Source of the DNA: Ideonella oryzae
GTDB taxonomy: Bacteria; Pseudomonadota; Gammaproteobacteria; Burkholderiales; Burkholderiaceae_C
NCBI RefSeq assembly: GCF_024055665.1
Contig: NZ_JAMXMC010000009.1
Coordinates: 186,001-250,000, forward strand
DNA length: 64,000 nt
Reading direction: 5' to 3'
The translations under genes and the position numbers were made by a program. The notes beneath the pieces were generated by a model that saw only the letters and a list, made by a program, of their open reading frames with translations, had not been told where the DNA came from and ran no database searches. This document shows positions 1 to 64,000 of this stretch, piece after piece. The stretch's first letter is position 1; every line of letters begins with the position of its first letter.

Positions 1-994
1 CCACGGCCAGCGCAGGGCGGAAGCGATCCAGCCCGTTGACGGTGCCAAACCAGAGGGTGCCGTCGCGGTCTTCGTAGGAGGCCTGCACGCGGTCGGCACT
101 GAGACCATCCTGCCGTCCAAAACGCTGCAGGTCCTCCGGCAGCCCGCCCCCCGGGGGGGACACGCCGCGCAGCAGGCCGCGGTTGGTGGTGATCCAGAAG
201 GCACCGTCCCGGTCCACCAGCAGGCCGCCACTGGCCACCCCCAGGGCCCAGCCACGGCTGCCACCCTGCTGGGGGTGCAACCGGTCCTGTCCGTCCCACA
301 CCCAGAGCCCGGCCGCCTTCCTGTGGACCCGCTGCTTCATGCCGTCCAGCGCCGGGACGACGGCAAAACGGTCGGCCCCGGGCGCGCGAACGTACCAGCG
401 GTGGCCCGGCCCGCTCACCCACAGCGCGCCATCGGGGTCCAGGGCCATGGTGTCCACGAAACGCTCGCCCAGGCCCACGGCCTCGCCCTGCAGCACCCAG
501 CGGTTCCCGCGCAGCAGGAACAGGCCGCGGCTCGTGCCAGCCCAGACCTGGCCTTGCCGCTCGGGTTGCACGTTGAACACCGTGCCCACCGGCAGCCCCT
601 GCTCCAGCCCGTACCAGCGGGCGCTGGCCACGTCGCCGTCCGCCAGCCGCATCACCCCGCCCAGGCGAAAGCCGATCCACAAGGCACCGTCGGGGCCCAC
701 GGTCAGCGAGGCGATGTTCTGCGACAGCCCCAGGCCGCCGCCGTGGGGAAAGAGGTCCACCCGCTCGAACTGCAGACCGTCGAAGCGGTAGAGCCCGGCG
801 GCCGTGCCCAGCCAGAGAAAGCCGTCCGCCGTCTGGGCGATGGCCGAGATCTCGGTGGGTGCGCCGTCGCGGGCGATCCAGGCGGTGTGGTGGAACTGGT
901 CAATCCGGCGGTCCAACGCCAGGGCCCGGGCCGGGGTGGCCGGCCAGGCCAGCACAAGGGTCAGGAGCAGCGGCCAGAGCAGGCGGACGGGCAT
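1..994 (-). CDS. Two-component regulator propeller sensor protein (N-terminal part, truncated by window edge)
   Basis: Translating the minus strand from the ATG at 992-994 gives about 331 residues with no stop before the window edge. A hydrophobic signal sequence (MPVRLLWPLLLTLVLAW) is followed by the pattern typical of periplasmic Reg_prop sensors: TAWIARDGAPTEISAIAQT, DGFLWLGTAAGLYRFDG, then further blades such as DGALWIGF, GQVWAGTSRGLF and DGTLWFGTVNGLDRF. In this family the propeller is followed by a Y_Y_Y domain, a membrane helix and a histidine kinase or GGDEF output. Those parts lie outside the window, so the output is unknown. It is divergent from the haloperoxidase-type hydrolase, with operator-like palindromes between them. 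The family call is firm from the blades; the signalling output is inference. Confidence 0.85.
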   Translation of the reverse strand, partial: MPVRLLWPLLLTLVLAWPATPARALALDRRIDQFHHTAWIARDGAPTEISAIAQTADGFLWLGTAAGLYRFDGLQFERVDLFPHGGGLGLSQNIASLTVGPDGALWIGFRLGGVMRLADGDVASARWYGLEQGLPVGTVFNVQPERQGQVWAGTSRGLFLLRGNRWVLQGEAVGLGERFVDTMALDPDGALWVSGPGHRWYVRAPGADRFAVVPALDGMKQRVHRKAAGLWVWDGQDRLHPQQGGSRGWALGVASGGLLVDRDGAFWITTNRGLLRGVSPPGGGLPEDLQRFGRQDGLSADRVQASYEDRDGTLWFGTVNGLDRFRPALAV

Positions 995-1072
995 CGGCGG
1001 TGGGCGGGCGGCGGACGACGGCACAGCCCTGGGCTGCAAGGGATGACGGGATTATGGAGGCCGCCCCGGCCG

Positions 1073-1114
1073 TCGGAGCTAGCTCCGATGGGAGAGGCCC
1101 TGCTCTCCCATCGG
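1073..1114. promoter_or_regulatory. Overlapping palindrome and perfect hairpin in a divergent intergenic region
   Basis: Positions 1073-1088 form a perfect 16-bp palindrome, TCGGAGCTAGCTCCGA. Overlapping it, CCGATGGGAGAG (1085-1096) and CTCTCCCATCGG (1103-1114) form a perfect 12-bp stem with a 6-nt loop. Both lie between the divergent propeller sensor (start 994) and hydrolase (start 1191). They could be a dimeric regulator's operator, or alternative RNA hairpins in the hydrolase leader. There is no T-run, so a terminator is unlikely. The rest of 995-1190 shows no other clear signal. Confidence 0.5.
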
Positions 1115-1190
1115 CGGCTGTCGGCCGGGGCGGGGCGTTCCTAGCATGGGGCTCCCACCCACACACCGGCCTGCCCCTCAGGCAACCGCC

Positions 1191-2198
1191 ATGCCCCCCA
1201 CCACCACACCCGACCCCAGCGACCCGCAGCGCCGAGAGGCCCTGCTGCGCAGTGGCCAGTTCGCGCTGGCCGCCGGCCTGGCCGCGGCCTGGCCTCTGAC
1301 GGCCGGCGCGGCCGGCACGCCGCCGGCCGCCCATCCCGCCCACCCTCACCCCGGAGCCCCCATGAACTTCGTCACCACCGCCGACGGCACCCAGATCTTC
1401 TACAAGGACTGGGGCCCCAAGAACGCCCAGCCCATCGTCTTCCACCACGGCTGGCCCCTGTGCAGCGACGACTGGGACGCGCAGATGCTGTTCTTCGTCC
1501 AGCGCGGCTTCCGCGTGGTGGCGCACGACCGCCGCGGCCATGGCCGCTCGGCCCAGGTCAGCGAAGGCCATGACATGGACCACTACGCGGCCGACGCCTT
1601 CGCGGTGGCCGAGCACCTGAACCTGCGCAACGCCGTGCACATCGGCCACAGCACCGGCGGCGGCGAGGTGGCTCGCTATGTGGCAAAGCATGGCCAGCCG
1701 GCTGGCCGCGTGGCCAAGGCCGTGCTGGTGGCCGCCGTGCCGCCCATCATGCTCAAGACCGCGTCCAACCCCGAGGGCCTGCCGATGGAGGTGTTCGACG
1801 GCTTCCGCAAGGGCGTGGCCGACAACCGCGCGCAGTTCTTCCACGACGTGCCCGCCGGCCCCTTCTACGGCTTCAACCGCCCCGGCGTCACCCCGCTGCC
1901 GGGCGTCATCGACAACTGGTGGCGCCAGGGGATGATGGGCAGCGCCAAGGCCCACTACGACGGCATCAAGGCCTTCTCGGAGACCGATCAGACGGAAGAC
2001 CTGAAGGCCATCACCCTGCCCACGCTGGTGATGCACGGCGACGACGACCAGGTCGTGCCCATCCACGACGCCGCGCTCAAGGCCATCAAGCTGCTCAAGC
2101 ACGGCACGCTCAAGGTCTATCCCGGCCTGTCGCACGGCATGTTGACGGTCAACGCCGCCCAGCTCAACGCAGACCTGCTCGCCTTCATCCAGGGCTGA
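1191..2198 (+). CDS. Alpha/beta hydrolase, cofactor-free haloperoxidase (non-heme chloroperoxidase) type, with Tat-like signal
   Basis: A 335-residue alpha/beta hydrolase. The nucleophile elbow GHSTGGG puts the catalytic Ser near residue 154, the acid lies in GDDDQVVP (about 283-287) and the His in LSHGM (about 315). The HHGWPLCSDDWD segment after the first strand is typical of cofactor-free haloperoxidase/esterases. The usual family start is MNFVTTADGTQ at 1362. Upstream in frame, from 1191, is an extra segment with a twin-arginine-like QRREALL followed by a hydrophobic AL-rich stretch and an Ala-X-Ala-like end, so a Tat-exported form is likely. An internal start at 1362 could give a cytosolic form. 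It is the first gene of the 1191-7353 cluster. The substrate cannot be told from sequence. Confidence 0.85.
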   Translation: MPPTTTPDPSDPQRREALLRSGQFALAAGLAAAWPLTAGAAGTPPAAHPAHPHPGAPMNFVTTADGTQIFYKDWGPKNAQPIVFHHGWPLCSDDWDAQMLFFVQRGFRVVAHDRRGHGRSAQVSEGHDMDHYAADAFAVAEHLNLRNAVHIGHSTGGGEVARYVAKHGQPAGRVAKAVLVAAVPPIMLKTASNPEGLPMEVFDGFRKGVADNRAQFFHDVPAGPFYGFNRPGVTPLPGVIDNWWRQGMMGSAKAHYDGIKAFSETDQTEDLKAITLPTLVMHGDDDQVVPIHDAALKAIKLLKHGTLKVYPGLSHGMLTVNAAQLNADLLAFIQG

Positions 2199-2229
2199 GA
2201 CCCCTCCCTTGCCTCCGAAAGGACCGACC

Positions 2230-2883
2230 ATGACCCCCACCGCCATTGCCGCCCCCGGCGCCAAGCTGCTCAAGCCCAGCGACCACACGCTGATCCTGAT
2301 CGACTTCCAGTCGCAGATGGCCTTTGCCACGCACTCGATCTCGGCCATCGAGCTGCGCACCAACGCCTCGCTGATCGCCCAGGCCGCCTCGGGCTTCGGT
2401 GTCTCCACCATCCTCACCACGGTGGCGGAGAAGAGCTTCTCCGGCCCCATGTTCGACGAGATCACCGCCCCCTTCCCGGGCCAGAAGATGCTGGACCGCA
2501 CCTCGATGAACACTTGGGAGGACACGGCGGTGATCGCCGAGGTGAACCGCATCGGCAAGCAGCGCATCGTGCTGGCCGGCCTGTGGACCGGGGTGTGCAT
2601 CGTCGGCCCGGCCTTGTCGGCCCTGGACCAGGGCTTCGAGGTCTACGTCATCGCCGACGCCTGCGGCGATGTCTCCGCCGAGGCCCACCAGCGCGCGATG
2701 GACCGCATGGTGCAGGCCGGCGCCCAGCCCATGACCTCCCTGCAGTACCTGCTGGAGCTGCAGCGCGACTGGGCCCGCGGCGAGACCTACGAGCTGACCA
2801 CCGGCATCGCCAGGAAGGTGGGCGGCGCCTACGGCATCGGCATCAACTACGCCAAGACCATGTTCGGCGCCCACGAGGGCTGA
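2230..2883 (+). CDS. Isochorismatase-family cysteine hydrolase (YcaC-like)
   Basis: A 217-residue protein of the isochorismatase-like fold. The catalytic Asp lies in TLILIDFQSQM near residue 24, a candidate Lys in VAEKSF near 68, and the nucleophilic Cys in LAGLWTGVCIVGPAL near 122. These are the three positions expected of the family. The ATG at 2230 is preceded by a GAAAGGA Shine-Dalgarno sequence; an in-frame ATG at 2209 lacks one. It begins 31 bp after the haloperoxidase stop, so the two are probably co-transcribed. YcaC-like relatives are hydrolases of unknown or amide/nitrile-type substrates. The substrate is not inferable here. Confidence 0.88.
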   Translation: MTPTAIAAPGAKLLKPSDHTLILIDFQSQMAFATHSISAIELRTNASLIAQAASGFGVSTILTTVAEKSFSGPMFDEITAPFPGQKMLDRTSMNTWEDTAVIAEVNRIGKQRIVLAGLWTGVCIVGPALSALDQGFEVYVIADACGDVSAEAHQRAMDRMVQAGAQPMTSLQYLLELQRDWARGETYELTTGIARKVGGAYGIGINYAKTMFGAHEG

Positions 2884-2899
2884 ACCCCGGAGGCCGGCC

Positions 2900-3190
2900 A
2901 TGAAGCCCTACCTTCTGTCGGCCGCGGCCGGCCTGCTTGTCGGCGTGATCTACGCCCTGCTCAATGTGCGCTCGCCGGCCCCGCCGGTGATCGCCCTGGT
3001 CGGCCTGCTGGGCATCCTGGCGGGCGAGCAGATTCCGCCCCTGGTGCGGCACCTGATGTCCCGCCCGCCCGGGGTGAGCTGGTTGCAGCAGCAGGTCCGA
3101 CCCCATATGTTCGGGGCGCTGCCCGGCTGCGACCCGTCCGAGCCGACGCCCCCTGTCACCTTGGCCCGCCAGGAGACCCCCGATGACTGA
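2900..3190 (+). CDS. XapX domain (DUF1427) small membrane protein
   Basis: A 96-residue protein with two hydrophobic helices, YLLSAAAGLLVGVIYALL (about 3-20) and PVIALVGLLGILAGEQI (about 28-44), joined by the short N-V-R-S-P-A-P-P turn typical of XapX proteins. A cytosolic tail of about 50 residues includes HLMSRPPGVSWL. The start has a good GGAGG ribosome site, and the gene overlaps the start of the following amidohydrolase by 8 bp, which implies translational coupling. XapX proteins are small inner-membrane proteins without an assigned biochemical function, often next to isochorismatase-like hydrolases and amidohydrolases. Confidence 0.85.
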   Translation: MKPYLLSAAAGLLVGVIYALLNVRSPAPPVIALVGLLGILAGEQIPPLVRHLMSRPPGVSWLQQQVRPHMFGALPGCDPSEPTPPVTLARQETPDD

Positions 3191-5084
3191 ATCCCAGCTT
3201 CCCGAGCTGATCCTCCACCACGGCCGCTTCACCACGCTGGACCGGGCCCGCCCCCAGGCCAGCGCGGTGGCAGTGCGCGAGGGCCGCTTCACCCACGTCG
3301 GCAGTGACGCCGAGATCCTGGCCCTGGCCGGCCCCGCCACGCGGCTGATCGACCTGCGCGGCCGCACGGTGCTGCCGGGCCTGATCGACAACCACCTGCA
3401 CATCATCCGCGGCGGGTTGAACTACAACCTGGAGCTGCGCTGGGACGGCGTGCGCAGCCTGGCCGATGCGATGGCCATGCTCAAGGCCCAGGTCGCCGTC
3501 ACCCCGGCCCCGCAATGGGTGCGGGTGGTGGGCGGCTTCACCGAACACCAGTTCGCCGAGAAGCGCCTGCCCACGCTGGAGGAGATCAACGCGGTCGCGC
3601 CCGACACGCCGGTCTTCATCCTGCACCTCTACGACCGCGCCCTGCTCAACGCCGCCGCGCTGCGGGTGGTGGGCTATGACCGCGACACCCCGGCGCCCCC
3701 CGGCGGCGAGATCGTGCGCGACAGCGCCGGCCACCCCACCGGCCTGCTGCTGGCCAAGCCCAATGCCGCCATCCTCTACGCCACGCTGGCCAAGGGCCCG
3801 CGCCTGCCGCCGGAGTACCAGCTCAACAGCACGCGCCACTTCATGCGCGAGCTCAACCGCCTGGGCGTGACCTGCGCCATCGACGCCGGCGGCGGCTTTC
3901 AGAACTACCCCGAGGACTACCAGATCATCCAGCAGCTGGCCGACGCCGGACAGCTGACGATCCGCCTGGCCTACAACCTCTTCACCCAGAAGGCCGGGCA
4001 GGAGAAGCAGGACTTCCTGAACTGGGCCGGCGCGGTCAAGTACAAGCAGGGCGACGAGTACTTCCGCCACAACGGCGCCGGCGAGATGCTGGTCTTCTCG
4101 GCGGCCGATTTCGAGGACTTCCGCCAGCCCCGCCCAGACATGCCCGAGCGCATGGAGCAGGACCTGGAGGAGGTGGTGCACATCCTGGCCCAGAACCGCT
4201 GGCCCTGGCGCATGCACGCCACCTACGACGAGACCATCAGCCGGGCGCTGGACGTGTTCGAGAAGGTGCACCGCGAGGTGCCGCTGGACGGGCTGAACTG
4301 GTTCTTCGACCACGCCGAGACCATCTCCGAGCGCTCGATGGACCGCATCGCCGCGCTGGGCGGCGGCGTGGCGGTGCAGCACCGCATGGCCTACCAGGGC
4401 GAGTACTTCGTCGAGCGCTACGGCGCCCGCGCCGCCGAGGCCACGCCGCCGGTGGCCCGCATGCTGGAAAAGGGTCTGCACGTCTCGGCCGGCACCGACG
4501 CCACCCGGGTGGCCAGCTACAACCCCTGGGTCTCGCTGTCCTGGCTGATCACCGGCAAGACGGTCGGCGGCCTGCAGCTCACCCCGCAGCGCCACTGCCT
4601 GGACCGCGAGACCGCGCTGCGCATGTGGACCGAGAACGTGACCTGGTTCTCCAACGAGGTCGGCGTCAAGGGCCGCATCCAGGCCGGCCAGCTGGCCGAC
4701 CTGGTGGTGCCCGACCGCGATTTCTTCGGCTGCCCGGAAAGCGACATCGCCGACACCAGCGCCCTGCTGACCCTGGTGGGTGGCCGGGTGGTCTGGGCGG
4801 CGGGCGAGTTCGCCCCGCTGGACGAGGCGCCACCGCCGCCGCCCATGCCGGACTGGTCGCCGGTGCGGCGCTTCGGCGGCTACGGCGCCTGGGGCCGCGA
4901 AGGGGCCGGGGGCGGCGCCCCGCCGCTGCAGGCGGCCATGCGCCGGGCGGCCGCGGCCTGCGGCTGCGCCAGCGCCTGTCAGGTGCATGGGCACGCCCAT
5001 GCGCAAGCCTGGGCCGGCACCATCCCGGCCGATGACCTCACTTCGTTCTGGGGAGCCTTGGGATGCGCATGCTGGGCCCTGTGA
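3183..5084 (+). CDS. YtcJ-type metal-dependent amidohydrolase with Cys/His-rich C-terminal tail
   Basis: A 633-residue amidohydrolase. The N-terminal beta-sandwich runs into TVLPGLIDNHLHI, with metal-ligand His71 and His73. The TIM-barrel part has MHATYDETISR, FDHAETIS and the late acid in SAGTDATRV. Length and order match YtcJ/exoenzyme-type amidohydrolases. The C-terminus is unusual: three Cys (593, 595, 599), three alternating His (602, 604, 606), then FWGALGCACWAL with Cys628 and Cys630, which looks like an extra metal or redox site. It overlaps XapX at its start and DoxX at its end, consistent with one transcript. The substrate (amide, carbamate or cyclic ester) is unknown. Confidence 0.85.
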   Translation: MTESQLPELILHHGRFTTLDRARPQASAVAVREGRFTHVGSDAEILALAGPATRLIDLRGRTVLPGLIDNHLHIIRGGLNYNLELRWDGVRSLADAMAMLKAQVAVTPAPQWVRVVGGFTEHQFAEKRLPTLEEINAVAPDTPVFILHLYDRALLNAAALRVVGYDRDTPAPPGGEIVRDSAGHPTGLLLAKPNAAILYATLAKGPRLPPEYQLNSTRHFMRELNRLGVTCAIDAGGGFQNYPEDYQIIQQLADAGQLTIRLAYNLFTQKAGQEKQDFLNWAGAVKYKQGDEYFRHNGAGEMLVFSAADFEDFRQPRPDMPERMEQDLEEVVHILAQNRWPWRMHATYDETISRALDVFEKVHREVPLDGLNWFFDHAETISERSMDRIAALGGGVAVQHRMAYQGEYFVERYGARAAEATPPVARMLEKGLHVSAGTDATRVASYNPWVSLSWLITGKTVGGLQLTPQRHCLDRETALRMWTENVTWFSNEVGVKGRIQAGQLADLVVPDRDFFGCPESDIADTSALLTLVGGRVVWAAGEFAPLDEAPPPPPMPDWSPVRRFGGYGAWGREGAGGGAPPLQAAMRRAAAACGCASACQVHGHAHAQAWAGTIPADDLTSFWGALGCACWAL

Positions 5085-5503
5085 ACACCGCCACCCCCGC
5101 CACCCTGTCCGAGCCCGCCTGGCTCGGCCCGCTGCGCTGGCTGGGCCTGCTGGCCCTGTGCGCGGCCTATCTGCAAGGGGGGCTGAGCAAGGCCTGGGAC
5201 CTGTCGGCCGCCACCGCGGAGATGGCCCACTTCGGCCTGCAGCCGGCCGGCCCCATGGCCCTGGCGGTGATCGTCTTCGAGCTGGTCGCGTCGCTGGCGG
5301 TGCTCACCGGCTGGCAGCGCGCCCCCGCCGCGCTGGCGCTGGGGGCCTTCACCCTGGCCGCCAGCGTCATCGCCAACCCCTTCTGGAGCGTGCCGGCCGA
5401 CAGCCGGCCCCCGCTGCTCAATGCCTTCATGGAACACCTGGGCCTGGCCGGGGCCTGGGGGATGGTGGCGCTGGCCAGCCTGCGCCACCGCCAGGGGCCG
5501 TGA
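5063..5503 (+). CDS. DoxX family membrane protein
   Basis: A 146-residue integral membrane protein with four hydrophobic segments: LRWLGLLALCAAYLQGGLSK, LAVIVFELVASLAVLTGW, ALALGAFTLAASVIANPFW and a C-terminal LGLAGAWGMVALASL. The motif of the second half (E-L-V-A-S-L followed by G-A-F-T-L) is typical of DoxX/SURF4-like proteins. It starts within the last 22 bp of the amidohydrolase gene and its stop overlaps the next start (TGATG), so translation is coupled on both sides. DoxX proteins occur in respiratory or redox membrane complexes. No specific role is evident. Confidence 0.85.
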   Translation: MRMLGPVNTATPATLSEPAWLGPLRWLGLLALCAAYLQGGLSKAWDLSAATAEMAHFGLQPAGPMALAVIVFELVASLAVLTGWQRAPAALALGAFTLAASVIANPFWSVPADSRPPLLNAFMEHLGLAGAWGMVALASLRHRQGP

Positions 5504-7098
5504 TGGAGACGCCGGGCCGCGCGCCCGCCGCGGGGAACGCGCTGGGCCCGCTGAAGGTGCCGGTGTTCCGCCTGCTCTGGGTGGCCACCATCCTGGGCAA
5601 TGTGGGCACCTTCGTGCGGGACGTGGCCAGCGCCTGGCTGGCCACCGACCTGGGCGGCGGCGCGGTGGCCGTGGCCGCGGTGCAGGCCGCCGCCACCCTG
5701 CCCATCTGCCTGCTGGCCATCCCGGCCGGCGTGCTGTCCGACACCCTGGACCGCCGCCGCCTGCTGATGGCCGTGCAGCTCTTTCTGGCCGTGGTGACCC
5801 TGGCCCTGCTGGGCCTGGCCTGGCGCCAGGACCTGGGGCTGACCAGCCTGGTGGCCCTGAGCTTTCTGGGCGGGGCCGGCGCAGCGCTGATGGCGCCGGC
5901 CTGGCAGGCCATCGTGCCCGAGCTGGTGGGGCGGCCGCTGCTGCGCGAGGCGGTGGCGCTGAACTCCCTGGCCCTGAACGTCTCGCGCTCGATCGGCCCG
6001 GCCCTGGGCGGCTTGCTGGTGGCCGTGGCGGGCGCGGTGGCGGCCTACGGCGTGCATGTGCTGAGCAGCCTGGCGGTGCTGGCGGCCCTGCAGCGCTGGC
6101 GCCGCACCGCGCCCGAACAGCCCCTGGGCAGCGAGCCCTTCGGCAGCGCGCTGGCCGCCGGGCTGCGCTTTGCCCTGGCCAGCCCCGGGCTGCGGCGCCT
6201 GCTGGGGCTGGCCGGCCTGTACTTCGGCCTGGCCAGCGCCATCTGGACCCTGCTGCCGCTGCTGGTGCGCGAGCGCTGGCACGGCGGCGCAGGCCTCTAT
6301 GGCCTGCTGCTGGGCGCGGTGGGCGTGGGCGCCGTCTGCTGCGCCCTGCTGATGCCACGGCTGCGCGCCCGGCTGGGGGCCAACGGCCTGCTGCTCGCCG
6401 CCATGGCGCTGACCGGCGCCACCGTGGTGGGCCTGAGCGTGGCGCCCACCGCCCTGCTGGCCGCCCCGCTGCTGTGGCTGCTGGGCTGGGGCTGGATCGC
6501 GGTGCTGACCAGCTTGAGCAGCGGCACCCAGGCCGAGCTGCCCGACTGGGTGCGCGGCCGCGGCCTGGCGCTGTACCTGACCGTCTTCAACGGCGCCCTG
6601 GCCCTGGGCAGCCTGGCCTGGGGCGCCGCCGCCCACGGGCACAGCCCGGCCACGGTGCTGGCCTGGAGCGGAGCGGCCCTGTTGCTGGCCACCGGGGGCC
6701 TGTGGCGGCTGGGGCCGCTGCCGGCCTCCGACGCGGACCTGGCGCCAGCCGCCCCCTGGCCCGAACCGGCGCTGGCCCATCCCACCGCCCCTGCCGGCCC
6801 GGTGCTGGTGCAGGTGGAGTACCGGGTGCAGCCCGCCGAACGGGCCGCCTTCCTGCAGGCCCTGGCCGCCCTGGGCCGCAGCCGGCGCCAGGGCGGCGCC
6901 TTCCGCTGGGGCGTGGCCGAGGACAGCGCCGCACCCGGCACGGTGCTGGAGTGGTTCCTCGTCCCGTCCTGGGACGAACACCGCCGCCAGCACCACCGCC
7001 GCACCCAGGAGGACGCCCGGCTGCAGTCGCAGGTTCATCGCTTCCACCAGGGTGCGGAACCGCCCCCCGTGCGGCACTATCTGAATCTCATGGACTGA
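5503..7098 (+). CDS. MFS exporter (MFS_3 / EntS-like) with C-terminal ABM-like domain
   Basis: A 531-residue protein. Residues 1 to about 410 hold about twelve membrane segments of the MFS_3 (enterobactin-exporter-like) class, with the cytoplasmic-loop motif GVLSDTLDRRRLL and the typical VPELVGRPLLREAVALNS. Residues about 430-515 (VLVQVEYRVQPAERAAFLQA to SQVHRFHQG) resemble an antibiotic-biosynthesis-monooxygenase (ABM) ferredoxin-like domain facing the cytosol. MFS_3 proteins often carry such a tail, so the architecture is known, but its role is not. The start overlaps the DoxX stop. As last transporter of the cluster it may export the product or substrate of the upstream hydrolases; that is inference. 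Confidence 0.85.
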   Translation: METPGRAPAAGNALGPLKVPVFRLLWVATILGNVGTFVRDVASAWLATDLGGGAVAVAAVQAAATLPICLLAIPAGVLSDTLDRRRLLMAVQLFLAVVTLALLGLAWRQDLGLTSLVALSFLGGAGAALMAPAWQAIVPELVGRPLLREAVALNSLALNVSRSIGPALGGLLVAVAGAVAAYGVHVLSSLAVLAALQRWRRTAPEQPLGSEPFGSALAAGLRFALASPGLRRLLGLAGLYFGLASAIWTLLPLLVRERWHGGAGLYGLLLGAVGVGAVCCALLMPRLRARLGANGLLLAAMALTGATVVGLSVAPTALLAAPLLWLLGWGWIAVLTSLSSGTQAELPDWVRGRGLALYLTVFNGALALGSLAWGAAAHGHSPATVLAWSGAALLLATGGLWRLGPLPASDADLAPAAPWPEPALAHPTAPAGPVLVQVEYRVQPAERAAFLQALAALGRSRRQGGAFRWGVAEDSAAPGTVLEWFLVPSWDEHRRQHHRRTQEDARLQSQVHRFHQGAEPPPVRHYLNLMD

Positions 7099-7119
7099 TC
7101 GAACGCAGCGGAGGCCGCC

Positions 7120-7353
7120 ATGGACACCCCCTTTCACCCCTTGACTGAACTGTTCAAGCAGCTGGGCCTGCCGGCCGCGCCGGCCGAGATCGAGGCCTGG
7201 CTCGAACGCCACCGGCCCCTGGCCCAGGGCTGTGCGCTGGCCGAGGCCCCGGTCTGGTCCCCCGCGCAGGCCGATTTCCTGCGGCAGGCCGTGGCCGACG
7301 ACGCCGACTGGGCCCTGCCGGCCGAAGCCCTGTACGAGCAGTTGTGCCGCTGA
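7120..7353 (+). CDS. DUF2789 domain protein
   Basis: A 77-residue protein beginning MDTPFHPLTELFKQLGLP, the hallmark of DUF2789, and ending in an acidic helical segment (FLRQAVADDADWALPAEALYEQL). It starts 21 bp after the MFS stop, with AGCGGAGG upstream. DUF2789 proteins are small, soluble and of unknown function in gamma- and betaproteobacteria. It may be the last gene of the upstream transcript. Confidence 0.85.
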   Translation: MDTPFHPLTELFKQLGLPAAPAEIEAWLERHRPLAQGCALAEAPVWSPAQADFLRQAVADDADWALPAEALYEQLCR

Positions 7354-7463
7354 ACGGCACTGGCCCGGTGGGTTGGCGCTGCAAGCCTGCAGCAAGCTCC
7401 AGGCTTGTGATGCGCCGAGACGCTCCGGAGAATCGCGGGTCCGCTGTCTGCCCTGTGCCCGCC

Positions 7464-8018
7464 ATGCTGTTCCGGTCCCTGCTCTGGTCCCTGCCCCTGT
7501 CCTGCGCCCTGCTGCCCGGCCTGTCCCAGGCCCACCTCTACCTGGCCGCCGACGCCGGCACGGGCCACTTCCATGCCAGTTGTCCGTCCGGTCACAGCTG
7601 CGACAGCAGCGGCACCGGCTACGACGCCGCACTGGGCTACGAGTTGGGCCACGGCATTTCGGTGGAAGGGGGCTATGCGTCCTTCGGTGACGACACCGTG
7701 CGCAACGACAAGCAGCGCCAGCAGATCCGGGCCGGTGGCCCCACGCTGGGCATTGCCTCGGCCCTGCCCATCAACCCGGACTGGGGGCTGGACTTCCGCC
7801 TGGGCATGATGGACGTGACCTCACGTCGCACCATCACCGGCACCAGCCCGGGCTCCGACGAGAAGTCGAAGAAGGAAGGCTATTACGGCCTCGGCGCGGA
7901 CTATGCGGTGACGGGCCGCCTGCATGTCACCCTGGGCCTGCTCGGCAGCCGCGCCGTCTGGCACGGCGGCTCGGCCAAGGTGCACAACCTGGGCCTGGGT
8001 CTGCGCGGCGACTTCTGA
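7464..8018 (+). CDS. Small outer-membrane beta-barrel protein
   Basis: A 184-residue protein. A signal peptide (MLFRSLLWSLPLSCALLPGLSQA) precedes HLYLAADAGTGHFHAS, and the rest alternates polar and hydrophobic residues as in an eight-strand OmpA/OmpW-like barrel (DAALGYELGHGISVEGGYASF, GLDFRLGMMDV, YYGLGADYAV, LHVTLGLLGSRAVW). It ends in Phe (LGLRGDF), the usual last residue of Bam substrates. I chose the ATG at 7464 because it directly precedes the signal peptide; the open frame extends further upstream without signal-peptide character. CPSGHSC may form a disulfide in the first loop. Function is unassigned. Confidence 0.75.
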   Translation: MLFRSLLWSLPLSCALLPGLSQAHLYLAADAGTGHFHASCPSGHSCDSSGTGYDAALGYELGHGISVEGGYASFGDDTVRNDKQRQQIRAGGPTLGIASALPINPDWGLDFRLGMMDVTSRRTITGTSPGSDEKSKKEGYYGLGADYAVTGRLHVTLGLLGSRAVWHGGSAKVHNLGLGLRGDF

Positions 8019-8055
8019 TCGACGCGGCCAGCGCGGCTTAGCGGCTTGCGCGGCC

Positions 8056-8595
8056 TCAGGGCCGGGACAGCGCCTGCAGCAGCTGTTGCGCGGCCTGCAG
8101 GGCCGCGGCCACCGTGGCCGAGCGCACCGCGGTGCGGTCGCCGGGCAGGGTGAGCAGCCGGCTGTGCGCCTCGGGCGTGCCTTCGGGCTGGCGACAGGCC
8201 CAGGCCAGCCACACCGTGCCCACCGGCTTGCCCGGCACCGCTCCGCCCGGCCCGGCAATGCCGGTGACGGCCAGCGCCAGCTGGGCCTCGCTGTGGGCCA
8301 GGGCCCCCAGGGCCATGGCCTCGGCCACCGGCTGGCTGACGGCCCCATGCGCCTCGATCAGCGGCGCGGGCACGCCCAGCTGGGCGCTCTTGGCCGCGTT
8401 GCTGTAGGTCACGAAGCCGCGGTCAAACCAGTCGCTGGAGCCAGCCACGCTGGTGCACAGCGCGGCGATCAGGCCGCCGGTGCAGCTCTCGGCTGTGGCC
8501 AGGCGCCAGCCGCGGCCCCGCAGGGCGTTGCCCAGCGGCTCCAGTGACGCCTGCAGGGTGGCGGCGCCGTTCAGCAAGGTGTCGTCGTGGTCCAC
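8056..8595 (-). CDS. pncC: Nicotinamide-nucleotide amidohydrolase (CinA C-terminal family)
   Basis: A 179-residue stand-alone CinA C-terminal domain. The motif LATAESCTGGLIAALCTSVAGSSDWFDRGFVTYSNAAK holds the catalytic Ser and conserved Tyr-Ser-Asn, and ALAVTGIAGPGGAVPGKPVGTVW is the second conserved block. PncC deamidates NMN to nicotinic acid mononucleotide in pyridine-nucleotide recycling. It lies 10 bp downstream of pgpA in the minus-strand run thiL-pgpA-pncC, an order often seen in betaproteobacteria. Confidence 0.93.
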   Translation of the reverse strand: MDHDDTLLNGAATLQASLEPLGNALRGRGWRLATAESCTGGLIAALCTSVAGSSDWFDRGFVTYSNAAKSAQLGVPAPLIEAHGAVSQPVAEAMALGALAHSEAQLALAVTGIAGPGGAVPGKPVGTVWLAWACRQPEGTPEAHSRLLTLPGDRTAVRSATVAAALQAAQQLLQALSRP

Positions 8596-8605
8596 GCGCG
8601 TCCCC

Positions 8606-9208
8606 TCAGGCCAGCCACAGGGCCATGACCAGCAGGGTGCACAGCGCCGCCACCAGATCGTCGAAGACGATGCCGAAGCCCTGAGCCCAGCCCGGGGGCT
8701 GGCCGGGCGCGGCCTTGAAGAGGCGGTCCGCCCAACCCACCGGGCCGACCTTGACCGCGTCGAACAGGCGGAACAGCACGAAGGCCGCCAACTGCAGGGC
8801 CCAGCCGGCGGGCGTGACGATCCAGAGGATGAGCCAAAAGGCCAGCACCTCGTCCCAAACCACGCAGGACGGATCCGCCACGCGCAGCGCGCGGGCGGTG
8901 GCGGTGCAGGCCCACCAGCCGACGAAGAAGCCGGCCACGAGGACCACCGCCCAGCCGGCCGTGTTCAGCCAGGGATCCAGCACGCGCCAGGCCCCCCAGG
9001 CCCACAGCGTGCCCACCGTGCCGGGCGCCACCGGCGACAGGCCGCTGCCCATCGCCAGCGAGACCCAGTGCAGGGGCGAGCGCCACAGCAGCCAGAGGCC
9101 CGGACGCAGCGGCGGCTGGGCGGCCGCGGCGGATTCGAAGCCGGGGCGGGTGGTTTCGGTGAGGACGCGGGCGTCGGACACCGTGTCGAGGGGGTCTTGC
9201 GGGCTCAT
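8606..9208 (-). CDS. pgpA: Phosphatidylglycerophosphatase A
   Basis: A 200-residue membrane protein with the PgpA signature GSGLSPVAPGTVGTL near residue 57, followed by hydrophobic helices, a conserved VVWDEVLAFWLIL segment and the late LFDAVKVGPVGWAD and GFGIVFDDLVAA motifs. It dephosphorylates phosphatidylglycerol phosphate at the inner membrane. Its ATG overlaps the thiL stop (ATGA), so translation is coupled. The N-terminus carries a poorly conserved extension of about 40 residues. Confidence 0.95.
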   Translation of the reverse strand: MSPQDPLDTVSDARVLTETTRPGFESAAAAQPPLRPGLWLLWRSPLHWVSLAMGSGLSPVAPGTVGTLWAWGAWRVLDPWLNTAGWAVVLVAGFFVGWWACTATARALRVADPSCVVWDEVLAFWLILWIVTPAGWALQLAAFVLFRLFDAVKVGPVGWADRLFKAAPGQPPGWAQGFGIVFDDLVAALCTLLVMALWLA

Positions 9209-10167
9209 GACTTGAAGTGGTCGAAGGCGGCCCAGCCGGCCAGGTCCAGCGGCGCGCCGGCCTCGTCGAAGGCCTGCAGGCCGGGGGTGGCGCTGATGCG
9301 GCCGATGGCCTGCACCGGCACGCCGGCCTGGGCGGCGGCGGCCTGCACGGCCGGGCCAGCGGCCTCGGGCGCGGTGAACAGCAACTCGTAGTCGTCGCCG
9401 CCGGTCAGCAGGGCCATGCGCTGCACCGCCAGCGGCTGGCGCGCCAGCAGCGGCCGGCGCGGGAAGTCCGCCAGGCGCAGCGTGGCCCCCACGCCGGAGG
9501 CCCGCAGCACATGGCCCAGGTCGCCCAGCAGGCCGTCGCTGACGTCGATGGCCGCCGTGGCCAGGCCGCGCAGCGCCAGGCCCAGGGCCACGCGCGGCTC
9601 GGGCAGCTCCATCGCGCGGCGGGCAGCGTGGAAGTCGTCCTCCGAGAGCGAGAGCGTGCCGCGGAAGACCTCCAGCGCCAGCCGCGCCTCGCCGGGAAAG
9701 CCGCTGACCCACAGCACATCGCCGGCCTGGGCGCCACTGCGGCGCAGGGCCTGGCCCGGCGGCACTTCGCCCATCACGGTGATGCCCAGGGTCAGCGGGC
9801 CGGCAGTGGTGTCGCCGCCCACCAGCTCGATGCCGTGGCGGTCGGCCAGCGCCAGCAAGCCTTCGGCGAAGGGCGCCAGGAAGCGTTCGTCGGGCCGCGG
9901 CAGGGACAGGCTCAGCGTGAAGGCCAGCGGCTCGGCGCCGCAGGCCGCCAGGTCGCTCAGGTTCACCGCCAGCGCCTTGTGGCCCAGGCGGGCCGGATCG
10001 ACAGTGGACAGAAAATGGCGCCCCTCCACCAGCAGGTCGGTGGAAACGGCCAGTTGCATGCCGGGCCGGATGTTCAGCAGGGCGCAGTCGTCACCCACGC
10101 CCAGCGCGGCGCGCCGCACGGGACGGCGGAAGAAACGGTCGATCAGCTCGAATTCACCCAGGGCCAT
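9205..10167 (-). CDS. thiL: Thiamine-monophosphate kinase
   Basis: A 320-residue AIR-synthase-fold kinase. It shows GVGDDCALL and STDLLVEGRHF (ATP/Mg site), HKALAVNLSDLAACGAEP, VGGDTTAGPL, IDVSDGLLGDLGHVL and LTGGDDYELLF. It phosphorylates thiamine monophosphate to thiamine diphosphate. The start MALGEFELIDRFF at 10167 is the normal family N-terminus; the frame stays open upstream without family similarity. It is first in thiL-pgpA-pncC and divergent from maeB, with a 194-bp gap. Confidence 0.95.
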   Translation of the reverse strand: MALGEFELIDRFFRRPVRRAALGVGDDCALLNIRPGMQLAVSTDLLVEGRHFLSTVDPARLGHKALAVNLSDLAACGAEPLAFTLSLSLPRPDERFLAPFAEGLLALADRHGIELVGGDTTAGPLTLGITVMGEVPPGQALRRSGAQAGDVLWVSGFPGEARLALEVFRGTLSLSEDDFHAARRAMELPEPRVALGLALRGLATAAIDVSDGLLGDLGHVLRASGVGATLRLADFPRRPLLARQPLAVQRMALLTGGDDYELLFTAPEAAGPAVQAAAAQAGVPVQAIGRISATPGLQAFDEAGAPLDLAGWAAFDHFKS

Positions 10168-10296
10168 GGGCCGGATTGTGGCAGTGGGCGGCTTGCGGGT
10201 CTGTGCCCGGCCCGCGTCGCGAAGGGCGGGGCAATACTCGGTGCGGGACAGAGATGCGGCAGGACGGCCGGCTTTTCGCATGTCGGCACAGCCTTC

Positions 10297-10302
10297 TACA
10301 AT
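10297..10302 (+). promoter_or_regulatory. Candidate -10 element for maeB
   Basis: TACAAT lies 60 bp upstream of the maeB ATG. A weak -35 (TTTCGC, 10274-10279) lies 17 bp before it. It fits a sigma-70 promoter in the gap divergent from thiL. No operator was recognised. Confidence 0.4.
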
Positions 10303-10361
10303 CCGAGATCCCGGTGTCAGCGCAAGCTGACCCTCCAGGCCGTCCACACGAGGAACCCGCG

Positions 10362-12656
<2,295 letters not shown>

Positions 12657-12709
12657 AAGCCACTGCCATCGCGGCCTAGCACAAAAGCGAGCCCATACTC
12701 ACAAAACCC

Positions 12710-12736
12710 TCCACTGCACGAAAAGCGTGCAGTGGA
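12710..12736 (+). terminator. Hairpin downstream of maeB
   Basis: TCCACTGCACG and CGTGCAGTGGA form a perfect 11-bp stem with a 5-nt AAAAG loop, 54 bp after the maeB stop. No T-run follows, so it is either a weak terminator or a 3'-end stabilising hairpin. Confidence 0.5.
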
Positions 12737-12737
12737 C

Positions 12738-12766
12738 TTGTGGTATTTCCGCCAATCGGCTAGGAT
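12738..12766 (+). promoter_or_regulatory. Candidate promoter for the ribonuclease-barstar pair
   Basis: TTGTGG (12738-12743), a 17-bp spacer and TAGGAT (12761-12766) resemble a sigma-70 promoter. It begins immediately after the maeB hairpin and 85 bp before the ribonuclease ATG. Confidence 0.4.
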
Positions 12767-12850
12767 GACGGTTTAGGCTTTCTGGGTAAACCCGTGGTTT
12801 CGTCCGGTCCGGTCTCGGTGGGGCAGTCCTTCGGCGTGAAGGGGCTGGTC

Positions 12851-13303
12851 ATGTCTGCCGGGCACCGTGCACAACGTGCAAAGCGCACGATGACCACCCT
12901 GGCGACCGGTGCCGTACTGGCCTGGGTCGTGGCTCTGCCAGCCCTGTCGGGCCTGGCGCTGGCGGGCTCCCCCGCCTGGGCCCGCGAATCCAGCCAGGCG
13001 GCCAGCACCACACTGCCCACCGTGGCGCTGGCCGACCTGCCGCCCCAGGCGCAGGCCACCGAGCGTCTGGTGCGCTCAGGCGGCCCCTTTCCCTACGAGA
13101 AGGACGGCATCGTGTTCGGCAACCGCGAACGCCTGCTGCCCCGCCAGACCCGAGGCTACTACCACGAGTACACCGTGCCCACACCAGGTGCACGGGACCG
13201 CGGTGCAAGGCGTCTGGTGTGCGGAGGACGTCAACCACGGAACCCCGACGCCTGTTTTTATACAGATGACCATTACGCCAGCTTTCGTCGCGTGCTGCCC
13301 TGA
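12851..13303 (+). CDS. Secreted guanyl-specific ribonuclease (RNase Sa / N1-T1 microbial family)
   Basis: 150 residues. A basic n-region (HRAQRAKR) and a hydrophobic core ending AGSPAWA form a signal peptide. The mature domain matches microbial guanyl RNases: GGPFPYEKDGIVFGNRERLLP, then YYHEYTVPTPGARDRGARR and DDHYASFRRV. By comparison with RNase Sa, the catalytic base is Glu106 (HEYT), the key Arg is about 117, and the general acid is His141. Two cysteines (VCGG and DACF) could pair. The ATG at 12851 keeps the basic n-region; 12794 and 12890 are alternatives. It is followed 51 bp later by a barstar gene, so it is a toxin-like RNase with its inhibitor. Confidence 0.9.
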   Translation: MSAGHRAQRAKRTMTTLATGAVLAWVVALPALSGLALAGSPAWARESSQAASTTLPTVALADLPPQAQATERLVRSGGPFPYEKDGIVFGNRERLLPRQTRGYYHEYTVPTPGARDRGARRLVCGGRQPRNPDACFYTDDHYASFRRVLP

Positions 13304-13354
13304 GCCGCGAAGCAAGAGGGCCTGAACTTTTTTGACCACAGGAGGAACGCGACC

Positions 13355-13750
13355 ATGCTGCTGCAGTCAGTCCGTCCCAACATCGTGCAGGCGATACGCG
13401 CCTATCGGGTCGACGACCTGATGCGCGCGGCCCAGGAATCGGGCCAGCACTTTCTGTTCGCCAATCTGACCGATGCCCAGTCCAAGCAGGACGTGCTGGA
13501 GACCATCGCGACCTCGTTCCTGTTCCCCCAGCACTTCGGCAAGAACCTGGACGCGCTCTACGACTGCATGACCGACCTGGTCAACAAGTCGGGGGCCCAG
13601 CCGGGCTTTGTGGTGGTGCTGGAGCACATTCCCGACAACAGCAAGTTCGACCGCGAGTCGCGCGAGCAGTTGCTGGACGTGTTCCGGGATGCCGCGGACT
13701 TCTGGGCGGACCGCAAGGTCCCGTTCAGATGCTTCTATTCTTTTCAGTAG
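13355..13750 (+). CDS. Barstar-family ribonuclease inhibitor
   Basis: 131 residues, cytosolic (no signal peptide). The barstar block SKQDVLETIATSFLFPQHFGKNLDALYDCMTDL (about 48-80) is followed by VVVLEHIPDNSKF and a C-terminal FWADRKVPFRCFY. In barstar the equivalent helix inserts acidic residues into the RNase active site. A strong CAGGAGG ribosome site lies 10 bp before the ATG. It is directly downstream of the secreted RNase and should protect the cytosol from unexported enzyme. Confidence 0.92.
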   Translation: MLLQSVRPNIVQAIRAYRVDDLMRAAQESGQHFLFANLTDAQSKQDVLETIATSFLFPQHFGKNLDALYDCMTDLVNKSGAQPGFVVVLEHIPDNSKFDRESREQLLDVFRDAADFWADRKVPFRCFYSFQ

Positions 13751-13914
13751 CCCGCTCCCAAGAAAACGGGTCATGGGAGCGGGCTGCTGAAACGGCCCCC
13801 ACGAAGCCGGCCACCAAGGCCAGCACCAAGGCAGGCGCAAACCCCAACTTCGGCATGAACATGCCGATGATGTGCAGCGCCTTCGACACCGCGATGTGGC
13901 GCGACGCGGCCTGA
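13729..13914 (+). CDS. Possible small hypothetical protein overlapping the barstar 3' end
   Basis: An open frame of 61 residues whose second half (KPATKASTKAGANPNFGMNMPMM and following) has nearly all G/C third positions, as real genes here do, and ends 33 bp before a strong terminator. Against it, the only in-frame ATG before residue 43 lies inside barstar, the first codons are A/T-ending, and a stem-loop sits in the frame. I do not recognise a family. It is either a short Lys/Ala/Thr-rich protein or a remnant of a longer gene. Confidence 0.3.
   Translation: MLLFFSVARSQENGSWERAAETAPTKPATKASTKAGANPNFGMNMPMMCSAFDTAMWRDAA
13749..13785 (+). terminator. 12-bp stem-loop at the barstar stop codon
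   Basis: AGCCCGCTCCCA (13749-13760) and TGGGAGCGGGCT (13774-13785) form a perfect 12-bp stem with a 13-nt loop, starting in the barstar stop codon. No T-run follows on the plus strand. Confidence 0.45.
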
Positions 13915-13946
13915 CGGCCGGCGACGCGCTCTTTGCCGCCTTGCAC

Positions 13947-13976
13947 ACGGCCCGCCTCGGCGGGCCGTTTGTCTTG
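13947..13976 (+). terminator. Intrinsic terminator between convergent transcripts
   Basis: ACGGCCCGCC and GGCGGGCCGT form a tight GC-rich hairpin followed on the plus strand by TTGTCTT. It would end transcripts from the RNase-barstar side just before the convergent rsmA 3' end at 13985. Confidence 0.75.
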
Positions 13977-13984
13977 GTGCGCCC

Positions 13985-14761
13985 TCAGGCGGTGGGCAGA
14001 ACCTGCGCCAGGGCGACGTACTCCGCCACCGGCACTTCCTCGGCACGGCGCTGCAGGTCGAAGCTGCCGGCAAAGCCCTGCTCGTCGAGCCAGCGGCCCA
14101 GCGAGTGCCGCAGCAGCTTGCGCCGCTGCGAGAAGGCCACCTGCACCATCTGCTCGAAACGCCCCAGGTCCAGTGCCACAGGTTGCGGCCAGGGCACCAT
14201 GCGCACCACGGCCGAATCCACCCGCGGTGGCGGGTCGAAGGCTTCGGGCGGCACATCGAGCAGCGACTCGATGTGGTAGCGCCACTGCAGCATCACCGAC
14301 AGGCGGCCATAGGCCTTGTGGCCCGGCGTGGCGGCCATGCGGTCCACCACCTCCTTCTGCAGCATGAAGTGCTGGTCTTCCACCCGGTCGGCCCAGGGCA
14401 GCAGGTGAAAGAGGATGGGGCTGGAGATGTTGTAGGGCAGGTTGCCGATCACGCGCGGCGCGCCGCCCAGGCGTTCAGCCAGCGCACCGAAGTCCACCGT
14501 CAGCACGTCCGCCTCGACCACGTCCACGTCACCGCGCTTGCGCAGGCGGGCCGCCAGGTCGCGGTCCAGTTCGATGACGGTCAGATGCTCGCAACGGGCC
14601 AGCACCGGCAGGGTCAGGGCCCCCAAGCCAGGGCCGATCTCAACCAGCGGCTGACCCGGCCTCGGGTCGATGGCCCGGACGATGTCGTCGATCAGCGCGG
14701 TGTCGGTCAGGAAGTGCTGACCGAAACGCTTGCGCGCGTGGTGCCTGGTGCCGGCGCTCAC
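13985..14761 (-). CDS. rsmA: 16S rRNA (adenine1518/1519-N6) dimethyltransferase
   Basis: 258 residues, the normal KsgA/RsmA length. Motifs: [11 protein letters not shown] at the N-terminus, SAM-binding [15 protein letters not shown], acidic VIELDRDLA, and the catalytic N-L-P-Y in [18 protein letters not shown]. The C-terminal [12 protein letters not shown] is also typical. It dimethylates two adjacent adenosines of the helix-45 loop in 16S rRNA. Its ATG overlaps the surA stop (ATGA), so it is translationally coupled as the third gene of lptD-surA-rsmA. Confidence 0.96.
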
Positions 14762-16107
14762 AGCGGCGGCTCGCGCATCTCGATGAACGCGCGGCTGCGC
14801 AGCTCCTCGAGCCAGTCGCTGTAGGCAGCAGCGTACTTGCGCTCGCTCAGCACGCCCTTGGCCTGGTCGCGCAACTGTTCGGGGCTGACCTTGACGTCCC
14901 GGCGGTCCAGCACCTGGATCAGGTGCACGCCGTAGCGGGAGACGATGGGCTGGGAGATGCCGCCCTTGGACAGTGCGTTCATCGCGGTTTCAAACTCCGG
15001 CACCAGCGAGCCCGGGCTGGTCCAGCCCAGGTCACCGCCGCGGGCAGCCGAGCCGTCCTCGGAATACTGGCGGGCCAGGTCCTCGAAGCGGGCCTTGCCC
15101 GCCAGGATCTGGCTGCGGAACTCGGACAGACGCAGCCGGGCTTCGTCCACCGACAGCTGGGCCGAGGGGCGCAGCAGGATGTGGCGGGCCCGCGTCTGGG
15201 TCGCCTCGCCGGGATTGGACTCGGCGCGCGAAAGCAGCTTGAGCAGGTGGAAGCCGGCCCCGCTGCGCACAGGCTGGGGCGTCACGCCACCGACCGGCAG
15301 GAAGCGCACGGCGTTGACGAACAGGTCGGGCAGGCGATCCATCGGCCGCCCGCCGATTTCGCCCCCGCGATCCCGGTTGGCATCCTCGGACATGTCCTTG
15401 GCCACCACCGCAAAAGGCTCACCGGCCTTGAGCCGGGCCTGGGCCTGCTCGATGCGGGCGCGCTTTTGCGCCACCACCTCGTCGCTGGCCCCGTCGGGCA
15501 CGGTCACCAGGATCTGGGCGATGTTGAGCTCGATGCGTTGGGACTGGCTGGCACGCTGGGTGCTCAGGTAGTCCTCGATCTCGCCGTCGCTGACCTTGAT
15601 GCGGCTCTGCACCTCCCGGTCGCGGATGCGCTGGGCCAGGATCTGGTCACGCAGGTTGTTGCGGAAGGTGAAGAAGTCCATGCCGTCGCGCTTGAGCTGC
15701 TCGCGCAGCTGCGCCACCGTCAGGCGGTTCATCGAAGCCACGTTCTCGACCGCGCGCTGGAGCTCGGCGTCGTCCACCGTCATGCCGCTGTCGCGTGCAG
15801 CAGTGGTCTGCAGACGCTCGTTGATCAGCCCGTCGATGGCCTGCTGGCGCAGGGTCTTCTCGTCGGGCACGGGCGCCTGGTTGCGCTGGGCCTCGCCGGC
15901 CAGCTGCCCCATGCGCTGCTGCACCTCGATCTCGGTGACCAGCTCGTTGTTGACCACCGCCACGATGTAGTCCGCTGTGGCCGGCGCCGCCGCGGCTGCC
16001 GAAGCCGCCTTGGCCGCAACAGCCTGGGCCAGCGCGCCAGCATGGGGAAGGACCAGGACGGCCGTCAGGGCCAGCACGCGAAAGACGGGTCGGGAAGATG
16101 CGATCAT
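14758..16107 (-). CDS. surA: Periplasmic chaperone / peptidyl-prolyl isomerase SurA
   Basis: 449 residues. After a signal peptide ([19 protein letters not shown]), the SurA N-terminal helical domain starts at [20 protein letters not shown]. Two parvulin domains follow: about residues 195-295 ([12 protein letters not shown] to [12 protein letters not shown]) and about 310-410 ([13 protein letters not shown] to [11 protein letters not shown]). The C-terminal helix is [18 protein letters not shown]. SurA escorts unfolded outer-membrane proteins to the Bam complex. Its start overlaps the lptD stop by 4 bp. Confidence 0.96.
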
Positions 16108-18575
16108 GGAGTCTCGGAAGTGGGCTGCGCGCCGCTCTTGGCATCACGCAGCAGCTGGTAGCCGGGGATATTGTCCTTCAGGACCTGCAGCGGGTTGGTG
16201 CCCAGGCTGGACAGGCCGGTCAGCTCCAGCTGGATCATCCAGCGCTGGGTGGTCTCGCTCTGACCGGTGGACTGGCGCTTGTTGACCACGCGCAGGATCC
16301 AGCAGCCGGCGTCGTACTCGATGCCGGCCACCGAATCGGTGACCTTCTGGTCCTTCATGCTGTAGTTGACCCGCCCGACACCGTAGAGGGTGCCGTGGCA
16401 GCTGCCGGACTGGCCGGTGCCCCCACCGCGGTAGAGCGGCCATTGGAAGCCCAGCTCGAACTGCTCGCTGCTGCCACGGGCGTAGCGGTAGGTGCCGGAA
16501 ATCGTCTGGAACGGCCCCGGGTTGTAACGGGTCGAGAGAATGGTCCGCTCGGAACTGTGGATGTCGGAGTTGTACTGCAGCAGGGTGTCCATGCTCCAGG
16601 CCGGGGTCAGTTGGCCGGAGGCGAACAGCAGCAGGTCCGAAGCCCGCTTGGTGCTGGGCGTGCCGCTGGACGTGAGCCGCTGATCACGGAACTGGAAGCG
16701 CTGCGCCGCGCCAAAGCGCAGGCGCTCGATGCCCGACTGGTCGTCGATGAAGCGGGTGGTGGCGCCCAGGGTCACCTGGTGTTCATCGCTGACCCGGTCC
16801 ACGCCGGTGAACTCGTTGTCCTGGTAGATGGACATCGAGTTGAAATCGCTGGCCGCGGTGTCGAAGGTGGGCAGCAGGGACTGGTCGCGGTAGGGCGTGA
16901 GCACGTAGTGCAGGCGCGGCTCCAGGGTCTGCGACAGGCCCGAGCCGAACCACGAGACGTCGCGCTCGAAGCGCAGGCCACTGTCCAGGCTCAGCGTCGG
17001 GATGCTGCGGCTGGCGTGCTGCCGCCCATCCAGCATCGGCTGGTCCGTCGAGTAGCTCGCGCTGTTGAGCGAGAGCTTGGGCGTGAGCCAGCCCCAACCG
17101 CTGTCGAAGCGGCGGGACAGGGTGGCGATGGCATGCACCCGGCTGCCTTCAGCGCGGTCGTCGCCGGCCGAGCGATCCGCCAGCACGAAGCGGTTGGCCT
17201 CGGTCTCCAGCGAAAAGTCCAGCCCCTGGGTCAGGCCCAGGTTCAGCCGCACGCCCAGCTGGGGCGCGCGCTCATAGGGCACGGTGATGGGGTTGTCCAC
17301 GTCCTGCAGCGTGCGCCAACCCTGCACCCCGGCGTACAGCGTGACATCGCCCTGGTCGAGCTGCCACTGCTTGGACGCCCTGGCCGACTGCGACAGCAGG
17401 CGCGGCGTCAGGCTCGGCAGCATGCCGGAGAAGTCCTTCCAGTAGCGGTCGTCCGAGGCATCCTGGTAGGACCACTCGTAGTGCAGACCGTCGCCCGCAT
17501 CGGTGTAGTGCTCGGCCTCGACCGAGTAGCGCTGGTGGCCGGTCGTGCGGTCGTAGGGCAGGTAGTGGCCCGCGACGGTGCCCTCGTCGTTGGCCCCGAG
17601 CAGGTAGCGGAACTCGCCCTGCAGCGCCGTGTCCCGGCGGGTGGACAGGATGGGGCCGAGGGTCAGGTCGTAGTTGGGCGCCAGCCGCCAGTAATAGGGC
17701 TGGGCAATGCCGAAACCGCCGCGCGAGTCGATGCTGATCGTGGGCGGCAGCAGACCGGTCTTGGCCTCGGACGTGGCCGGAAAGGTCATCACCGGCGCCG
17801 CCAGGATGGGCACGCCCAGGAAATGCAGCACCGCGCCCTGGGCCCGGCCCTCGTTCTGGTCAAAGTCGAGGTCCAGCTGGTCCATGCGCAGCACCCAGTC
17901 GGGCTCGGAGCCATCCTCGGGCTTGCAGCTGCTGTAGCTGGCGTCGTAGGCGTGCAGGCGCTGCGGGCTGTCGAAATCGATGCGCGAAGCCTGTCCACCG
18001 GCCTGGGTCTTGCCGAAGAAAAAGGTCGGCTCGGTGACCGTGCCGGCATTGGTGTCCAGATGCACCTGCGCGGCGGTGCCGGTGTAGCGGTCGCCCTGGT
18101 TGCGCATCTGGACATGGCCCTGGGCAATGGCCAGCTGGCTGGGCTGCAGGTAGCGCAGATGGTCGGCCGTGAGCTGCAGGCCGCCCCGGCGCAGCTCGAC
18201 CTCGCCATCGGCCACGCTCTCGCCATCGAGCACGCTGGTCACCTGTCGCGCGCTGAGCTGGGCCGGGCCGGTGGGCGAGTCATTGGCCGTCAGGGCGCCG
18301 AAGGGGGCGCTGGCGGCCGGATCCGGGGCCGGTGTGGGCGGCACCGGGATGGCCGCGCCAGACTGGGCCCAGCCGGGCAGGCCGGCCAGCACCCCGCCGC
18401 CCAGCAGGCCCGCTGCCGCCAGGTGCAGGGACAGGCGGCGCAGCAAGGGACGGCGCGGGTGGGAAGAGGATGAAGGGGACTGGCGCAATTCGCGGACTCG
18501 CGGCCGCCCCGGCACAGGCCGGTGACCGAGGCAGCAGCAGGCTGCACCCCGGGCCCCGCCCCTGGAGGGCGTCAT
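16104..18575 (-). CDS. lptD: LPS-assembly outer-membrane protein LptD
   Basis: About 823 residues. A signal segment (LLRRLSLHLAAAGLLGGGVLAGLPGWAQ) is followed by the jellyroll OstA domain (VTSVLDGESVADGEVELRRGGLQLTADHLRY) and a long barrel whose strands include TGLLPPTISIDSRGGFGIAQPYYW and a C-terminal LTGLSSLGTNPLQVLKDNIPGY. Cysteines in SCKPEDG, GSCHGTL and AGCWILR may serve the disulfides LptD needs. It inserts LPS into the outer leaflet with LptE. The start is uncertain: the ATG at 18575 gives a long Cys-rich leader before the signal peptide, and a downstream non-ATG start is possible. It is divergent from the AmgK-like kinase, 19 bp apart. Confidence 0.93.
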   Translation of the reverse strand: MTPSRGGARGAACCCLGHRPVPGRPRVRELRQSPSSSSHPRRPLLRRLSLHLAAAGLLGGGVLAGLPGWAQSGAAIPVPPTPAPDPAASAPFGALTANDSPTGPAQLSARQVTSVLDGESVADGEVELRRGGLQLTADHLRYLQPSQLAIAQGHVQMRNQGDRYTGTAAQVHLDTNAGTVTEPTFFFGKTQAGGQASRIDFDSPQRLHAYDASYSSCKPEDGSEPDWVLRMDQLDLDFDQNEGRAQGAVLHFLGVPILAAPVMTFPATSEAKTGLLPPTISIDSRGGFGIAQPYYWRLAPNYDLTLGPILSTRRDTALQGEFRYLLGANDEGTVAGHYLPYDRTTGHQRYSVEAEHYTDAGDGLHYEWSYQDASDDRYWKDFSGMLPSLTPRLLSQSARASKQWQLDQGDVTLYAGVQGWRTLQDVDNPITVPYERAPQLGVRLNLGLTQGLDFSLETEANRFVLADRSAGDDRAEGSRVHAIATLSRRFDSGWGWLTPKLSLNSASYSTDQPMLDGRQHASRSIPTLSLDSGLRFERDVSWFGSGLSQTLEPRLHYVLTPYRDQSLLPTFDTAASDFNSMSIYQDNEFTGVDRVSDEHQVTLGATTRFIDDQSGIERLRFGAAQRFQFRDQRLTSSGTPSTKRASDLLLFASGQLTPAWSMDTLLQYNSDIHSSERTILSTRYNPGPFQTISGTYRYARGSSEQFELGFQWPLYRGGGTGQSGSCHGTLYGVGRVNYSMKDQKVTDSVAGIEYDAGCWILRVVNKRQSTGQSETTQRWMIQLELTGLSSLGTNPLQVLKDNIPGYQLLRDAKSGAQPTSETP

Positions 18576-18582
18576 TAGAATC
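18573..18582 (+). promoter_or_regulatory. CATTAGAATC box (-10-like) before the AmgK-like gene
   Basis: CATTAGAATC contains TAGAAT, 13 bp upstream of the ATG at 18595. The identical 10-mer precedes pyrF (50206-50215). If it is the -10, the leader is only a few nucleotides. No good -35 is visible. Confidence 0.4.
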
Positions 18583-18594
18583 CGGGGATTATCC

Positions 18595-19698
18595 ATGAGG
18601 CCCGCCCTGGCCGGCCCGGCGGCGGGCACGGTGCCCATGCCTGTCTCCAACGCCCCCTCCTCTTCTGCCATTGCCTGGGCCGATCCGGCCCGCGAAGCCG
18701 CCTTCCAGGCCTGGTTGACGCCCCTGGTGGCCCGCCACGGCCTGCAGCCCGAGACCCTGGCCCCGGCCTCGGCCGACGCGAGCTTTCGCCGCTATTTCCG
18801 CATCCAGTCGGCCCAGGGCCCGCGCATCGTCATGGACGCCCCGCCGCCCCAGGAGAACGTGCGGCCCTTCCTGCACGTGGCCGGCCTGATCCAGGCTGCC
18901 GGCCTGCACGGCCCGGAGATCCTCGAAGCCGATGCCGAGCAGGGCTTCCTGCTGCTGACCGACCTGGGCAGCACCCTCTACCTGGACGCGGTGCAGGCCG
19001 AGGGCGGCGCCCAGGCGGAGCGCCTGATGCGCGAGGCCGTGGCCGCCCTGGTGCAATGGCAGGTCAAGGTGGACGCCAGCAGCCTGCCGCCCTACGACGA
19101 CGCGCTGCTGCGCCGCGAGCTGGCCCTGTTCCCGGAGTGGTGCGTGCAACGCGAATCCGGCGTGAGCTGGACGGCCGAGCAGCAGGCCCGCTGGCAGCAA
19201 CTCTGCGACCGACTGGTGGCCAGCGCGCTGGCCCAGCCCATGGTGGCCGTGCACCGCGACTGGATGCCACGCAACCTGATGGTGACCGAGCCCAACCCCG
19301 GCATCCTGGACTTCCAGGACGCGGTGCGCGGCCCGATCAGCTACGACGTGGCCTCGCTGCTGCGCGACGCTTTTCTCTCGTGGGACGAGGAGCGCGAGCT
19401 GGACTGGGCGGTGCGCTACTGGGAGGCCGCCCGCAAGGCCGGTCTGCCGGTGGATGCCGACTTCGGCGAGTTCTGGCGCCAGCTGGAATGGATGGGCCTG
19501 CAGCGCCACCTGAAGGTGCTGGGCATCTTCTGCCGCCTCAAGCACCGCGACGGCAAGCCCAAGTACAGCGCGGACCTGCCGCGCTTCTTCCACTACGTGG
19601 TGCGGGTGGCCAACCGCTATGTCGAACTCAAGCCGCTGATCCCGCTGGTCGAGACCCTGACCGGCCCGCTGACCACCACCGCCTTCAGCCTGCGCTGA
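18595..19698 (+). CDS. amgK: Aminoglycoside-phosphotransferase-fold sugar kinase, AmgK-like (MurNAc/GlcNAc kinase)
   Basis: 367 residues. Kinase landmarks: SADASFRRYFRIQSAQG (nucleotide loop), LLTDLGSTLYLD, the catalytic loop VAVHRDWMPRNLMV with Asp and Asn, and the metal-binding Asp in GILDFQDAVRGPISYDVASLLRD. This matches AmgK, which phosphorylates N-acetylmuramate at the anomeric carbon in peptidoglycan recycling. The location divergent from lptD-surA-rsmA is the known amgK position. The usual partner murU is not beside it; a convergent M20 peptidase follows. An alternative start is ATG 18637. Annotation as a general phosphotransferase would also be defensible. Confidence 0.8.
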   Translation: MRPALAGPAAGTVPMPVSNAPSSSAIAWADPAREAAFQAWLTPLVARHGLQPETLAPASADASFRRYFRIQSAQGPRIVMDAPPPQENVRPFLHVAGLIQAAGLHGPEILEADAEQGFLLLTDLGSTLYLDAVQAEGGAQAERLMREAVAALVQWQVKVDASSLPPYDDALLRRELALFPEWCVQRESGVSWTAEQQARWQQLCDRLVASALAQPMVAVHRDWMPRNLMVTEPNPGILDFQDAVRGPISYDVASLLRDAFLSWDEERELDWAVRYWEAARKAGLPVDADFGEFWRQLEWMGLQRHLKVLGIFCRLKHRDGKPKYSADLPRFFHYVVRVANRYVELKPLIPLVETLTGPLTTTAFSLR

Positions 19699-19725
19699 AG
19701 GCGGCGGCGGCGCCCGTCCCCCCGC

Positions 19726-21192
19726 TCAGGGATGGGCGGCGATCACCTCGGCCACCGCGGCGGTCAGCCGGGTGCCATAGCCGATGTGCAGGAACTCGTT
19801 GGGGCCGTGGGCGTTGCTCTTGGGCCCCAGCACGCCGCAGACCATCATCTGCGCCTTCGGGAAGCCCTGCTGCAGCAGGTTCATCAGCGGAATGGTGCCG
19901 CCCTGGCCGATGTAGCCCAGCGGGGCGCCGAAGTGGCTGCGCGAAGCCCGGTCCATCGCGGTTTCCAGCCAGGGCGCCAGCTCCGGCGCGTTCCAGCCGC
20001 TGGCGCCCCAGTTCCCCACCCGGCCATCGGGCTCGAAGGTGACCTTGGCGTTGTAGGGCGCGTTGTCCTCCAGCAGGGCCTTGAGCTGCACCGCGGCCTC
20101 GTGGCCTTCCACCAACGGCGGCAGGCGCAGGCTGAGCTTGAAGGCGGTGTAGGGCCGCAGCACATTGCCGGCGCTGGCCAGGGCCGGCATGCCGTCCACC
20201 CCGGTGACCGACAGCGTGGGCCGCCAGGTGCGGTTGAGCAGGGCCTCGGTGGCGTCCGTGGTGGTGGGCAGGGTCAGGCCACCGTCGGCACCGCAGGCCC
20301 AGGGGAAGGTCTTCCAGGCCGCATCACCCAGGATGGCGGCGGCCGCCTCGGCCTGGGCCCGGCGCGCCGCCGGGATGTCGCAGTGGAAGACCGCCGGCAG
20401 CAGGGTGCCAGTCTTGGAGTCTTCCAGCCGGTCCAGCACCTGGCGCAGGATGCGGAAGCTCGAGGGCACCAGGCCGCTGGCATCGCCCGAGTGCACGCCC
20501 TCGGTGAGGATCTCGACCTTGAGCGCGCCGGTGATGTTGCCGCGCAGGCTGGTGGTCAGCCAGAGCTGGTCGTAGTTGCCGGCGCCCGAATCCAGGCAGA
20601 CCACCAGGCTCACGTCGCCCAGGCGGGCCTTGAGCTTGTCGAGGTAGAAGGGCAGATCGCCGGAGCCGGATTCCTCGCAGGTCTCGATCAGGCCGACGAT
20701 GCGCGGGTGGGCCACGTTTTGGGCCTTCAGGGCCTCGATGGCGCTGATGGCGGCATAGATGGCGTAGCCATCGTCGGCACCGCCGCGGCCGTAGAGCTTG
20801 CCGTTCTCCAGTTTGGGGGTCCAGGGCCCCAGGTCGGCACGCCAGCCGTTGAACTCGGGCTGCTTGTCCAGGTGGCCGTAGACCAGCACGGTCTGGGTGC
20901 TGTCCGGCTTGGTGGCCGGCAGCTCGAAGAAGATCACCGGCGTGCGGTCGCCCTCGCGCACCACCTCCAGGCTCAGGCCGGGCACCTTGCGGCCTTCCAC
21001 CCACTGGGCGGCGTCGCGCACCACCCGGTCGATCAGGCCGTGCTCGCGCCACTGCGGGTCGAACATCGGGCTCTTGGCCGGGACAGCGATGTAGTCGGAC
21101 AACTGGGGAACGATGCGCTCGTTCCAGGCTGCGGTGACGTCACGATCCAGTTGTGCCGAATCGAGGCCGGGCAGCTTGTCGGGGGCGTTCAT
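19726..21192 (-). CDS. M20 family metallopeptidase (dipeptidase / carboxypeptidase type)
   Basis: 488 residues. The zinc-site motifs are in order: VYGHLDKQPE (His ligand and Asp), LYGRGGADDGYA (bridging Asp), ETCEESGSGD (catalytic Glu and Glu ligand), VCLDSGAG and a late His in NAHGPNEFLHIGY. A dimerisation domain separates the halves (EILTEGVHSGDASGLVPSSFR). The pattern is closest to the carnosinase/CPG2-like M20 branch, which removes C-terminal residues from di- and tripeptides. No signal peptide, so it acts in the cytosol. Convergent with the AmgK-like gene, 27 bp apart. Confidence 0.9.
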   Translation of the reverse strand: MNAPDKLPGLDSAQLDRDVTAAWNERIVPQLSDYIAVPAKSPMFDPQWREHGLIDRVVRDAAQWVEGRKVPGLSLEVVREGDRTPVIFFELPATKPDSTQTVLVYGHLDKQPEFNGWRADLGPWTPKLENGKLYGRGGADDGYAIYAAISAIEALKAQNVAHPRIVGLIETCEESGSGDLPFYLDKLKARLGDVSLVVCLDSGAGNYDQLWLTTSLRGNITGALKVEILTEGVHSGDASGLVPSSFRILRQVLDRLEDSKTGTLLPAVFHCDIPAARRAQAEAAAAILGDAAWKTFPWACGADGGLTLPTTTDATEALLNRTWRPTLSVTGVDGMPALASAGNVLRPYTAFKLSLRLPPLVEGHEAAVQLKALLEDNAPYNAKVTFEPDGRVGNWGASGWNAPELAPWLETAMDRASRSHFGAPLGYIGQGGTIPLMNLLQQGFPKAQMMVCGVLGPKSNAHGPNEFLHIGYGTRLTAAVAEVIAAHP

Positions 21193-21269
21193 GGTGGGAA
21201 GGCTCCGGGAGAAGAAAAAGGGTCAAGAGGATGATTGTGCGCCGCCCTCCGCCCCCTTGCCATGCGGGC

Positions 21270-22319
21270 TCACAGCCCCTGGAAGAAGTCCCAGATCACG
21301 TCGTTGGCGCGGATCGCCTGCGACGGCCCCTCCTTGCCCGGCGCGCTCTTGGTCGTGCCCGGCCAGGAATGACCGCCGGTGTCGGTCACGCACAGCTGCA
21401 CCTGCGCGCCGCCGGCGCAGCCGGTGTAGCGCTCGCAGTTGGCGCCGGCGCGGGACAGCACATTGCGCGGCGTGGCGCTGCAGCGGTCGCGGCCAACCCA
21501 GCGGCGGATCGTCTCCGGCACCGAGGTGAAGTCGGTCACCTTGGACTCGTCACGGAAGCCCCCGGCCCCGCCGTTGAACAGCACATGCGGGTCGTCCTTG
21601 GCGTGGATGTGCAGCACGGCGATCGGCCGCGACGGTGAACAGGCCGTGGTGTTGTCGGTGCCGGCCACCGAGGTGATGGCGCGGAACACGTCGGCCGCCT
21701 CGCAGGCCAGGCGCTGGGCCATCATGCCGCCGTTGGACATGCCGGTGGCGTAGATGCGCTGGCGGTCGATCGGCAGCATGCCCTGCACCTGGCCCACCAC
21801 GGTGCGGATGAAGCCCACGTCGTCCACGCCCTCGTCGCGTGCCGCCCCGCAGCAGCGGCCGGCGTTCCAGGTGGCCAGCGCCCCGCTGGAGATCTTGCTG
21901 ATGCCGTTGGGAAAGACCACCACGAAGCCGTGCTGCTCCGAGGCGCTGACCAGGCCGTAGTTGCCATCGTCGGCCATCATGCGGGCGCTGCCGCCGCCGC
22001 CGTGCAGGGCCACCCACAGTGGCAGGGGCCGCCCCGCCTGCACCGCACGCGGCACGTGCAGCAGGTAGCTGCGCGGGCGCCCGCCGACGGTCAGCGTGAA
22101 CCGGTGGTTGCCCGGCGTGGTGATGGCCTGCCCGTTGGCGGTTTCGGCCGGCGGCAGCTGGGCCTCGTCGCGTGCGGCCTTGCGTTCCAGCCAGCGCTCG
22201 ATCAGGCGCTGGCGCAGCGTGCCGCCCTGGCCAGCGTCCTGGGCCAGCGCCACCGTGGCGCCGGTGAGCAGGATCAGCAGCAGGCACAGGACACCGAGAC
22301 GACGGGCAACGAATGGCAT
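21270..22319 (-). CDS. Secreted PHB-depolymerase-family (LpqC) esterase
   Basis: 349 residues with a clear signal peptide (LGVLCLLLILLTGATVALAQ). The alpha/beta-hydrolase core shows LPLWVALHGGGGSARMM (oxyanion region), VVFPNG, the nucleophile in YATGMSNGGMMAQRLAC, an Asp in HIHAKDDPHVLFNGG, and a His in TGGHSWPG. This is the LpqC / extracellular PHB-depolymerase-like esterase family. No polymer-binding domain is present, so the substrate may be a short polyester oligomer or a feruloyl/acetyl ester. Several Cys pairs fit secretion. Divergent from a small outer-membrane protein. Confidence 0.85.
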   Translation of the reverse strand: MPFVARRLGVLCLLLILLTGATVALAQDAGQGGTLRQRLIERWLERKAARDEAQLPPAETANGQAITTPGNHRFTLTVGGRPRSYLLHVPRAVQAGRPLPLWVALHGGGGSARMMADDGNYGLVSASEQHGFVVVFPNGISKISSGALATWNAGRCCGAARDEGVDDVGFIRTVVGQVQGMLPIDRQRIYATGMSNGGMMAQRLACEAADVFRAITSVAGTDNTTACSPSRPIAVLHIHAKDDPHVLFNGGAGGFRDESKVTDFTSVPETIRRWVGRDRCSATPRNVLSRAGANCERYTGCAGGAQVQLCVTDTGGHSWPGTTKSAPGKEGPSQAIRANDVIWDFFQGL

Positions 22320-22435
22320 TGCGGTCTCCGGGAACGGTCAACGTCGGACAGGACGCGGCCCGGACGGGCGCCGCAAGCAATGGGGCGATCCTAGCGCGCC
22401 CGGAAAAGTTCCTCAGACAACGCCGCGTTTGCCTT

Positions 22436-22457
22436 CCATTGCCGGACTTTGCAATGG
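22436..22457. promoter_or_regulatory. Inverted repeat in the divergent gap before the outer-membrane protein
   Basis: CCATTGC (22436-22442) and GCAATGG (22451-22457) are perfect 7-bp arms around an 8-bp spacer, 89 bp before the outer-membrane protein ATG and 117 bp from the esterase start. The size and spacing fit a dimeric regulator site or a leader hairpin. Confidence 0.35.
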
Positions 22458-22545
22458 GTGAAGCGCGGGAAAACCCCGCCTTGCACAGCCGACCGAGCAT
22501 GGGCTCAAGCGCATCACCCGCGCTGTGACTTCGAAAGGAAGAACC

Positions 22546-23079
22546 ATGACCGTCTCGATCCGCCACACCGTCTCTGCCGCCCTGCTGGCCGCGGCCGCCC
22601 TGGGCAGCGTTGGTGCCCATGCCGAAGGCCTGTACGTCGGCGGCAGCGTGGCCTCGCCCGACTGGCGCTCGCCCGTCAACGGCCTGGCCGGCAACGACCA
22701 CAACGCCGCCGTCAATGTGTACGGAGGCTACTCGCTGAGCCCCAACGTGGCGCTGGAACTGGGCTACATGACCCTGGGCCACCAGAGCAGCGACCTCGGC
22801 GAGGTCAAGGGCCACGGCGGCTACCTCGACGTGGTGGGCACGCTGCCCATCGGCGCGAGCAACTTCTCGCTGCTGGGCCGCGCCGGCTACGACCGCGCGT
22901 CCATCATGACCGATGCCGGCAGCGACAACGGCGGGGGGCTGAACTTCGGCGGCGGCCTGCAGTACGACCTGAGCCGCAACGTGGCCTTGCGCGCCGAGGT
23001 GACGCGCTACCGCTTCAACACCTTCGGCACCACCACCGTCAACGACCAGTACAGCGTGGGCGTGAAGTACGGCTTCTGA
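22546..23079 (+). CDS. Small outer-membrane beta-barrel protein (OmpA/porin-like)
   Basis: 177 residues. The signal peptide VSAALLAAAALGSVGAHA precedes EGLYVGGSVASPDWRS, and an eight-strand barrel pattern follows (AAVNVYGGYSLSPNVALELGYMTLG, YLDVVGTLPIG, FSLLGRAGYDRA, GLNFGGGLQYDLSRNVALRAEVTRYRF). It ends SVGVKYGF, with the terminal Phe of Bam substrates. The ATG at 22546 has AAGGAAG before it; an in-frame ATG at 22525 lacks a site. Function unknown; related proteins affect surface permeability or attachment. Confidence 0.8.
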   Translation: MTVSIRHTVSAALLAAAALGSVGAHAEGLYVGGSVASPDWRSPVNGLAGNDHNAAVNVYGGYSLSPNVALELGYMTLGHQSSDLGEVKGHGGYLDVVGTLPIGASNFSLLGRAGYDRASIMTDAGSDNGGGLNFGGGLQYDLSRNVALRAEVTRYRFNTFGTTTVNDQYSVGVKYGF

Positions 23080-23127
23080 GGACTGCTGGGCGGGCGAGCA
23101 TCCCCTGCACAGGGGGCCACCCGCCTG

Positions 23128-23145
23128 AAGTTCAAGGATTTGTGA
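23128..23145 (+). promoter_or_regulatory. 18-bp motif upstream of the response regulator (copy 1)
   Basis: AAGTTCAAGGATTTGTGA lies 65 bp before the response regulator start. A near copy (16 of 18 identical) occurs at 26736-26753 upstream of the lactonase-like gene. It is a candidate binding site of the locus's own OmpR-type regulator. The following TGTGATACCT could serve as an extended -10. Confidence 0.5.
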
Positions 23146-23209
23146 TACCTCGGCCCGTCGCTGCGCTGGACAATCTCGGCTTTCATGGCAGCCGAGCCGA
23201 GGTGTCCCC

Positions 23210-23929
23210 ATGGTCAGACGCGTGTTGATCGTCGAAGACGATGTCCACATTGCCGAGCTGATGAAGCTGCACCTGCGCGATGAAGCGGAGGTGGTTGAAC
23301 ACGCGGCCGACGGCCTGACGGCCCTGCAGCTGATCGAGCGGGCCTCCTGGGATGCCGTGGTGCTGGACCTGATGCTGCCCGGCGTCGACGGCCTGGAGAT
23401 CTGCCGCCGCACCCGCGCCATGGCCCGCTACACCCCCATCGTCATCACCAGCGCACGGTCCAGCGAGGCCCACCGCATCCTGGGCCTGGAACTGGGGGCC
23501 GACGACTATCTGGCCAAGCCCTTCTCCGTGTTGGAACTGGTGGCCCGCGTGCGGGCGCTCTGGCGCCGCACGGACGCGCTGTCCCGCCACGCGCGCCTCG
23601 AATCCGGCGTGCTGACCGTGGCCGGCCTGGACCTCGACCCCATCGCCCGGGAAGCCCAGGTGGACGGGCGCCCGCTCACGCTGACCCCGCGCGAATTCGA
23701 CCTGCTGTTCTTCTTCGCCCGCCACCCGGGCCAGGTGTTCACCCGCCTGCAGTTGCTCAACCAGGTCTGGGGCTATCAGCACGACGGCTACGAGCACACC
23801 GTCAACACGCACATCAACCGCCTGCGCGCCAAGGTGGAGCCGGACCCGACCCAGCCCCGCCGCATCCTGACCGTCTGGGGCCACGGCTACAAGTTCGCCG
23901 CCAACGCCCCTGCCACGGCGGCCGCATGA
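23210..23929 (+). CDS. OmpR/PhoB-type response regulator
   Basis: 239 residues. Receiver domain 1 to about 120: acidic pocket VLIVEDDVHIAEL, phospho-acceptor Asp in VVLDLMLPGVDGLEI (about 53), switch Thr/Ser in VITSARSSE and Lys in LAKPFSVLELVARV. DNA-binding winged helix about 135-235: LTPREFDLLFFFARHPGQVFTRLQLLNQVWGY and NTHINRLRAKVEPDP, with a final TVWGHGYKF. Its stop overlaps the kinase start (ATGA). The stimulus is unknown. Confidence 0.95.
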   Translation: MVRRVLIVEDDVHIAELMKLHLRDEAEVVEHAADGLTALQLIERASWDAVVLDLMLPGVDGLEICRRTRAMARYTPIVITSARSSEAHRILGLELGADDYLAKPFSVLELVARVRALWRRTDALSRHARLESGVLTVAGLDLDPIAREAQVDGRPLTLTPREFDLLFFFARHPGQVFTRLQLLNQVWGYQHDGYEHTVNTHINRLRAKVEPDPTQPRRILTVWGHGYKFAANAPATAAA

Positions 23930-25374
23930 TGAAGCGGCTGTCCCTGTCCCACCGCCTGACGGCGGTGTTCGCCCTGCTGCTGCTGTCCTGCTGCGCCAGT
24001 GCGGTGTGGTTGCAGCGTCTCACACGGGCCCACGACGAGCAGCGCATGGTCCAGTCGCTGTCGCTTGGCCTGGCGGCCCACATCGCCCAGCACACCGGCC
24101 TGCTGGAGGCCGAGGGGCTGACTCCCCGGACCCTGGAGACGCTGTTCTCCAAGCTGATGGACGTGAACCCGAGCGTGGAGGTGTACCTGCTGACGCCGCA
24201 GGGCCGGATCCTGGCCCAGGCCGCCCCGCCGGGTCATCTGAAGCGCACCCAGGTGGACATGGCACCAGTGCACCACCTGCTGGCGGGCGACGAGCTCCCG
24301 ATCCTGGGTGACGATCCGCGCAGTGTCAGCGGGACGCAGGTGTTCAGCGCCGCTCCGCTGGAGCGCGACGGACAGCTGGCCGGCTACCTCTATGTGGTGC
24401 TGCTGGGCGAAGCGCAGCAGGCGCTGGCCCAGCAGGGCGAGGCCCACACCCTGCAGACCATGACCTGGCGGGCCGTGCTGCTGGTGGCGGGCTGCGGGTT
24501 GGTGGCCGGCCTGCTGGCCTTTCATTGGGTCACCCGGCCCCTGCGGGCCCTCACAGCCGAGGTGCAGCGCTACCAGGCCGGGCAGGTCCAGCGCCCGCCA
24601 CCCGGCGATGGCGACGAGATCTCCGCGCTGCGCCTGGCCTTTGACCAGATGACCGCGCGCATCGACCAGCAGTGGTGCGCCCTGCAGGCCCAGGACCGGC
24701 AGCGGCGCGAGCTGGTGGCCAATCTCTCGCACGATCTGCGCACACCGCTGACCTCCCTGCATGGCTATCTGGAGACCTTGCGGCTGAAGTCCGGCACGCT
24801 GTCCAAGGAGGAGGCACGCCGCTATCTGGACATCGCGCTGGGTCAGAGCGAACGGGTGGGCCGGCTGGCCCAGGAGCTGTTCGAGCTGGCGCGGCTGGAA
24901 CACGGCGACGTCCAACCGCAGCGCGAACCCTTCTCGCTGCCCGAGTTGGTGCAGGACATCTTTCAGAAGTTCGAGCTGGCCGCCCGGGCCCGGGGCCAGC
25001 GGCTGCACGCCGTGCTGGCCCCCGATGTGCCCCTGGTGCTGGCCGACCTGGGTTTGATCGAGCGCGCCTTGACCAACCTGCTGGACAACGCCATCCGCCA
25101 CACGCCGGAAGGCGGCCTGATCGAGGTGCAGATCTGGCGCAGCGACGAGGGCGTCGCCGTGCGGGTCAGCGACAACGGCCCGGGCCTGCCCGAGCCGGTG
25201 CGCCTGTCCTTGGCGGGCCAGCCCCATCCCAGTCCCAGTCGGCGCGGCGCCGCGGGCGGGCTGGGGCTGCTCATCGTGCGGCGCATCCTGCAGCTGCACA
25301 ACAGCGACATCGAGCTGGAGCGTCTGCCGCAGCGGGGGGCTGTGTTCCGCTTCGCCTTGACGGCGGCCCATTGA
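23926..25374 (+). CDS. EnvZ-type sensor histidine kinase
   Basis: 482 residues. Transmembrane helix 1 (LTAVFALLLLSCCASAVWL), a periplasmic sensor of about 150 residues (VEVYLLTPQGRILAQA, FSAAPLERDGQLAGYLYVVL), helix 2 (AVLLVAGCGLVAGLLAFHWV), HAMP, then HisKA with the phospho-His in LVANLSHDLRTPLTSLHGYLETL (about 269). The ATPase has an N-box LTNLLDNAIRHTPEGG, a G1 box VSDNGPGLPE and a G2-like GGLGLLIVRRI. Translationally coupled to the response regulator. The periplasmic domain matches no ligand-binding family I recognise. Confidence 0.94.
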   Translation: MMKRLSLSHRLTAVFALLLLSCCASAVWLQRLTRAHDEQRMVQSLSLGLAAHIAQHTGLLEAEGLTPRTLETLFSKLMDVNPSVEVYLLTPQGRILAQAAPPGHLKRTQVDMAPVHHLLAGDELPILGDDPRSVSGTQVFSAAPLERDGQLAGYLYVVLLGEAQQALAQQGEAHTLQTMTWRAVLLVAGCGLVAGLLAFHWVTRPLRALTAEVQRYQAGQVQRPPPGDGDEISALRLAFDQMTARIDQQWCALQAQDRQRRELVANLSHDLRTPLTSLHGYLETLRLKSGTLSKEEARRYLDIALGQSERVGRLAQELFELARLEHGDVQPQREPFSLPELVQDIFQKFELAARARGQRLHAVLAPDVPLVLADLGLIERALTNLLDNAIRHTPEGGLIEVQIWRSDEGVAVRVSDNGPGLPEPVRLSLAGQPHPSPSRRGAAGGLGLLIVRRILQLHNSDIELERLPQRGAVFRFALTAAH

Positions 25375-25407
25375 CGCGCGGGAGTCGCGGCTCCCGCGCC
25401 CACTGGA

Positions 25408-26588
25408 TCAGCGCACCGCGATGCCCTGCACGCCAGCCTGCACAGGCACCACGCCGCTGCCATAGTGCCCGATCACGGACAGTGCCGCGGTCGCCGGCGA
25501 GGCGCGCAGCACGCTCACGCGCCCCAGCCCCCCGTCCAGCACATACAGCAGGCGCCCACCCGACGCCGACAGGAAGGCCATGTCGGTCGGCGCGGCGCCG
25601 CTGCCCAGCGCCAGAGGGCCACGCCGCTGCTGTCGGCCAGCGCCACGGTGCCGTTGGGGGCCACACGGTAGGCGCTCAACGTGCCGGAGCCGGTGTTGGC
25701 GGTGTAGGCCGTGGCATCGCCATCGAACGCCACCCAGCAGGTCGCCGCCTGGAAGTTGGGCACCGGCGGAGAGATGGACGTCCACAGTCCGGTGTCGCCC
25801 CCGACCTGGTAGGAGCCCAGGCCCCCCGCCGCATCGGTCACCAGCGCCTGGCCCTTGCGGGACAGGACAAAGGAGAAAGGCAGGCCTTCCAGCGCGTTGT
25901 TGTGCACCGGCTCAGCCGAGGGCTGCCCCTGGGCGTCGATGGCAAAGCTGAGGAACTGGCGCGCGCCGCCCCAGGTGATGAGCAACTGCCGGCCGGTGGC
26001 GTCGAAACCGATCTGCTCCGGGGCCGGGACATGGGCGAAGGGGTCGGTGGGGGTGAGCCCCAGACCCCGGTTGCTGCCGGACAGCGGCTTGAGCCGCCCT
26101 CCGGCGCCGATCTCGAAGCCCTGAATGCTGCCGGTGGAGCCCTTGTTGAGCACATAAAGCCAGGGGCCGAACAGAGCCAGGCTGGCCGGGAACACGCCTC
26201 CGCTGTCCAGCAGGGACACGGGCACAGGCCAGCCCGCCGCGTCCAGCCGGAAGCTGCTGACCTGGTTGCTGCCGGCATTGACGGCGAAGAGGAAGGACCC
26301 GTCGGCGCTGAGCTGCAGCGCGCCTTGCGAGGCCAGGGGGTCGATGGGGGCGGTGGCGGTGTAGCCCAACCCCCCCGTGGCCACCCGGCCCTGGTAGCTC
26401 AGCGCGCCGTCGGCCTTGCGCGCGAACACCAGAATCTCGTTGGCACTGGCGTTGTTGCTCATCACATAGACGTTGCCTGCCGAACGGCGTGCGATGGGGG
26501 AAGCGGGCCCGGCGGCCGCGGAGGCAAGACCTGGCAGGGCGCTGGCGCTCAGCGCAGCGGTGGCCAGAAAGGTACGACGATTGGTCAT
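25408..26588 (-). pseudogene. Secreted lactonase-like beta-propeller protein, frameshifted near the 3' end
   Basis: From the ATG at 26588, a Tat-type signal (TNRRTFLATAALSASALPGLASA) leads into a seven-blade lactonase-like propeller (VYVMSNNASANEILVFARKADGALSYQGRV, ALQLSADGSFLFAVNAGSNQVSSFRL and so on). In frame 1 it runs to VALADSSGVA near 25612 and then degenerates. An overlapping frame resumes LALGSGAAPTDMAFLSASGGRLLYVLDGGL and ends VQAGVQGIAVR at 25408. The 1181-bp span is one base short of 394 codons, so a single-base deletion near 25605-25622 (a GGCCCTC run) explains it. It is either a recent mutation or a sequencing error. Convergent with the kinase gene. Confidence 0.75.
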
Positions 26589-26715
26589 GGACGCTCCAAG
26601 AGGTTGAGGATGCCTCCGGGCCCGCCTGGTCTGGCCGGACCCCTCCCTGGGGATCGACACACCGCCGGCGGATAGGCCGGCATGCCGAGAGGACAGCTCA
26701 GTGTGGGCAGCGACC

Positions 26716-26755
26716 GCTCACGAAATCCTCTCGGAAAGTTCAAGGAATCGTGAGC
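26716..26755. promoter_or_regulatory. Inverted repeat plus 18-bp motif copy 2 upstream of the lactonase-like gene
   Basis: GCTCACGAAATCC (26716-26728) and GGAATCGTGAGC (26744-26755) form a nearly perfect inverted repeat. Its right part holds AAGTTCAAGGAATCGTGA (26736-26753), matching 16 of 18 bases of the motif before the response regulator. It lies between the lactonase-like gene start (26588) and the 3' end of the DUF389 gene. Nothing else is visible in the 26589-26809 gap. Confidence 0.5.
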
Positions 26756-26809
26756 ATTGCGCCCACCCGACGTCGCCCCGGGCTGCGTCGGGGGAACGTC
26801 GACCCCGCA

Positions 26810-28336
26810 TCAGGACCGGTGCTGCACTTTGGACTTGGCGGGTTTGACGGGCCTGGCGGACTCCGACGCCGCGGGCGGTGTGGCCAGATGCACCACCCGC
26901 ACCCCTGGCGACGCCAGCCGCAGCGCCAGGAACCGCTGCAGCCGGGCCCGCTCATCGGCATCGGGCAACGTGGCCCAGCTGGCGGTGACCAGCAGGCCCA
27001 GGGCCTGGACAACCGGCGTGGCGGCCGAAGCAGCGGAAGCGGGCTCTGGCGCGGGCGCCAGCACCAGCTCTGGCCCCACCGCCAGGGACTTCAGCCCGGG
27101 CGTCAGCGCCGCCAGCTCGCCCGCCAGCGCGGGCAACTGCTGCTGCACGGCGCGCAGGGACTGCGCCTCGGCCTCCAGTTGGGCAATGCGCGCGTCCCGT
27201 GCGGCCAGCGCCGCCTGGTCGCGCTGCAGCAGCTCCTCGACCATCCCCTGCCGGGCCAGCCGGCTGAGCTGCTCCACATTGGGCGTGTCGCCCCCCACCT
27301 GCTGCAGGTCCAGCGTGACGCCCGACAGGCCGTAGGCCGGCAGCCGGGCCACGATGGTTTGCTGCAGTTCCTCCGACAGACGCGGGCCGAGCAGCGAGAC
27401 GCGGATCACCGGATGGGCCGGGTCGTAGTGCGTCTCGACCTGGGCCAGCACCCGCCCTGGCAGCTTCAGGTTGTCGGCCAGGAAGCGGCGGGCCGCGCCC
27501 TCGAAGCGAGCCTCCTTCACCACCACCCAGCCGGTGTAGATGCTGGGCACGGCCACCGCCAGTGCCAGCCCCCCGATCACCGCCCGCACTCGCCACAGCT
27601 GACTGCGGTCCAGGTGATGCACCGGCCGAAAGCGCATCAGCCGCACCATGCCCAGCGTGGCCAGGCCGATGAACAGCGCGTTGATGAGGAACAGGTGCAG
27701 CGCGCCCAGCAGGTAGTCCCAGTTGCCGTGCGACAGGCCGTAGCCGGCCGTGCACAGCGGCGGCATCAGGGCCGTGGCGATGGACACGCCGGGCACCACC
27801 TGGCCCTTGAAGCTGCGCCGGGTGGCGGCGACCGCGCCCGCGCCGCCGCCGAACAGGGCAATCAGCACGTCGTACAGCGTGGGCCGGGTGCGGGCCAGCA
27901 GCTCGGACTGGGCCTCGCCCAGCGGCGAGATCAGGAAGTACAGGGTGGAGGCCAGCAAGGCCACCAGGGTGGCCAGCAGCAGGTTGCGCAAGGCCCTCTT
28001 GAGCAGCGGGATGTCCTGCATCGCCAGGCCAAAGCCCGCCGCCACGATGGGGCCCATCAGCGGCGAGATCAGCATCGCGCCGATGATCACCGCGGTGGAA
28101 TTGACGTTCAGGCCCACCGAGGCAATGAGGATGGCGAACACCAGGGCCCAGGTGGCGCCCGGGGTGAACTCGGTGTCCTGGCGCACCTGGGCCAGCGCGC
28201 CCTCCAGGTCGGCGTCGCGCCGCAGCGAGAACATGCGGCCCATGCGCTCGCCGGCGGTGATGCGGGGGCGGGCCGGGATCGGGCTGTCCGCCGCGGGGTC
28301 GAGGGGCGTGGGGCTGTCGTTCGGGCTGGGGGTCAT
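26810..28336 (-). CDS. DUF389 / TIGR00341 family membrane protein
   Basis: 508 residues. The membrane domain (about residues 60-300) begins with the conserved block LNVNSTAVIIGAMLISPLMGPIVAAGFGLA and continues with LLLATLVALLASTLYFLISPLGE, RRSFKGQVVPGVSIATALMPPLCTAGYGL and IGGLALAVAVPSIYTGWVVV. After a soluble alpha/beta segment comes a short coiled coil (AALAARDARIAQLEAEAQSLRAV) and a Lys/Pro-rich tail. DUF389 proteins are inner-membrane proteins of unknown function. The ATG at 28336 is preferred to an upstream TTG at 28393 because the upstream residues lack family similarity. Confidence 0.88.
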   Translation of the reverse strand: MTPSPNDSPTPLDPAADSPIPARPRITAGERMGRMFSLRRDADLEGALAQVRQDTEFTPGATWALVFAILIASVGLNVNSTAVIIGAMLISPLMGPIVAAGFGLAMQDIPLLKRALRNLLLATLVALLASTLYFLISPLGEAQSELLARTRPTLYDVLIALFGGGAGAVAATRRSFKGQVVPGVSIATALMPPLCTAGYGLSHGNWDYLLGALHLFLINALFIGLATLGMVRLMRFRPVHHLDRSQLWRVRAVIGGLALAVAVPSIYTGWVVVKEARFEGAARRFLADNLKLPGRVLAQVETHYDPAHPVIRVSLLGPRLSEELQQTIVARLPAYGLSGVTLDLQQVGGDTPNVEQLSRLARQGMVEELLQRDQAALAARDARIAQLEAEAQSLRAVQQQLPALAGELAALTPGLKSLAVGPELVLAPAPEPASAASAATPVVQALGLLVTASWATLPDADERARLQRFLALRLASPGVRVVHLATPPAASESARPVKPAKSKVQHRS

Positions 28337-28386
28337 GGTGCGTCCGTGCTGGACATCGATCTTAGAAGCCCCGCCACAATGCCAGC

Positions 28387-29262
28387 ATGACAAGCGCCCC
28401 TTCGATCCTCCACCTGGTGGGTGCCGGCCGTGTGGGCCGCACCCTGGCGGCCCTGTGGCAGCGTGCCGGCGTCTTCACGCTGGGCGATGTGCTGACCCGC
28501 TCGCCCGAGAGCGCCCGGCAGGCTGTGGCCGCACTCGGCGCCGGTCGGCCGGTGACCCACCCCGGCGAATTGCGACCGGCCGACGTGTGGCTGATGGCCA
28601 CGCCCGACGGCGCCCTGGCCGAGGCCGCCCTGACCGTGGCCCGGGCCGGCCTGCCGCCCGCCCAGGCCTGGCACTGCAGCGGCTTTGCGCCGGCCGCCGT
28701 GCTGGCGCCGCTGCAGCAGGCCGGCTGGTTGGTGGCCAGCGCCCACCCGGCGCTGAGCTTTGCCGACCCGATGGCGGCGCAGGCGCAGTTCGCCGGCACC
28801 GCCTGCGCGCTGGAGGGCGACGACGACGCCGTGATCCGGGCCGAACAGGCCTTCGGCGCCATCGGCGGGCGCTGCTTTCGGCTGCAGGCGGCCGACAAGC
28901 CGCTGTATCACGGCGCCGCGGTGCTGGTCAGCAACTTCCCGCCCGTGCTGGCCGCCGCCGCGGCCGAGCTGTGGCAGGGTTGCGGCATGCCGCCGGAGCT
29001 GATCGGCCCGCTGTGGCAGGCCTTTGCCCGGAACGTGGCCGACAACCTGCTGCGCCTGGGGCCCGCCGCCGCACTGACCGGCCCGGCCGCCCGCGGCGAC
29101 ACCGCCGTGGTGCAGGCCGAGATCAGCGCCATGCAGGCCCGCGACCCGGCCCTGGCCCAGGCCTATGCGGCGCTGAGCACCCTGGCCGCGCGCCTGGCCC
29201 GCGAGGGCACGGCGCTGGCCCCGTCCGAGGAGACCGCGCCGCTCAGCCGCGCTCGAACTTGA
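28387..29262 (+). CDS. DUF2520 / Rossmann-fold oxidoreductase-like protein
   Basis: 291 residues. An N-terminal NAD(P)-binding fold with LHLVGAGRVGRTLAALW and ADVWLMATPDGALAEAA, followed by the conserved HCSGF, ASAHPALSFAD and a helical C-terminal domain (YHGAAVLVSNFPPVLAAAAAELW, LGPAAALTGPAARGD). The layout resembles ketopantoate reductase / pyrroline-carboxylate reductase relatives. No substrate is known for this family. Its last 20 bp overlap the convergent metW 3' end; it is divergent from DUF389. Confidence 0.85.
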   Translation: MTSAPSILHLVGAGRVGRTLAALWQRAGVFTLGDVLTRSPESARQAVAALGAGRPVTHPGELRPADVWLMATPDGALAEAALTVARAGLPPAQAWHCSGFAPAAVLAPLQQAGWLVASAHPALSFADPMAAQAQFAGTACALEGDDDAVIRAEQAFGAIGGRCFRLQAADKPLYHGAAVLVSNFPPVLAAAAAELWQGCGMPPELIGPLWQAFARNVADNLLRLGPAAALTGPAARGDTAVVQAEISAMQARDPALAQAYAALSTLAARLAREGTALAPSEETAPLSRART

Positions 29263-29830
29263 ACACCGCCACGTTGGCCAGCAGGTTGGGCAGCGTGCGC
29301 ACCATGTTGCCGTCCTGCAGACCGAAGCTGTCGAGGATCTGCAGCCCGTTCTTGCGCGCCAGCACCTCGAAGTCGGCGTAGGTGCCCACGCGGATGTTGG
29401 GCGTGTCGTACCACTCGTAGGGCAGGGCTTTGGTCACCGGCATGCGCCCGCGCAGCACCGAGACCCGGTTGGGCCAGTGCGCGAAGTTGGGAAAGCTGAC
29501 GATGCCGATGCGCCCCACCCGCGCGGTCTCGCGCAGCATCTTCTCGGTGTTGCGCAGGTGCTGCAGGGTCTCCAGCTGCAGCACCACGTCGAAGCTGTGG
29601 TCGTCGAAGAGCTTCAGCCCCTCTTCCAGGTTGAGCTGGATGACGTTGATGCCGCGCTGGGTGCTGGCCAGCACGTTGGCGTCGTCCAGCTCGATGCCAT
29701 AGCCAACGCAGCCGCGCTCGCGCATCAGGTAGGCCAGCAGTTCGCCGCTGCCGCAGCCCAGGTCCAGCACGCGGGCGCCACGCGGCACCAGGCGTGCAAT
29801 CACTTCCAGGTTCTTCAAGGGCGTGGTCAT
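29243..29830 (-). CDS. metW: Methionine biosynthesis protein MetW (class I methyltransferase fold)
   Basis: 195 residues. SAM-binding motif [16 protein letters not shown], then [14 protein letters not shown], and the MetW-specific [57 protein letters not shown]. MetW acts with MetX in homoserine acylation/methionine synthesis in many proteobacteria. Its ATG overlaps the metX stop, so it is expressed with metX under the upstream SAM riboswitch. Confidence 0.95.
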
Positions 29831-30978
29831 GCGGCGGCTCCCGTGCGCAACTCGGCGGCAATGCGCTCGAAGTAGGCCCGCATCACCGCCAGGTAGCGCG
29901 GGTCCTCCAGCAGGAAGGCGTCATGGCCGTGCGGCGCGTCGATCTCGGCGTAGCTCACGTCGGCCCGGTTGTCGACCAGGGCCTTGACGATCTCGCGCGA
30001 ACGGGCCGGCGAGAAGCGCCAGTCGGTGGTGAAGCTCACCAGCATGAACTTCGTGTCCTTGGCGATGGCGAAGGCCCGCGCCAGGTCACCGCCATGGGCG
30101 CGGGCCGGATCGAAGTAGTCCAACGCGCGGGTGATCAGCAGGTAGGTGTTGGCGTCGAAGTACTCGCTGAACTTGTCGCCCTGGTGGCGCAAGTAGCTCT
30201 CGATCTGGAACTCGATGTCCTGGGTGCTGAAGTGCAGCTCGGCGTCGCGCAGCTCGCGGCCGAACTTGGCCTCCATGGAATCGTCCGACAGGTAGGTGAT
30301 GTGGCCGATCATGCGGGCCACGCGCAGGCCACGCTTGGGCACCACGCCATGGGCGTAGAAGTGGCCGCCGTGGAAGTCCGGGTCGGTGACGATGGCCCGG
30401 CGCGCCACCTCATTGAAGGCGATGTTCTGCGCCGACAGGTTGGGCGCCGTGGCCACGGCCACGCAGTGGCGCAGGCGCTCGGGGTAGCGCAGGGCCCAGG
30501 CCTGGGCCTGCATGCCGCCCAGGCTGCCGCCCAGCACGGCCGCCAGCTGGCGGATGCCCAGGGCCTCGATCAGCCGGGCCTGGGCGTCCACCCAGTCCTC
30601 CACCGTGCACACCGGGAAGTCCGCGCCCCAGGGGCGCCCGGTGGCGGGGTTGGGGTCCATCGGCCCGGTCGAGCCGAAACAGGACCCCGGGTTGTTCACG
30701 CCGACGACGAAGAAGCGGTCGGTGTCCACCGGCTTGCCCGGGCCCACCATGTTGTCCCACCAGCCCAGGCTCTTGGGATCGTCGGCGTGCAGGCCGGCCA
30801 CGTGGTGCGAGGCATTGAGGGCGTGGCACACCAGCACGGCATTGCTGCGCTCGGCATTGAGCGTGCCGTAGGTCTCGTACACCAGCTCATAGGCCGGTAG
30901 CTGTGCGCCGCTCTGCAGCGGCAGGGGCTGGTCGAAGCGCATGCGCTGCGGTGTGACCACCCCGACGGAGCTCGTCAT
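29827..30978 (-). CDS. metX: Homoserine O-acyltransferase (acetyl- or succinyltransferase)
   Basis: 383 residues, alpha/beta-hydrolase fold. Motifs: [57 protein letters not shown], the nucleophile in [13 protein letters not shown], Asp in [12 protein letters not shown], and His in [11 protein letters not shown]. It acylates homoserine in methionine synthesis. The acyl donor (acetyl- or succinyl-CoA) cannot be read safely from sequence. The start [21 protein letters not shown] at 30978 follows GGAGAG. It is controlled by the SAM-II element and attenuator about 20-135 bp upstream. Confidence 0.95.
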
Positions 30979-30998
30979 GTCCGACTCTCCATTCATCC

Positions 30999-31045
30999 AA
31001 AACAAAACACCCGGACGTCGCGCCAGACAAAGCGGACACCGGGTG
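30999..31045 (-). terminator. Intrinsic terminator (attenuator) between SAM-II aptamer and metX
   Basis: On the minus strand CACCCGG (31045-31039) pairs with CCGGGTG (31014-31008), and TTTTGTTTTGG follows (31007-30997). This is a classical hairpin plus T-run, upstream of the metX ATG at 30978 and downstream of the aptamer. That is the arrangement expected for SAM-dependent premature termination. I cannot fold the antiterminator by eye. Confidence 0.7.
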
Positions 31046-31060
31046 CACAGGTCTCGGGGT

Positions 31061-31113
31061 CCCTCTTTAGCGGCATTTATTGGGCGCCCGCAATCCGGAA
31101 CAAATCGGCGCCA
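31061..31113 (-). ncRNA. SAM-II (SAM-alpha) riboswitch aptamer
   Basis: Minus-strand features match the SAM-II aptamer: a 6-bp P1 (GGCGCC at 31112-31107 with GGCGCC at 31088-31083), a loop beginning GATTTG and containing CCGG then TTGC, then after P1 an A-rich linker (AATAAATGCC) and the conserved 3' GCTAAAGAGGG (31071-31061). Order and spacing fit the known compact pseudoknot aptamer almost base for base. SAM binding should lower expression of metX-metW through the terminator that follows. SAM-II is best known from alphaproteobacteria. Confidence 0.88.
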
Positions 31114-31126
31114 TGGAGCAGAAAGT

Positions 31127-32059
31127 TTAGCAGGCGGCCGACCAGGCCGCCCGCAGGTCGCTCGCCAGTTCGTCCAGCCAGGCGTAGCGGCGCTGGTACT
31201 GGGCCCGCTTGTGCGACGGGATGTCCTGCACCGGCTTGCGCCGTGGCACCGCGGGCAGGGTCCAAAAGCCGTCCGAGCCGCACACGCCCCCCGCCGAGGA
31301 CCAGAGCCCGTCGTAATCCAGCAGGACCCGCGCGGCGCGCTCGCTGCCATGCAGCGCATGGCGGGCCTGCCCCACCGCGCGCAGCTGCGCCAGGCCCCAA
31401 CAGGCGGCCAGCTGCTGCAGGGCCCATAACAGGAGATTCTGCGGACGCAGGCCGTGGCTCAGCCGCGTGAGATGGCGCGCCACCTCCACCGGCAACTGCC
31501 CATGCATCGCCCCGATCAGCAGCCCTGCTCCGGCCGGCGTGGCCTCGAAAGAAAACGTGAGGGTGTAGAGCACCGTGCCGAAGGGATCCACCAGCAAGAG
31601 GCTGAGGTCGCCCTCGCGCTCGAACCGGGTCAGCGTGTGCAGCCGCAAGGACAGCGCGCCCTGTCCCTTGGGCAGGCTCAGCGGGGACAGGGGCTGGCTG
31701 AGCAGGTCCAGACAGACCCGGCGCCACACCCGAACGCCCAGACGCTCCCGGGCCAGGCGGTGGTGGGTCAGCAGATGCGCCAGGCGCTGCTCCACCTCCC
31801 ATCCGGCGCAGGGATAGCCGAGATAGGGCTTGCGGAACAGGCGGGGCTGGGCCGCGGCCAACGCCCCCCAGTCCTGGGCCATCTCCGCAGGCCCCTGCCT
31901 CAGACGCCGATGGATGCTCCGGTGGCGCCAGAAGCACCAGGCCAGACGCCAACGCCTGCGCAGCGCTGTCCATCCGGCCTGGGGGTAGATCGCCCGGCAC
32001 AGCGCCCAGGCATCGGGCCAGGGTGCGGGCAACTCGGCAGGCGGCAGTTCCGAAGGCAT
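31127..32059 (-). CDS. VirK/YbjX family protein (DUF535)
   Basis: 310 residues. Family landmarks: a hydrophobic/aromatic N-terminal helix region, [34 protein letters not shown], then [50 protein letters not shown] and the late [34 protein letters not shown]. This is the DUF535 family, linked in enterobacteria to envelope stress and antimicrobial-peptide resistance; the biochemistry is unknown. The ATG at 32059 is chosen; upstream frame runs into the divergent TetR gene. It precedes the metX riboswitch on the same strand, 14 bp away. Confidence 0.85.
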
Positions 32060-32104
32060 CGCCCCACTGTACCCAAGCCAGACCGTCGCCGATTCGCCCG
32101 GACC

Positions 32105-32135
32105 TTGACGAATTACTGGCCAATAGACCAATAAT
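32105..32135 (+). promoter_or_regulatory. Promoter with overlapping operator-like inverted repeat before tetR
   Basis: TTGACG (32105-32110) is a good -35. ATTACTGG (32112-32119) and CCAATAAT (32128-32135) are inverted repeats with one mismatch and an 8-bp spacer, covering the spacer/-10 region 7 bp before the TetR ATG. The position fits autoregulation by the encoded TetR protein. Confidence 0.55.
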
Positions 32136-32141
32136 GTCACC

Positions 32142-32804
32142 ATGGCCCGTCCTTCCCAAGCCGTGGACCAGGCGCTGATCGCCAGCGCGCTGGCCCTGTA
32201 CCCGCAGTGCGGCTGCGCCGGCCTGTCGCTGCGCAAGGTGGCCGAGCACGCCGGCACCCAGCCGGCCATGGTGCACTACCACTTCGGCGGCAAGCAGGCC
32301 TTTCTGCGCGCGGTGCTGCAGCAGCTCTACGAGCAGATGTTCGCCGCGCTGGACGGCCAGGGCCGCGGCGAAGGCCGCCCGGTCGCGCGCCTGCGCGGCG
32401 CCCTGCTGACGCTGGCCGGCTTTCTGCGCCAGCACCGTGCCGTGGTGGGCCGCCTGGCACTGGACGCAGCCCAGGGCGAGCCGGTGGTGCTGGAATTCCT
32501 GCGCGCCAACGCCCCGCGCCACCTGGGCCTGCTGCTGGCCCTGCTGCACGAGGCCCAGGCGGCGGGCGAACTGCAGCCCCTGCCGCCGCTGCAGGCCTTC
32601 ACCTTCCTGATGGGCGCCGTCAACGCCCCCACCCTGATCGCCACCGGCGCGCAGCAGCTGGGCCTGGCCCCCACCCTGCTGGGCCCGGCCCTGGCCGAGC
32701 AGGTGCTGGGCGAAGCCGCCCTCGTCCAACGGGTGGACCTGGCCTTGAGCGCGCTCGCATTCAGGCTTGACCCGCCCGCCCCCGTCCCAGGAGTGTTCGC
32801 ATGA
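32142..32804 (+). CDS. TetR-family transcriptional regulator (CecR/YbiH-like position)
   Basis: 220 residues. N-terminal HTH: ALIASALALYPQCGCAGLSLRKVAEHAGTQPAMVHYHFGGKQAFLRAVL (about 9-58), typical TetR. The C-terminal ligand/dimer domain is helical. Its stop overlaps the start of the HlyD-like gene (ATGA). Its place at the head of an HlyD-ATPase-permease operon parallels E. coli ybiH (cecR)-ybhGFSR, so it probably represses this exporter until an effector binds; that role is inference. Confidence 0.92.
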   Translation: MARPSQAVDQALIASALALYPQCGCAGLSLRKVAEHAGTQPAMVHYHFGGKQAFLRAVLQQLYEQMFAALDGQGRGEGRPVARLRGALLTLAGFLRQHRAVVGRLALDAAQGEPVVLEFLRANAPRHLGLLLALLHEAQAAGELQPLPPLQAFTFLMGAVNAPTLIATGAQQLGLAPTLLGPALAEQVLGEAALVQRVDLALSALAFRLDPPAPVPGVFA

Positions 32805-33796
32805 GGCTCATCCGCTTTCCGTCCGTGCCGCGTCGTCCCCTGCTCGCCCTGCTGCCGCTGGCGGCCGGGCTGGCCGGCTGCCAGCCCTCGGCCCCGGCCG
32901 CTTGGTCCGGCTATGTGGAGGGCGACTATGTCTACGTGGCCGCCCCGGTGGCCGGCACGCTGACCCACCTGGCCGTGGCCGCGGGCCAGACGGTGGCCGC
33001 CAGCGCGCCGCTGTTCCAGCTGGACGACGTGAGCGCCCGCGCCGCCCGCGCCCAGGCCGAGGCCCAGGTGGCGGCGGCCCAGGCCCAGGCCAGCAATGGC
33101 CAGACCGGGCTGCGCCCGCCGCAGCTGGCCGTGAGCCGCGCCCAGCTGGCCCAGGCCCGCGCCGCCGCCGCCCTCGCCGACGCCGAGCTACTGCGCCAGC
33201 GCACGCTGGTGGCCCAGGGCTTCATTTCGCAGTCGCAGCTGGACAACGCTGCCACCGCCGCCCGCCAGGCCCACGACAAGGTGGCCGAGCTGGAGGCCGC
33301 CCTGCAGACCGCCGAGCAGCCCACCGCCCGCCCCGCCGAGCTGGCCGCCGCCCAGGCCAACACCCGCGCCGCCCAGGAAGCCCAGGCCCAGGCCGCCTGG
33401 CGCGAGCAGCAGACCCGCCAGAGCGCACCGGCCGCCGGTCTGGTGGCCGACACCTTCTTCCGCGAAGGCGAGTACGTGGGCGCCGGCCAGCCGGTGGTCT
33501 CGCTGCTGCCGCCGGACCACCGCAAGGCCCGCTTCTACGTGCCCGAGGCCGAGGTGGGCCGGCTGCAGGTGGGTCAGCCGGTGAGCCTGGGCTGCGATGG
33601 CTGCGGCGGCCCCATCCCGGCCCGCATCAGCCGCATCGCCCCGCAGGCCGAGTACACGCCGCCGGTCATCTACTCCAACAGCCAGCGCAGCAAGCTCGTC
33701 TTCCAGGTAGAGGCCCTGCCCGACCCGGCCGATGCCCTGAAGCTGCACCCCGGCCAGCCGCTGGACGTGCGCCCCGTGGCCGGCACAAGCCGCTGA
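32801..33796 (+). CDS. HlyD/YbhG-type membrane-fusion lipoprotein
   Basis: 331 residues. A lipobox-like LLPLAAGLAGC puts the lipidated Cys near 27. After the N-terminal biotinyl-lipoyl half (GYVEGDYVYVAAPVAGTLTHLAVAAGQTVAASAPLFQLDD) come long Ala/Gln/Glu-rich coiled-coil arms (about 75-210). The second lipoyl half (SAPAAGLVADTFFREGEYVGAGQPVVSLLPPD) and a beta-barrel follow. It should link the inner-membrane ABC exporter to an outer-membrane channel not encoded here. Confidence 0.9.
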   Translation: MRLIRFPSVPRRPLLALLPLAAGLAGCQPSAPAAWSGYVEGDYVYVAAPVAGTLTHLAVAAGQTVAASAPLFQLDDVSARAARAQAEAQVAAAQAQASNGQTGLRPPQLAVSRAQLAQARAAAALADAELLRQRTLVAQGFISQSQLDNAATAARQAHDKVAELEAALQTAEQPTARPAELAAAQANTRAAQEAQAQAAWREQQTRQSAPAAGLVADTFFREGEYVGAGQPVVSLLPPDHRKARFYVPEAEVGRLQVGQPVSLGCDGCGGPIPARISRIAPQAEYTPPVIYSNSQRSKLVFQVEALPDPADALKLHPGQPLDVRPVAGTSR

Positions 33797-33803
33797 GCCC
33801 GCC

Positions 33804-34775
33804 ATGGCCCCGAGCACTCCCACACCGGCCCCGGACTGGGCCATCGACGTGCGTGGCCTGACCAAGCGCTACGGCGCGACCACCGTGGTGGACCACGTGG
33901 ACCTGCAGCTGCGCCCGGGCCGTATCTGCGGCTTCCTGGGACCCAACGGCAGCGGCAAGACCACCACCATCCGCATGCTCTGCGGCCTGCTCACCCCCGA
34001 CGAGGGCGAGGGCCACTGCCTGGGCCTGGACCTGCGGCGCGACGCGCTGGAGATCCGCCGCCAGGTGGGCTACATGACGCAGCGCTTCGGCCTCTACGAG
34101 GACCTGTCGATCCGCGAGAACCTGGACTTCATCGCCCGCCTGTTCGAGCTGCCCGAGCGCAAGCGCCAGGTCGACGAGGCCCTGGAGCGCCTGGGCCTGG
34201 TGAGCCGCCAGCGCCAGCTGGCCGGCGCGCTCTCGGGGGGCTGGAAGCAGCGCCTGGCCCTGGCGGCCTGCCTGCTGCACCGGCCGCGCCTGCTGCTGCT
34301 GGACGAGCCCACCGCGGGCGTGGACCCGAAGGCCCGGCGCGACTTCTGGGACGAGATCCACCGCCTGGCGGCCGAGGGCATCACGGTGCTGGTTTCCACC
34401 CACTACATGGACGAGGCTGCGCGCTGCCATGAGCTGGTCTACATCGCCTACGGCCACCTGCTGGCCCGCGGCACCGAGCGCGAGATCATCGCCCAGTCGG
34501 GCCTGACCGTCTGGGCCGTGCAGGCCGAGCGCGAGGACCCGGCCGCCCTGGCGCCGCTGGTCACGCCGCTCAAGCAGGCCCCGGGCGTGCAGAGCGTGGC
34601 GGCCTTCGGCAGTGCGCTGCACGTGGCCGGCAGCGACCCGGCCGCGCTGGAACGCGCCATCGCGCCGTGGCGCGAGCAGCCCGGCCTCCTGTGGACGCCG
34701 GCCCAAGCCTCGCTGGAGGACGTGTTCATCGGCCTGATCGGCCAGAGCCGCGACAACATGGAGGCCGCCAAGTGA
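33804..34775 (+). CDS. ABC exporter ATP-binding protein (YbhF-like, single domain)
   Basis: 323 residues. Walker A GFLGPNGSGKTTTIRML (about 46), Q-loop YMTQRFGLYEDLSIRENLDF, signature GALSGGWKQRLALAACLLHRP, Walker B LLLLDEPTAGVDP and H-loop VSTHYMDEAARC. The C-terminal 70 residues end EDVFIGLIG, usual in drug/polysaccharide ABC-2 exporters. E. coli YbhF has two ATPase domains; this has one and probably works as a homodimer. Starts 7 bp after the fusion protein and overlaps the permease start. Confidence 0.93.
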   Translation: MAPSTPTPAPDWAIDVRGLTKRYGATTVVDHVDLQLRPGRICGFLGPNGSGKTTTIRMLCGLLTPDEGEGHCLGLDLRRDALEIRRQVGYMTQRFGLYEDLSIRENLDFIARLFELPERKRQVDEALERLGLVSRQRQLAGALSGGWKQRLALAACLLHRPRLLLLDEPTAGVDPKARRDFWDEIHRLAAEGITVLVSTHYMDEAARCHELVYIAYGHLLARGTEREIIAQSGLTVWAVQAEREDPAALAPLVTPLKQAPGVQSVAAFGSALHVAGSDPAALERAIAPWREQPGLLWTPAQASLEDVFIGLIGQSRDNMEAAK

Positions 34776-35908
34776 AGCGCCTGTTCAGCCTCGCCCGGCT
34801 GTGGGCCATCTTCGTCAAGGAGTTCCAGCAGATGATGCGGGACCGCCCCACCTTCGCGATGGCGGTGGGCGTGCCCATCATCCAGCTGGTGCTGTTCGGC
34901 TACGCCATCAACACCGATCCCAAGGGTCTGCCCACGGCGGTGGTCAGCCACGACAGCGGGCCGCTGGCGCGCAGCCTGCTGGCCACGCTGGAGAACACCG
35001 GCTACTTCCACATCACCCACCAGCCCGACAGCGAGGCCGCGGGCGACGCGCTGGTGGCCGATGGCGAGGTGCAGTTCCTCTTCGTGATCCCCGATGACTT
35101 CAGCCGCCGCGTGGTGCGGGGCGAGAAGCCGGCGGTGCTGATCAGCGTGGACGCCACCGACCCCAGCGCCGCCAGCAACGCCCTGGCCGCGCTGGGCCAG
35201 GTCAGCGCCAGCGCGCTGGACCGCGACCTGGTCGGCCCGCTGGCCCCCCTGAGGGCAGGCGAGGCGCCCTATGAGCTGCGCATCCAGCGCCGCTACAACC
35301 CCGAGGGCCTGTCGCGCTACAACATCGTGCCGGGCCTGATCGGCACCATCCTGACCATGACCATGGTGATGATGACCGGCCTGGCCATGACCCGCGAGCG
35401 CGAGCGCGGCACGATGGAGAACCTGCTGGCCACGCCGGTGCGGCCGGTGGAGGTGATGCTGGGCAAGATCCTGCCCTATGTGCTGGTGGGCTACATCCAG
35501 CTCAGCGTGATCCTGGCGGCCGGGGCTTTCCTGTTCGAGGTGCCGATGGAGGGCAGCTTCCTGCTGCTGATGGGCATGATCGGGGTGTTCATGCTGGCCA
35601 ACCTGGCGGTGGGCTTCACCTTCTCCACGCTGGCGCGCAACCAGATGCAGGCGCTGCAGGCCACCTTCTTCTTCTTCCTGCCCTCGATGCTGCTGTCGGG
35701 CTTCATGTTCCCCTTCCGTGGCATGCCGGGCTGGGCCCAGCACCTGGGCGAGCTGCTGCCCCTGACCCACTTCCTGCGCATCGTGCGGGGCATCCTGCTC
35801 AAGGGCAATGGCTTCCTGCAGGTGCTGCCCGAGCTGTGGCCGCTGCTGGCCTTTCTGGCGGTGGCGGGGGCGGTGGCGCTGGCGAGGTATCGGCAGACTT
35901 TGGATTGA
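34772..35908 (+). CDS. ABC-2 type permease (YbhS/YbhR-like)
   Basis: 378 residues. An N-terminal helix (FAMAVGVPIIQLVLFGYAI) is followed by a large periplasmic domain (about residues 45-170) and five C-terminal helices, with the conserved RYNIVPGLIGTILTMTMVMMTGLAMTRERERGTMENLLATPVRPVEVMLGKILPY and FFFLPSMLLSGFMFPFRGMP. I chose the GTG at 34772 because it overlaps the ATPase stop (GTGA) and gives the normal VKRLFSLARLWAIFVKEF N-terminus. Only one permease is present, against two (YbhS, YbhR) in E. coli, so a homodimer is likely. Confidence 0.92.
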   Translation: MKRLFSLARLWAIFVKEFQQMMRDRPTFAMAVGVPIIQLVLFGYAINTDPKGLPTAVVSHDSGPLARSLLATLENTGYFHITHQPDSEAAGDALVADGEVQFLFVIPDDFSRRVVRGEKPAVLISVDATDPSAASNALAALGQVSASALDRDLVGPLAPLRAGEAPYELRIQRRYNPEGLSRYNIVPGLIGTILTMTMVMMTGLAMTRERERGTMENLLATPVRPVEVMLGKILPYVLVGYIQLSVILAAGAFLFEVPMEGSFLLLMGMIGVFMLANLAVGFTFSTLARNQMQALQATFFFFLPSMLLSGFMFPFRGMPGWAQHLGELLPLTHFLRIVRGILLKGNGFLQVLPELWPLLAFLAVAGAVALARYRQTLD

Positions 35909-35958
35909 GGTGGACGCGCGGCGGCGGACGGCGGGCCAGATGGCCGGGCGATCGGGTG

Positions 35959-35979
35959 GTCCTCGCCTTGGGCGAGGAC
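35959..35979 (+). terminator. Hairpin downstream of the ABC exporter operon
   Basis: GTCCTCGCC and GGCGAGGAC form a perfect 9-bp stem with a TTG loop, 50 bp after the permease stop. There is no T-run. Confidence 0.45.
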
Positions 35980-36010
35980 GCTCCTCGGGGCAACAGGCGC
36001 AGGCCGGCAC

Positions 36011-36381
36011 CGTGGAACTCGCTGCGCGCTGACGCGCTCCGCTCAGACACCCACGGTGAGTCAGAGGACAAGGTGCGCAGAAAACTGCGCACCCGGCCAG
36101 CGCCCGCCGCCCCTCGGCACCCTCCACGCCCGGCCACCCGGCCCACCGCCCACCGCGGTCACCGTGGGTGACTGAACCACGCTCCCTTCCACAGCCTTCC
36201 CCTTCCGCTCCCCTTCGAGGCGCGCCGTCGCTGCCCGCCCTCGGGTGCCGGGGCACCGGGGTGGGCGCCTGAGGGTCGCCGAGGGCGCACAGCGGGGCGG
36301 GACGCGCGCGCCAGCGCGCCTCCTGAACTGACTGGGCGTGGGTGTCTGAGCGAAGCGCGTCAGCGCGCAGCGAGTTCCACG
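36011..36381. repeat. 45-bp inverted repeat element (arms 36011-36055 and 36337-36381)
   Basis: The arm beginning CGTGGAACTCGCTGCGCGC at 36011 recurs as its reverse complement at 36337-36381 with a single mismatch. The arms bound about 280 bp of G/C-rich non-coding DNA. Just inside, GGTGCGCAG (36072-36080) and CTGCGCACC (36085-36093) form a 9-bp stem with an AAAA loop. No target-site duplication or transposase is visible. It fits a REP/MITE-like interspersed repeat of Burkholderiales intergenic regions. It lies in the 35909-36550 gap, which otherwise holds no credible gene. Confidence 0.7.
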
Positions 36382-36550
36382 CCCGTCCCGCCCCGCGAGC
36401 ACCCGAGGGCAGCCCAGGCCCTGGGGGCCTGGGCCGACCCGCCGAAGCCCACCCCGGTGCCCCGTCACCCCAGGGCCCGCCACCACCGCCAAGCAGCCCC
36501 CCCAGCCCAAACCACCCATCACAAGAGGACAGACGCTAACCTCGCGCCTC

Positions 36551-38533
36551 ATGCCCTTCCCCGACATCCAGCGCCGCGACCTGCTGCACGGTGCCGCCGC
36601 CCTGGCCCTGGCCGGCCGCTCCCTGCCCTCGCGCGCCCAGACCGCGCCCCCGGAAGGTCCACCCGCCGACCACCCCAGCCGCCGCACCGGCCTGCAGGGC
36701 CAGACGGACAGCGCCCGGGCCCACGCCCACGCCTGGCGCGACCACCCCGAGGCCCTGCGCGACGCCGTCGTCGAGCGCGACCCCGAGGTGGAGGACCTGG
36801 TGGTGGTGGGTGCCGGCATCAGCGGCCTGGCCGGCGCCTGGCTCTACCGCCAGCACGCCGGACGGCCGGTGCGCATCCTGCTGCTGGACGCCCTGGACGA
36901 CCTGGGCGGCCACGCCCGGCGCAACGAATTCGTCTCCCGCTCGGGCTGGCGCCTGGTGGGCTACGGCGGCTCGCAGTCGCTCGATTCGCCCAGCCTGTTC
37001 TCCCCCGCCGTGCACCAGCTGCTGCGCGATGTCGGCATCGACCTCTCCCGCTTCCAGCACGAGTTTTTCGACCCCGACTGGTCCCATCGCCACGGCCTGC
37101 TGCGCCACGGCCGCCTCTTCACCGCCGACCAGTGGCCGGGCCTGCAGGGCGCCGACCGCCTGGTCTGCCCCGAGCCGGACGAGCCCGCCGCCGCCTGGCT
37201 GGCCCGCACGCCGCTGTCCCCCGCAGCCCAGGCCACGCTGACCGCCCTCTATGCCAGCGACACGCCGCGCAACCCGCTGCCCCATCTGCGCACCCCGAGC
37301 GCCCGCCGCGCCGCCCTGGCCGGCATGACGTACGACCAGTTCCTGCGCCGGCACTGGGGCGCCGACGAGGAGGTGCTGCGCCTGCTGCGCGGAGAGACCC
37401 GCGCCTACTTCGGCGTGGGCACCGAAGCCACCACCGCGCTGGACGCCTGGGCCGGCGGCCTGCCCGGCTTTGCCGGCCTGGACCTGGGCACAGGGCCCGA
37501 CCGCTGCCAGTCCCCCAGCGGCCGCCAGCTGATGCTCAGCCAGGACCCGTACATCTTCCACTTCCCCGACGGCAACGCCGGCGTGGCCCGGGCCCTGGTG
37601 CGCGGCCTGATCCCCGGCTGCCTGCCCGGGCAGACCATGGACAGCCTGGCCGACGGCGTGCTGGACATGGCGGCGCTGGACCGGCCCGAGCAAGCGGTGC
37701 GACTGCGCCTGCGGGCCACGGCCGTGGGCCTGCGCCACCTGGGCCCGCCGGACCAGGCCGAGCAGGTGGCCGTGCGCTATGTGGACGGCCAGGGCCGGCT
37801 GCGCGAGGTGCGGGCCCGCCAGGTGCTGCTGGCCTGCTGGCACCGCGTCATCGCCCGGCTGAGCGACGAGCTGCCCGCGGCCCAGCGGCGCGCGCTGGAC
37901 GACCAGGTCAAGGTGCCGCTGCTGTACGCCAACGTGCTGCTGTCGAACTGGCGGGCCTTCGCCCGCGCCGGCCTGCACGGCTTCACGCCGGTCGGCGGCT
38001 TCTGGGACGAGGCCTCGCTGGACTTCGCGGTGCGCATGGGGAGCCTCGCCCCGCCGGAGTACCCGGACGAGCCCGTCCTGCTGCACCTGGCCAAGGTGGT
38101 GGTGCCGGGCGATGGCCGGCCCGCGCGAACGCAAGCGGCCGAAGGGCGGGCCCAGCTGATGGGCTGGTCCTTCGAACACCTGGAGACGCAGATCCGCCAG
38201 ACGCTGCAGAGCGCACTGGGCGGCTTCGGCTTCGACCATGCCCGGGACATCGAGGCCATCACCGTCAACCGCTGGGCCCACGGCTATGCCTACGAGTACA
38301 TGCGGCCCTGGGACCGCTTCTGGCCCGACGGCCCGCTGCCCTGCGAGACGGCCCGCCGCGGCTGGGGCCGGGTGGCCATTGCCAATGCGGATGCGGGCGC
38401 CTACGCCTACGCCCACAGCGCCATCGACCAGGCCACCCGCGCGGTGCAGGAGCTGCTGCCGCGCGCCCGGCTGCCCGCGGCCCATGTGGCCCCCGGGCCG
38501 GCCTGGCCATCCCCTGGCGGCCGGACGCCCTGA
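36551..38533 (+). CDS. Tat-exported FAD-dependent amine-oxidase-like dehydrogenase (spermidine dehydrogenase-like)
   Basis: 660 residues. A Tat-type signal (QRRDLLHGAAALALAGRSLPSRA) is followed by the dinucleotide-binding motif LVVVGAGISGLAGAWLYRQ (about 86), LLLDALDDLGGHARRNEF and then WRLVGYGGSQSLDSP. TPVGGFWDEASLDFAVRMG and the C-terminal RRGWGRVAIANADAGAYAYAHSAIDQATRAV belong to the FAD/amine-oxidase fold as in spermidine dehydrogenases. It probably oxidises an amine in the periplasm, passing electrons to the respiratory chain; the substrate is not certain. First of a plus-strand run of four genes. Confidence 0.8.
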   Translation: MPFPDIQRRDLLHGAAALALAGRSLPSRAQTAPPEGPPADHPSRRTGLQGQTDSARAHAHAWRDHPEALRDAVVERDPEVEDLVVVGAGISGLAGAWLYRQHAGRPVRILLLDALDDLGGHARRNEFVSRSGWRLVGYGGSQSLDSPSLFSPAVHQLLRDVGIDLSRFQHEFFDPDWSHRHGLLRHGRLFTADQWPGLQGADRLVCPEPDEPAAAWLARTPLSPAAQATLTALYASDTPRNPLPHLRTPSARRAALAGMTYDQFLRRHWGADEEVLRLLRGETRAYFGVGTEATTALDAWAGGLPGFAGLDLGTGPDRCQSPSGRQLMLSQDPYIFHFPDGNAGVARALVRGLIPGCLPGQTMDSLADGVLDMAALDRPEQAVRLRLRATAVGLRHLGPPDQAEQVAVRYVDGQGRLREVRARQVLLACWHRVIARLSDELPAAQRRALDDQVKVPLLYANVLLSNWRAFARAGLHGFTPVGGFWDEASLDFAVRMGSLAPPEYPDEPVLLHLAKVVVPGDGRPARTQAAEGRAQLMGWSFEHLETQIRQTLQSALGGFGFDHARDIEAITVNRWAHGYAYEYMRPWDRFWPDGPLPCETARRGWGRVAIANADAGAYAYAHSAIDQATRAVQELLPRARLPAAHVAPGPAWPSPGGRTP

Positions 38534-38551
38534 GCCCGAGGGCATGCCAAG

Positions 38552-39007
38552 ATGGCACATCCCCCTCCGCCGCCACCCGAGATGAGCCCCGCCGAACAAC
38601 GCGTCCGCGACTTCTGGCAACGCATGGCCCGCAACGACTTCGCCAGCCTGGCGCCGCTGCTGGCCGAGGATTTCGTGCTGGACTGGCCGCAGTCCCAGGA
38701 GCGCATCCGTGGCGCGGCCAACTTCGTGCGCATGAATGCCGAATACCCGGCCCACGGCCCCTGGCGCTTCACGCTGAACCGGCTGGTGGCCGGCGGCGGC
38801 GCCTCGGCCGAGGAGGTGGTGACCGACGTCAGCATCACCGACGGCGTGCAGCGGGCCCGGGCCCTCAGCTTCTTCACCGTGCATGGCGGGCGCATCGCTC
38901 GCATGGTCGAGTTCTGGCCCGAGCCCTATGCAGCGCCTGCGAACCGGGCGCACCTGGTCGAACCGATCCCCGTCGAGGCGCTGGATGCCGGCGCGAACGG
39001 TGCCTGA
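38552..39007 (+). CDS. NTF2-like / SnoaL-like small protein
   Basis: 151 residues with the cone-shaped NTF2 pattern: an N-terminal helix (AEQRVRDFWQRMARNDFASLAPLLAEDFVLDWP), then strands WRFTLNRLVAGGGASAEEVVTDVSIT, ARALSFFTVHGGRIARMVEFWPEPYAAP. A candidate acid pair (Asp in DFVLDW, Glu in VEFWPEPY) fits limonene-epoxide-hydrolase-type enzymes, but many members only bind ligands. The start may instead be the ATG at 38582. It lies 18 bp after the FAD enzyme and 4 bp before the nucleotidyltransferase. Confidence 0.75.
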   Translation: MAHPPPPPPEMSPAEQRVRDFWQRMARNDFASLAPLLAEDFVLDWPQSQERIRGAANFVRMNAEYPAHGPWRFTLNRLVAGGGASAEEVVTDVSITDGVQRARALSFFTVHGGRIARMVEFWPEPYAAPANRAHLVEPIPVEALDAGANGA

Positions 39008-39011
39008 GCCC

Positions 39012-39668
39012 ATGGACACGAGCGAACTGCACAGTCTGGTCGAGGCGCTGCGACAAGCCCACGGCGCACACACCGCCCTGTTGTATGGCTCCCTGGCCGA
39101 TGGCAGCGCCGGGCCCGAGAGCGACATCGACCTGGCCCTGTTCGCCCCCATCGCGCAGGTCCAGCGGGACGCCCGCTGGCACCAGGGCCGGGCTTTGGAT
39201 GTCTTCGTCCACCCGGAGACGGTGCTGGCCGAACCGACCGCCGAGCAGCTTTACCTGCGCGGCGCGCAGGTGCTGGCCCAGCGCAGCGACGAAGCCACGC
39301 GCTTTCTGGCCCAGTTGGAGGCCCTGCACGCCGCCGGTCCCCAGCCCCTGGCGCCGGACGAAGCCCAGGCCCGGCGAGTCTGGGTGGCCAAGATGCTGCA
39401 GCGCCTGCGCCGCGGCGATGCCGAAGGCAACTACCGCCGCCACTGGCTGCTGATGATGGCGCTGGAGGATTACTTCGCGCTGCGCACCCGCTGGTACCCC
39501 GGCCCGAAGAAGGCCCTGGCCTGGCTGGCCCGCGAGATGCCGCACCACCACGCGCTGTGCGCCGCCGCGCTGCGCCCCGGCGCCAGCGACGAGGACATCG
39601 CCGCCTGGATGGCGGCCGTCATCGAAGAGGACCTCCCGTCCCCCACCCACCCGGACGGTGCCGCATGA
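39012..39668 (+). CDS. MNT-type nucleotidyltransferase domain protein
   Basis: 218 residues. The polymerase-beta-like motif LLYGSLADGSAGPESDIDLALF (GS followed by D-x-D, about residues 24-45) is complete, with a later Asp in GRALDVFVHP. The C-terminal half is helical (AKMLQRLRRGDAEGNYRRHWLLMMALEDYF, LAREMPHHHALCAAAL), resembling HEPN-like helices, so the protein may combine both parts of an MNT-HEPN pair. The ATG at 39012 gives the motif at the expected distance. Its stop overlaps the methyltransferase start (ATGA). Target unknown. Confidence 0.78.
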   Translation: MDTSELHSLVEALRQAHGAHTALLYGSLADGSAGPESDIDLALFAPIAQVQRDARWHQGRALDVFVHPETVLAEPTAEQLYLRGAQVLAQRSDEATRFLAQLEALHAAGPQPLAPDEAQARRVWVAKMLQRLRRGDAEGNYRRHWLLMMALEDYFALRTRWYPGPKKALAWLAREMPHHHALCAAALRPGASDEDIAAWMAAVIEEDLPSPTHPDGAA

Positions 39669-40501
39669 GCCTGTCCGAGTCCTTCCTCGCCACCTTCCAC
39701 CGGAACCACGCGGGCCTCACGGCTCAGGTGTTCGACGCCCTGCCCTGGCAGGACGGCACTGGCCGGTCATGGTCCTCGTCCTACGACTGGCTGGTGGACG
39801 CCTGCCGCGACACGGCGCTGCCCACCGGTCCCGGCCTGGACTTGGCCTGTGGCGACGGGTTGCTGCTGGCGCGGCTGCTGGCCGATCCGGCGCGCGTGGC
39901 CCGGCCCTGGATGGGCGTGGACCTGAGCCCCGACGAGCTGTGCGCCGCCCGGCAGCGGCTGGGAACGGACACCCCGTTGCTGCGGGCCCGCGCCCAGGCC
40001 CTGCCGCTGGCGGACGCGAGCCTGGCCGCCGTGGTGAGCCATCTGGCGCTGATGCTGATGGACGACGCCGACGCGGTCGTGGCCGAGCTGGCCCGCGTGC
40101 TGCGCCCGGGCGGCCTGCTGGCGGGCGTGGTGGGGGCGCGGGCCGAGCCCAGCCCGGCCTTCGCGGCCTATCTTGAGCTGCTGGGCCAGCAGCCACGCAG
40201 CGCGCACTGGCAGGCCCTGCGCTTTGGCGACCGGCGCTGGCACGACGAGGCCGGCCTGCAGGCCCTGCTGGCGCCGCACTTCGGGGACCTGGTCTGCACG
40301 CGGCTCACGCGGGAGGAGCGCCTGCGTCCCGACGCCCTGTGGCAATGGTGCCTGGGCATGTACGACCTGCACCTGCTGCCGCCCGAGACCCTGCCCGGGC
40401 TGCGGGCCGACTTCCTGCGACGCTGCCAGCCGCTGACCGATGCCGAGGGCACGGTCTTTCACCGCCAGGCGCTGCTGGCCTTCTCTGCCCGGCGGCGCTG
40501 A
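39665..40501 (+). CDS. Class I SAM-dependent methyltransferase
   Basis: 278 residues. Motif I GLDLACGDGLLLARLLAD (about 58), acidic motif II WMGVDLSPDELCAARQRL, motif III ARAQALPLADASLAAVVSHLALMLM and ELARVLRPGGLLAGVVG. This is the UbiE/BioC-like Methyltransf_11 layout with a helical C-terminal cap. No substrate-specific feature is recognisable. It overlaps the nucleotidyltransferase by 4 bp and ends 12 bp before the convergent gamma carbonic anhydrase. Confidence 0.85.
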   Translation: MSLSESFLATFHRNHAGLTAQVFDALPWQDGTGRSWSSSYDWLVDACRDTALPTGPGLDLACGDGLLLARLLADPARVARPWMGVDLSPDELCAARQRLGTDTPLLRARAQALPLADASLAAVVSHLALMLMDDADAVVAELARVLRPGGLLAGVVGARAEPSPAFAAYLELLGQQPRSAHWQALRFGDRRWHDEAGLQALLAPHFGDLVCTRLTREERLRPDALWQWCLGMYDLHLLPPETLPGLRADFLRRCQPLTDAEGTVFHRQALLAFSARRR

Positions 40502-40513
40502 GCCAGCGCCCGC

Positions 40514-41041
40514 TCAGTCGATGCGCCGCAGCCCCTCGCGGAAGCGCCGGGCATTGGCCACGTAGTGGGTGGCGCTGCGGGCCAGGCTGGCGATCTGCTC
40601 GGGCGTCAGCGCCCGCTTGACCACCGCCGGGCTGCCGACGATCAGCGAGCCGTCCGGAAACTCCTTGCCCTCGGTCACCAGCGCCCCGGCGCCGACCAGG
40701 CAGTTGGCCCCGATCTTCGCGCCATTGAGCACCACCGCGCCGATGCCGATCAGCGTGTTGTCCCCCACGGTGCAGCCGTGCAGCATGGCCTGGTGGCCCA
40801 CCGTCACGCCCGCGCCCAGGGTCAGCGGCTTGCCCGGGTCCGAATGCAGCACGCAGGCGTCCTGCAGGTTGCTGCGCGGGCCCACGCGGATGGGCTCCAG
40901 CTGGTCGCCGCGCAGGATGGCGCCGAACCAGACGCTGACCTCCTCGGCCAGCTCCACGTTGCCGATGACCTGGGCCGAATCGGCCACCCAGGCGCTGTCG
41001 TCGATCTGCGGCTGCTGCTCGCCCAATGCGTACACGGCCAT
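40514..41041 (-). CDS. Gamma-class carbonic anhydrase-like hexapeptide protein
   Basis: 175 residues of left-handed beta-helix hexapeptide repeats ([87 protein letters not shown]). The three metal-binding His are placed at VLHSD, VGHQ and MLHG. A C-terminal helix follows ([21 protein letters not shown]). Such YrdA/PaaY-like trimers bind metal; carbonic anhydrase activity is often weak or unproven. It follows PBP1A on the same strand, 30 bp away. Confidence 0.9.
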
Positions 41042-41071
41042 GTGCTTGTCTCCTGTGTTGCGGCCCTGGGG

Positions 41072-43438
41072 TCAGGGATGGCTGGCGGCCGAGGCCGCCG
41101 GGGGGGGCTCGGCCGGTGCCGAGGCCGCTTCGGCCCCGGACGCGCCTGAGGCCGCACCCGCCGCATCGTCCAGCCCGATCTGCGTCACGTAGCCGCCCTC
41201 GGCGTATTCGCTGTAGTACCACTCGCCGTTGACCTGCTGCACGCCCTCGGGGGGCTCGTAGCTGTGCACCGGCACGTTGCGCAGCACCCGGTCCATGTAG
41301 CTGATCCAGATCGGCAGCGAGGCGCCGCCGCCGCTTTCGCGGCTGCCCAGGCTGCGCGGGTCGTCGTAGCCCATCCACACCACCGCCACCACCGAAGGCT
41401 GGAAGCCGGCGAACCAGGCGTCCACCGCGTCGTTGGTGGTGCCGGTCTTGCCGTAGATGTCCGGCCGCTTGAGCGCCGCCTGGGCCCGGGCGGCGGTGCC
41501 ACTGCGCGCCACCTCGTTGAGCAGGCTGTCGATCACGAAGGCATTGCGCGCCGGGATGATGCGCTGGGCCTCGGTCAGCGGCACCGGCGGCGGGGCCTGG
41601 TAGACCACCTTGCCCTGGGCGTCGGTGATGCGCTCGATCACCACCGGGTCCACCTTGTAGCCGCCGTTGGCCAGCGCGGCGTAGGCGGTGGCCAGCTGCA
41701 TCGGCGTGGTGCTGCCGGCGCCCAGCGCCAGGGTCAGGTTGCTGGGCTGGCGGTCCACATCAAAGCCGAAGTGGCCGGCCCACTGGCGGGCGGTGTCGAC
41801 ACCGATGTACTGCACCAGCCGGATGCTGACCAGGTTCTTGGACTTGGCCAGGGCGCGGCGTAGGGACAGCGGGCCGTCGAACTGGCCATCGGAGTTCTGC
41901 GGGTTCCAGCCATCGGCCCCCACGGGCCAGGGCGCGTCGTTGACCACGGTGGCCGGCTGCACGCCGTGCTCCAGCGCGGCCGAGTACAGGAAGGGCTTGA
42001 AACTGGAGCCCGGCTGGCGCCAGGCCTGGGTGGCGTGGTTGAACTGCTGGCGGGTGAAGTCGAAGCCGCCCACCAGGGCCCGCACGCGGCCGGTGGCCGG
42101 GTCCAGCGAGACGAAGGCCGACTGGGCCTGCGGCCACTGGGCGATGGCCCAGCCGCCCTTGTCGGCCTTGCTCACGCGGATCACCGAGCCGCGGCGCACG
42201 GCCAGGGTGTCCGGCGCCTTGGGCGACAGGCCGCTCTTGGCCCAGCGCAGGCCCTCGCCTTCGAGGGTGACCTTCTCGCCGGTGGCGAGCACGGCCTCCA
42301 CCTTGCTCGGGCTGGCCTGCAGCACCAGGGCCACGCGAAGATCGTCGTCGTCGCGCTGGTCCTTCAGGATCTGGGCGGCCTGGTCCTCGTCGTCACCGGT
42401 GTCGTCCCCCAGGTCCTCCTGGTCCTCCGGCCCGCGCCAGGCCTGGCGGCGCTCGTGGTCCAGCACACCGCGTCGCAGCGCGGCCCAGGCCGCCTGCTGG
42501 TCGGTGGCCAGCAGCGAGGTGGTGACCTTGTAGCCTTCGCTGTAGGCCTGTTCGCCAAAGCGCTGGTAGACGATCTGGCGGGCCATCTCGGCCACGTGCT
42601 CGGCATGCACCGCCACCTGGTTCTCAGAGCGGATCACCAGCTTCTGGGCTTTGGCCTCGTCGTACTGGGTCTGGGTGATGACGCCGGTGGCCAGCATGCG
42701 GCCCAGCACCACGTGCTGGCGGGTCACAGCGCGGTCCAGGTTGGTGATGGGGTTGGCGTAGCCGGGGTTCTGGGGCAGGCCGGCCAGCATCGCGTCCTCG
42801 GCGACGGTGAGCTGGTCCAGCGGTTTGCCAAAGTACACCTGGGCCGCCGCACCGAAGCCATAGGCACGGTGCCCCAGGTAGATCTGGTTCATGTAGAGCT
42901 CAAGGATCTGGTCCTTGTCGAGCTGGTGCTCGATCTTGACCGCCAGCATGGCCTCGCGGATCTTGCGGTCCAGCGTGCGCTTGGACGACAGGAAGAAGTT
43001 GCGCGCCACCTGCTGGGTGATGGTCGAGGCACCCTGGCGCATGCCGCCGGGCGTGATGTTGGCCAGGAAGGCGCGGGCGATGCCGATCGGGTCGACCCCG
43101 CCGTGCTCGCGAAAGCGCGCATCCTCGACCGACACCACCGCGTCCTGCATCATCTTCGGGATGCGGTCGATGGGCAGGAAAACGCGGCGCTCGGAGCCGA
43201 ACTGGGCGATCTCCACCCCGTCGCGGGTGAAGACCTGCAGCGGCTGGCGGGGCTGGTAGTCGGTGACCTTGTCCAGGTCCGGCAGCATCGGGTAGAGCAG
43301 CGCGGCCCAGATGCACAACAGCAACACCCCCGCGAGGACCAGCCCCCCCAGGGACACGCCGGCAAACAGCCAGGGGCGGCGGTGCATCAGGCCCAGCAGG
43401 GCGGAGACATCAGGCTTGCGCATCGGGTCGGGATCCAT
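41072..43438 (-). CDS. mrcA: Penicillin-binding protein 1A (bifunctional transglycosylase/transpeptidase)
   Basis: About 788 residues. A single N-terminal helix (LFAGVSLGGLVLAGVLLLCIWAALL) precedes the GT51 domain: VSVEDARFREHGGVDPIGIARAF, GASTITQQVARNFFLSSKRTLDRKIREAMLAVKIE, ELYMNQIYLGHRAYGFGAAA. The transpeptidase has the nucleophile in PGSSFKPFLYSAALE, SKN in LAKSKNLVSIRL, and KTGTT. An acidic insert (GPEDQEDLGDDTGDDEDQ) sits in the linker/OB region. The tail is Ala/Pro/Glu-rich and low-complexity. It polymerises and cross-links peptidoglycan. The start is 43438 or 43423. Confidence 0.95.
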   Translation of the reverse strand: MDPDPMRKPDVSALLGLMHRRPWLFAGVSLGGLVLAGVLLLCIWAALLYPMLPDLDKVTDYQPRQPLQVFTRDGVEIAQFGSERRVFLPIDRIPKMMQDAVVSVEDARFREHGGVDPIGIARAFLANITPGGMRQGASTITQQVARNFFLSSKRTLDRKIREAMLAVKIEHQLDKDQILELYMNQIYLGHRAYGFGAAAQVYFGKPLDQLTVAEDAMLAGLPQNPGYANPITNLDRAVTRQHVVLGRMLATGVITQTQYDEAKAQKLVIRSENQVAVHAEHVAEMARQIVYQRFGEQAYSEGYKVTTSLLATDQQAAWAALRRGVLDHERRQAWRGPEDQEDLGDDTGDDEDQAAQILKDQRDDDDLRVALVLQASPSKVEAVLATGEKVTLEGEGLRWAKSGLSPKAPDTLAVRRGSVIRVSKADKGGWAIAQWPQAQSAFVSLDPATGRVRALVGGFDFTRQQFNHATQAWRQPGSSFKPFLYSAALEHGVQPATVVNDAPWPVGADGWNPQNSDGQFDGPLSLRRALAKSKNLVSIRLVQYIGVDTARQWAGHFGFDVDRQPSNLTLALGAGSTTPMQLATAYAALANGGYKVDPVVIERITDAQGKVVYQAPPPVPLTEAQRIIPARNAFVIDSLLNEVARSGTAARAQAALKRPDIYGKTGTTNDAVDAWFAGFQPSVVAVVWMGYDDPRSLGSRESGGGASLPIWISYMDRVLRNVPVHSYEPPEGVQQVNGEWYYSEYAEGGYVTQIGLDDAAGAASGASGAEAASAPAEPPPAASAASHP

Positions 43439-43586
43439 TCGGAACAGCCCGTGGATTATCGGCACTTGTGCGCCGGCGGCTGGCGTCACGGGAAGGGCAT
43501 AGACTCGCCGGGTCCGCCCTGGGTTCCGCCGCCGACACCCTGCGGCCTGCCGCGACCCCGGCCACAAGCCTGACATCCCGAAGTCC

Positions 43587-44480
43587 ATGAAGAAGCCATT
43601 CACCCTGTTGACGCTGGCCATGCTGCTGGCCGCCCAGGGCACCTGCGCCATTGCCGGCCCGGTGCTCGAACGCATCCGCCAGAGCGGCAAGATCGTCCTG
43701 GCCCACCGCGATTCCTCGGTCCCCCTGTCCTACATTGACAGCGGCAGCGGCAAGCCGGTGGGCTATGCGCTGGACCTGTGCCTGAAGGTGGCCGAGGCGG
43801 TCAAGCGCCAGCTCAACCTGCCCAAGCTGGAGGTGGCCTACCTGCCGGTGACCTCGGCCAACCGGATGCAGGCCATCATGGAGGGCAAGGCCGACCTGGA
43901 GTGCGGTTCCACCACCAACAACGCCGAGCGCCGCCAGCAGGTGGCCTTCACGATCCCGCACTACATCACCGGCGCGCGCATCCTGGTGCATGCCAACACC
44001 AAGCTCGACAAGATCAACGACTTCGAGCACAAGAAGTTGGCCATCACCAAGGGCACCACGGTGCTCAAGGTCTTGCAGCACGCCAACGAGGAGCGCCTGC
44101 TCTACATCGACATCGTCGAGGCGCCCAGCCACGCCGCGGCGGTGGAGATGCTGGACAAGGGCCAGGTGGACGGTTTCGCGATGGACGATGTGCTGCTCTA
44201 CGGCCTGCGTTCGGAACGGCCCGATCCGGAGAAGTACAAGGTCATCGGCGGCTTCCTGACCATCGAGCCGCTGGCCATCATGCTCAGCAAGGACGACCCG
44301 GAGTTCAAGGCCGTGGTAGACGCCGAGATGAAGCGACTGATCACCAGCCGCGAGGCCTACGCCATCTACGACCGCTGGTTCACCAAGCCGATTCCGCCAC
44401 GCCATGTGTCGCTGAACATGCCGATGAACCACCTGTTGCGCGACTTCTGGAAGTACCCTTCAGACATGGTGCCCAACTGA
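43587..44480 (+). CDS. Periplasmic amino-acid-type solute-binding protein (orphan)
   Basis: 297 residues. Signal peptide TLAMLLAAQGTCAIA, then SGKIVLAHRDSSVPLSYIDSGSGKPVGYALDLCLKVAEAVK, EVAYLPVTSANRMQAIMEGKADLECGSTTNNAERRQQVAFTIPHY and KLAITKGTTVLKVL: the bi-lobed SBP_bac_3 fold. The closest layout is GltI-type glutamate/aspartate binding proteins (D-L-E-C-G-S-T-T-N-N is characteristic). No permease or ATPase genes lie beside it. It is followed 62 bp later by the FMN glutamate-synthase-like gene and is divergent from PBP1A. Confidence 0.88.
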   Translation: MKKPFTLLTLAMLLAAQGTCAIAGPVLERIRQSGKIVLAHRDSSVPLSYIDSGSGKPVGYALDLCLKVAEAVKRQLNLPKLEVAYLPVTSANRMQAIMEGKADLECGSTTNNAERRQQVAFTIPHYITGARILVHANTKLDKINDFEHKKLAITKGTTVLKVLQHANEERLLYIDIVEAPSHAAAVEMLDKGQVDGFAMDDVLLYGLRSERPDPEKYKVIGGFLTIEPLAIMLSKDDPEFKAVVDAEMKRLITSREAYAIYDRWFTKPIPPRHVSLNMPMNHLLRDFWKYPSDMVPN

Positions 44481-44542
44481 GTCCCGGCTGAGGCGCCGCA
44501 CATCAACACACGCGGCCGCCCGCGCCGCACCCGGAGGAGACC

Positions 44543-46195
44543 ATGCCCGCCTGGCTGATCGCGCTCGACCGCCACCTGCCCATCCGCTACCTGGTCCTGC
44601 TGGGCTGTGCCCTGGCCGCCCTGCTGGGCTCCTTTGCCTGGATCGGCTTTGGCGTGGGGGGATGGTGGGCCCTGCTGGGCTGGGCGGGCGTCATCACCGG
44701 CGGCCACGACCTGCGCCAGCGCCGCCATGCGGTGCTGCGCAACTACCCGGTCATCGGCCACCTGCGCTTCCTGCTGGAGTTCATCCGGCCGGAGATCCGC
44801 CAGTACTTCATCGAGAGCGACAACGAGGCCGCGCCCTTCTCGCGCCAGCAGCGCTCGCTGGTCTACCAGCGGGCCAAGGGCGAGCCCGACAAGCGCCCGC
44901 TGGGCACCCAGTTGGACCTGCACCGCCAGGGCTACGAGTGGCTCAATCACTCGCTGCAGCCCACGGTGCTGGCCACGCACGACTTCCGCATCACCATCGG
45001 CGAGGGGCGGGCCCAGCCCTACAGCGCCAGCGTGTTCAACATCTCGGCGATGAGCTTCGGCGCCCTGTCGGCCAACGCCATCCTGGCGCTGAACGCCGGC
45101 GCCCGGCGCGGCGGCTTCATGCACGACACCGGCGAAGGCTCGGTCAGCCGCTACCACCGCGTACACGGCGGTGATCTGGTCTGGGAAGTCGCCTCGGGCT
45201 ACTTCGGTTGCCGGGACGAGGCCGGCCACTTCGACCCGGACAAGTTCGCCGCCCTGGCGACCGACCCGCAGATCAAGCTGATCGAGGTGAAGCTCTCGCA
45301 AGGCGCCAAGCCCGGCCACGGCGGCGTGCTGCCCGGCCCCAAGGTGACGCCGGAGATTGCCGCGGCGCGTGGGGTGCCGGTGGGCGTGGACTGCGTCTCG
45401 CCCGCCGCCCACAGCGCCTTTGGCACGCCCGAGGAACTGCTGCAGTTCGTGGCCCGGCTGCGCGAGCTCTCCGGCGGCAAGCCCACCGGCTTCAAGCTCT
45501 GCATCGGCCACCCCTGGGAGTGGTTCGCGATCTGCAAGGCCATGCTGGCCAGCGGCATCACGCCGGACTTCATCGTGGTGGACGGCGGCGAGGGCGGCAC
45601 CGGCGCCGCGCCGCTGGAGTTCACGGACCATGTGGGCGCCCCGCTGCAGGAGGGCCTGCTGCTGGTGCACAACACCCTGGTGGGCCTGAACCTGCGCGAC
45701 AAGGTCCGCATCGGCGCGGCCGGCCGCATCGTCAGCGCCTTTGACATCGCCCGCGCCATGGCCCTGGGCGCCGACTGGTGCAACTCGGCCCGCGGCTTCA
45801 TGTTCGCGCTGGGCTGCATCCAGGCCCAGGCCTGCCACACCGGCCAGTGCCCCACCGGCGTCACCAGCCAGGACCCGGTGCGCCAGCAGGCCCTGGTGGT
45901 GTCCGACAAGGCCGAACGGGTCTTCAACTTCCACCAGAACACGTTGCATGCGCTGCAAGAACTGGTGCAGGCCGCTGGCCTGCGGCACCCGCGGGAGATC
46001 ACCACCCGCCACATCGTGCGCCGCACCCCGGGCGACCGCGTGACCCTGCTGGCCAACTGCCTGCCCACGGTGCAGCCGGGCGAGCTCCTGGCGGCCGAGC
46101 GGGGCGAGCGCCCCTGGCCGCAGCCGGTCTATGAGCTCTATTGGCCCATGGCGCGTGCGGACAGCTTCTCGCCCCGGGAGCCGATGCCGGCCTGA
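44543..46195 (+). CDS. FMN-binding glutamate synthase family protein, membrane-anchored
   Basis: 550 residues. Two N-terminal helices (YLVLLGCALAALLGSFAWIGF, GWWALLGWAGVITGG) precede a glutamate-synthase central FMN domain. It shows FNISAMSFGALSANAILALNAGARRGGF, HDTGEGSVS, KVTPEIAAARGVPVGVDCVSPAAHSAF, FIVVDGGEGGTGAAPLEFTDHVG and RIVSAFDIARAMALGADWCNSARGFMFALGCIQAQACHTGQCPTGV. The last gives a 3Fe-4S-type Cys set. It lacks the glutaminase domain, so ammonia or another donor would be needed. Its reaction is not established for this stand-alone family. Confidence 0.88.
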   Translation: MPAWLIALDRHLPIRYLVLLGCALAALLGSFAWIGFGVGGWWALLGWAGVITGGHDLRQRRHAVLRNYPVIGHLRFLLEFIRPEIRQYFIESDNEAAPFSRQQRSLVYQRAKGEPDKRPLGTQLDLHRQGYEWLNHSLQPTVLATHDFRITIGEGRAQPYSASVFNISAMSFGALSANAILALNAGARRGGFMHDTGEGSVSRYHRVHGGDLVWEVASGYFGCRDEAGHFDPDKFAALATDPQIKLIEVKLSQGAKPGHGGVLPGPKVTPEIAAARGVPVGVDCVSPAAHSAFGTPEELLQFVARLRELSGGKPTGFKLCIGHPWEWFAICKAMLASGITPDFIVVDGGEGGTGAAPLEFTDHVGAPLQEGLLLVHNTLVGLNLRDKVRIGAAGRIVSAFDIARAMALGADWCNSARGFMFALGCIQAQACHTGQCPTGVTSQDPVRQQALVVSDKAERVFNFHQNTLHALQELVQAAGLRHPREITTRHIVRRTPGDRVTLLANCLPTVQPGELLAAERGERPWPQPVYELYWPMARADSFSPREPMPA

Positions 46196-46212
46196 GCCCG
46201 GCCGATCCGGCC

Positions 46213-47946
46213 ATGCAGACTGCCCCGGAACACACCGGCCCGCCAGCCGGCTTCGACTGGCGCCTGTGGCGACGCTTTGCCACCATCGCCGCGCCCTACT
46301 GGCGCTCGGACGAGCGCTGGCGCGCCCGCGGCCTGTTGATGCTGCTGGCCCTGCTGCTGCTGGGCCAGACCTTCTTCAACGTGATGTTCAACCAGGAGAC
46401 GGGGGAATTCACCTCGGCCCTGGCGGCGCACGATGCCCCCCGCTTCTGGAGTGCCATCGCGCGCTTTGCGCTGCTGCTGTGCCTGGCGGTCCCGGTCTGG
46501 GGCCTGTACTACTTCGTGCGCGACACGCTGGGCCTGCGCTGGCGGCACTGGCTGACCCGGCGCTTCCTGGCGCGCTACCTGGGCCAGCACGCCTTCTACC
46601 GGCTCAACGCGGTGACCGCGCTGGACAACCCCGACCAACGGATCTCCGAGGACATCAACAGCTTCACCCAGCAGTCGCTCTACTTCCTGATGGTGGGGCT
46701 GGGCTCGCTGATCGACCTGGTGGCCTTCGCCGGCGTGCTGTGGTCGATCTCGCGCCCGCTGGTGCTGTTCCTGATCGCCTACGCCGCCCTGGTCACCTTC
46801 GTCACCACCTCGGTCTTCGGCCGGCGGCTGATCGGCCTGAACTTCCGCCAGCTGCGCCGGGAGGCGGATTTCCGCTTCGGCCTGGTGCGGCTGCGCGAAC
46901 AGGCCGAGCCGATCGCCTTCCACCGCGGCGAGGCCCAGGAGCTGTCCCGCCTGGGCCAGGTTTTCGAGGCCGTGGTGGACAACTGGCGCCGCGTGCTGCG
47001 CTGGCAGCTGGGCCTGAACCTGTTCCAGTACGGGCACAGCTTCCTGACCCTGGCCCTGCCCAGCGTCATCATCGCCGACCAGGTCCTCTCCGGCGAGATG
47101 GAGGTCGGCCGCGCGGTGCAGGCGGCGGGCGCCTTCACCGCGGTGCTGAGCGCCATGGCGGTGATCGTCGAGCACTTCGAAAGCCTGAGCCGCTTCTCCG
47201 CCGGGGTGAACCGCCTGCACGAGTTCTCGCAGACGCTGGACACCCAGCACGAACGCCAGAGCGGAGAAGAGATCGACTGCCTGCCGGCCACCGTGCTGGC
47301 GCTGCAGGACCTGACCGTGCGCACGCCGGGAGGCGAGCACCTGATCGTGCGGGACCTGGGCCTGCAGGTCCCCGAGGGCGAGGGGCTGATGGTCGTCGGA
47401 CCCAGCGGGGTGGGCAAGAGTTCGCTGCTGCGGGCCATCGCCGGCCTGTGGCGCCAGGGCAGCGGCCAGGTGCTGCGCCCCGGCGGCGACGAGTTGCGCT
47501 TCCTGCCGCAGCACCCCTACCTGCCACTGGGCGACCTGCGCAGCCAGCTGCTCTACCCGGATCTGGACCGCGACATCTCCGATGCCGAGTTGCTGGACAT
47601 GCTGCAGCGCGTGGCGCTGCCGGAACTGGCCGACCGGGTGGGGGGGCTGGCGGCGCAATGCGACTGGGCCAAGCTGCTGTCCACCGGCGAGCAGCAGCGC
47701 CTGGCCTTTGCCCGGGTCTTGATCGCCCGCCCGCGCTACGCGGTGCTGGACGAGGCCACCAGCGCGCTGGACGCGGTGCACGAGAGCGCGCTGTACCGGC
47801 AGTTGGAGGGCCTGGCGATCACGCCCGTCAGCATCAGCCACCACCCCGGGCTGCGCCCCTACCACCGCTGGGTGCTGGAGCTGCAGGGCGACGGCCTGGG
47901 GAGCTGGCGCCTGTGGTCCTCGGAGGACTACATCTTCCCTTCCTGA
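46213..47946 (+). CDS. ABC transporter, fused permease-ATPase (YddA/SbmA-BacA-like)
   Basis: 577 residues. The membrane domain (about 1-340) matches SbmA_BacA/ABC_membrane_2: FNVMFNQETGEFTSALAAHD, HWLTRRFLARYLGQHAFYRLN, NPDQRISEDINSFTQQSLYFLMVGLGSLIDLVAF and FRFGLVRLREQAEPIAFHRGEAQE. The ATPase has Walker A VVGPSGVGKSSLLRAIAG, signature LSTGEQQRLAFARVLI and Walker B AVLDEATSALD, plus PVSISHHPGLRPYH. This YddA-type family takes up or exports peptides, B12-like compounds or fatty acyl groups. MQTAPE at 46213 is the likely start, 15 bp after the previous stop. Confidence 0.87.
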   Translation: MQTAPEHTGPPAGFDWRLWRRFATIAAPYWRSDERWRARGLLMLLALLLLGQTFFNVMFNQETGEFTSALAAHDAPRFWSAIARFALLLCLAVPVWGLYYFVRDTLGLRWRHWLTRRFLARYLGQHAFYRLNAVTALDNPDQRISEDINSFTQQSLYFLMVGLGSLIDLVAFAGVLWSISRPLVLFLIAYAALVTFVTTSVFGRRLIGLNFRQLRREADFRFGLVRLREQAEPIAFHRGEAQELSRLGQVFEAVVDNWRRVLRWQLGLNLFQYGHSFLTLALPSVIIADQVLSGEMEVGRAVQAAGAFTAVLSAMAVIVEHFESLSRFSAGVNRLHEFSQTLDTQHERQSGEEIDCLPATVLALQDLTVRTPGGEHLIVRDLGLQVPEGEGLMVVGPSGVGKSSLLRAIAGLWRQGSGQVLRPGGDELRFLPQHPYLPLGDLRSQLLYPDLDRDISDAELLDMLQRVALPELADRVGGLAAQCDWAKLLSTGEQQRLAFARVLIARPRYAVLDEATSALDAVHESALYRQLEGLAITPVSISHHPGLRPYHRWVLELQGDGLGSWRLWSSEDYIFPS

Positions 47947-50100
<2,154 letters not shown>

Positions 50101-50120
50101 CCCGGCCGGCAGACGTCCGA

Positions 50121-50144
50121 GGGACGCCCCGGCATGGGCGTCCC
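50121..50144 (+). terminator. Hairpin downstream of purB
   Basis: GGGACGCCC and GGGCGTCCC form a perfect 9-bp stem with a 6-nt loop, 20 bp after the purB stop. The downstream AACACCTTG is not T-rich, so termination would be weak or Rho-assisted. Confidence 0.55.
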
Positions 50145-50205
50145 AACACCTTGTGACAGGGTGTGTGAAACGTGAAGAATCCCCCCGCCACCGGCAGGGG
50201 GGCCT

Positions 50206-50215
50206 CATTAGAATC
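50206..50215 (+). promoter_or_regulatory. CATTAGAATC box (-10-like) before pyrF
   Basis: This 10-mer is identical to the box before the AmgK-like gene and ends only 6 bp before the pyrF ATG. If TAGAAT is the -10, the pyrF transcript would be nearly leaderless. A CCCCCCGCC...GGCAGGGGGG stem lies just upstream. Confidence 0.4.
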
Positions 50216-50221
50216 ACGGAC

Positions 50222-51040
50222 ATGCATTTCAACGCCCTGCTTTCCCAGGCCAGCCGCGGCCACCAGTCCCTGCTGTGCGTGGGATTGGACCCGGACCCGG
50301 CCCGGTTTCCGGCGGGGATGAAGGGCGACAGCCGGCGCATCTTCGACTTCTGCGCCCGCATCGTCGATGCCACCAAGGATCTGGTGAATGCCTTCAAGCC
50401 CCAGATCGCCTATTTCGCCGCCCACCGCGCCGAGGATCAGCTCGAACAGCTGATGGCCTACATGAAGCGGGTGGCGCCGGGCGTGCCCGTCATCCTGGAC
50501 GCCAAGCGCGGCGACATCGGCTCCACCGCCGAGCAGTACGCCCGCGAGGCCTTCGAGCGCTACCAGGCCGACGCCGTCACCCTGTCGCCCTACATGGGCT
50601 TCGATTCGATCGAACCCTATCTGAAGTACGAGGGCAAGGGCCTGATCCTGCTCTGCCGCACCTCCAACCCCGGCGGCAGCGACCTGCAGTTCGAGACGCT
50701 GGCCAACGGCGACCGCCTGTTCGAGCAGGTGGCCAAGCTGGCCGCCGGCCGCTGGAACCGCGACCAGCGCCTGGGCCTGGTCGTGGGCGCCACCTTCCCG
50801 GCCGAACTGGCCCGGGTGCGCGAGCTGGCCCCCACCCTGCCGCTGCTGATCCCCGGTGTCGGCGCCCAGGGGGGCGACGCCGCGGCCACCGTCAAGGCTG
50901 CCTGGCGGCCTGACGGCCCAATCATCGTCAACTCCTCGCGCGCCGTGCTGTATGCCGGGGACGGGGAGGACTTTGCGCAGAAGGCGCGTCAGGTGGCCCA
51001 GGCCACGCGTGACGCGCTCAACGCCGCGCGCCCGGCCTGA
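50222..51040 (+). CDS. pyrF: Orotidine 5'-phosphate decarboxylase (long, group 2 form)
   Basis: 272 residues. Motifs of the mycobacterial/beta-proteobacterial-length form: [38 protein letters not shown], the catalytic [48 protein letters not shown] and [19 protein letters not shown] with [10 protein letters not shown]-like C-terminus. It decarboxylates OMP to UMP. The ATG at 50222 gives the normal [12 protein letters not shown] start; upstream frame is unrelated. Confidence 0.96.
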
Positions 51041-51043
51041 GCC

Positions 51044-53689
51044 ATGGCCCGCGGCCCGGCACGGTCCCCGAGCCAGCCCGGCACGATGGACAAGCCCGCT
51101 GCACCGCTTTCCGCCCGCATCCGGGGTGCCGGTACCGGCCTGGGTCTGGCCACCGGCGCGGTGACGGCCGCCGTCTGGCAACTCTGGCCGTCCGGCGGCT
51201 GGGCCGGCTGGCAGCTGCTGGGCACCCTGGGGGCTGCCTGTCTCACCGGTGGCCTGCTGGGCACCTGGTGGACCCGGCAGGTGCTGCAGCAGCTCGCGGC
51301 CCCATCCGCCGCGCCGACGGAATCCGAGTGGCCGCCCACCCTGCTGGCGACGCCGGAGGACACGGCGCTCGAACCAGGCTCGCGGGCCGCCGCCCGTGGT
51401 CTGGCCGCCCTCTCCAGTGACGCCATGTTCGCGTCGCTGTCCCTGCCCCTGATCGCCCACGCCGGACCGCGCATCCTGGCCATCAACCCGGCCGCACGCG
51501 CCCTGTGGGGCGTGCAGGACGAAGCCCCGCTGCTGCAGCAACCTCTGCCCGCCCTGTTCCAGGCCGGCGACGCACGTGCGCGCGTGCAGGCCGTGCTGGC
51601 GCAGCTGTCCGCCCCCGCCGGCAGCCCCGGGGCAGAGGACGGGCCGGCCCTGTGCTCGGTGCAACTGGCCGGCGACACCGCCCAGCGGGTGGTGCAGATG
51701 CGCTCCATGCGGGTGCCGCTGCTGGGCCCCCAGGGCATGCTGTCCTGGCTGATCCCGGCCGAGAGCCTGCTGGGGCAGTCGCTCACCTCCTCCCAGGCCC
51801 TGCTGTCCCACCTGGTGGCCACCAGCCCGGACGTGATCACCCTCACCGACCTGCAGACCGGCCGCTACGTGATGGTCAACCCGACCTTCGAGCGCGTCAC
51901 CGGCCTGCGGGCCGCGGACGTGCTGGGGCGGACCTCCGGCGATCTGGGCATCTGGCACGACAGCTCCGAGCGCCAGCGCCTGGTGGAGGCCCTGCGCGAG
52001 CGGGACACGGCCCAGGACCTGCCGGCCACCTTCCGCGTGCGCGACGGCCAGCTGCTGCACATGCAGCTCTCGGCCTCCCGCTTCACCCACGAGGGCAGCG
52101 AGTACCTGGTCATCAACGCCCGCGACATCACCCGCTCGGAGCAGCTGCGCCGCGAGTACGAGGCCGTGCTGGACACGGCCCTGTTCGGCATCGCCGTCAC
52201 CCGCGACGCCCACTTCCAGATGGTCAACCCCCGCTTCGAGGCGATGCTGGGCTGGCCCGCGGGCCGGCTGCAGGGCATGCACGCCAGCCAGGTCTGGCCC
52301 ACCCCGACCGAGCACGCCGAGGCCCGGGCCCGCCTGCTGCCCCGGCTGGAAGCCGGCGAGCATGTGGACGAGGAGGTGCGCCTCAAGCGCCGCGACGGCA
52401 GCCTGATCAGCTGCCGCCTGCTGGCCCAGGCGGTGCACCCCCTGTACGGCGAGCGCGACGGCATCATCTGGATGGCCGAGGACATCACCGAGCGGCGCCA
52501 GATGGACCAGGACCTGGCGCGTGCGCGCGACCAGGCGGAGGCCGCCAACCGGGCCAAGAGCACCTTCCTGGCCAACACCAGCCACGAACTGCGCACCCCG
52601 CTCAACGCCCTGCTGGGCCTGGCCCGGCTGGCCCGTGACCCGGGCGTGGACGAGCTGCGCCGGCGCCAGTACATCGAGAAGATCAGCGACAGCGCCGAGA
52701 CCCTGTCGGCCATCATCTCGGACATCCTGGACCTGTCCAAGATCGAGGCCGGCAAGATGCACCTGGACCGTCTGCCCTTCCGGCTCGACGGCCTGCTGCA
52801 GAACCTGCACGAAGCCTACGGCGCCCTGGCCGACACCAAGGGCCTGACCATGCGCCTGCAGCGCGACCCCGCGGTGCCCGACGTCGTCGTCGGCGACCCG
52901 GTGCGGGTGCGCCAGATCCTCAGCAACTACCTGAACAATGCGCTGAAGTACACCCGCACGGGGGGCCTGGTGCTGGCGGTGCATGTGCTGCACGGCCCGG
53001 TGCTGCGCTTCGAGGTGATCGACACCGGCACCGGCATCGACGCCCAGGCCCAGTCCCGCCTGTTCACCCCCTTCACCCAGGTGGACAGTCCCGTCAACCG
53101 GCGCAACGGCGGCACCGGCCTGGGCCTGTCGATCTGCCGCGAGCTGGCCCGGCTGATGGGCGGCGAGGTCGGCGTGATGAGCGAGCCCGGCCACGGCAGC
53201 TGCTTCTGGGCCGAGCTGCCGCTGCCCGAGGCCTCGGATGTCGAGATCGACAGCTCCACCGGCAGCGACGGGCTGGACCCGATCCAGGGCGCACGCATCC
53301 TGATGGTCGAGGACAACCCGGTCAACATGATGATCTCGGTGGCCCTGCTGGAGCAGTGGGGCGCGGTGGTGGAGCAGGCCCAGGACGGCCTGGAAGCCAT
53401 CCACGCGGTGGACCGGGCCAGTGCGCGCGGCCAGCCCTTCGACCTGGTGCTGATGGACGTGCAGATGCCCGGCATGGGTGGGCACGAAGCCACCCGCGAG
53501 CTGCGCAAGCGCTACCCGCCCCAGGTGCTGCCCATCGTCGCCCTCACCGCCGCAGCCCTGATCTCCGAGCGCGAGGAGGCCCTGGGCGAGGGCATGAACG
53601 ACTTCCTCACCAAGCCGATCGACCCTCACCGGCTGAGGACGGCCCTGGTGCGCCTGCTGCGGACCACCCCCGCCGCGAACGGCCCCTGA
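51044..53689 (+). CDS. Membrane hybrid histidine kinase with PAS domains and C-terminal receiver
   Basis: 881 residues (or about 867 from the ATG at 51086). Two N-terminal helices (LGLATGAVTAAVWQLWP, WQLLGTLGAACLTGGLLGTWW). PAS-like domains follow: one degenerate (about 125-240), one at about 255-365 (PDVITLTDLQTGRYVMVNPTFERVTGL) and one at about 375-490 (ALFGIAVTRDAHFQMVNPRFEAMLGWP). HisKA has the His in FLANTSHELRTPLNALLGLARLA. The ATPase has SNYLNNALKYTRTGG, DTGTGID and GGTGLGLSICRELARLMGG. The receiver has Asp in LVLMDVQMPGMGG and Lys in FLTKPID. No HPt domain is encoded here, so the phosphorelay partner is elsewhere. Confidence 0.94.
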   Translation: MARGPARSPSQPGTMDKPAAPLSARIRGAGTGLGLATGAVTAAVWQLWPSGGWAGWQLLGTLGAACLTGGLLGTWWTRQVLQQLAAPSAAPTESEWPPTLLATPEDTALEPGSRAAARGLAALSSDAMFASLSLPLIAHAGPRILAINPAARALWGVQDEAPLLQQPLPALFQAGDARARVQAVLAQLSAPAGSPGAEDGPALCSVQLAGDTAQRVVQMRSMRVPLLGPQGMLSWLIPAESLLGQSLTSSQALLSHLVATSPDVITLTDLQTGRYVMVNPTFERVTGLRAADVLGRTSGDLGIWHDSSERQRLVEALRERDTAQDLPATFRVRDGQLLHMQLSASRFTHEGSEYLVINARDITRSEQLRREYEAVLDTALFGIAVTRDAHFQMVNPRFEAMLGWPAGRLQGMHASQVWPTPTEHAEARARLLPRLEAGEHVDEEVRLKRRDGSLISCRLLAQAVHPLYGERDGIIWMAEDITERRQMDQDLARARDQAEAANRAKSTFLANTSHELRTPLNALLGLARLARDPGVDELRRRQYIEKISDSAETLSAIISDILDLSKIEAGKMHLDRLPFRLDGLLQNLHEAYGALADTKGLTMRLQRDPAVPDVVVGDPVRVRQILSNYLNNALKYTRTGGLVLAVHVLHGPVLRFEVIDTGTGIDAQAQSRLFTPFTQVDSPVNRRNGGTGLGLSICRELARLMGGEVGVMSEPGHGSCFWAELPLPEASDVEIDSSTGSDGLDPIQGARILMVEDNPVNMMISVALLEQWGAVVEQAQDGLEAIHAVDRASARGQPFDLVLMDVQMPGMGGHEATRELRKRYPPQVLPIVALTAAALISEREEALGEGMNDFLTKPIDPHRLRTALVRLLRTTPAANGP

Positions 53690-53701
53690 AGCCCCCCCGG
53701 C

Positions 53702-54463
53702 TCAGCACACCGGCTGGCTGCGCCCCTGCGCGAAGACCCGCAGTTCACCGCTGGCGAACGGGGTCCAGGTCTCGTCCTGGGTCAGCGGTTCGGTGGCGAT
53801 CACCGCCACCCGGTCCTGTGGCGTCGTCAGGTGGGCGAAGTCCACGCTCAGGTCCTCGTCGCGCAGGCGGGCGGCGCCGAAGGGATGGCGGCGCTCGACC
53901 CAGTGCAGGTGGGTGGAGCAGTGCGCCCACAGCGCCTGGCCGTTGGACAGCAGCATGTTGAAGGTGCCGTGGCGGTGCAGCTGCGGCATCAGCTCGGCCA
54001 GGGTGCAGGACAGCTCGTCGATGGCCGGCACGCCCGCATGGGCCTTGGCCAGTTCCTGCATCAGCCAGCAGAAGGCACGCTCGCTGTCGGTGTCCCCCAC
54101 GGGGCGGAAAGCGCCATGCAGACGCGGGTGGAAATCCACCAGGTTGCCGTTGTGGGCGAACACCCAGTAGCGCCCCCAGAGCTCGCGCTGGAAGGGGTGG
54201 GTGTTCTCCAGCGCCACCCGGCCCTGCGTGGCCTTGCGGATGTGGGCGATGACGTTCTCGCTGTGGATCGGGTAGCCCTTGACCAGCTCGGCCACCGGTG
54301 ACTGGCGGGCGCTGTGGTGATCCACGAACAGGCGCACGCCCTTGTCCTCGAAGAAGCCGATGCCAAAGCCGTCCTTGTGCTCCTCGGCGCGGCAGGCCAG
54401 GCCGGTGAAGCTGAACATGACATCGGTGGGGGTGTTGGCGTTCATGCCCAGCAGTTGGCAGAT
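53702..54463 (-). CDS. Class II glutamine amidotransferase (YafJ-like), apparently starting at an ATC codon
   Basis: About 253 residues of the Ntn-type GATase_2 family: GLACRAEEHKDGFGIGFFEDKGVRLFVDH, VIAHIRKATQGRVALENTHPFQRELWGRYWVFAHNGNLVDF and DTDSERAFCWLM. The family needs an N-terminal Met-Cys so that Cys becomes the nucleophile. Here the in-frame sequence before the first ATG (54445) reads C-Q-L-L-G-M-N, exactly the family N-terminus, but the codon before Cys is ATC (54463-54461). GGGAG lies 7 nt upstream of ATC, and an in-frame stop precedes it with no ATG, GTG or TTG between. ATC is therefore either a non-canonical start or a mutated/miscalled ATG. A start at 54445 would lose the nucleophile. 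Confidence 0.85.
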   Translation of the reverse strand: MCQLLGMNANTPTDVMFSFTGLACRAEEHKDGFGIGFFEDKGVRLFVDHHSARQSPVAELVKGYPIHSENVIAHIRKATQGRVALENTHPFQRELWGRYWVFAHNGNLVDFHPRLHGAFRPVGDTDSERAFCWLMQELAKAHAGVPAIDELSCTLAELMPQLHRHGTFNMLLSNGQALWAHCSTHLHWVERRHPFGAARLRDEDLSVDFAHLTTPQDRVAVIATEPLTQDETWTPFASGELRVFAQGRSQPVC

Positions 54464-54608
54464 TTGGAAACTCCCGTCTAGTCAAGGATGTGGACTTTAT
54501 GCCTGCAGCCTGCGCTTTGAACAGGCACCCCGGGCTGAATTCGCACAACATCAGCCACACTGGCCCAGCCGTCCATCCTGGGAGCCCAGGTCCTTGCCCA
54601 ACGCTGCC

Positions 54609-55706
54609 ATGAAGCTCACCGATCTGTCCCAGGGGCGCGACAACAACTTCAACCTGATCCGCATCGCGGCCGCGTATGCCGTTCTGGTCACGCACAGCTT
54701 CGCGCTGGCCCTGGGGACAGGTGACGCGGAGCCGCTGCGGCAGACCCTGGGCATGACGCTGGGCTCGATCGCGGTCGACATCTTCTTCCTGACCAGCGGA
54801 TTCCTCGTCACCGCCAGCCTCCTGACCAAGCAGGACAGCCTCGAATTCATCGTGGCGCGGGTTCTCCGGATATTTCCCGGCCTCTTGGTGATGCTGCTGT
54901 TTTCGGTGTTCGTCATCGGCCTGAGTTTCACCACCCTGTCCTGGCGGGACTACCTCACCGATCTGCGAACCTACAAGTACTTCGCCAAGTGCCTGACGCT
55001 CGTTCGCGGCGTGGCCTTCGAATTGCCCGGCGTCTTCACCGGCAACCCCTACGACAACTCGGTCAACGGCTCTCTCTGGACCCTTCCCAATGAGGTGGCG
55101 ATGTACCTCATCCTGGTGTCCACCTGGATTGCCCTGTCCGTGATACAGCGCCATCGCGCAGGCGCACTCCGACTTCTTCTGGTCCTGTCCGCGCTGTTCT
55201 CGGGAGCCCAGGTCCTGGCCGGCCACTACGGGCTGCTGAATGAGACGACGCCCTTCCCGCAGCTGTTCTTCATGTTTTTCAGCGGCGCTGCCTTCTTCGT
55301 GCTTCGCGCGCGAATTCAGCTCTCCCGCCCCGTCTTTCTTGCCGCACTGGCCCTGGTGGTCGCGACAGCCCTGCACGGGCGGTTCTTCTTCCCGACCTAT
55401 CTTCTTTGCCTGCCGTACATCTTGTTTTATCTGGCCTACGTGCCATCGGGCTGGATCCGGAAATACAACCGCGTGGGCGACTATTCCTACGGCATCTACA
55501 TCTATGCCTTTCCCGTCCAGCAGTCGGTGGCCGCGCTGATCCCCCATGTCTCTGTTCCGGCCATGATGGCGGTTTCGACGATCGTCACCCTGTCGCTTGC
55601 AGCGCTTTCGTGGCATGGGATCGAACAGCCGGCCTTGCGCCTGAAAAACACGGTCGTCGCACGTGCCCGCGCCCTGGCCCATCCCCTTCGGCGCTCACCC
55701 CGCTGA
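54609..55706 (+). CDS. Acyltransferase-3 family membrane protein (OafA/YrhL-like)
   Basis: 365 residues with about ten membrane helices. It starts with the family's NNFNLIRIAAAYAVLVTHSFALALG (catalytic His in helix 1) and has VDIFFLTSGFLVTASLL, RVLRIFPGLLVMLLFSV, NGSLWTLPNEVAMYL and a late YSYGIYIYAFPVQQSVA. Such proteins O-acylate surface sugars. Base use is visibly less G/C-rich and codon choice differs from the neighbours (TTT, TTG, TAT, ATA), suggesting later acquisition. It stands alone, not in a polysaccharide cluster, so the acceptor is unknown. Confidence 0.9.
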   Translation: MKLTDLSQGRDNNFNLIRIAAAYAVLVTHSFALALGTGDAEPLRQTLGMTLGSIAVDIFFLTSGFLVTASLLTKQDSLEFIVARVLRIFPGLLVMLLFSVFVIGLSFTTLSWRDYLTDLRTYKYFAKCLTLVRGVAFELPGVFTGNPYDNSVNGSLWTLPNEVAMYLILVSTWIALSVIQRHRAGALRLLLVLSALFSGAQVLAGHYGLLNETTPFPQLFFMFFSGAAFFVLRARIQLSRPVFLAALALVVATALHGRFFFPTYLLCLPYILFYLAYVPSGWIRKYNRVGDYSYGIYIYAFPVQQSVAALIPHVSVPAMMAVSTIVTLSLAALSWHGIEQPALRLKNTVVARARALAHPLRRSPR

Positions 55707-55713
55707 GGCAGCA

Positions 55714-55738
55714 CGAGCCCGATGCGCAAAGGGGCTCG
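55714..55738. terminator. Hairpin between convergent acyltransferase and GGR-family genes
   Basis: CGAGCCC and GGGCTCG form a 7-bp stem with an 11-nt loop in the 49-bp gap between convergent stops. There is no T-run; it could act on either strand. Confidence 0.4.
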
Positions 55739-55755
55739 GCGGCCTCCTGCCTGGG

Positions 55756-56973
55756 TCAGCGCATCGGCAGCAGCAAGCGCAGCAGCCCAGCCGCGCTGAC
55801 CAGCTTGGCCGGGTTGGAGGTTTCGTCGAGCACGCCGGCCATGCGCCGACGCAGGCCGGCGCTGTGGCGGGCGCGCCAGATCACCAGATCGGCCAGCCAG
55901 GGGTGGGCATTGATCCGGTTGGCCTTCTCGTACAGGTCAAAGCGCGGCTTGAGCGCGGACAGCGCCGCCTCGTAGCGCTGACGCACAACGGCCTCGTCGC
56001 CCCCTGTCACCAGGGCCTCCGCAGCCAGGATGCCGGTCTCCAGCGCCTTGCCGATGCCCTCGCCAGTGAAGGAGTAGGTGCTGCCCGCGGCCTCACCGGC
56101 CACCAGCACACCGGGCGCGCTCCAGTGCGCGCCTTCCAGCGTACAGCGCAGCGGCGCGCCCTTGAGCTCGCCCACCCACTCGCCGCCCTGCACCAGCTCG
56201 CGCGCAGACGGGTGGTGGCGGCAGAAGGCGTCGAACACCGCACGCAGGTTCACGTCCTGCTTGGCACTGCGCCCGTCCACCAGGGTGCTGTGGCTGTGGG
56301 CAATGCCCACACCGATGTTGAAGACCCCGTCCGGCCCGGGAAAGATCCAGCCATAACCCGGCCGCAGGCTGCGGTGCCAGACCACCTCCATGGCCTGCAG
56401 ACGTGCCGCCATGGCCGGGTGTCGGATATAGCCCCGCAGCGCCACACCGCTGGGCACACGCCGCCGGCACAGACCGGCGGCCAGCAAAGCCTGGGGCACG
56501 GCCCCCGTGGCCAGCACCACCCAGCGGGCCGCCGCCTCGTGCACCGCATCGCCCTGGCGCAGCGTGGCGCCCTGGGTGCGTCCCTGGGTGTCCGCCAGCA
56601 GGCCTTCAAAGCGCCAGGGGGCCTGGAAATCCGCGCCGGCCGCCATGGCGGCCTCCAGCAGGATCTGGTCGAGCTCGCGCCGCGGCAGCACCGCCAGCCG
56701 CCCCGGCACCTCCACCCGGCCGCCGCGCGGGCCGATGCAGGCCACCCGCTCCACCGGATGGGCCCGGGCGGCCACGGCCTCGGCCACGCCCAGACGGACC
56801 AGCGCCGCATGGGCATCCGGGATCAGGCCATCGCCACACACCTTCTCGCGCGGAAAGGACTGCTGGTCCACCAGGCACACCCGCTGGCCGGCACGCGCCA
56901 GCACCTGGGCACAGGCCGAGCCGGCAGGACCGGCGCCGACCACCAGCACATCACAACTCGCAGGCAGGGTCAT
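55756..56973 (-). CDS. Geranylgeranyl-reductase-family FAD oxidoreductase
   Basis: 405 residues. FAD-binding DVLVVGAGPAGSACAQVLARAGQRVCLVD at the N-terminus, the family motif FPREKVCGDGLIPDAHAAL (P-R-x-K-x-C-G-x-G), WIFPGPDGVFNIGVG, and the C-terminal VLVAGEAAGSTYSFTGEGIGKALETGILAAEAL. GGR-family enzymes reduce isoprenoid double bonds or act as general flavin oxidoreductases; no pigment or lipid genes are adjacent, so the substrate is open. The ATG at 56973 is the normal start. Confidence 0.88.
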   Translation of the reverse strand: MTLPASCDVLVVGAGPAGSACAQVLARAGQRVCLVDQQSFPREKVCGDGLIPDAHAALVRLGVAEAVAARAHPVERVACIGPRGGRVEVPGRLAVLPRRELDQILLEAAMAAGADFQAPWRFEGLLADTQGRTQGATLRQGDAVHEAAARWVVLATGAVPQALLAAGLCRRRVPSGVALRGYIRHPAMAARLQAMEVVWHRSLRPGYGWIFPGPDGVFNIGVGIAHSHSTLVDGRSAKQDVNLRAVFDAFCRHHPSARELVQGGEWVGELKGAPLRCTLEGAHWSAPGVLVAGEAAGSTYSFTGEGIGKALETGILAAEALVTGGDEAVVRQRYEAALSALKPRFDLYEKANRINAHPWLADLVIWRARHSAGLRRRMAGVLDETSNPAKLVSAAGLLRLLLPMR

Positions 56974-57083
56974 GGCGCCATTGTAGGGAGGCCCCCACCG
57001 CCGGGACGACCCGCCGCCAGCTTGACGGGCATCAAGATGAATACCCTTGGGAGCACGCACCATGAGGACAGAAGGAGACTGAC

Positions 57084-57473
57084 ATGAGCACCGCACTGAC
57101 CACCGCCCAACGGGCAGAACTGGCCGCCTTGCTGATTGCCCGCATGGCCACGCTGGAGGAGGAAATCGCCGCCCAGGAGGGCGAGGGCGGCCGTGTGGCC
57201 GCCGCAGCCGAGTTGCTGGACGAAAGCCGTGAAGGCGGCGTTCAGCGCGAAGCCGACCGCGCGGTGGCCCTGCAGCGCACCAGCCAGGCCCATGGCGAAC
57301 TGGAGCGCGTGCGCGATGCACTGCAGCGGTTGGAAAACCCGGGCTTCGGCCTGTGCAGCGCCTGTGGTGAAGCCATCGGCATGCCGCGCCTGCAGGCCAA
57401 GCCCTGGACCCGCCATTGCGTCGCCTGCGAGCGCGAGATGGAACAGGGCCAATCCACCCCGCCCCGCCTGTGA
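57084..57473 (+). CDS. TraR/DksA-family zinc-finger protein
   Basis: 129 residues. A helical N-terminal half (LTTAQRAELAALLIARMATLEEEIAA, VALQRTSQAHGELERVRDALQRL) precedes a C4 zinc finger FGLCSACGEAIGMPRLQAKPWTRHCVACE (C-x2-C-x17-C-x2-C). The coiled-coil tip lacks the canonical DksA Asp pair in the expected context, so it may be one of the short DksA-like paralogues. It probably binds the RNA polymerase secondary channel. Good AAGGAGA ribosome site. It lies 58 bp before the eRF1-like gene. Confidence 0.88.
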   Translation: MSTALTTAQRAELAALLIARMATLEEEIAAQEGEGGRVAAAAELLDESREGGVQREADRAVALQRTSQAHGELERVRDALQRLENPGFGLCSACGEAIGMPRLQAKPWTRHCVACEREMEQGQSTPPRL

Positions 57474-57531
57474 ATCAGGCCCCGAACGAGTCGACCGAAC
57501 CGACTGTTTCAATCAACGAGGAGAGAACCCC

Positions 57532-57942
57532 ATGAGTACTTACCACGCCGTCGTCTGGATGGACCAGAAGGAAGCCCACGTGATGCACTTCGACACGGAG
57601 TCGATGCAGGCCGAGCGCGTCAAGTCGCGCAGCCACCACCAGCGCCCGGCCGGCCAGTTGCAGAAGGACAGCCACCACGCCGGCATGACCGAAAAGGAAG
57701 CCGCCGAATACTTCGGTGCCATCGCGCAAGCCCTGGAAGGCTCGCACGAGGTGCTGGTGCTCGGCCCGGCCCGCATGCACGAAGAGTTCAAGGAGTGGCT
57801 GGCCAAACACCTGCCGGCCGTGGCCAAGACCGTCGTCGGCAGCGAGAAGGCCGACCACCCGACCGATGGCCAGGTGGTGGCCCTGGCCCGCCGCTACTTC
57901 CACAAGTTCGACAACATGGCAGGCAAGGCCGGCGGGCGCTGA
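57532..57942 (+). CDS. eRF1-like 'translational machinery' protein
   Basis: 136 residues. YHAVVWMDQKEAHVMHFDTESMQAERVKSRSHH and later HEVLVLGPARMHEEFKEWLAKHLPAVAKTVVGSEKADHPTDGQVVALARRYF resemble the C-terminal (eRF1_3 / Pelota-like, L7Ae-like) domain. The call comes from resemblance to bacterial proteins annotated as 'translational machinery protein'; there is no proof of ribosome binding. A strong GAGGAGAG ribosome site lies before the ATG. Together with the DksA-like gene upstream it suggests a small stress or stasis module; that is inference. Confidence 0.75.
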   Translation: MSTYHAVVWMDQKEAHVMHFDTESMQAERVKSRSHHQRPAGQLQKDSHHAGMTEKEAAEYFGAIAQALEGSHEVLVLGPARMHEEFKEWLAKHLPAVAKTVVGSEKADHPTDGQVVALARRYFHKFDNMAGKAGGR

Positions 57943-57953
57943 GCCCTGCCGGC

Positions 57954-57992
57954 ACCGGTCGGCCGCCCCGGGAGGGGCCGGGGCCGACCGGT
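57954..57992. terminator. Long hairpin between convergent eRF1-like and permease genes
   Basis: ACCGGTCGGCC (57954-57964) and GGCCGACCGGT (57982-57992) form a perfect 11-bp stem, with a further GCCCC/GGGGC pairing inside. It fills the 58-bp gap between convergent stops and probably acts in both directions. Confidence 0.65.
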
Positions 57993-58000
57993 TGACGCCA

Positions 58001-59284
58001 TCAACCCTTCTTGCCGCCCAGCAGGGCGTGCAACAGGATGGCGCCGAAGGTGGCGGTGCCGATGCCGCCCAGCGCAAAGCCCCCGAAGTGCAGCGTGTAG
58101 TCACCGGTGCCCAGCACCAGCGTCACCGCCGCCACCATCAGGTTGCGGTTGTCGGTGAAGTCGACCTTGTTGTCGACCCAGATCTTGGCGCCCGAGACGG
58201 CGATCAGGCCGAACACCACGATGGACACGCCGCCCATCACCGCCAGCGGGATGGTCTGGATCAGCGCGCCGAACTTGGGCGAGAAGCCCAGCACGATGGC
58301 CAGCAGGGCCGCGAACACGAAGTTGGCGGTCGAGTAGATCTTGGTCGCCGCCATCACGCCGATGTTCTCGGCATAGGTCGTCACGCCGGTGCCACCCACC
58401 GCGCCGGACACCATGGTGGCCACACCGTCGCCGATGAAGGCGCGGCCCATGGAGCCATCCAGGTTGCGGCCGGTCATCGCGCTGACCGCCTTGATATGGC
58501 CCAGGTTCTCGGCCACCAGGATCAGCGCCACCGGCGCGATCAGCAGTGCCGCCGAGCCGGTGAACACCGGGCTGGCGAAATGCGGAAGGCCGATCCAGGC
58601 GGCGTTCGCCACGCCGCTGAAGTCCAGCGGCTTGCCCAGACCCAGGCCGTTGGTCAGCACGGCATAGACCACGCTGGCCAGGATCAGGCCGGCCAGAATC
58701 AGCAGACGCTGCAGCAGGCCCGAGGTGCGCACGGCCACCAGGCCCACGCACAGCACGGTGATGCCCTGCATCCACTTGTCGAACTCGGTGGGCGCCATGT
58801 TCTTGATCGGCACGCCCGCCAGGTTCAGGCCGATGACCGCCACCACCGCGCCGGTGACCACCGGTGGCATCAGGCGCTCGACCCAGGCCGTGCCCACGCC
58901 CATCACCACCGCGCCGATCAGCGCGTAGACCGCCCCGCAGACGATGATGCCGCCCAGCGCCACGCCGATGTTGGCATTGGCCCCGCCGCCGGCAAAGCCG
59001 GTGGCGGCGATCACCACGCCGATGAAGGCGAAGGACGAGCCCAGGTAGCTGGGCACCTTGCCGCCGACGATCAGGAAGAAGATCAGGGTGCCGATGCCCG
59101 ACATCAGGATCGCCACATTGGGATCGAAGCCCATCAGGATCGGGGCCAGCACCGTGGCGCCGAACATGGCGATCACGTGCTGCATGCCCATCACCGCGGT
59201 CTGCGGCCAGGACAGGCGTTCATCGGGGGCGACGACGCGGCCGGGTTCGGCCGGCACCTCGCGCCATTGGGGAATCAGGGACAT
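58001..59284 (-). CDS. NCS2-family uracil/xanthine permease
   Basis: 427 residues with about 14 hydrophobic segments. Motifs: QTAVMGMQHVIAMFGATVLAPILMGFDP at the N-terminus, VPSYLGSSFAFIG, VERLMPPVVTGAVVAVIGLNLAG, the substrate-site Glu in LVAENLGHIKAVSAMTGR and GDGVATMVSGAVGGTGVTTYAENIGVMA (the second Glu in helix 10). The AENLGH and TTYAENIG pattern is that of UraA/RutG-type uracil (pyrimidine) permeases rather than xanthine or urate carriers. Nucleobase:proton symport across the inner membrane. AGGAGATCGC lies before the ATG at 59284. Confidence 0.93.
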   Translation of the reverse strand: MSLIPQWREVPAEPGRVVAPDERLSWPQTAVMGMQHVIAMFGATVLAPILMGFDPNVAILMSGIGTLIFFLIVGGKVPSYLGSSFAFIGVVIAATGFAGGGANANIGVALGGIIVCGAVYALIGAVVMGVGTAWVERLMPPVVTGAVVAVIGLNLAGVPIKNMAPTEFDKWMQGITVLCVGLVAVRTSGLLQRLLILAGLILASVVYAVLTNGLGLGKPLDFSGVANAAWIGLPHFASPVFTGSAALLIAPVALILVAENLGHIKAVSAMTGRNLDGSMGRAFIGDGVATMVSGAVGGTGVTTYAENIGVMAATKIYSTANFVFAALLAIVLGFSPKFGALIQTIPLAVMGGVSIVVFGLIAVSGAKIWVDNKVDFTDNRNLMVAAVTLVLGTGDYTLHFGGFALGGIGTATFGAILLHALLGGKKG

Positions 59285-59390
59285 GCGATCTCCTCGCTGT
59301 TGTTCGGGGGTCGGGTGAGAAAAGAGTGCGCGGCCACGCCGCGGACCACCGACCAGTGTAGGAGAGGCCGCCCCCTCGCGGCCAGCAGGC

Positions 59391-59573
59391 TCAGTCCTGG
59401 CCGGGCTCGTCGACCAGACGGCGCGGGGTGCCGCCCTGGCGCAGCCAGTAGCCCAGCTCGCCATCGCCCAGGCCCAGGTCCCGCAGCTCGCGGGCCTGCG
59501 TGGGCAGCCCGGGCCTGGCGACCGGCAGCCAGCGGCGCAGGGCATGGAGGAAAGTGCGAAGAAGCGTGGACAT
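59391..59573 (-). CDS. Small conserved-looking protein, DUF1127-like tail
   Basis: 60 residues from the ATG at 59573: a basic amphipathic start (STLLRTFLHALRRWLPVARPG) and the segment ARELRDLGLGDGELGYWLRQGG, which resembles the L-R-D-I-G-L helix of DUF1127-type small proteins, then an acidic end. GGAG precedes the start. Function unknown. It sits between the permease gene and the divergent LysR gene, 90 bp from the latter's ATG. Confidence 0.6.
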   Translation of the reverse strand: MSTLLRTFLHALRRWLPVARPGLPTQARELRDLGLGDGELGYWLRQGGTPRRLVDEPGQD

Positions 59574-59629
59574 GGCGGGCTCCCGTGAGGAAGGCGCCAT
59601 GCTCCGCCGGCGTTTAACATCTGGAAAGT

Positions 59630-59653
59630 TGAATGTTCTGACGAATTCATTCA
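59630..59653. promoter_or_regulatory. Nested inverted repeat before lysR
   Basis: TGAATG (59630-59635) and CATTCA (59648-59653) are perfect arms. Inside them TTCTGACGAA (59636-59645) is TTC/GAA symmetric. The element ends 9 bp before the LysR-family start and includes the ribosome-site region. It lies in the divergent gap, as LysR autoregulatory sites do. Confidence 0.45.
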
Positions 59654-59662
59654 GGAAACCTG

Positions 59663-60544
59663 ATGAGAAACCTCAGCCTGGACCAGCTGCAGACCCTGGT
59701 GGCCATTGCCGACCTGGGCACCCTGGCCGCGGCCGCCCAGGCCCTGCACCTGGCCCCGCCCACGGTGAGCCTGCACATCCACGAGCTGGAGACCCGCCTG
59801 GGCATGGCCCTGCTGCTGCGCGACCGCAAAGGTGCGCGGCCCACGCCCGCGGGGCTGGCCCTGGTGGAAGACGCCCGGCGCCTGCTGCGCGAGCTGGACG
59901 AGGCGGTGGCCCGGGCCCGCCGGGTGGCCGAAGGCCGGGCCGGCAAGGTGCGCCTGGGCACCTCCAGCGGCGTGGTGGTGCACCAGCTGCCCGCGGTGCT
60001 GGCCCGGCTGGCCCAGCACAGACCGGAGGTGGAGGTGGAGCTGAGCATCCTGGGCTCGCAGCAGACGCTGGAGCGGCTGCTGGCCGGGCAGCTGGAGCTG
60101 GGCATCGTCGCCCTGCCGCTGCCGCCCCAGGGCGAGCTGGTGGTCCAGCCCTGGCGCGAGGACGCGATGATGGCCTGGCTGCCCGCCGGTTGGACGGTGC
60201 CGGAGACAGTGACGCCCGCCTGGCTGGCCGAGCGGCCGCTGGTGGCCAACGACGGCAGCACCCAGATGCACCGGCTGACCGCGGCCTGGTTCGCCCAGGC
60301 CGGCCACCACCCGCGCGCGCGCATCGAGCTGAACTACACCGAGGCGATGAAGAGCCTGGTGGCCGCCGGCTACGGCGCGGCCGTGCTGCCGCTCGAGCGC
60401 GGCGAAAACACGCCGCTGCCGGATGGCGTGGTGGTGCGGCCGCTGGCGCCGCCACTGGTGCGGCGCCTGGGTCTGGCGCACCGGCCGCCGGCCCTGCTGG
60501 ACGCCCCCACCCGGGCGGTGCTGCAGCTGCTCACCCCCGACTGA
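59663..60544 (+). CDS. LysR-family transcriptional regulator
   Basis: 293 residues. N-terminal winged HTH: LSLDQLQTLVAIADLGTLAAAAQALHLAPPTVSLHIHELETRLGMALLLRD (about 4-58), then a linker helix and the two-lobed effector domain (VRLGTSSGVVVHQLPAVLARLAQHRPEVEVELSILGSQQTLERLLAGQLELGIVALPLP, ELNYTEAMKSLVAAGYGAAVLPLE). The target is probably the divergent small gene and/or the permease. Convergent with yejF. Confidence 0.93.
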   Translation: MRNLSLDQLQTLVAIADLGTLAAAAQALHLAPPTVSLHIHELETRLGMALLLRDRKGARPTPAGLALVEDARRLLRELDEAVARARRVAEGRAGKVRLGTSSGVVVHQLPAVLARLAQHRPEVEVELSILGSQQTLERLLAGQLELGIVALPLPPQGELVVQPWREDAMMAWLPAGWTVPETVTPAWLAERPLVANDGSTQMHRLTAAWFAQAGHHPRARIELNYTEAMKSLVAAGYGAAVLPLERGENTPLPDGVVVRPLAPPLVRRLGLAHRPPALLDAPTRAVLQLLTPD

Positions 60545-60569
60545 GCGGGGGCTCGGGCCAGGGCTGCGC

Positions 60570-62297
<1,728 letters not shown>

Positions 62298-62301
62298 CGC
62301 A

Positions 62302-63363
62302 TCACTCCAGGCCGCGCAGCTTCGGGTCCAGCGCATCGCGCCAGGCATCGGCCATCAGCGAGAAGGCCGTCACGAACACCGCCATGAAGACGGTGGCGGT
62401 GGCCAGCTGCCACCAGTAGCCCAGGATCAGCTCGGCCTGGGCCTCGGCCAGCATGGTGCCCCAGCTGACCTGGTCCACCGGCACCCCCAGGCCCAGGTAG
62501 GACAGAATCACCTCGCTCTTGATGAAGCCCACCACCAGCAGCGACATGCGCACCAGGATCACGTGGCTGACGTTGGGCAGGATGTGGCGGAAGATGCGCG
62601 ACATCGACGAGGCACCGATGGCCTCGGCCGCCCGCACGTACTCGCGCGCCCGGTGCTTCATGAACTCGGCGCGCACCTGGCGGTACAGGTCGGTCCAGCC
62701 GGTCAGGCCCAGGATCAGCACCACGGTGCCGATGCCCCGGCCCAGCACCGCCGCGAAGGCGAAGATCAGCAGGATGTAGGGAATGGCGGTGAAGACGTTG
62801 TAGAGCCACTCCAGGAAGTCGCCCACCTTGCCGCCGAAGAAGCCGGCGAAGGCGCCCAGCGCGGTGCCCACCAGCGTGGCCACCAACGCGGCCAGCACAC
62901 CGACGAAGACCGAGACCTGCGTGCCCTTGATCGCCTTGTCCAGCACGTTGCGGCCCAGGCGGTCGGCGCCCAGCGGCAGGGTGTCGGCCTTGGGGGTCTC
63001 GACGGCGTGGTACTGCTTGGCGCGCTCGGCCCACTCGGCATAGCGCGGCGCCAGCGGGTCGATGTCCGCCAGGTCCACATTGGGGGCCAGGTCCTCGGCC
63101 TTGGGCTGGGATGGGTCCGCCGCACGGGCACCCATCACCGTGGGCGGGGCATTGGGCACGGCCACCTCGTTCTGCCAGCCGCCAGCCACCAACCCGGTGG
63201 CCGACAGCAGGATCAGCAGCAGGAAAGCCGCCACCACCACCAGCGACACCACGCCCACCCGGTCCTTGCGGAACCGCCGCCAGGCCGCCTGCCAGACGCC
63301 TTCGGAACGCAGAGGCGCACCTGCCGGCGCCGCGCCGGCCACTTGTTGGATCACTGCACTCAT
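62302..63363 (-). CDS. yejE: Peptide ABC transporter permease YejE
   Basis: 353 residues. An N-terminal helix (VGVVSLVVVAAFLLLILLSATGLVAGGWQNE) and a periplasmic loop of about 90 residues (ADIDPLAPRYAEWAERAKQYHAVETPKADTLPLGADRLGRNVLDKAIKG) precede the BPD_transp_1 domain with EYVRAAEAIGASSMSRIFRHILPNVSHVILV (EAA loop). The long loop containing Q-Y-H-A and P-L-G-x-D-x-L-G-R-N-V is typical of YejE. Start overlaps the yejB stop by 4 bp. Confidence 0.93.
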   Translation of the reverse strand: MSAVIQQVAGAAPAGAPLRSEGVWQAAWRRFRKDRVGVVSLVVVAAFLLLILLSATGLVAGGWQNEVAVPNAPPTVMGARAADPSQPKAEDLAPNVDLADIDPLAPRYAEWAERAKQYHAVETPKADTLPLGADRLGRNVLDKAIKGTQVSVFVGVLAALVATLVGTALGAFAGFFGGKVGDFLEWLYNVFTAIPYILLIFAFAAVLGRGIGTVVLILGLTGWTDLYRQVRAEFMKHRAREYVRAAEAIGASSMSRIFRHILPNVSHVILVRMSLLVVGFIKSEVILSYLGLGVPVDQVSWGTMLAEAQAELILGYWWQLATATVFMAVFVTAFSLMADAWRDALDPKLRGLE

Positions 63364-64000
63364 TTCAGCACCACCCGCGGGTCAACCAGCTTGTACAGCA
63401 GGTCCGTGCCCAGATTGATCAGCATCGTCAGCACCGCCAGGTAGACGGTGGCCGCCTGGATGACGGGGTAGTCGCTGCGGTTGACCGCCAGCAGCACCTC
63501 GCGGCCCAGGCCGGGGATGGAGAAGAAGACCTCGATCAGGAAGGAGCCGACGAAGATGCCCGGCAGCGCCAGGCCCACGTTGGTCAGGATGGGGATCATC
63601 GCGTTGCGCAGCACATGCTTGAACAGCACCGCGCCCTCGCCCAGGCCCTTGGCCCGCGCGGTGCGCACGTAGTCCTGCCCCAGCTCATCCAGGAAGAAGG
63701 TGCGGTAAAGCCGCGTTTGCGGGGCCAGGCCCACGGCCACCGCCAGCAGTAGCGGCAGCGGCACGTACTGCACCAGGTTGGTCCAGGTCGAGTCGCTCCA
63801 GCCTTGCACCGGGAACCAGCCGAGCTGGAAGCCAAACACGTACTGCCCGACGATCACATAGACCAGGAAGGAGATCGACAGCGCCACCGTGGTCACCACC
63901 ATGATGGTGCGGTCGGTCAGCGAGCCCCGCACATAGGCCACGCCCAGGGCCACCGGAATGGCCAGCAGCGAGTCCAGGATCAGGATGGGCACCATCACCG
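63360..64000 (-). CDS. yejB: Peptide ABC transporter permease YejB (C-terminal part, truncated by window edge)
   Basis: The last about 213 residues of a DppB-type permease: PILILDSLLAIPVALGVAYVRGSLTDRTIMVVTTVALSISFLVYVIVG, then FLDELGQDYVRTARAKGLGEGAVLFKHVLRNAMIPILTNVGLALPGIFVGSFLIEVFFSIPGLGREVLLAV. The EAA loop (DYVRTARAKGLGE) and the end TDLLYKLVDPRVVLK are complete. The gene continues beyond 64000, where yejA would be expected further upstream. First visible gene of yejB-yejE-yejF. Confidence 0.92.
   Translation of the reverse strand, partial: VMVPILILDSLLAIPVALGVAYVRGSLTDRTIMVVTTVALSISFLVYVIVGQYVFGFQLGWFPVQGWSDSTWTNLVQYVPLPLLLAVAVGLAPQTRLYRTFFLDELGQDYVRTARAKGLGEGAVLFKHVLRNAMIPILTNVGLALPGIFVGSFLIEVFFSIPGLGREVLLAVNRSDYPVIQAATVYLAVLTMLINLGTDLLYKLVDPRVVLK

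Follow-up and report, generated by a model that had tools for sequence, protein, structure and literature searches.

The leader of metX and metW in the window, a 64,000-nucleotide stretch of Ideonella oryzae DNA, carries a SAM-II aptamer, and we judge at a probability of about 0.87 that it is a riboswitch repressing metX-metW by premature transcription termination when S-adenosylmethionine (SAM) is high. SAM is suggested as the ligand by the conserved core of the aptamer together with the genes behind it. The initial annotation, made from the sequence, had proposed a SAM-II aptamer plus an intrinsic attenuator at this place; the Rfam model RF00521, a held-out covariance model, the terminator, the antiterminator pairing and the link to metX across genomes all support it. 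For this lineage, the analysis settles how metX-metW is likely controlled, and it offers a specific antiterminator for transcriptional SAM-II switches.

A complete SAM-II aptamer upstream of metX-metW

The complete aptamer occupies positions 31060-31113 of the minus strand, the strand of all window features described here. The P1 helix is built from two GGCGCC arms, the 5' arm at 31107-31112, placed by the sequence and the RF00521 match, and the 3' arm at 31083-31088, placed by the sequence and pair counts. L1 starts with GATTTG (31101-31106). The 5' strand of the P2 pseudoknot, CCGGATTGC (31090-31098; P2a CC, P2b TTGC), was assigned from pair counts on alignment A1 and includes CCGG (31098-31095) and TTGC (31093-31090); an AATAAAT linker (31081-31075) leads towards the P2 3' strand, GCTAAAGAGGG (31061-31071), which shares bases with the 5' strand of the antiterminator proposed below. 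Every element named in the initial annotation was found at its place when the sequence was read directly. The SAM-pocket motifs GATTTG, TTGC and GCTAAA are present in the window and do not vary in any of the 45 rows of alignment A1. By comparison with PDB 2QWY, we take the GATTTG uridines to be part of the SAM-binding triplex, and the SAM-binding residues of that structure are presumably all present in the window aptamer. The 24-nt core has a single occurrence, and none of 100 dinucleotide shuffles matched it at three or fewer mismatches.

The anticipated covariance-model hit proved significant, though it lies under the curated cut-off. Searched against 401 bases (30900-31300), RF00521 (SAM_alpha) matched 31121-31044 over model positions 1-79 of 79 with 33.1 bits (E 7.3e-6), below the Rfam gathering score of 36, and a whole-window Rfam scan at gathering thresholds returned no entries. 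RF00521 had a single match across the organism's own genome (E 2.0e-5). Only 69 of the 169 family genomes with an RF00521 match exceed the gathering score, which makes the cut-off a strict one in this lineage, not a diagnostic one. A held-out model, built from 33 aptamers of which none came from the window's genus so as to avoid circularity, scored the window element at 72.3 bits with an E of 2.6e-19, a value that is only rough because the calibration was short; nothing else in the window fell below E 1. Two related SAM-binding pseudoknots, SAM-V and SAM-II long loops (RF01726), have been described (PMC6061858, PMC2864571). SAM-V gave no match at E up to 10 within 30900-31300, and RF01726 was rejected as the identity of the window element, with matches in 0 of 16 genomes (the window's own and 15 others).

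Pairing in the aligned aptamers agrees with the P1 and P2 helices. P1 pairs in 767 of 780 cells (130 aptamers), and its outermost pair is changed on both sides in 19 of the 45 rows of alignment A1. In the same alignment P2a pairs in 74.8% of cells, with two-sided changes at two of its three pairs; P2b pairs in 100% of cells and, being invariant, is uninformative on covariation. Taken together for the 45 aligned aptamers, P1 and P2 pair in 93.7% of cells versus 88.2% after shuffling, and 31 cells are changed on both sides versus 10.7 in shuffles; two of the five covariation measures on alignment A1, the number of pairs with two-sided changes and the number of extra pair types, were not above shuffles. 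One locus, L116, falls outside the motif expression and was omitted from the P1 pair count and from the terminator, antiterminator, prefix-fold, hexamer and downstream-gene tests; it does match model R3.

The downstream gene is metX (29827-30978), of the homoserine O-succinyltransferase type by NF047916 (668 bits, cut-off 560). Its ATG lies at 30978, and a GGAGAG located by eye 6 nt upstream is the likely ribosome-binding site. metW follows (29243-29830; TIGR02081, 235.1 bits, cut-off 189.5), its ATG overlapping the end of metX by 4 bases. The upstream gene on the same strand encodes a DUF535 protein and ends at 31127.

Distribution of the element among related genomes

Among 100 genus and family leaders, all prior RF00521 matches, the next gene is metX in 98, metZ in one and neither in one. 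The set is made up of 11 matches from the genus, the 30 family matches with the highest scores and, of the rest listed, 59 of 60 alternate rows; 100 of the 101 genus and family loci fetched were used, and for L049, which matched twice, the first match was taken. At the order level the partner is more varied (30 loci: metX 11, metZ 12, neither 7), as it is in 118 loci from titled genomes among the matches listed (metX 53, metZ 24, neither 38, too short 3). In L107, two SAM-II matches stand in tandem on the minus strand (1011-1066 and 850-909; 56.3 and 23.7 bits), and the next gene is neither metX nor metZ.

RF00521 finds 11 of 16 genus, 169 of 299 family and 137 of 300 order genomes. A tuned model, R1, which was trained partly on these genomes, finds 271 of 299 in the family and 55 of 299 across the phylum. 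The family counts, 169 with RF00521 versus 271 with a lineage-tuned and partly self-trained model, suggest that RF00521 misses many real members. That the resemblance arose by chance and has no function is hardly credible: the score below the gathering threshold and the shortness of the element in a G+C-rich region would allow it, against which stand the 72.3 bits from the held-out model, the family-wide recovery by the tuned model and the position before metX in nearly all sampled leaders. Conservation already contradicts this reading.

Within the genus, 14 of 16 genomes keep the aptamer ahead of metX, as the initial annotation had expected of sister species. An apparent loss of the riboswitch in five of the 16 members, read from the Rfam search, was mostly wrong, and three of the five carry the aptamer before metX. 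Of the remaining two, one (L256, genome G015) has metX without the aptamer, the best R3 scores upstream being 9.3 and 7.5 bits, and the other, 80% complete, is without a convincing metX. In L255 (genome G014), the metX match contains one in-frame TGA. The Ideonella oryzae genome itself also holds two SAH riboswitches above the Rfam cut-off (L250 and L251; 61.6 and 53.6 bits).

A conserved terminator and a probable promoter flank the aptamer

An intrinsic terminator hairpin of -26.2 kcal/mol lies at 31007-31046, with CACCCGG (31045-31039) facing CCGGGTG (31014-31008), and is also present in the minimum-free-energy fold of the whole leader. It is followed by the U-tract TTTGTTTT (30999-31006), which becomes TTTTGTTTT (31007-30999) when 31007 is counted. 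A hairpin of at most -12 kcal/mol followed by a T-run was found in 84 of the 100 leaders, whereas dinucleotide shuffles of these leaders gave one in 109 of 500 cases and control stretches from within the downstream coding region in 2 of 99. In this G+C-rich window the terminator pattern alone, found once versus 1.3 times expected, is not beyond chance, and the support therefore comes from the comparison across genomes. The other 16 leaders have no strong terminator. In L034 (1208-1262) only 4 nt separate the aptamer core from the metX ATG, and there is no terminator; this element is probably a translational SAM-II.

The initial annotation had read the layout as transcription termination and as an exception to a translational mode taken to be usual. 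The termination layout is supported. The supposed exception is not, as Barrick and Breaker (2007) describe the majority of SAM-II riboswitches as transcriptional and include beta-proteobacterial transcriptional members; they also call the mechanism of transcriptional SAM-II experimentally unestablished (PMC2258182). Corbino et al. (2005), who reported the metA motif, had noted terminators after many SAM-II elements (PMC1273637). The window element resembles SAM-II (RF00521) in its P1 helix, its H-type P2 pseudoknot and its GATTTG/TTGC/GCTAAA core, as well as in a methionine biosynthesis target and in the terminators that many members have behind them (PMC1273637, PMC2258182). It differs from the RF00521 members in scoring below the cut-off, in its metX-metW target and in the beta-proteobacterial GCGC of its P1. 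Terminators after beta-proteobacterial SAM-II elements have been on record since 2007, and the window element is typical of a class already known; what is new here, the assignment of an antiterminator and the merging of labels, is a modest addition. Among described systems, the SAM-II upstream of metZ in Sinorhizobium meliloti shares the aptamer class and a predicted SAM-dependent terminator, and is described as giving rise to a riboswitch sRNA; it differs in its alpha-proteobacterial host and its metZ target (Scheuer et al., 2022; PMC9373788).

On the upstream side, TAAACT (31124-31129) is a probable -10 box whose first three bases double as the stop codon, TAA, of the DUF535 ORF upstream. 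The best hexamer shortly before P1 matches TATAAT at 4 or more of 6 positions in 100 of 100 family leaders; with the upstream stretch shuffled by single bases, 7 of 100 do so. A sigma-70 consensus scan of the window returned no promoter, and no -35 box was seen. Corbino et al. (2005) put the transcription start a few nucleotides upstream of P1 (PMC1273637); the position of the hexamer agrees with this and points to a start site just before P1 in the window as well.

Proposed pairing of the P2 3' strand with the terminator arm

We propose that transcription begins just before P1 and that the fate of the transcript would be decided kinetically, while it is being made. In the SAM-bound state, GCTAAAGAGGG (31071-31061) would be held by P1 and the P2 pseudoknot; with this strand sequestered, the 5' arm of the terminator would be free, the hairpin at 31046-31007 would form and polymerase would stop in the U-tract. 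Without SAM, the P2 3' strand and the bases that follow it (31066-31055) would pair with 31041-31029. This antiterminator, whose 3' strand (31029-31041) lies inside the terminator's 5' arm, would delay the terminator until polymerase has passed. The duplex between the proposed strands (5' strand 31055-31066) has a predicted energy of -13.3 kcal/mol.

The pairing fits the leaders individually. In the 84 leaders with a strong terminator (the 16 without one were left out), the stretch starting with the P2 3' strand pairs with the leader's own terminator 5' arm at a mean of -11.5 kcal/mol. When arms were permuted between leaders the mean was -10.2 kcal/mol (sd 0.23), and 0 of 20,000 permutations were as good as the own arms; a shuffled terminator arm gave -7.8 kcal/mol. 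Own arms rank well without being the best partners (mean rank 0.35, with 0 for the best), and the independent changes are fewer than 84, because the permutations ignore relatedness. Co-changes can be seen in individual leaders, for example AAAGAGGG opposite CTTT-type arms and AAAGACGG opposite TCGTTTT. Shuffles for the antiterminator duplexes, the prefix folds and the -10 hexamers were of single bases, not dinucleotides.

Folding of transcript prefixes gave a similar result for the leaders as a group. In prefixes ending at the terminator apex, 6.6 antiterminator pairs are expected versus 3.4 with a shuffled arm (84 leaders), and at least four such pairs form in 67 of 84 leaders versus 28 of 84 for the shuffled-arm mean. 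The window itself, at 1.5 expected pairs in the apex-length prefix, is one of 13 of the 84 leaders below 2. Its prefixes fold P1 first, and in transcripts ending at 31034-31025 the P1 5' arm pairs with the terminator arm (GGTGTCC). The antiterminator then reaches a probability of 0.73 in transcripts ending at 31020 and 0.71 at 31015, falling to 0.33 at 31012 and 0 at 31010, by which point the terminator has taken over. The permutations over 84 leaders point to a mutually exclusive antiterminator overlapping the aptamer, and the window's prefix folds are partly contrary to it.

Constrained folds of the window gave -43.8 kcal/mol with the terminator and -31.9 with the antiterminator, a gap of about 12 kcal/mol. 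Equilibrium folding was rejected as a model of the switch, since in the window the terminator always wins; with the end state so much in the terminator's favour, the switch, if it works, must be kinetic. The same strong preference for the terminator would be expected if the SAM-II element acted mainly on translation or RNA stability and the hairpin were a constitutive attenuator outside SAM control. Precedents for that arrangement are the probably translational layout of L034, with its ATG 4 nt past the aptamer and no terminator, and S. meliloti metA, for which a terminator without predicted SAM dependence and effects on translation and stability are described (Scheuer et al., 2022; PMC9373788). 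We consider it improbable for the window. The metX ATG is 82 nt past the aptamer and has its own GGAGAG, so that P2 cannot directly hide the ribosome-binding site, and a SAM-independent terminator would not explain why the P2 3' strand pairs with the terminator arm better than permuted arms do.

A SAM-OFF attenuator could also work with a different main antiterminator, formed by the P1 arms, or by the GC-rich regions 3 and 4 on which Leyn et al. (2014; PMC4239095) speculated, instead of the P2 3' strand. The P1 3' arm pairs with the terminator 5' arm at a mean of -12.3 kcal/mol, stronger in absolute terms than the P2 stretch, and the P1 5' arm engages GGTGTCC in the window prefixes described above. 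The own-leader fit of the P1 3' arm is weak, however (p 0.016 versus 0 of 20,000 for the P2 3' strand), and since the P1 arms are nearly invariant, any arm with a complementary motif would score well against them. We therefore demoted the P1 3' arm, which had caught the eye first, from main antiterminator to an alternative that we regard as unlikely, although, given its stronger absolute pairing, it may share in the antiterminator role. Handover of the P2 3' strand from the pseudoknot to the antiterminator is our preferred reading.

Relation to the metXZ element and RF02424

Leyn et al. (2014) described a beta-proteobacterial metXZ element with a pseudoknot, a terminator and a poly-U stretch, present in 10 of 11 Comamonadaceae, usually before metXW and before metZ in three Methylophilales, Nitrosospira multiformis and Thiobacillus denitrificans (PMC4239095). 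It resembles the window element in standing upstream of metXW, in a pseudoknot followed by a terminator and poly-U, and in its single copy, and differs in having been published as novel with its signal unassigned (PMC4239095). The target genes given for metXZ by taxon, mostly metX, with metZ in Nitrosospira and Methylophilales, are reproduced by the SAM-II matches: among the matches listed, those of Burkholderia guangdongensis, Cupriavidus respiraculi and Variovorax guangxiensis precede metX, and those of Nitrosospira sp. Nsp14 and Novimethylophilus kurashikiensis (Methylophilaceae) precede metZ. Judged from the published description, the genes and the taxa, the metXZ element is very probably SAM-II. 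We found no open-licence full-text paper that equates the two. Leyn et al. saw SAM_alpha only in Rhizobiales and Rhodobacterales and called metXZ novel (PMC4239095), as would be expected were it a class of its own, a distinct pseudoknotted RNA of another ligand. This we think very improbable, as its position, pseudoknot topology, terminator, single copy and target genes all agree with the SAM-II matches, including the metZ targets in Nitrosospira and Methylophilaceae, and RF00521 matches the element directly.

RF02424 (Bp2_Cand287) derives from a Burkholderia sRNA study that placed it upstream of methionine genes (PMC3521395). Eight loci were scanned with this model. It lies on the strand opposite the SAM-II leader in two of them (L134:3876-3989 and L147:5790-5910), with scores of 39.3 and 27.3 against a cut-off of 70; L172, L141, L163 and L132 gave no match. 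RF02424 differs from the SAM-II leader in being filed as an sRNA and on the other strand, and it looks like the same element filed on the wrong strand, that is, probably the antisense of the SAM-II leader. If so, an element published as "novel" and an sRNA family in Rfam would be one riboswitch.

Variant elements and a Pseudomonas-type leader

Several matches depart from the usual SAM-II form. L3 is lengthened by inserts of roughly 20-40 nt, which look hairpin-like by eye, in L172:3339-3427, L141:772-857, L163:7797-7889, L279:1504-1590 and L253:2711-2785; the hosts are Burkholderia, Caballeronia, Cupriavidus and one genus sister, and RF00521 gives L172 only 16 bits. At the other extreme, the SAM-II-like element of L271 (1524-1567; 31.2 bits) is 44 nt long and nearly lacks L3; it precedes an ABC ATPase gene whose best match, MetN, is below cut-off. 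Two SAM-II-like elements on the minus strand (L272:1494-1548 and L273:1477-1531) have GAGTTA instead of GATTTG and stand before metK, identified after the L272 element by TIGR01034 at 610 bits. Going by its sequence, this metK-linked element could be a variant with altered binding.

Model R1 also returned weaker relatives in gamma-proteobacteria, seven of which share a conserved leader with a SAM-II core and an L3 hairpin; five of the seven, compared with Rfam, gave no SAM-II match at E up to 1. One of these five adjoins the Pseudomonas sRNA P11. A model of these Pseudomonas-type leaders matched 25 of 25 genomes of one Pseudomonas-like genus, and 31 of 33 loci (L263-L269 and L284-L308) fit one motif with 19 distinct cores. 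To judge from these sequences, the Pseudomonas-type leader is an unannotated, SAM-II-like leader, and it is the most novel lead of the analysis.

It is tempting to place the metX leader in a larger, under-annotated superfamily of beta- and gamma-proteobacterial SAM-II elements that would take in metXZ, the RF02424 antisense, the long-L3 forms, the metK- and metN-linked variants and the Pseudomonas-type leader, and in whose transcriptional members the P2 3' strand would pass between pseudoknot and antiterminator in a purely kinetic handover. As a joint proposal this is tentative, and we give it somewhat less than an even chance.

The Pseudomonas-type leader lies just before an ORF of about 105 amino acids. 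Its product shows weak hints of Methyltransf_11 (E 0.05 and 0.1), and one of two such proteins matches MetW at E 0.0096, far below cut-off; the small protein is possibly MetW-like.
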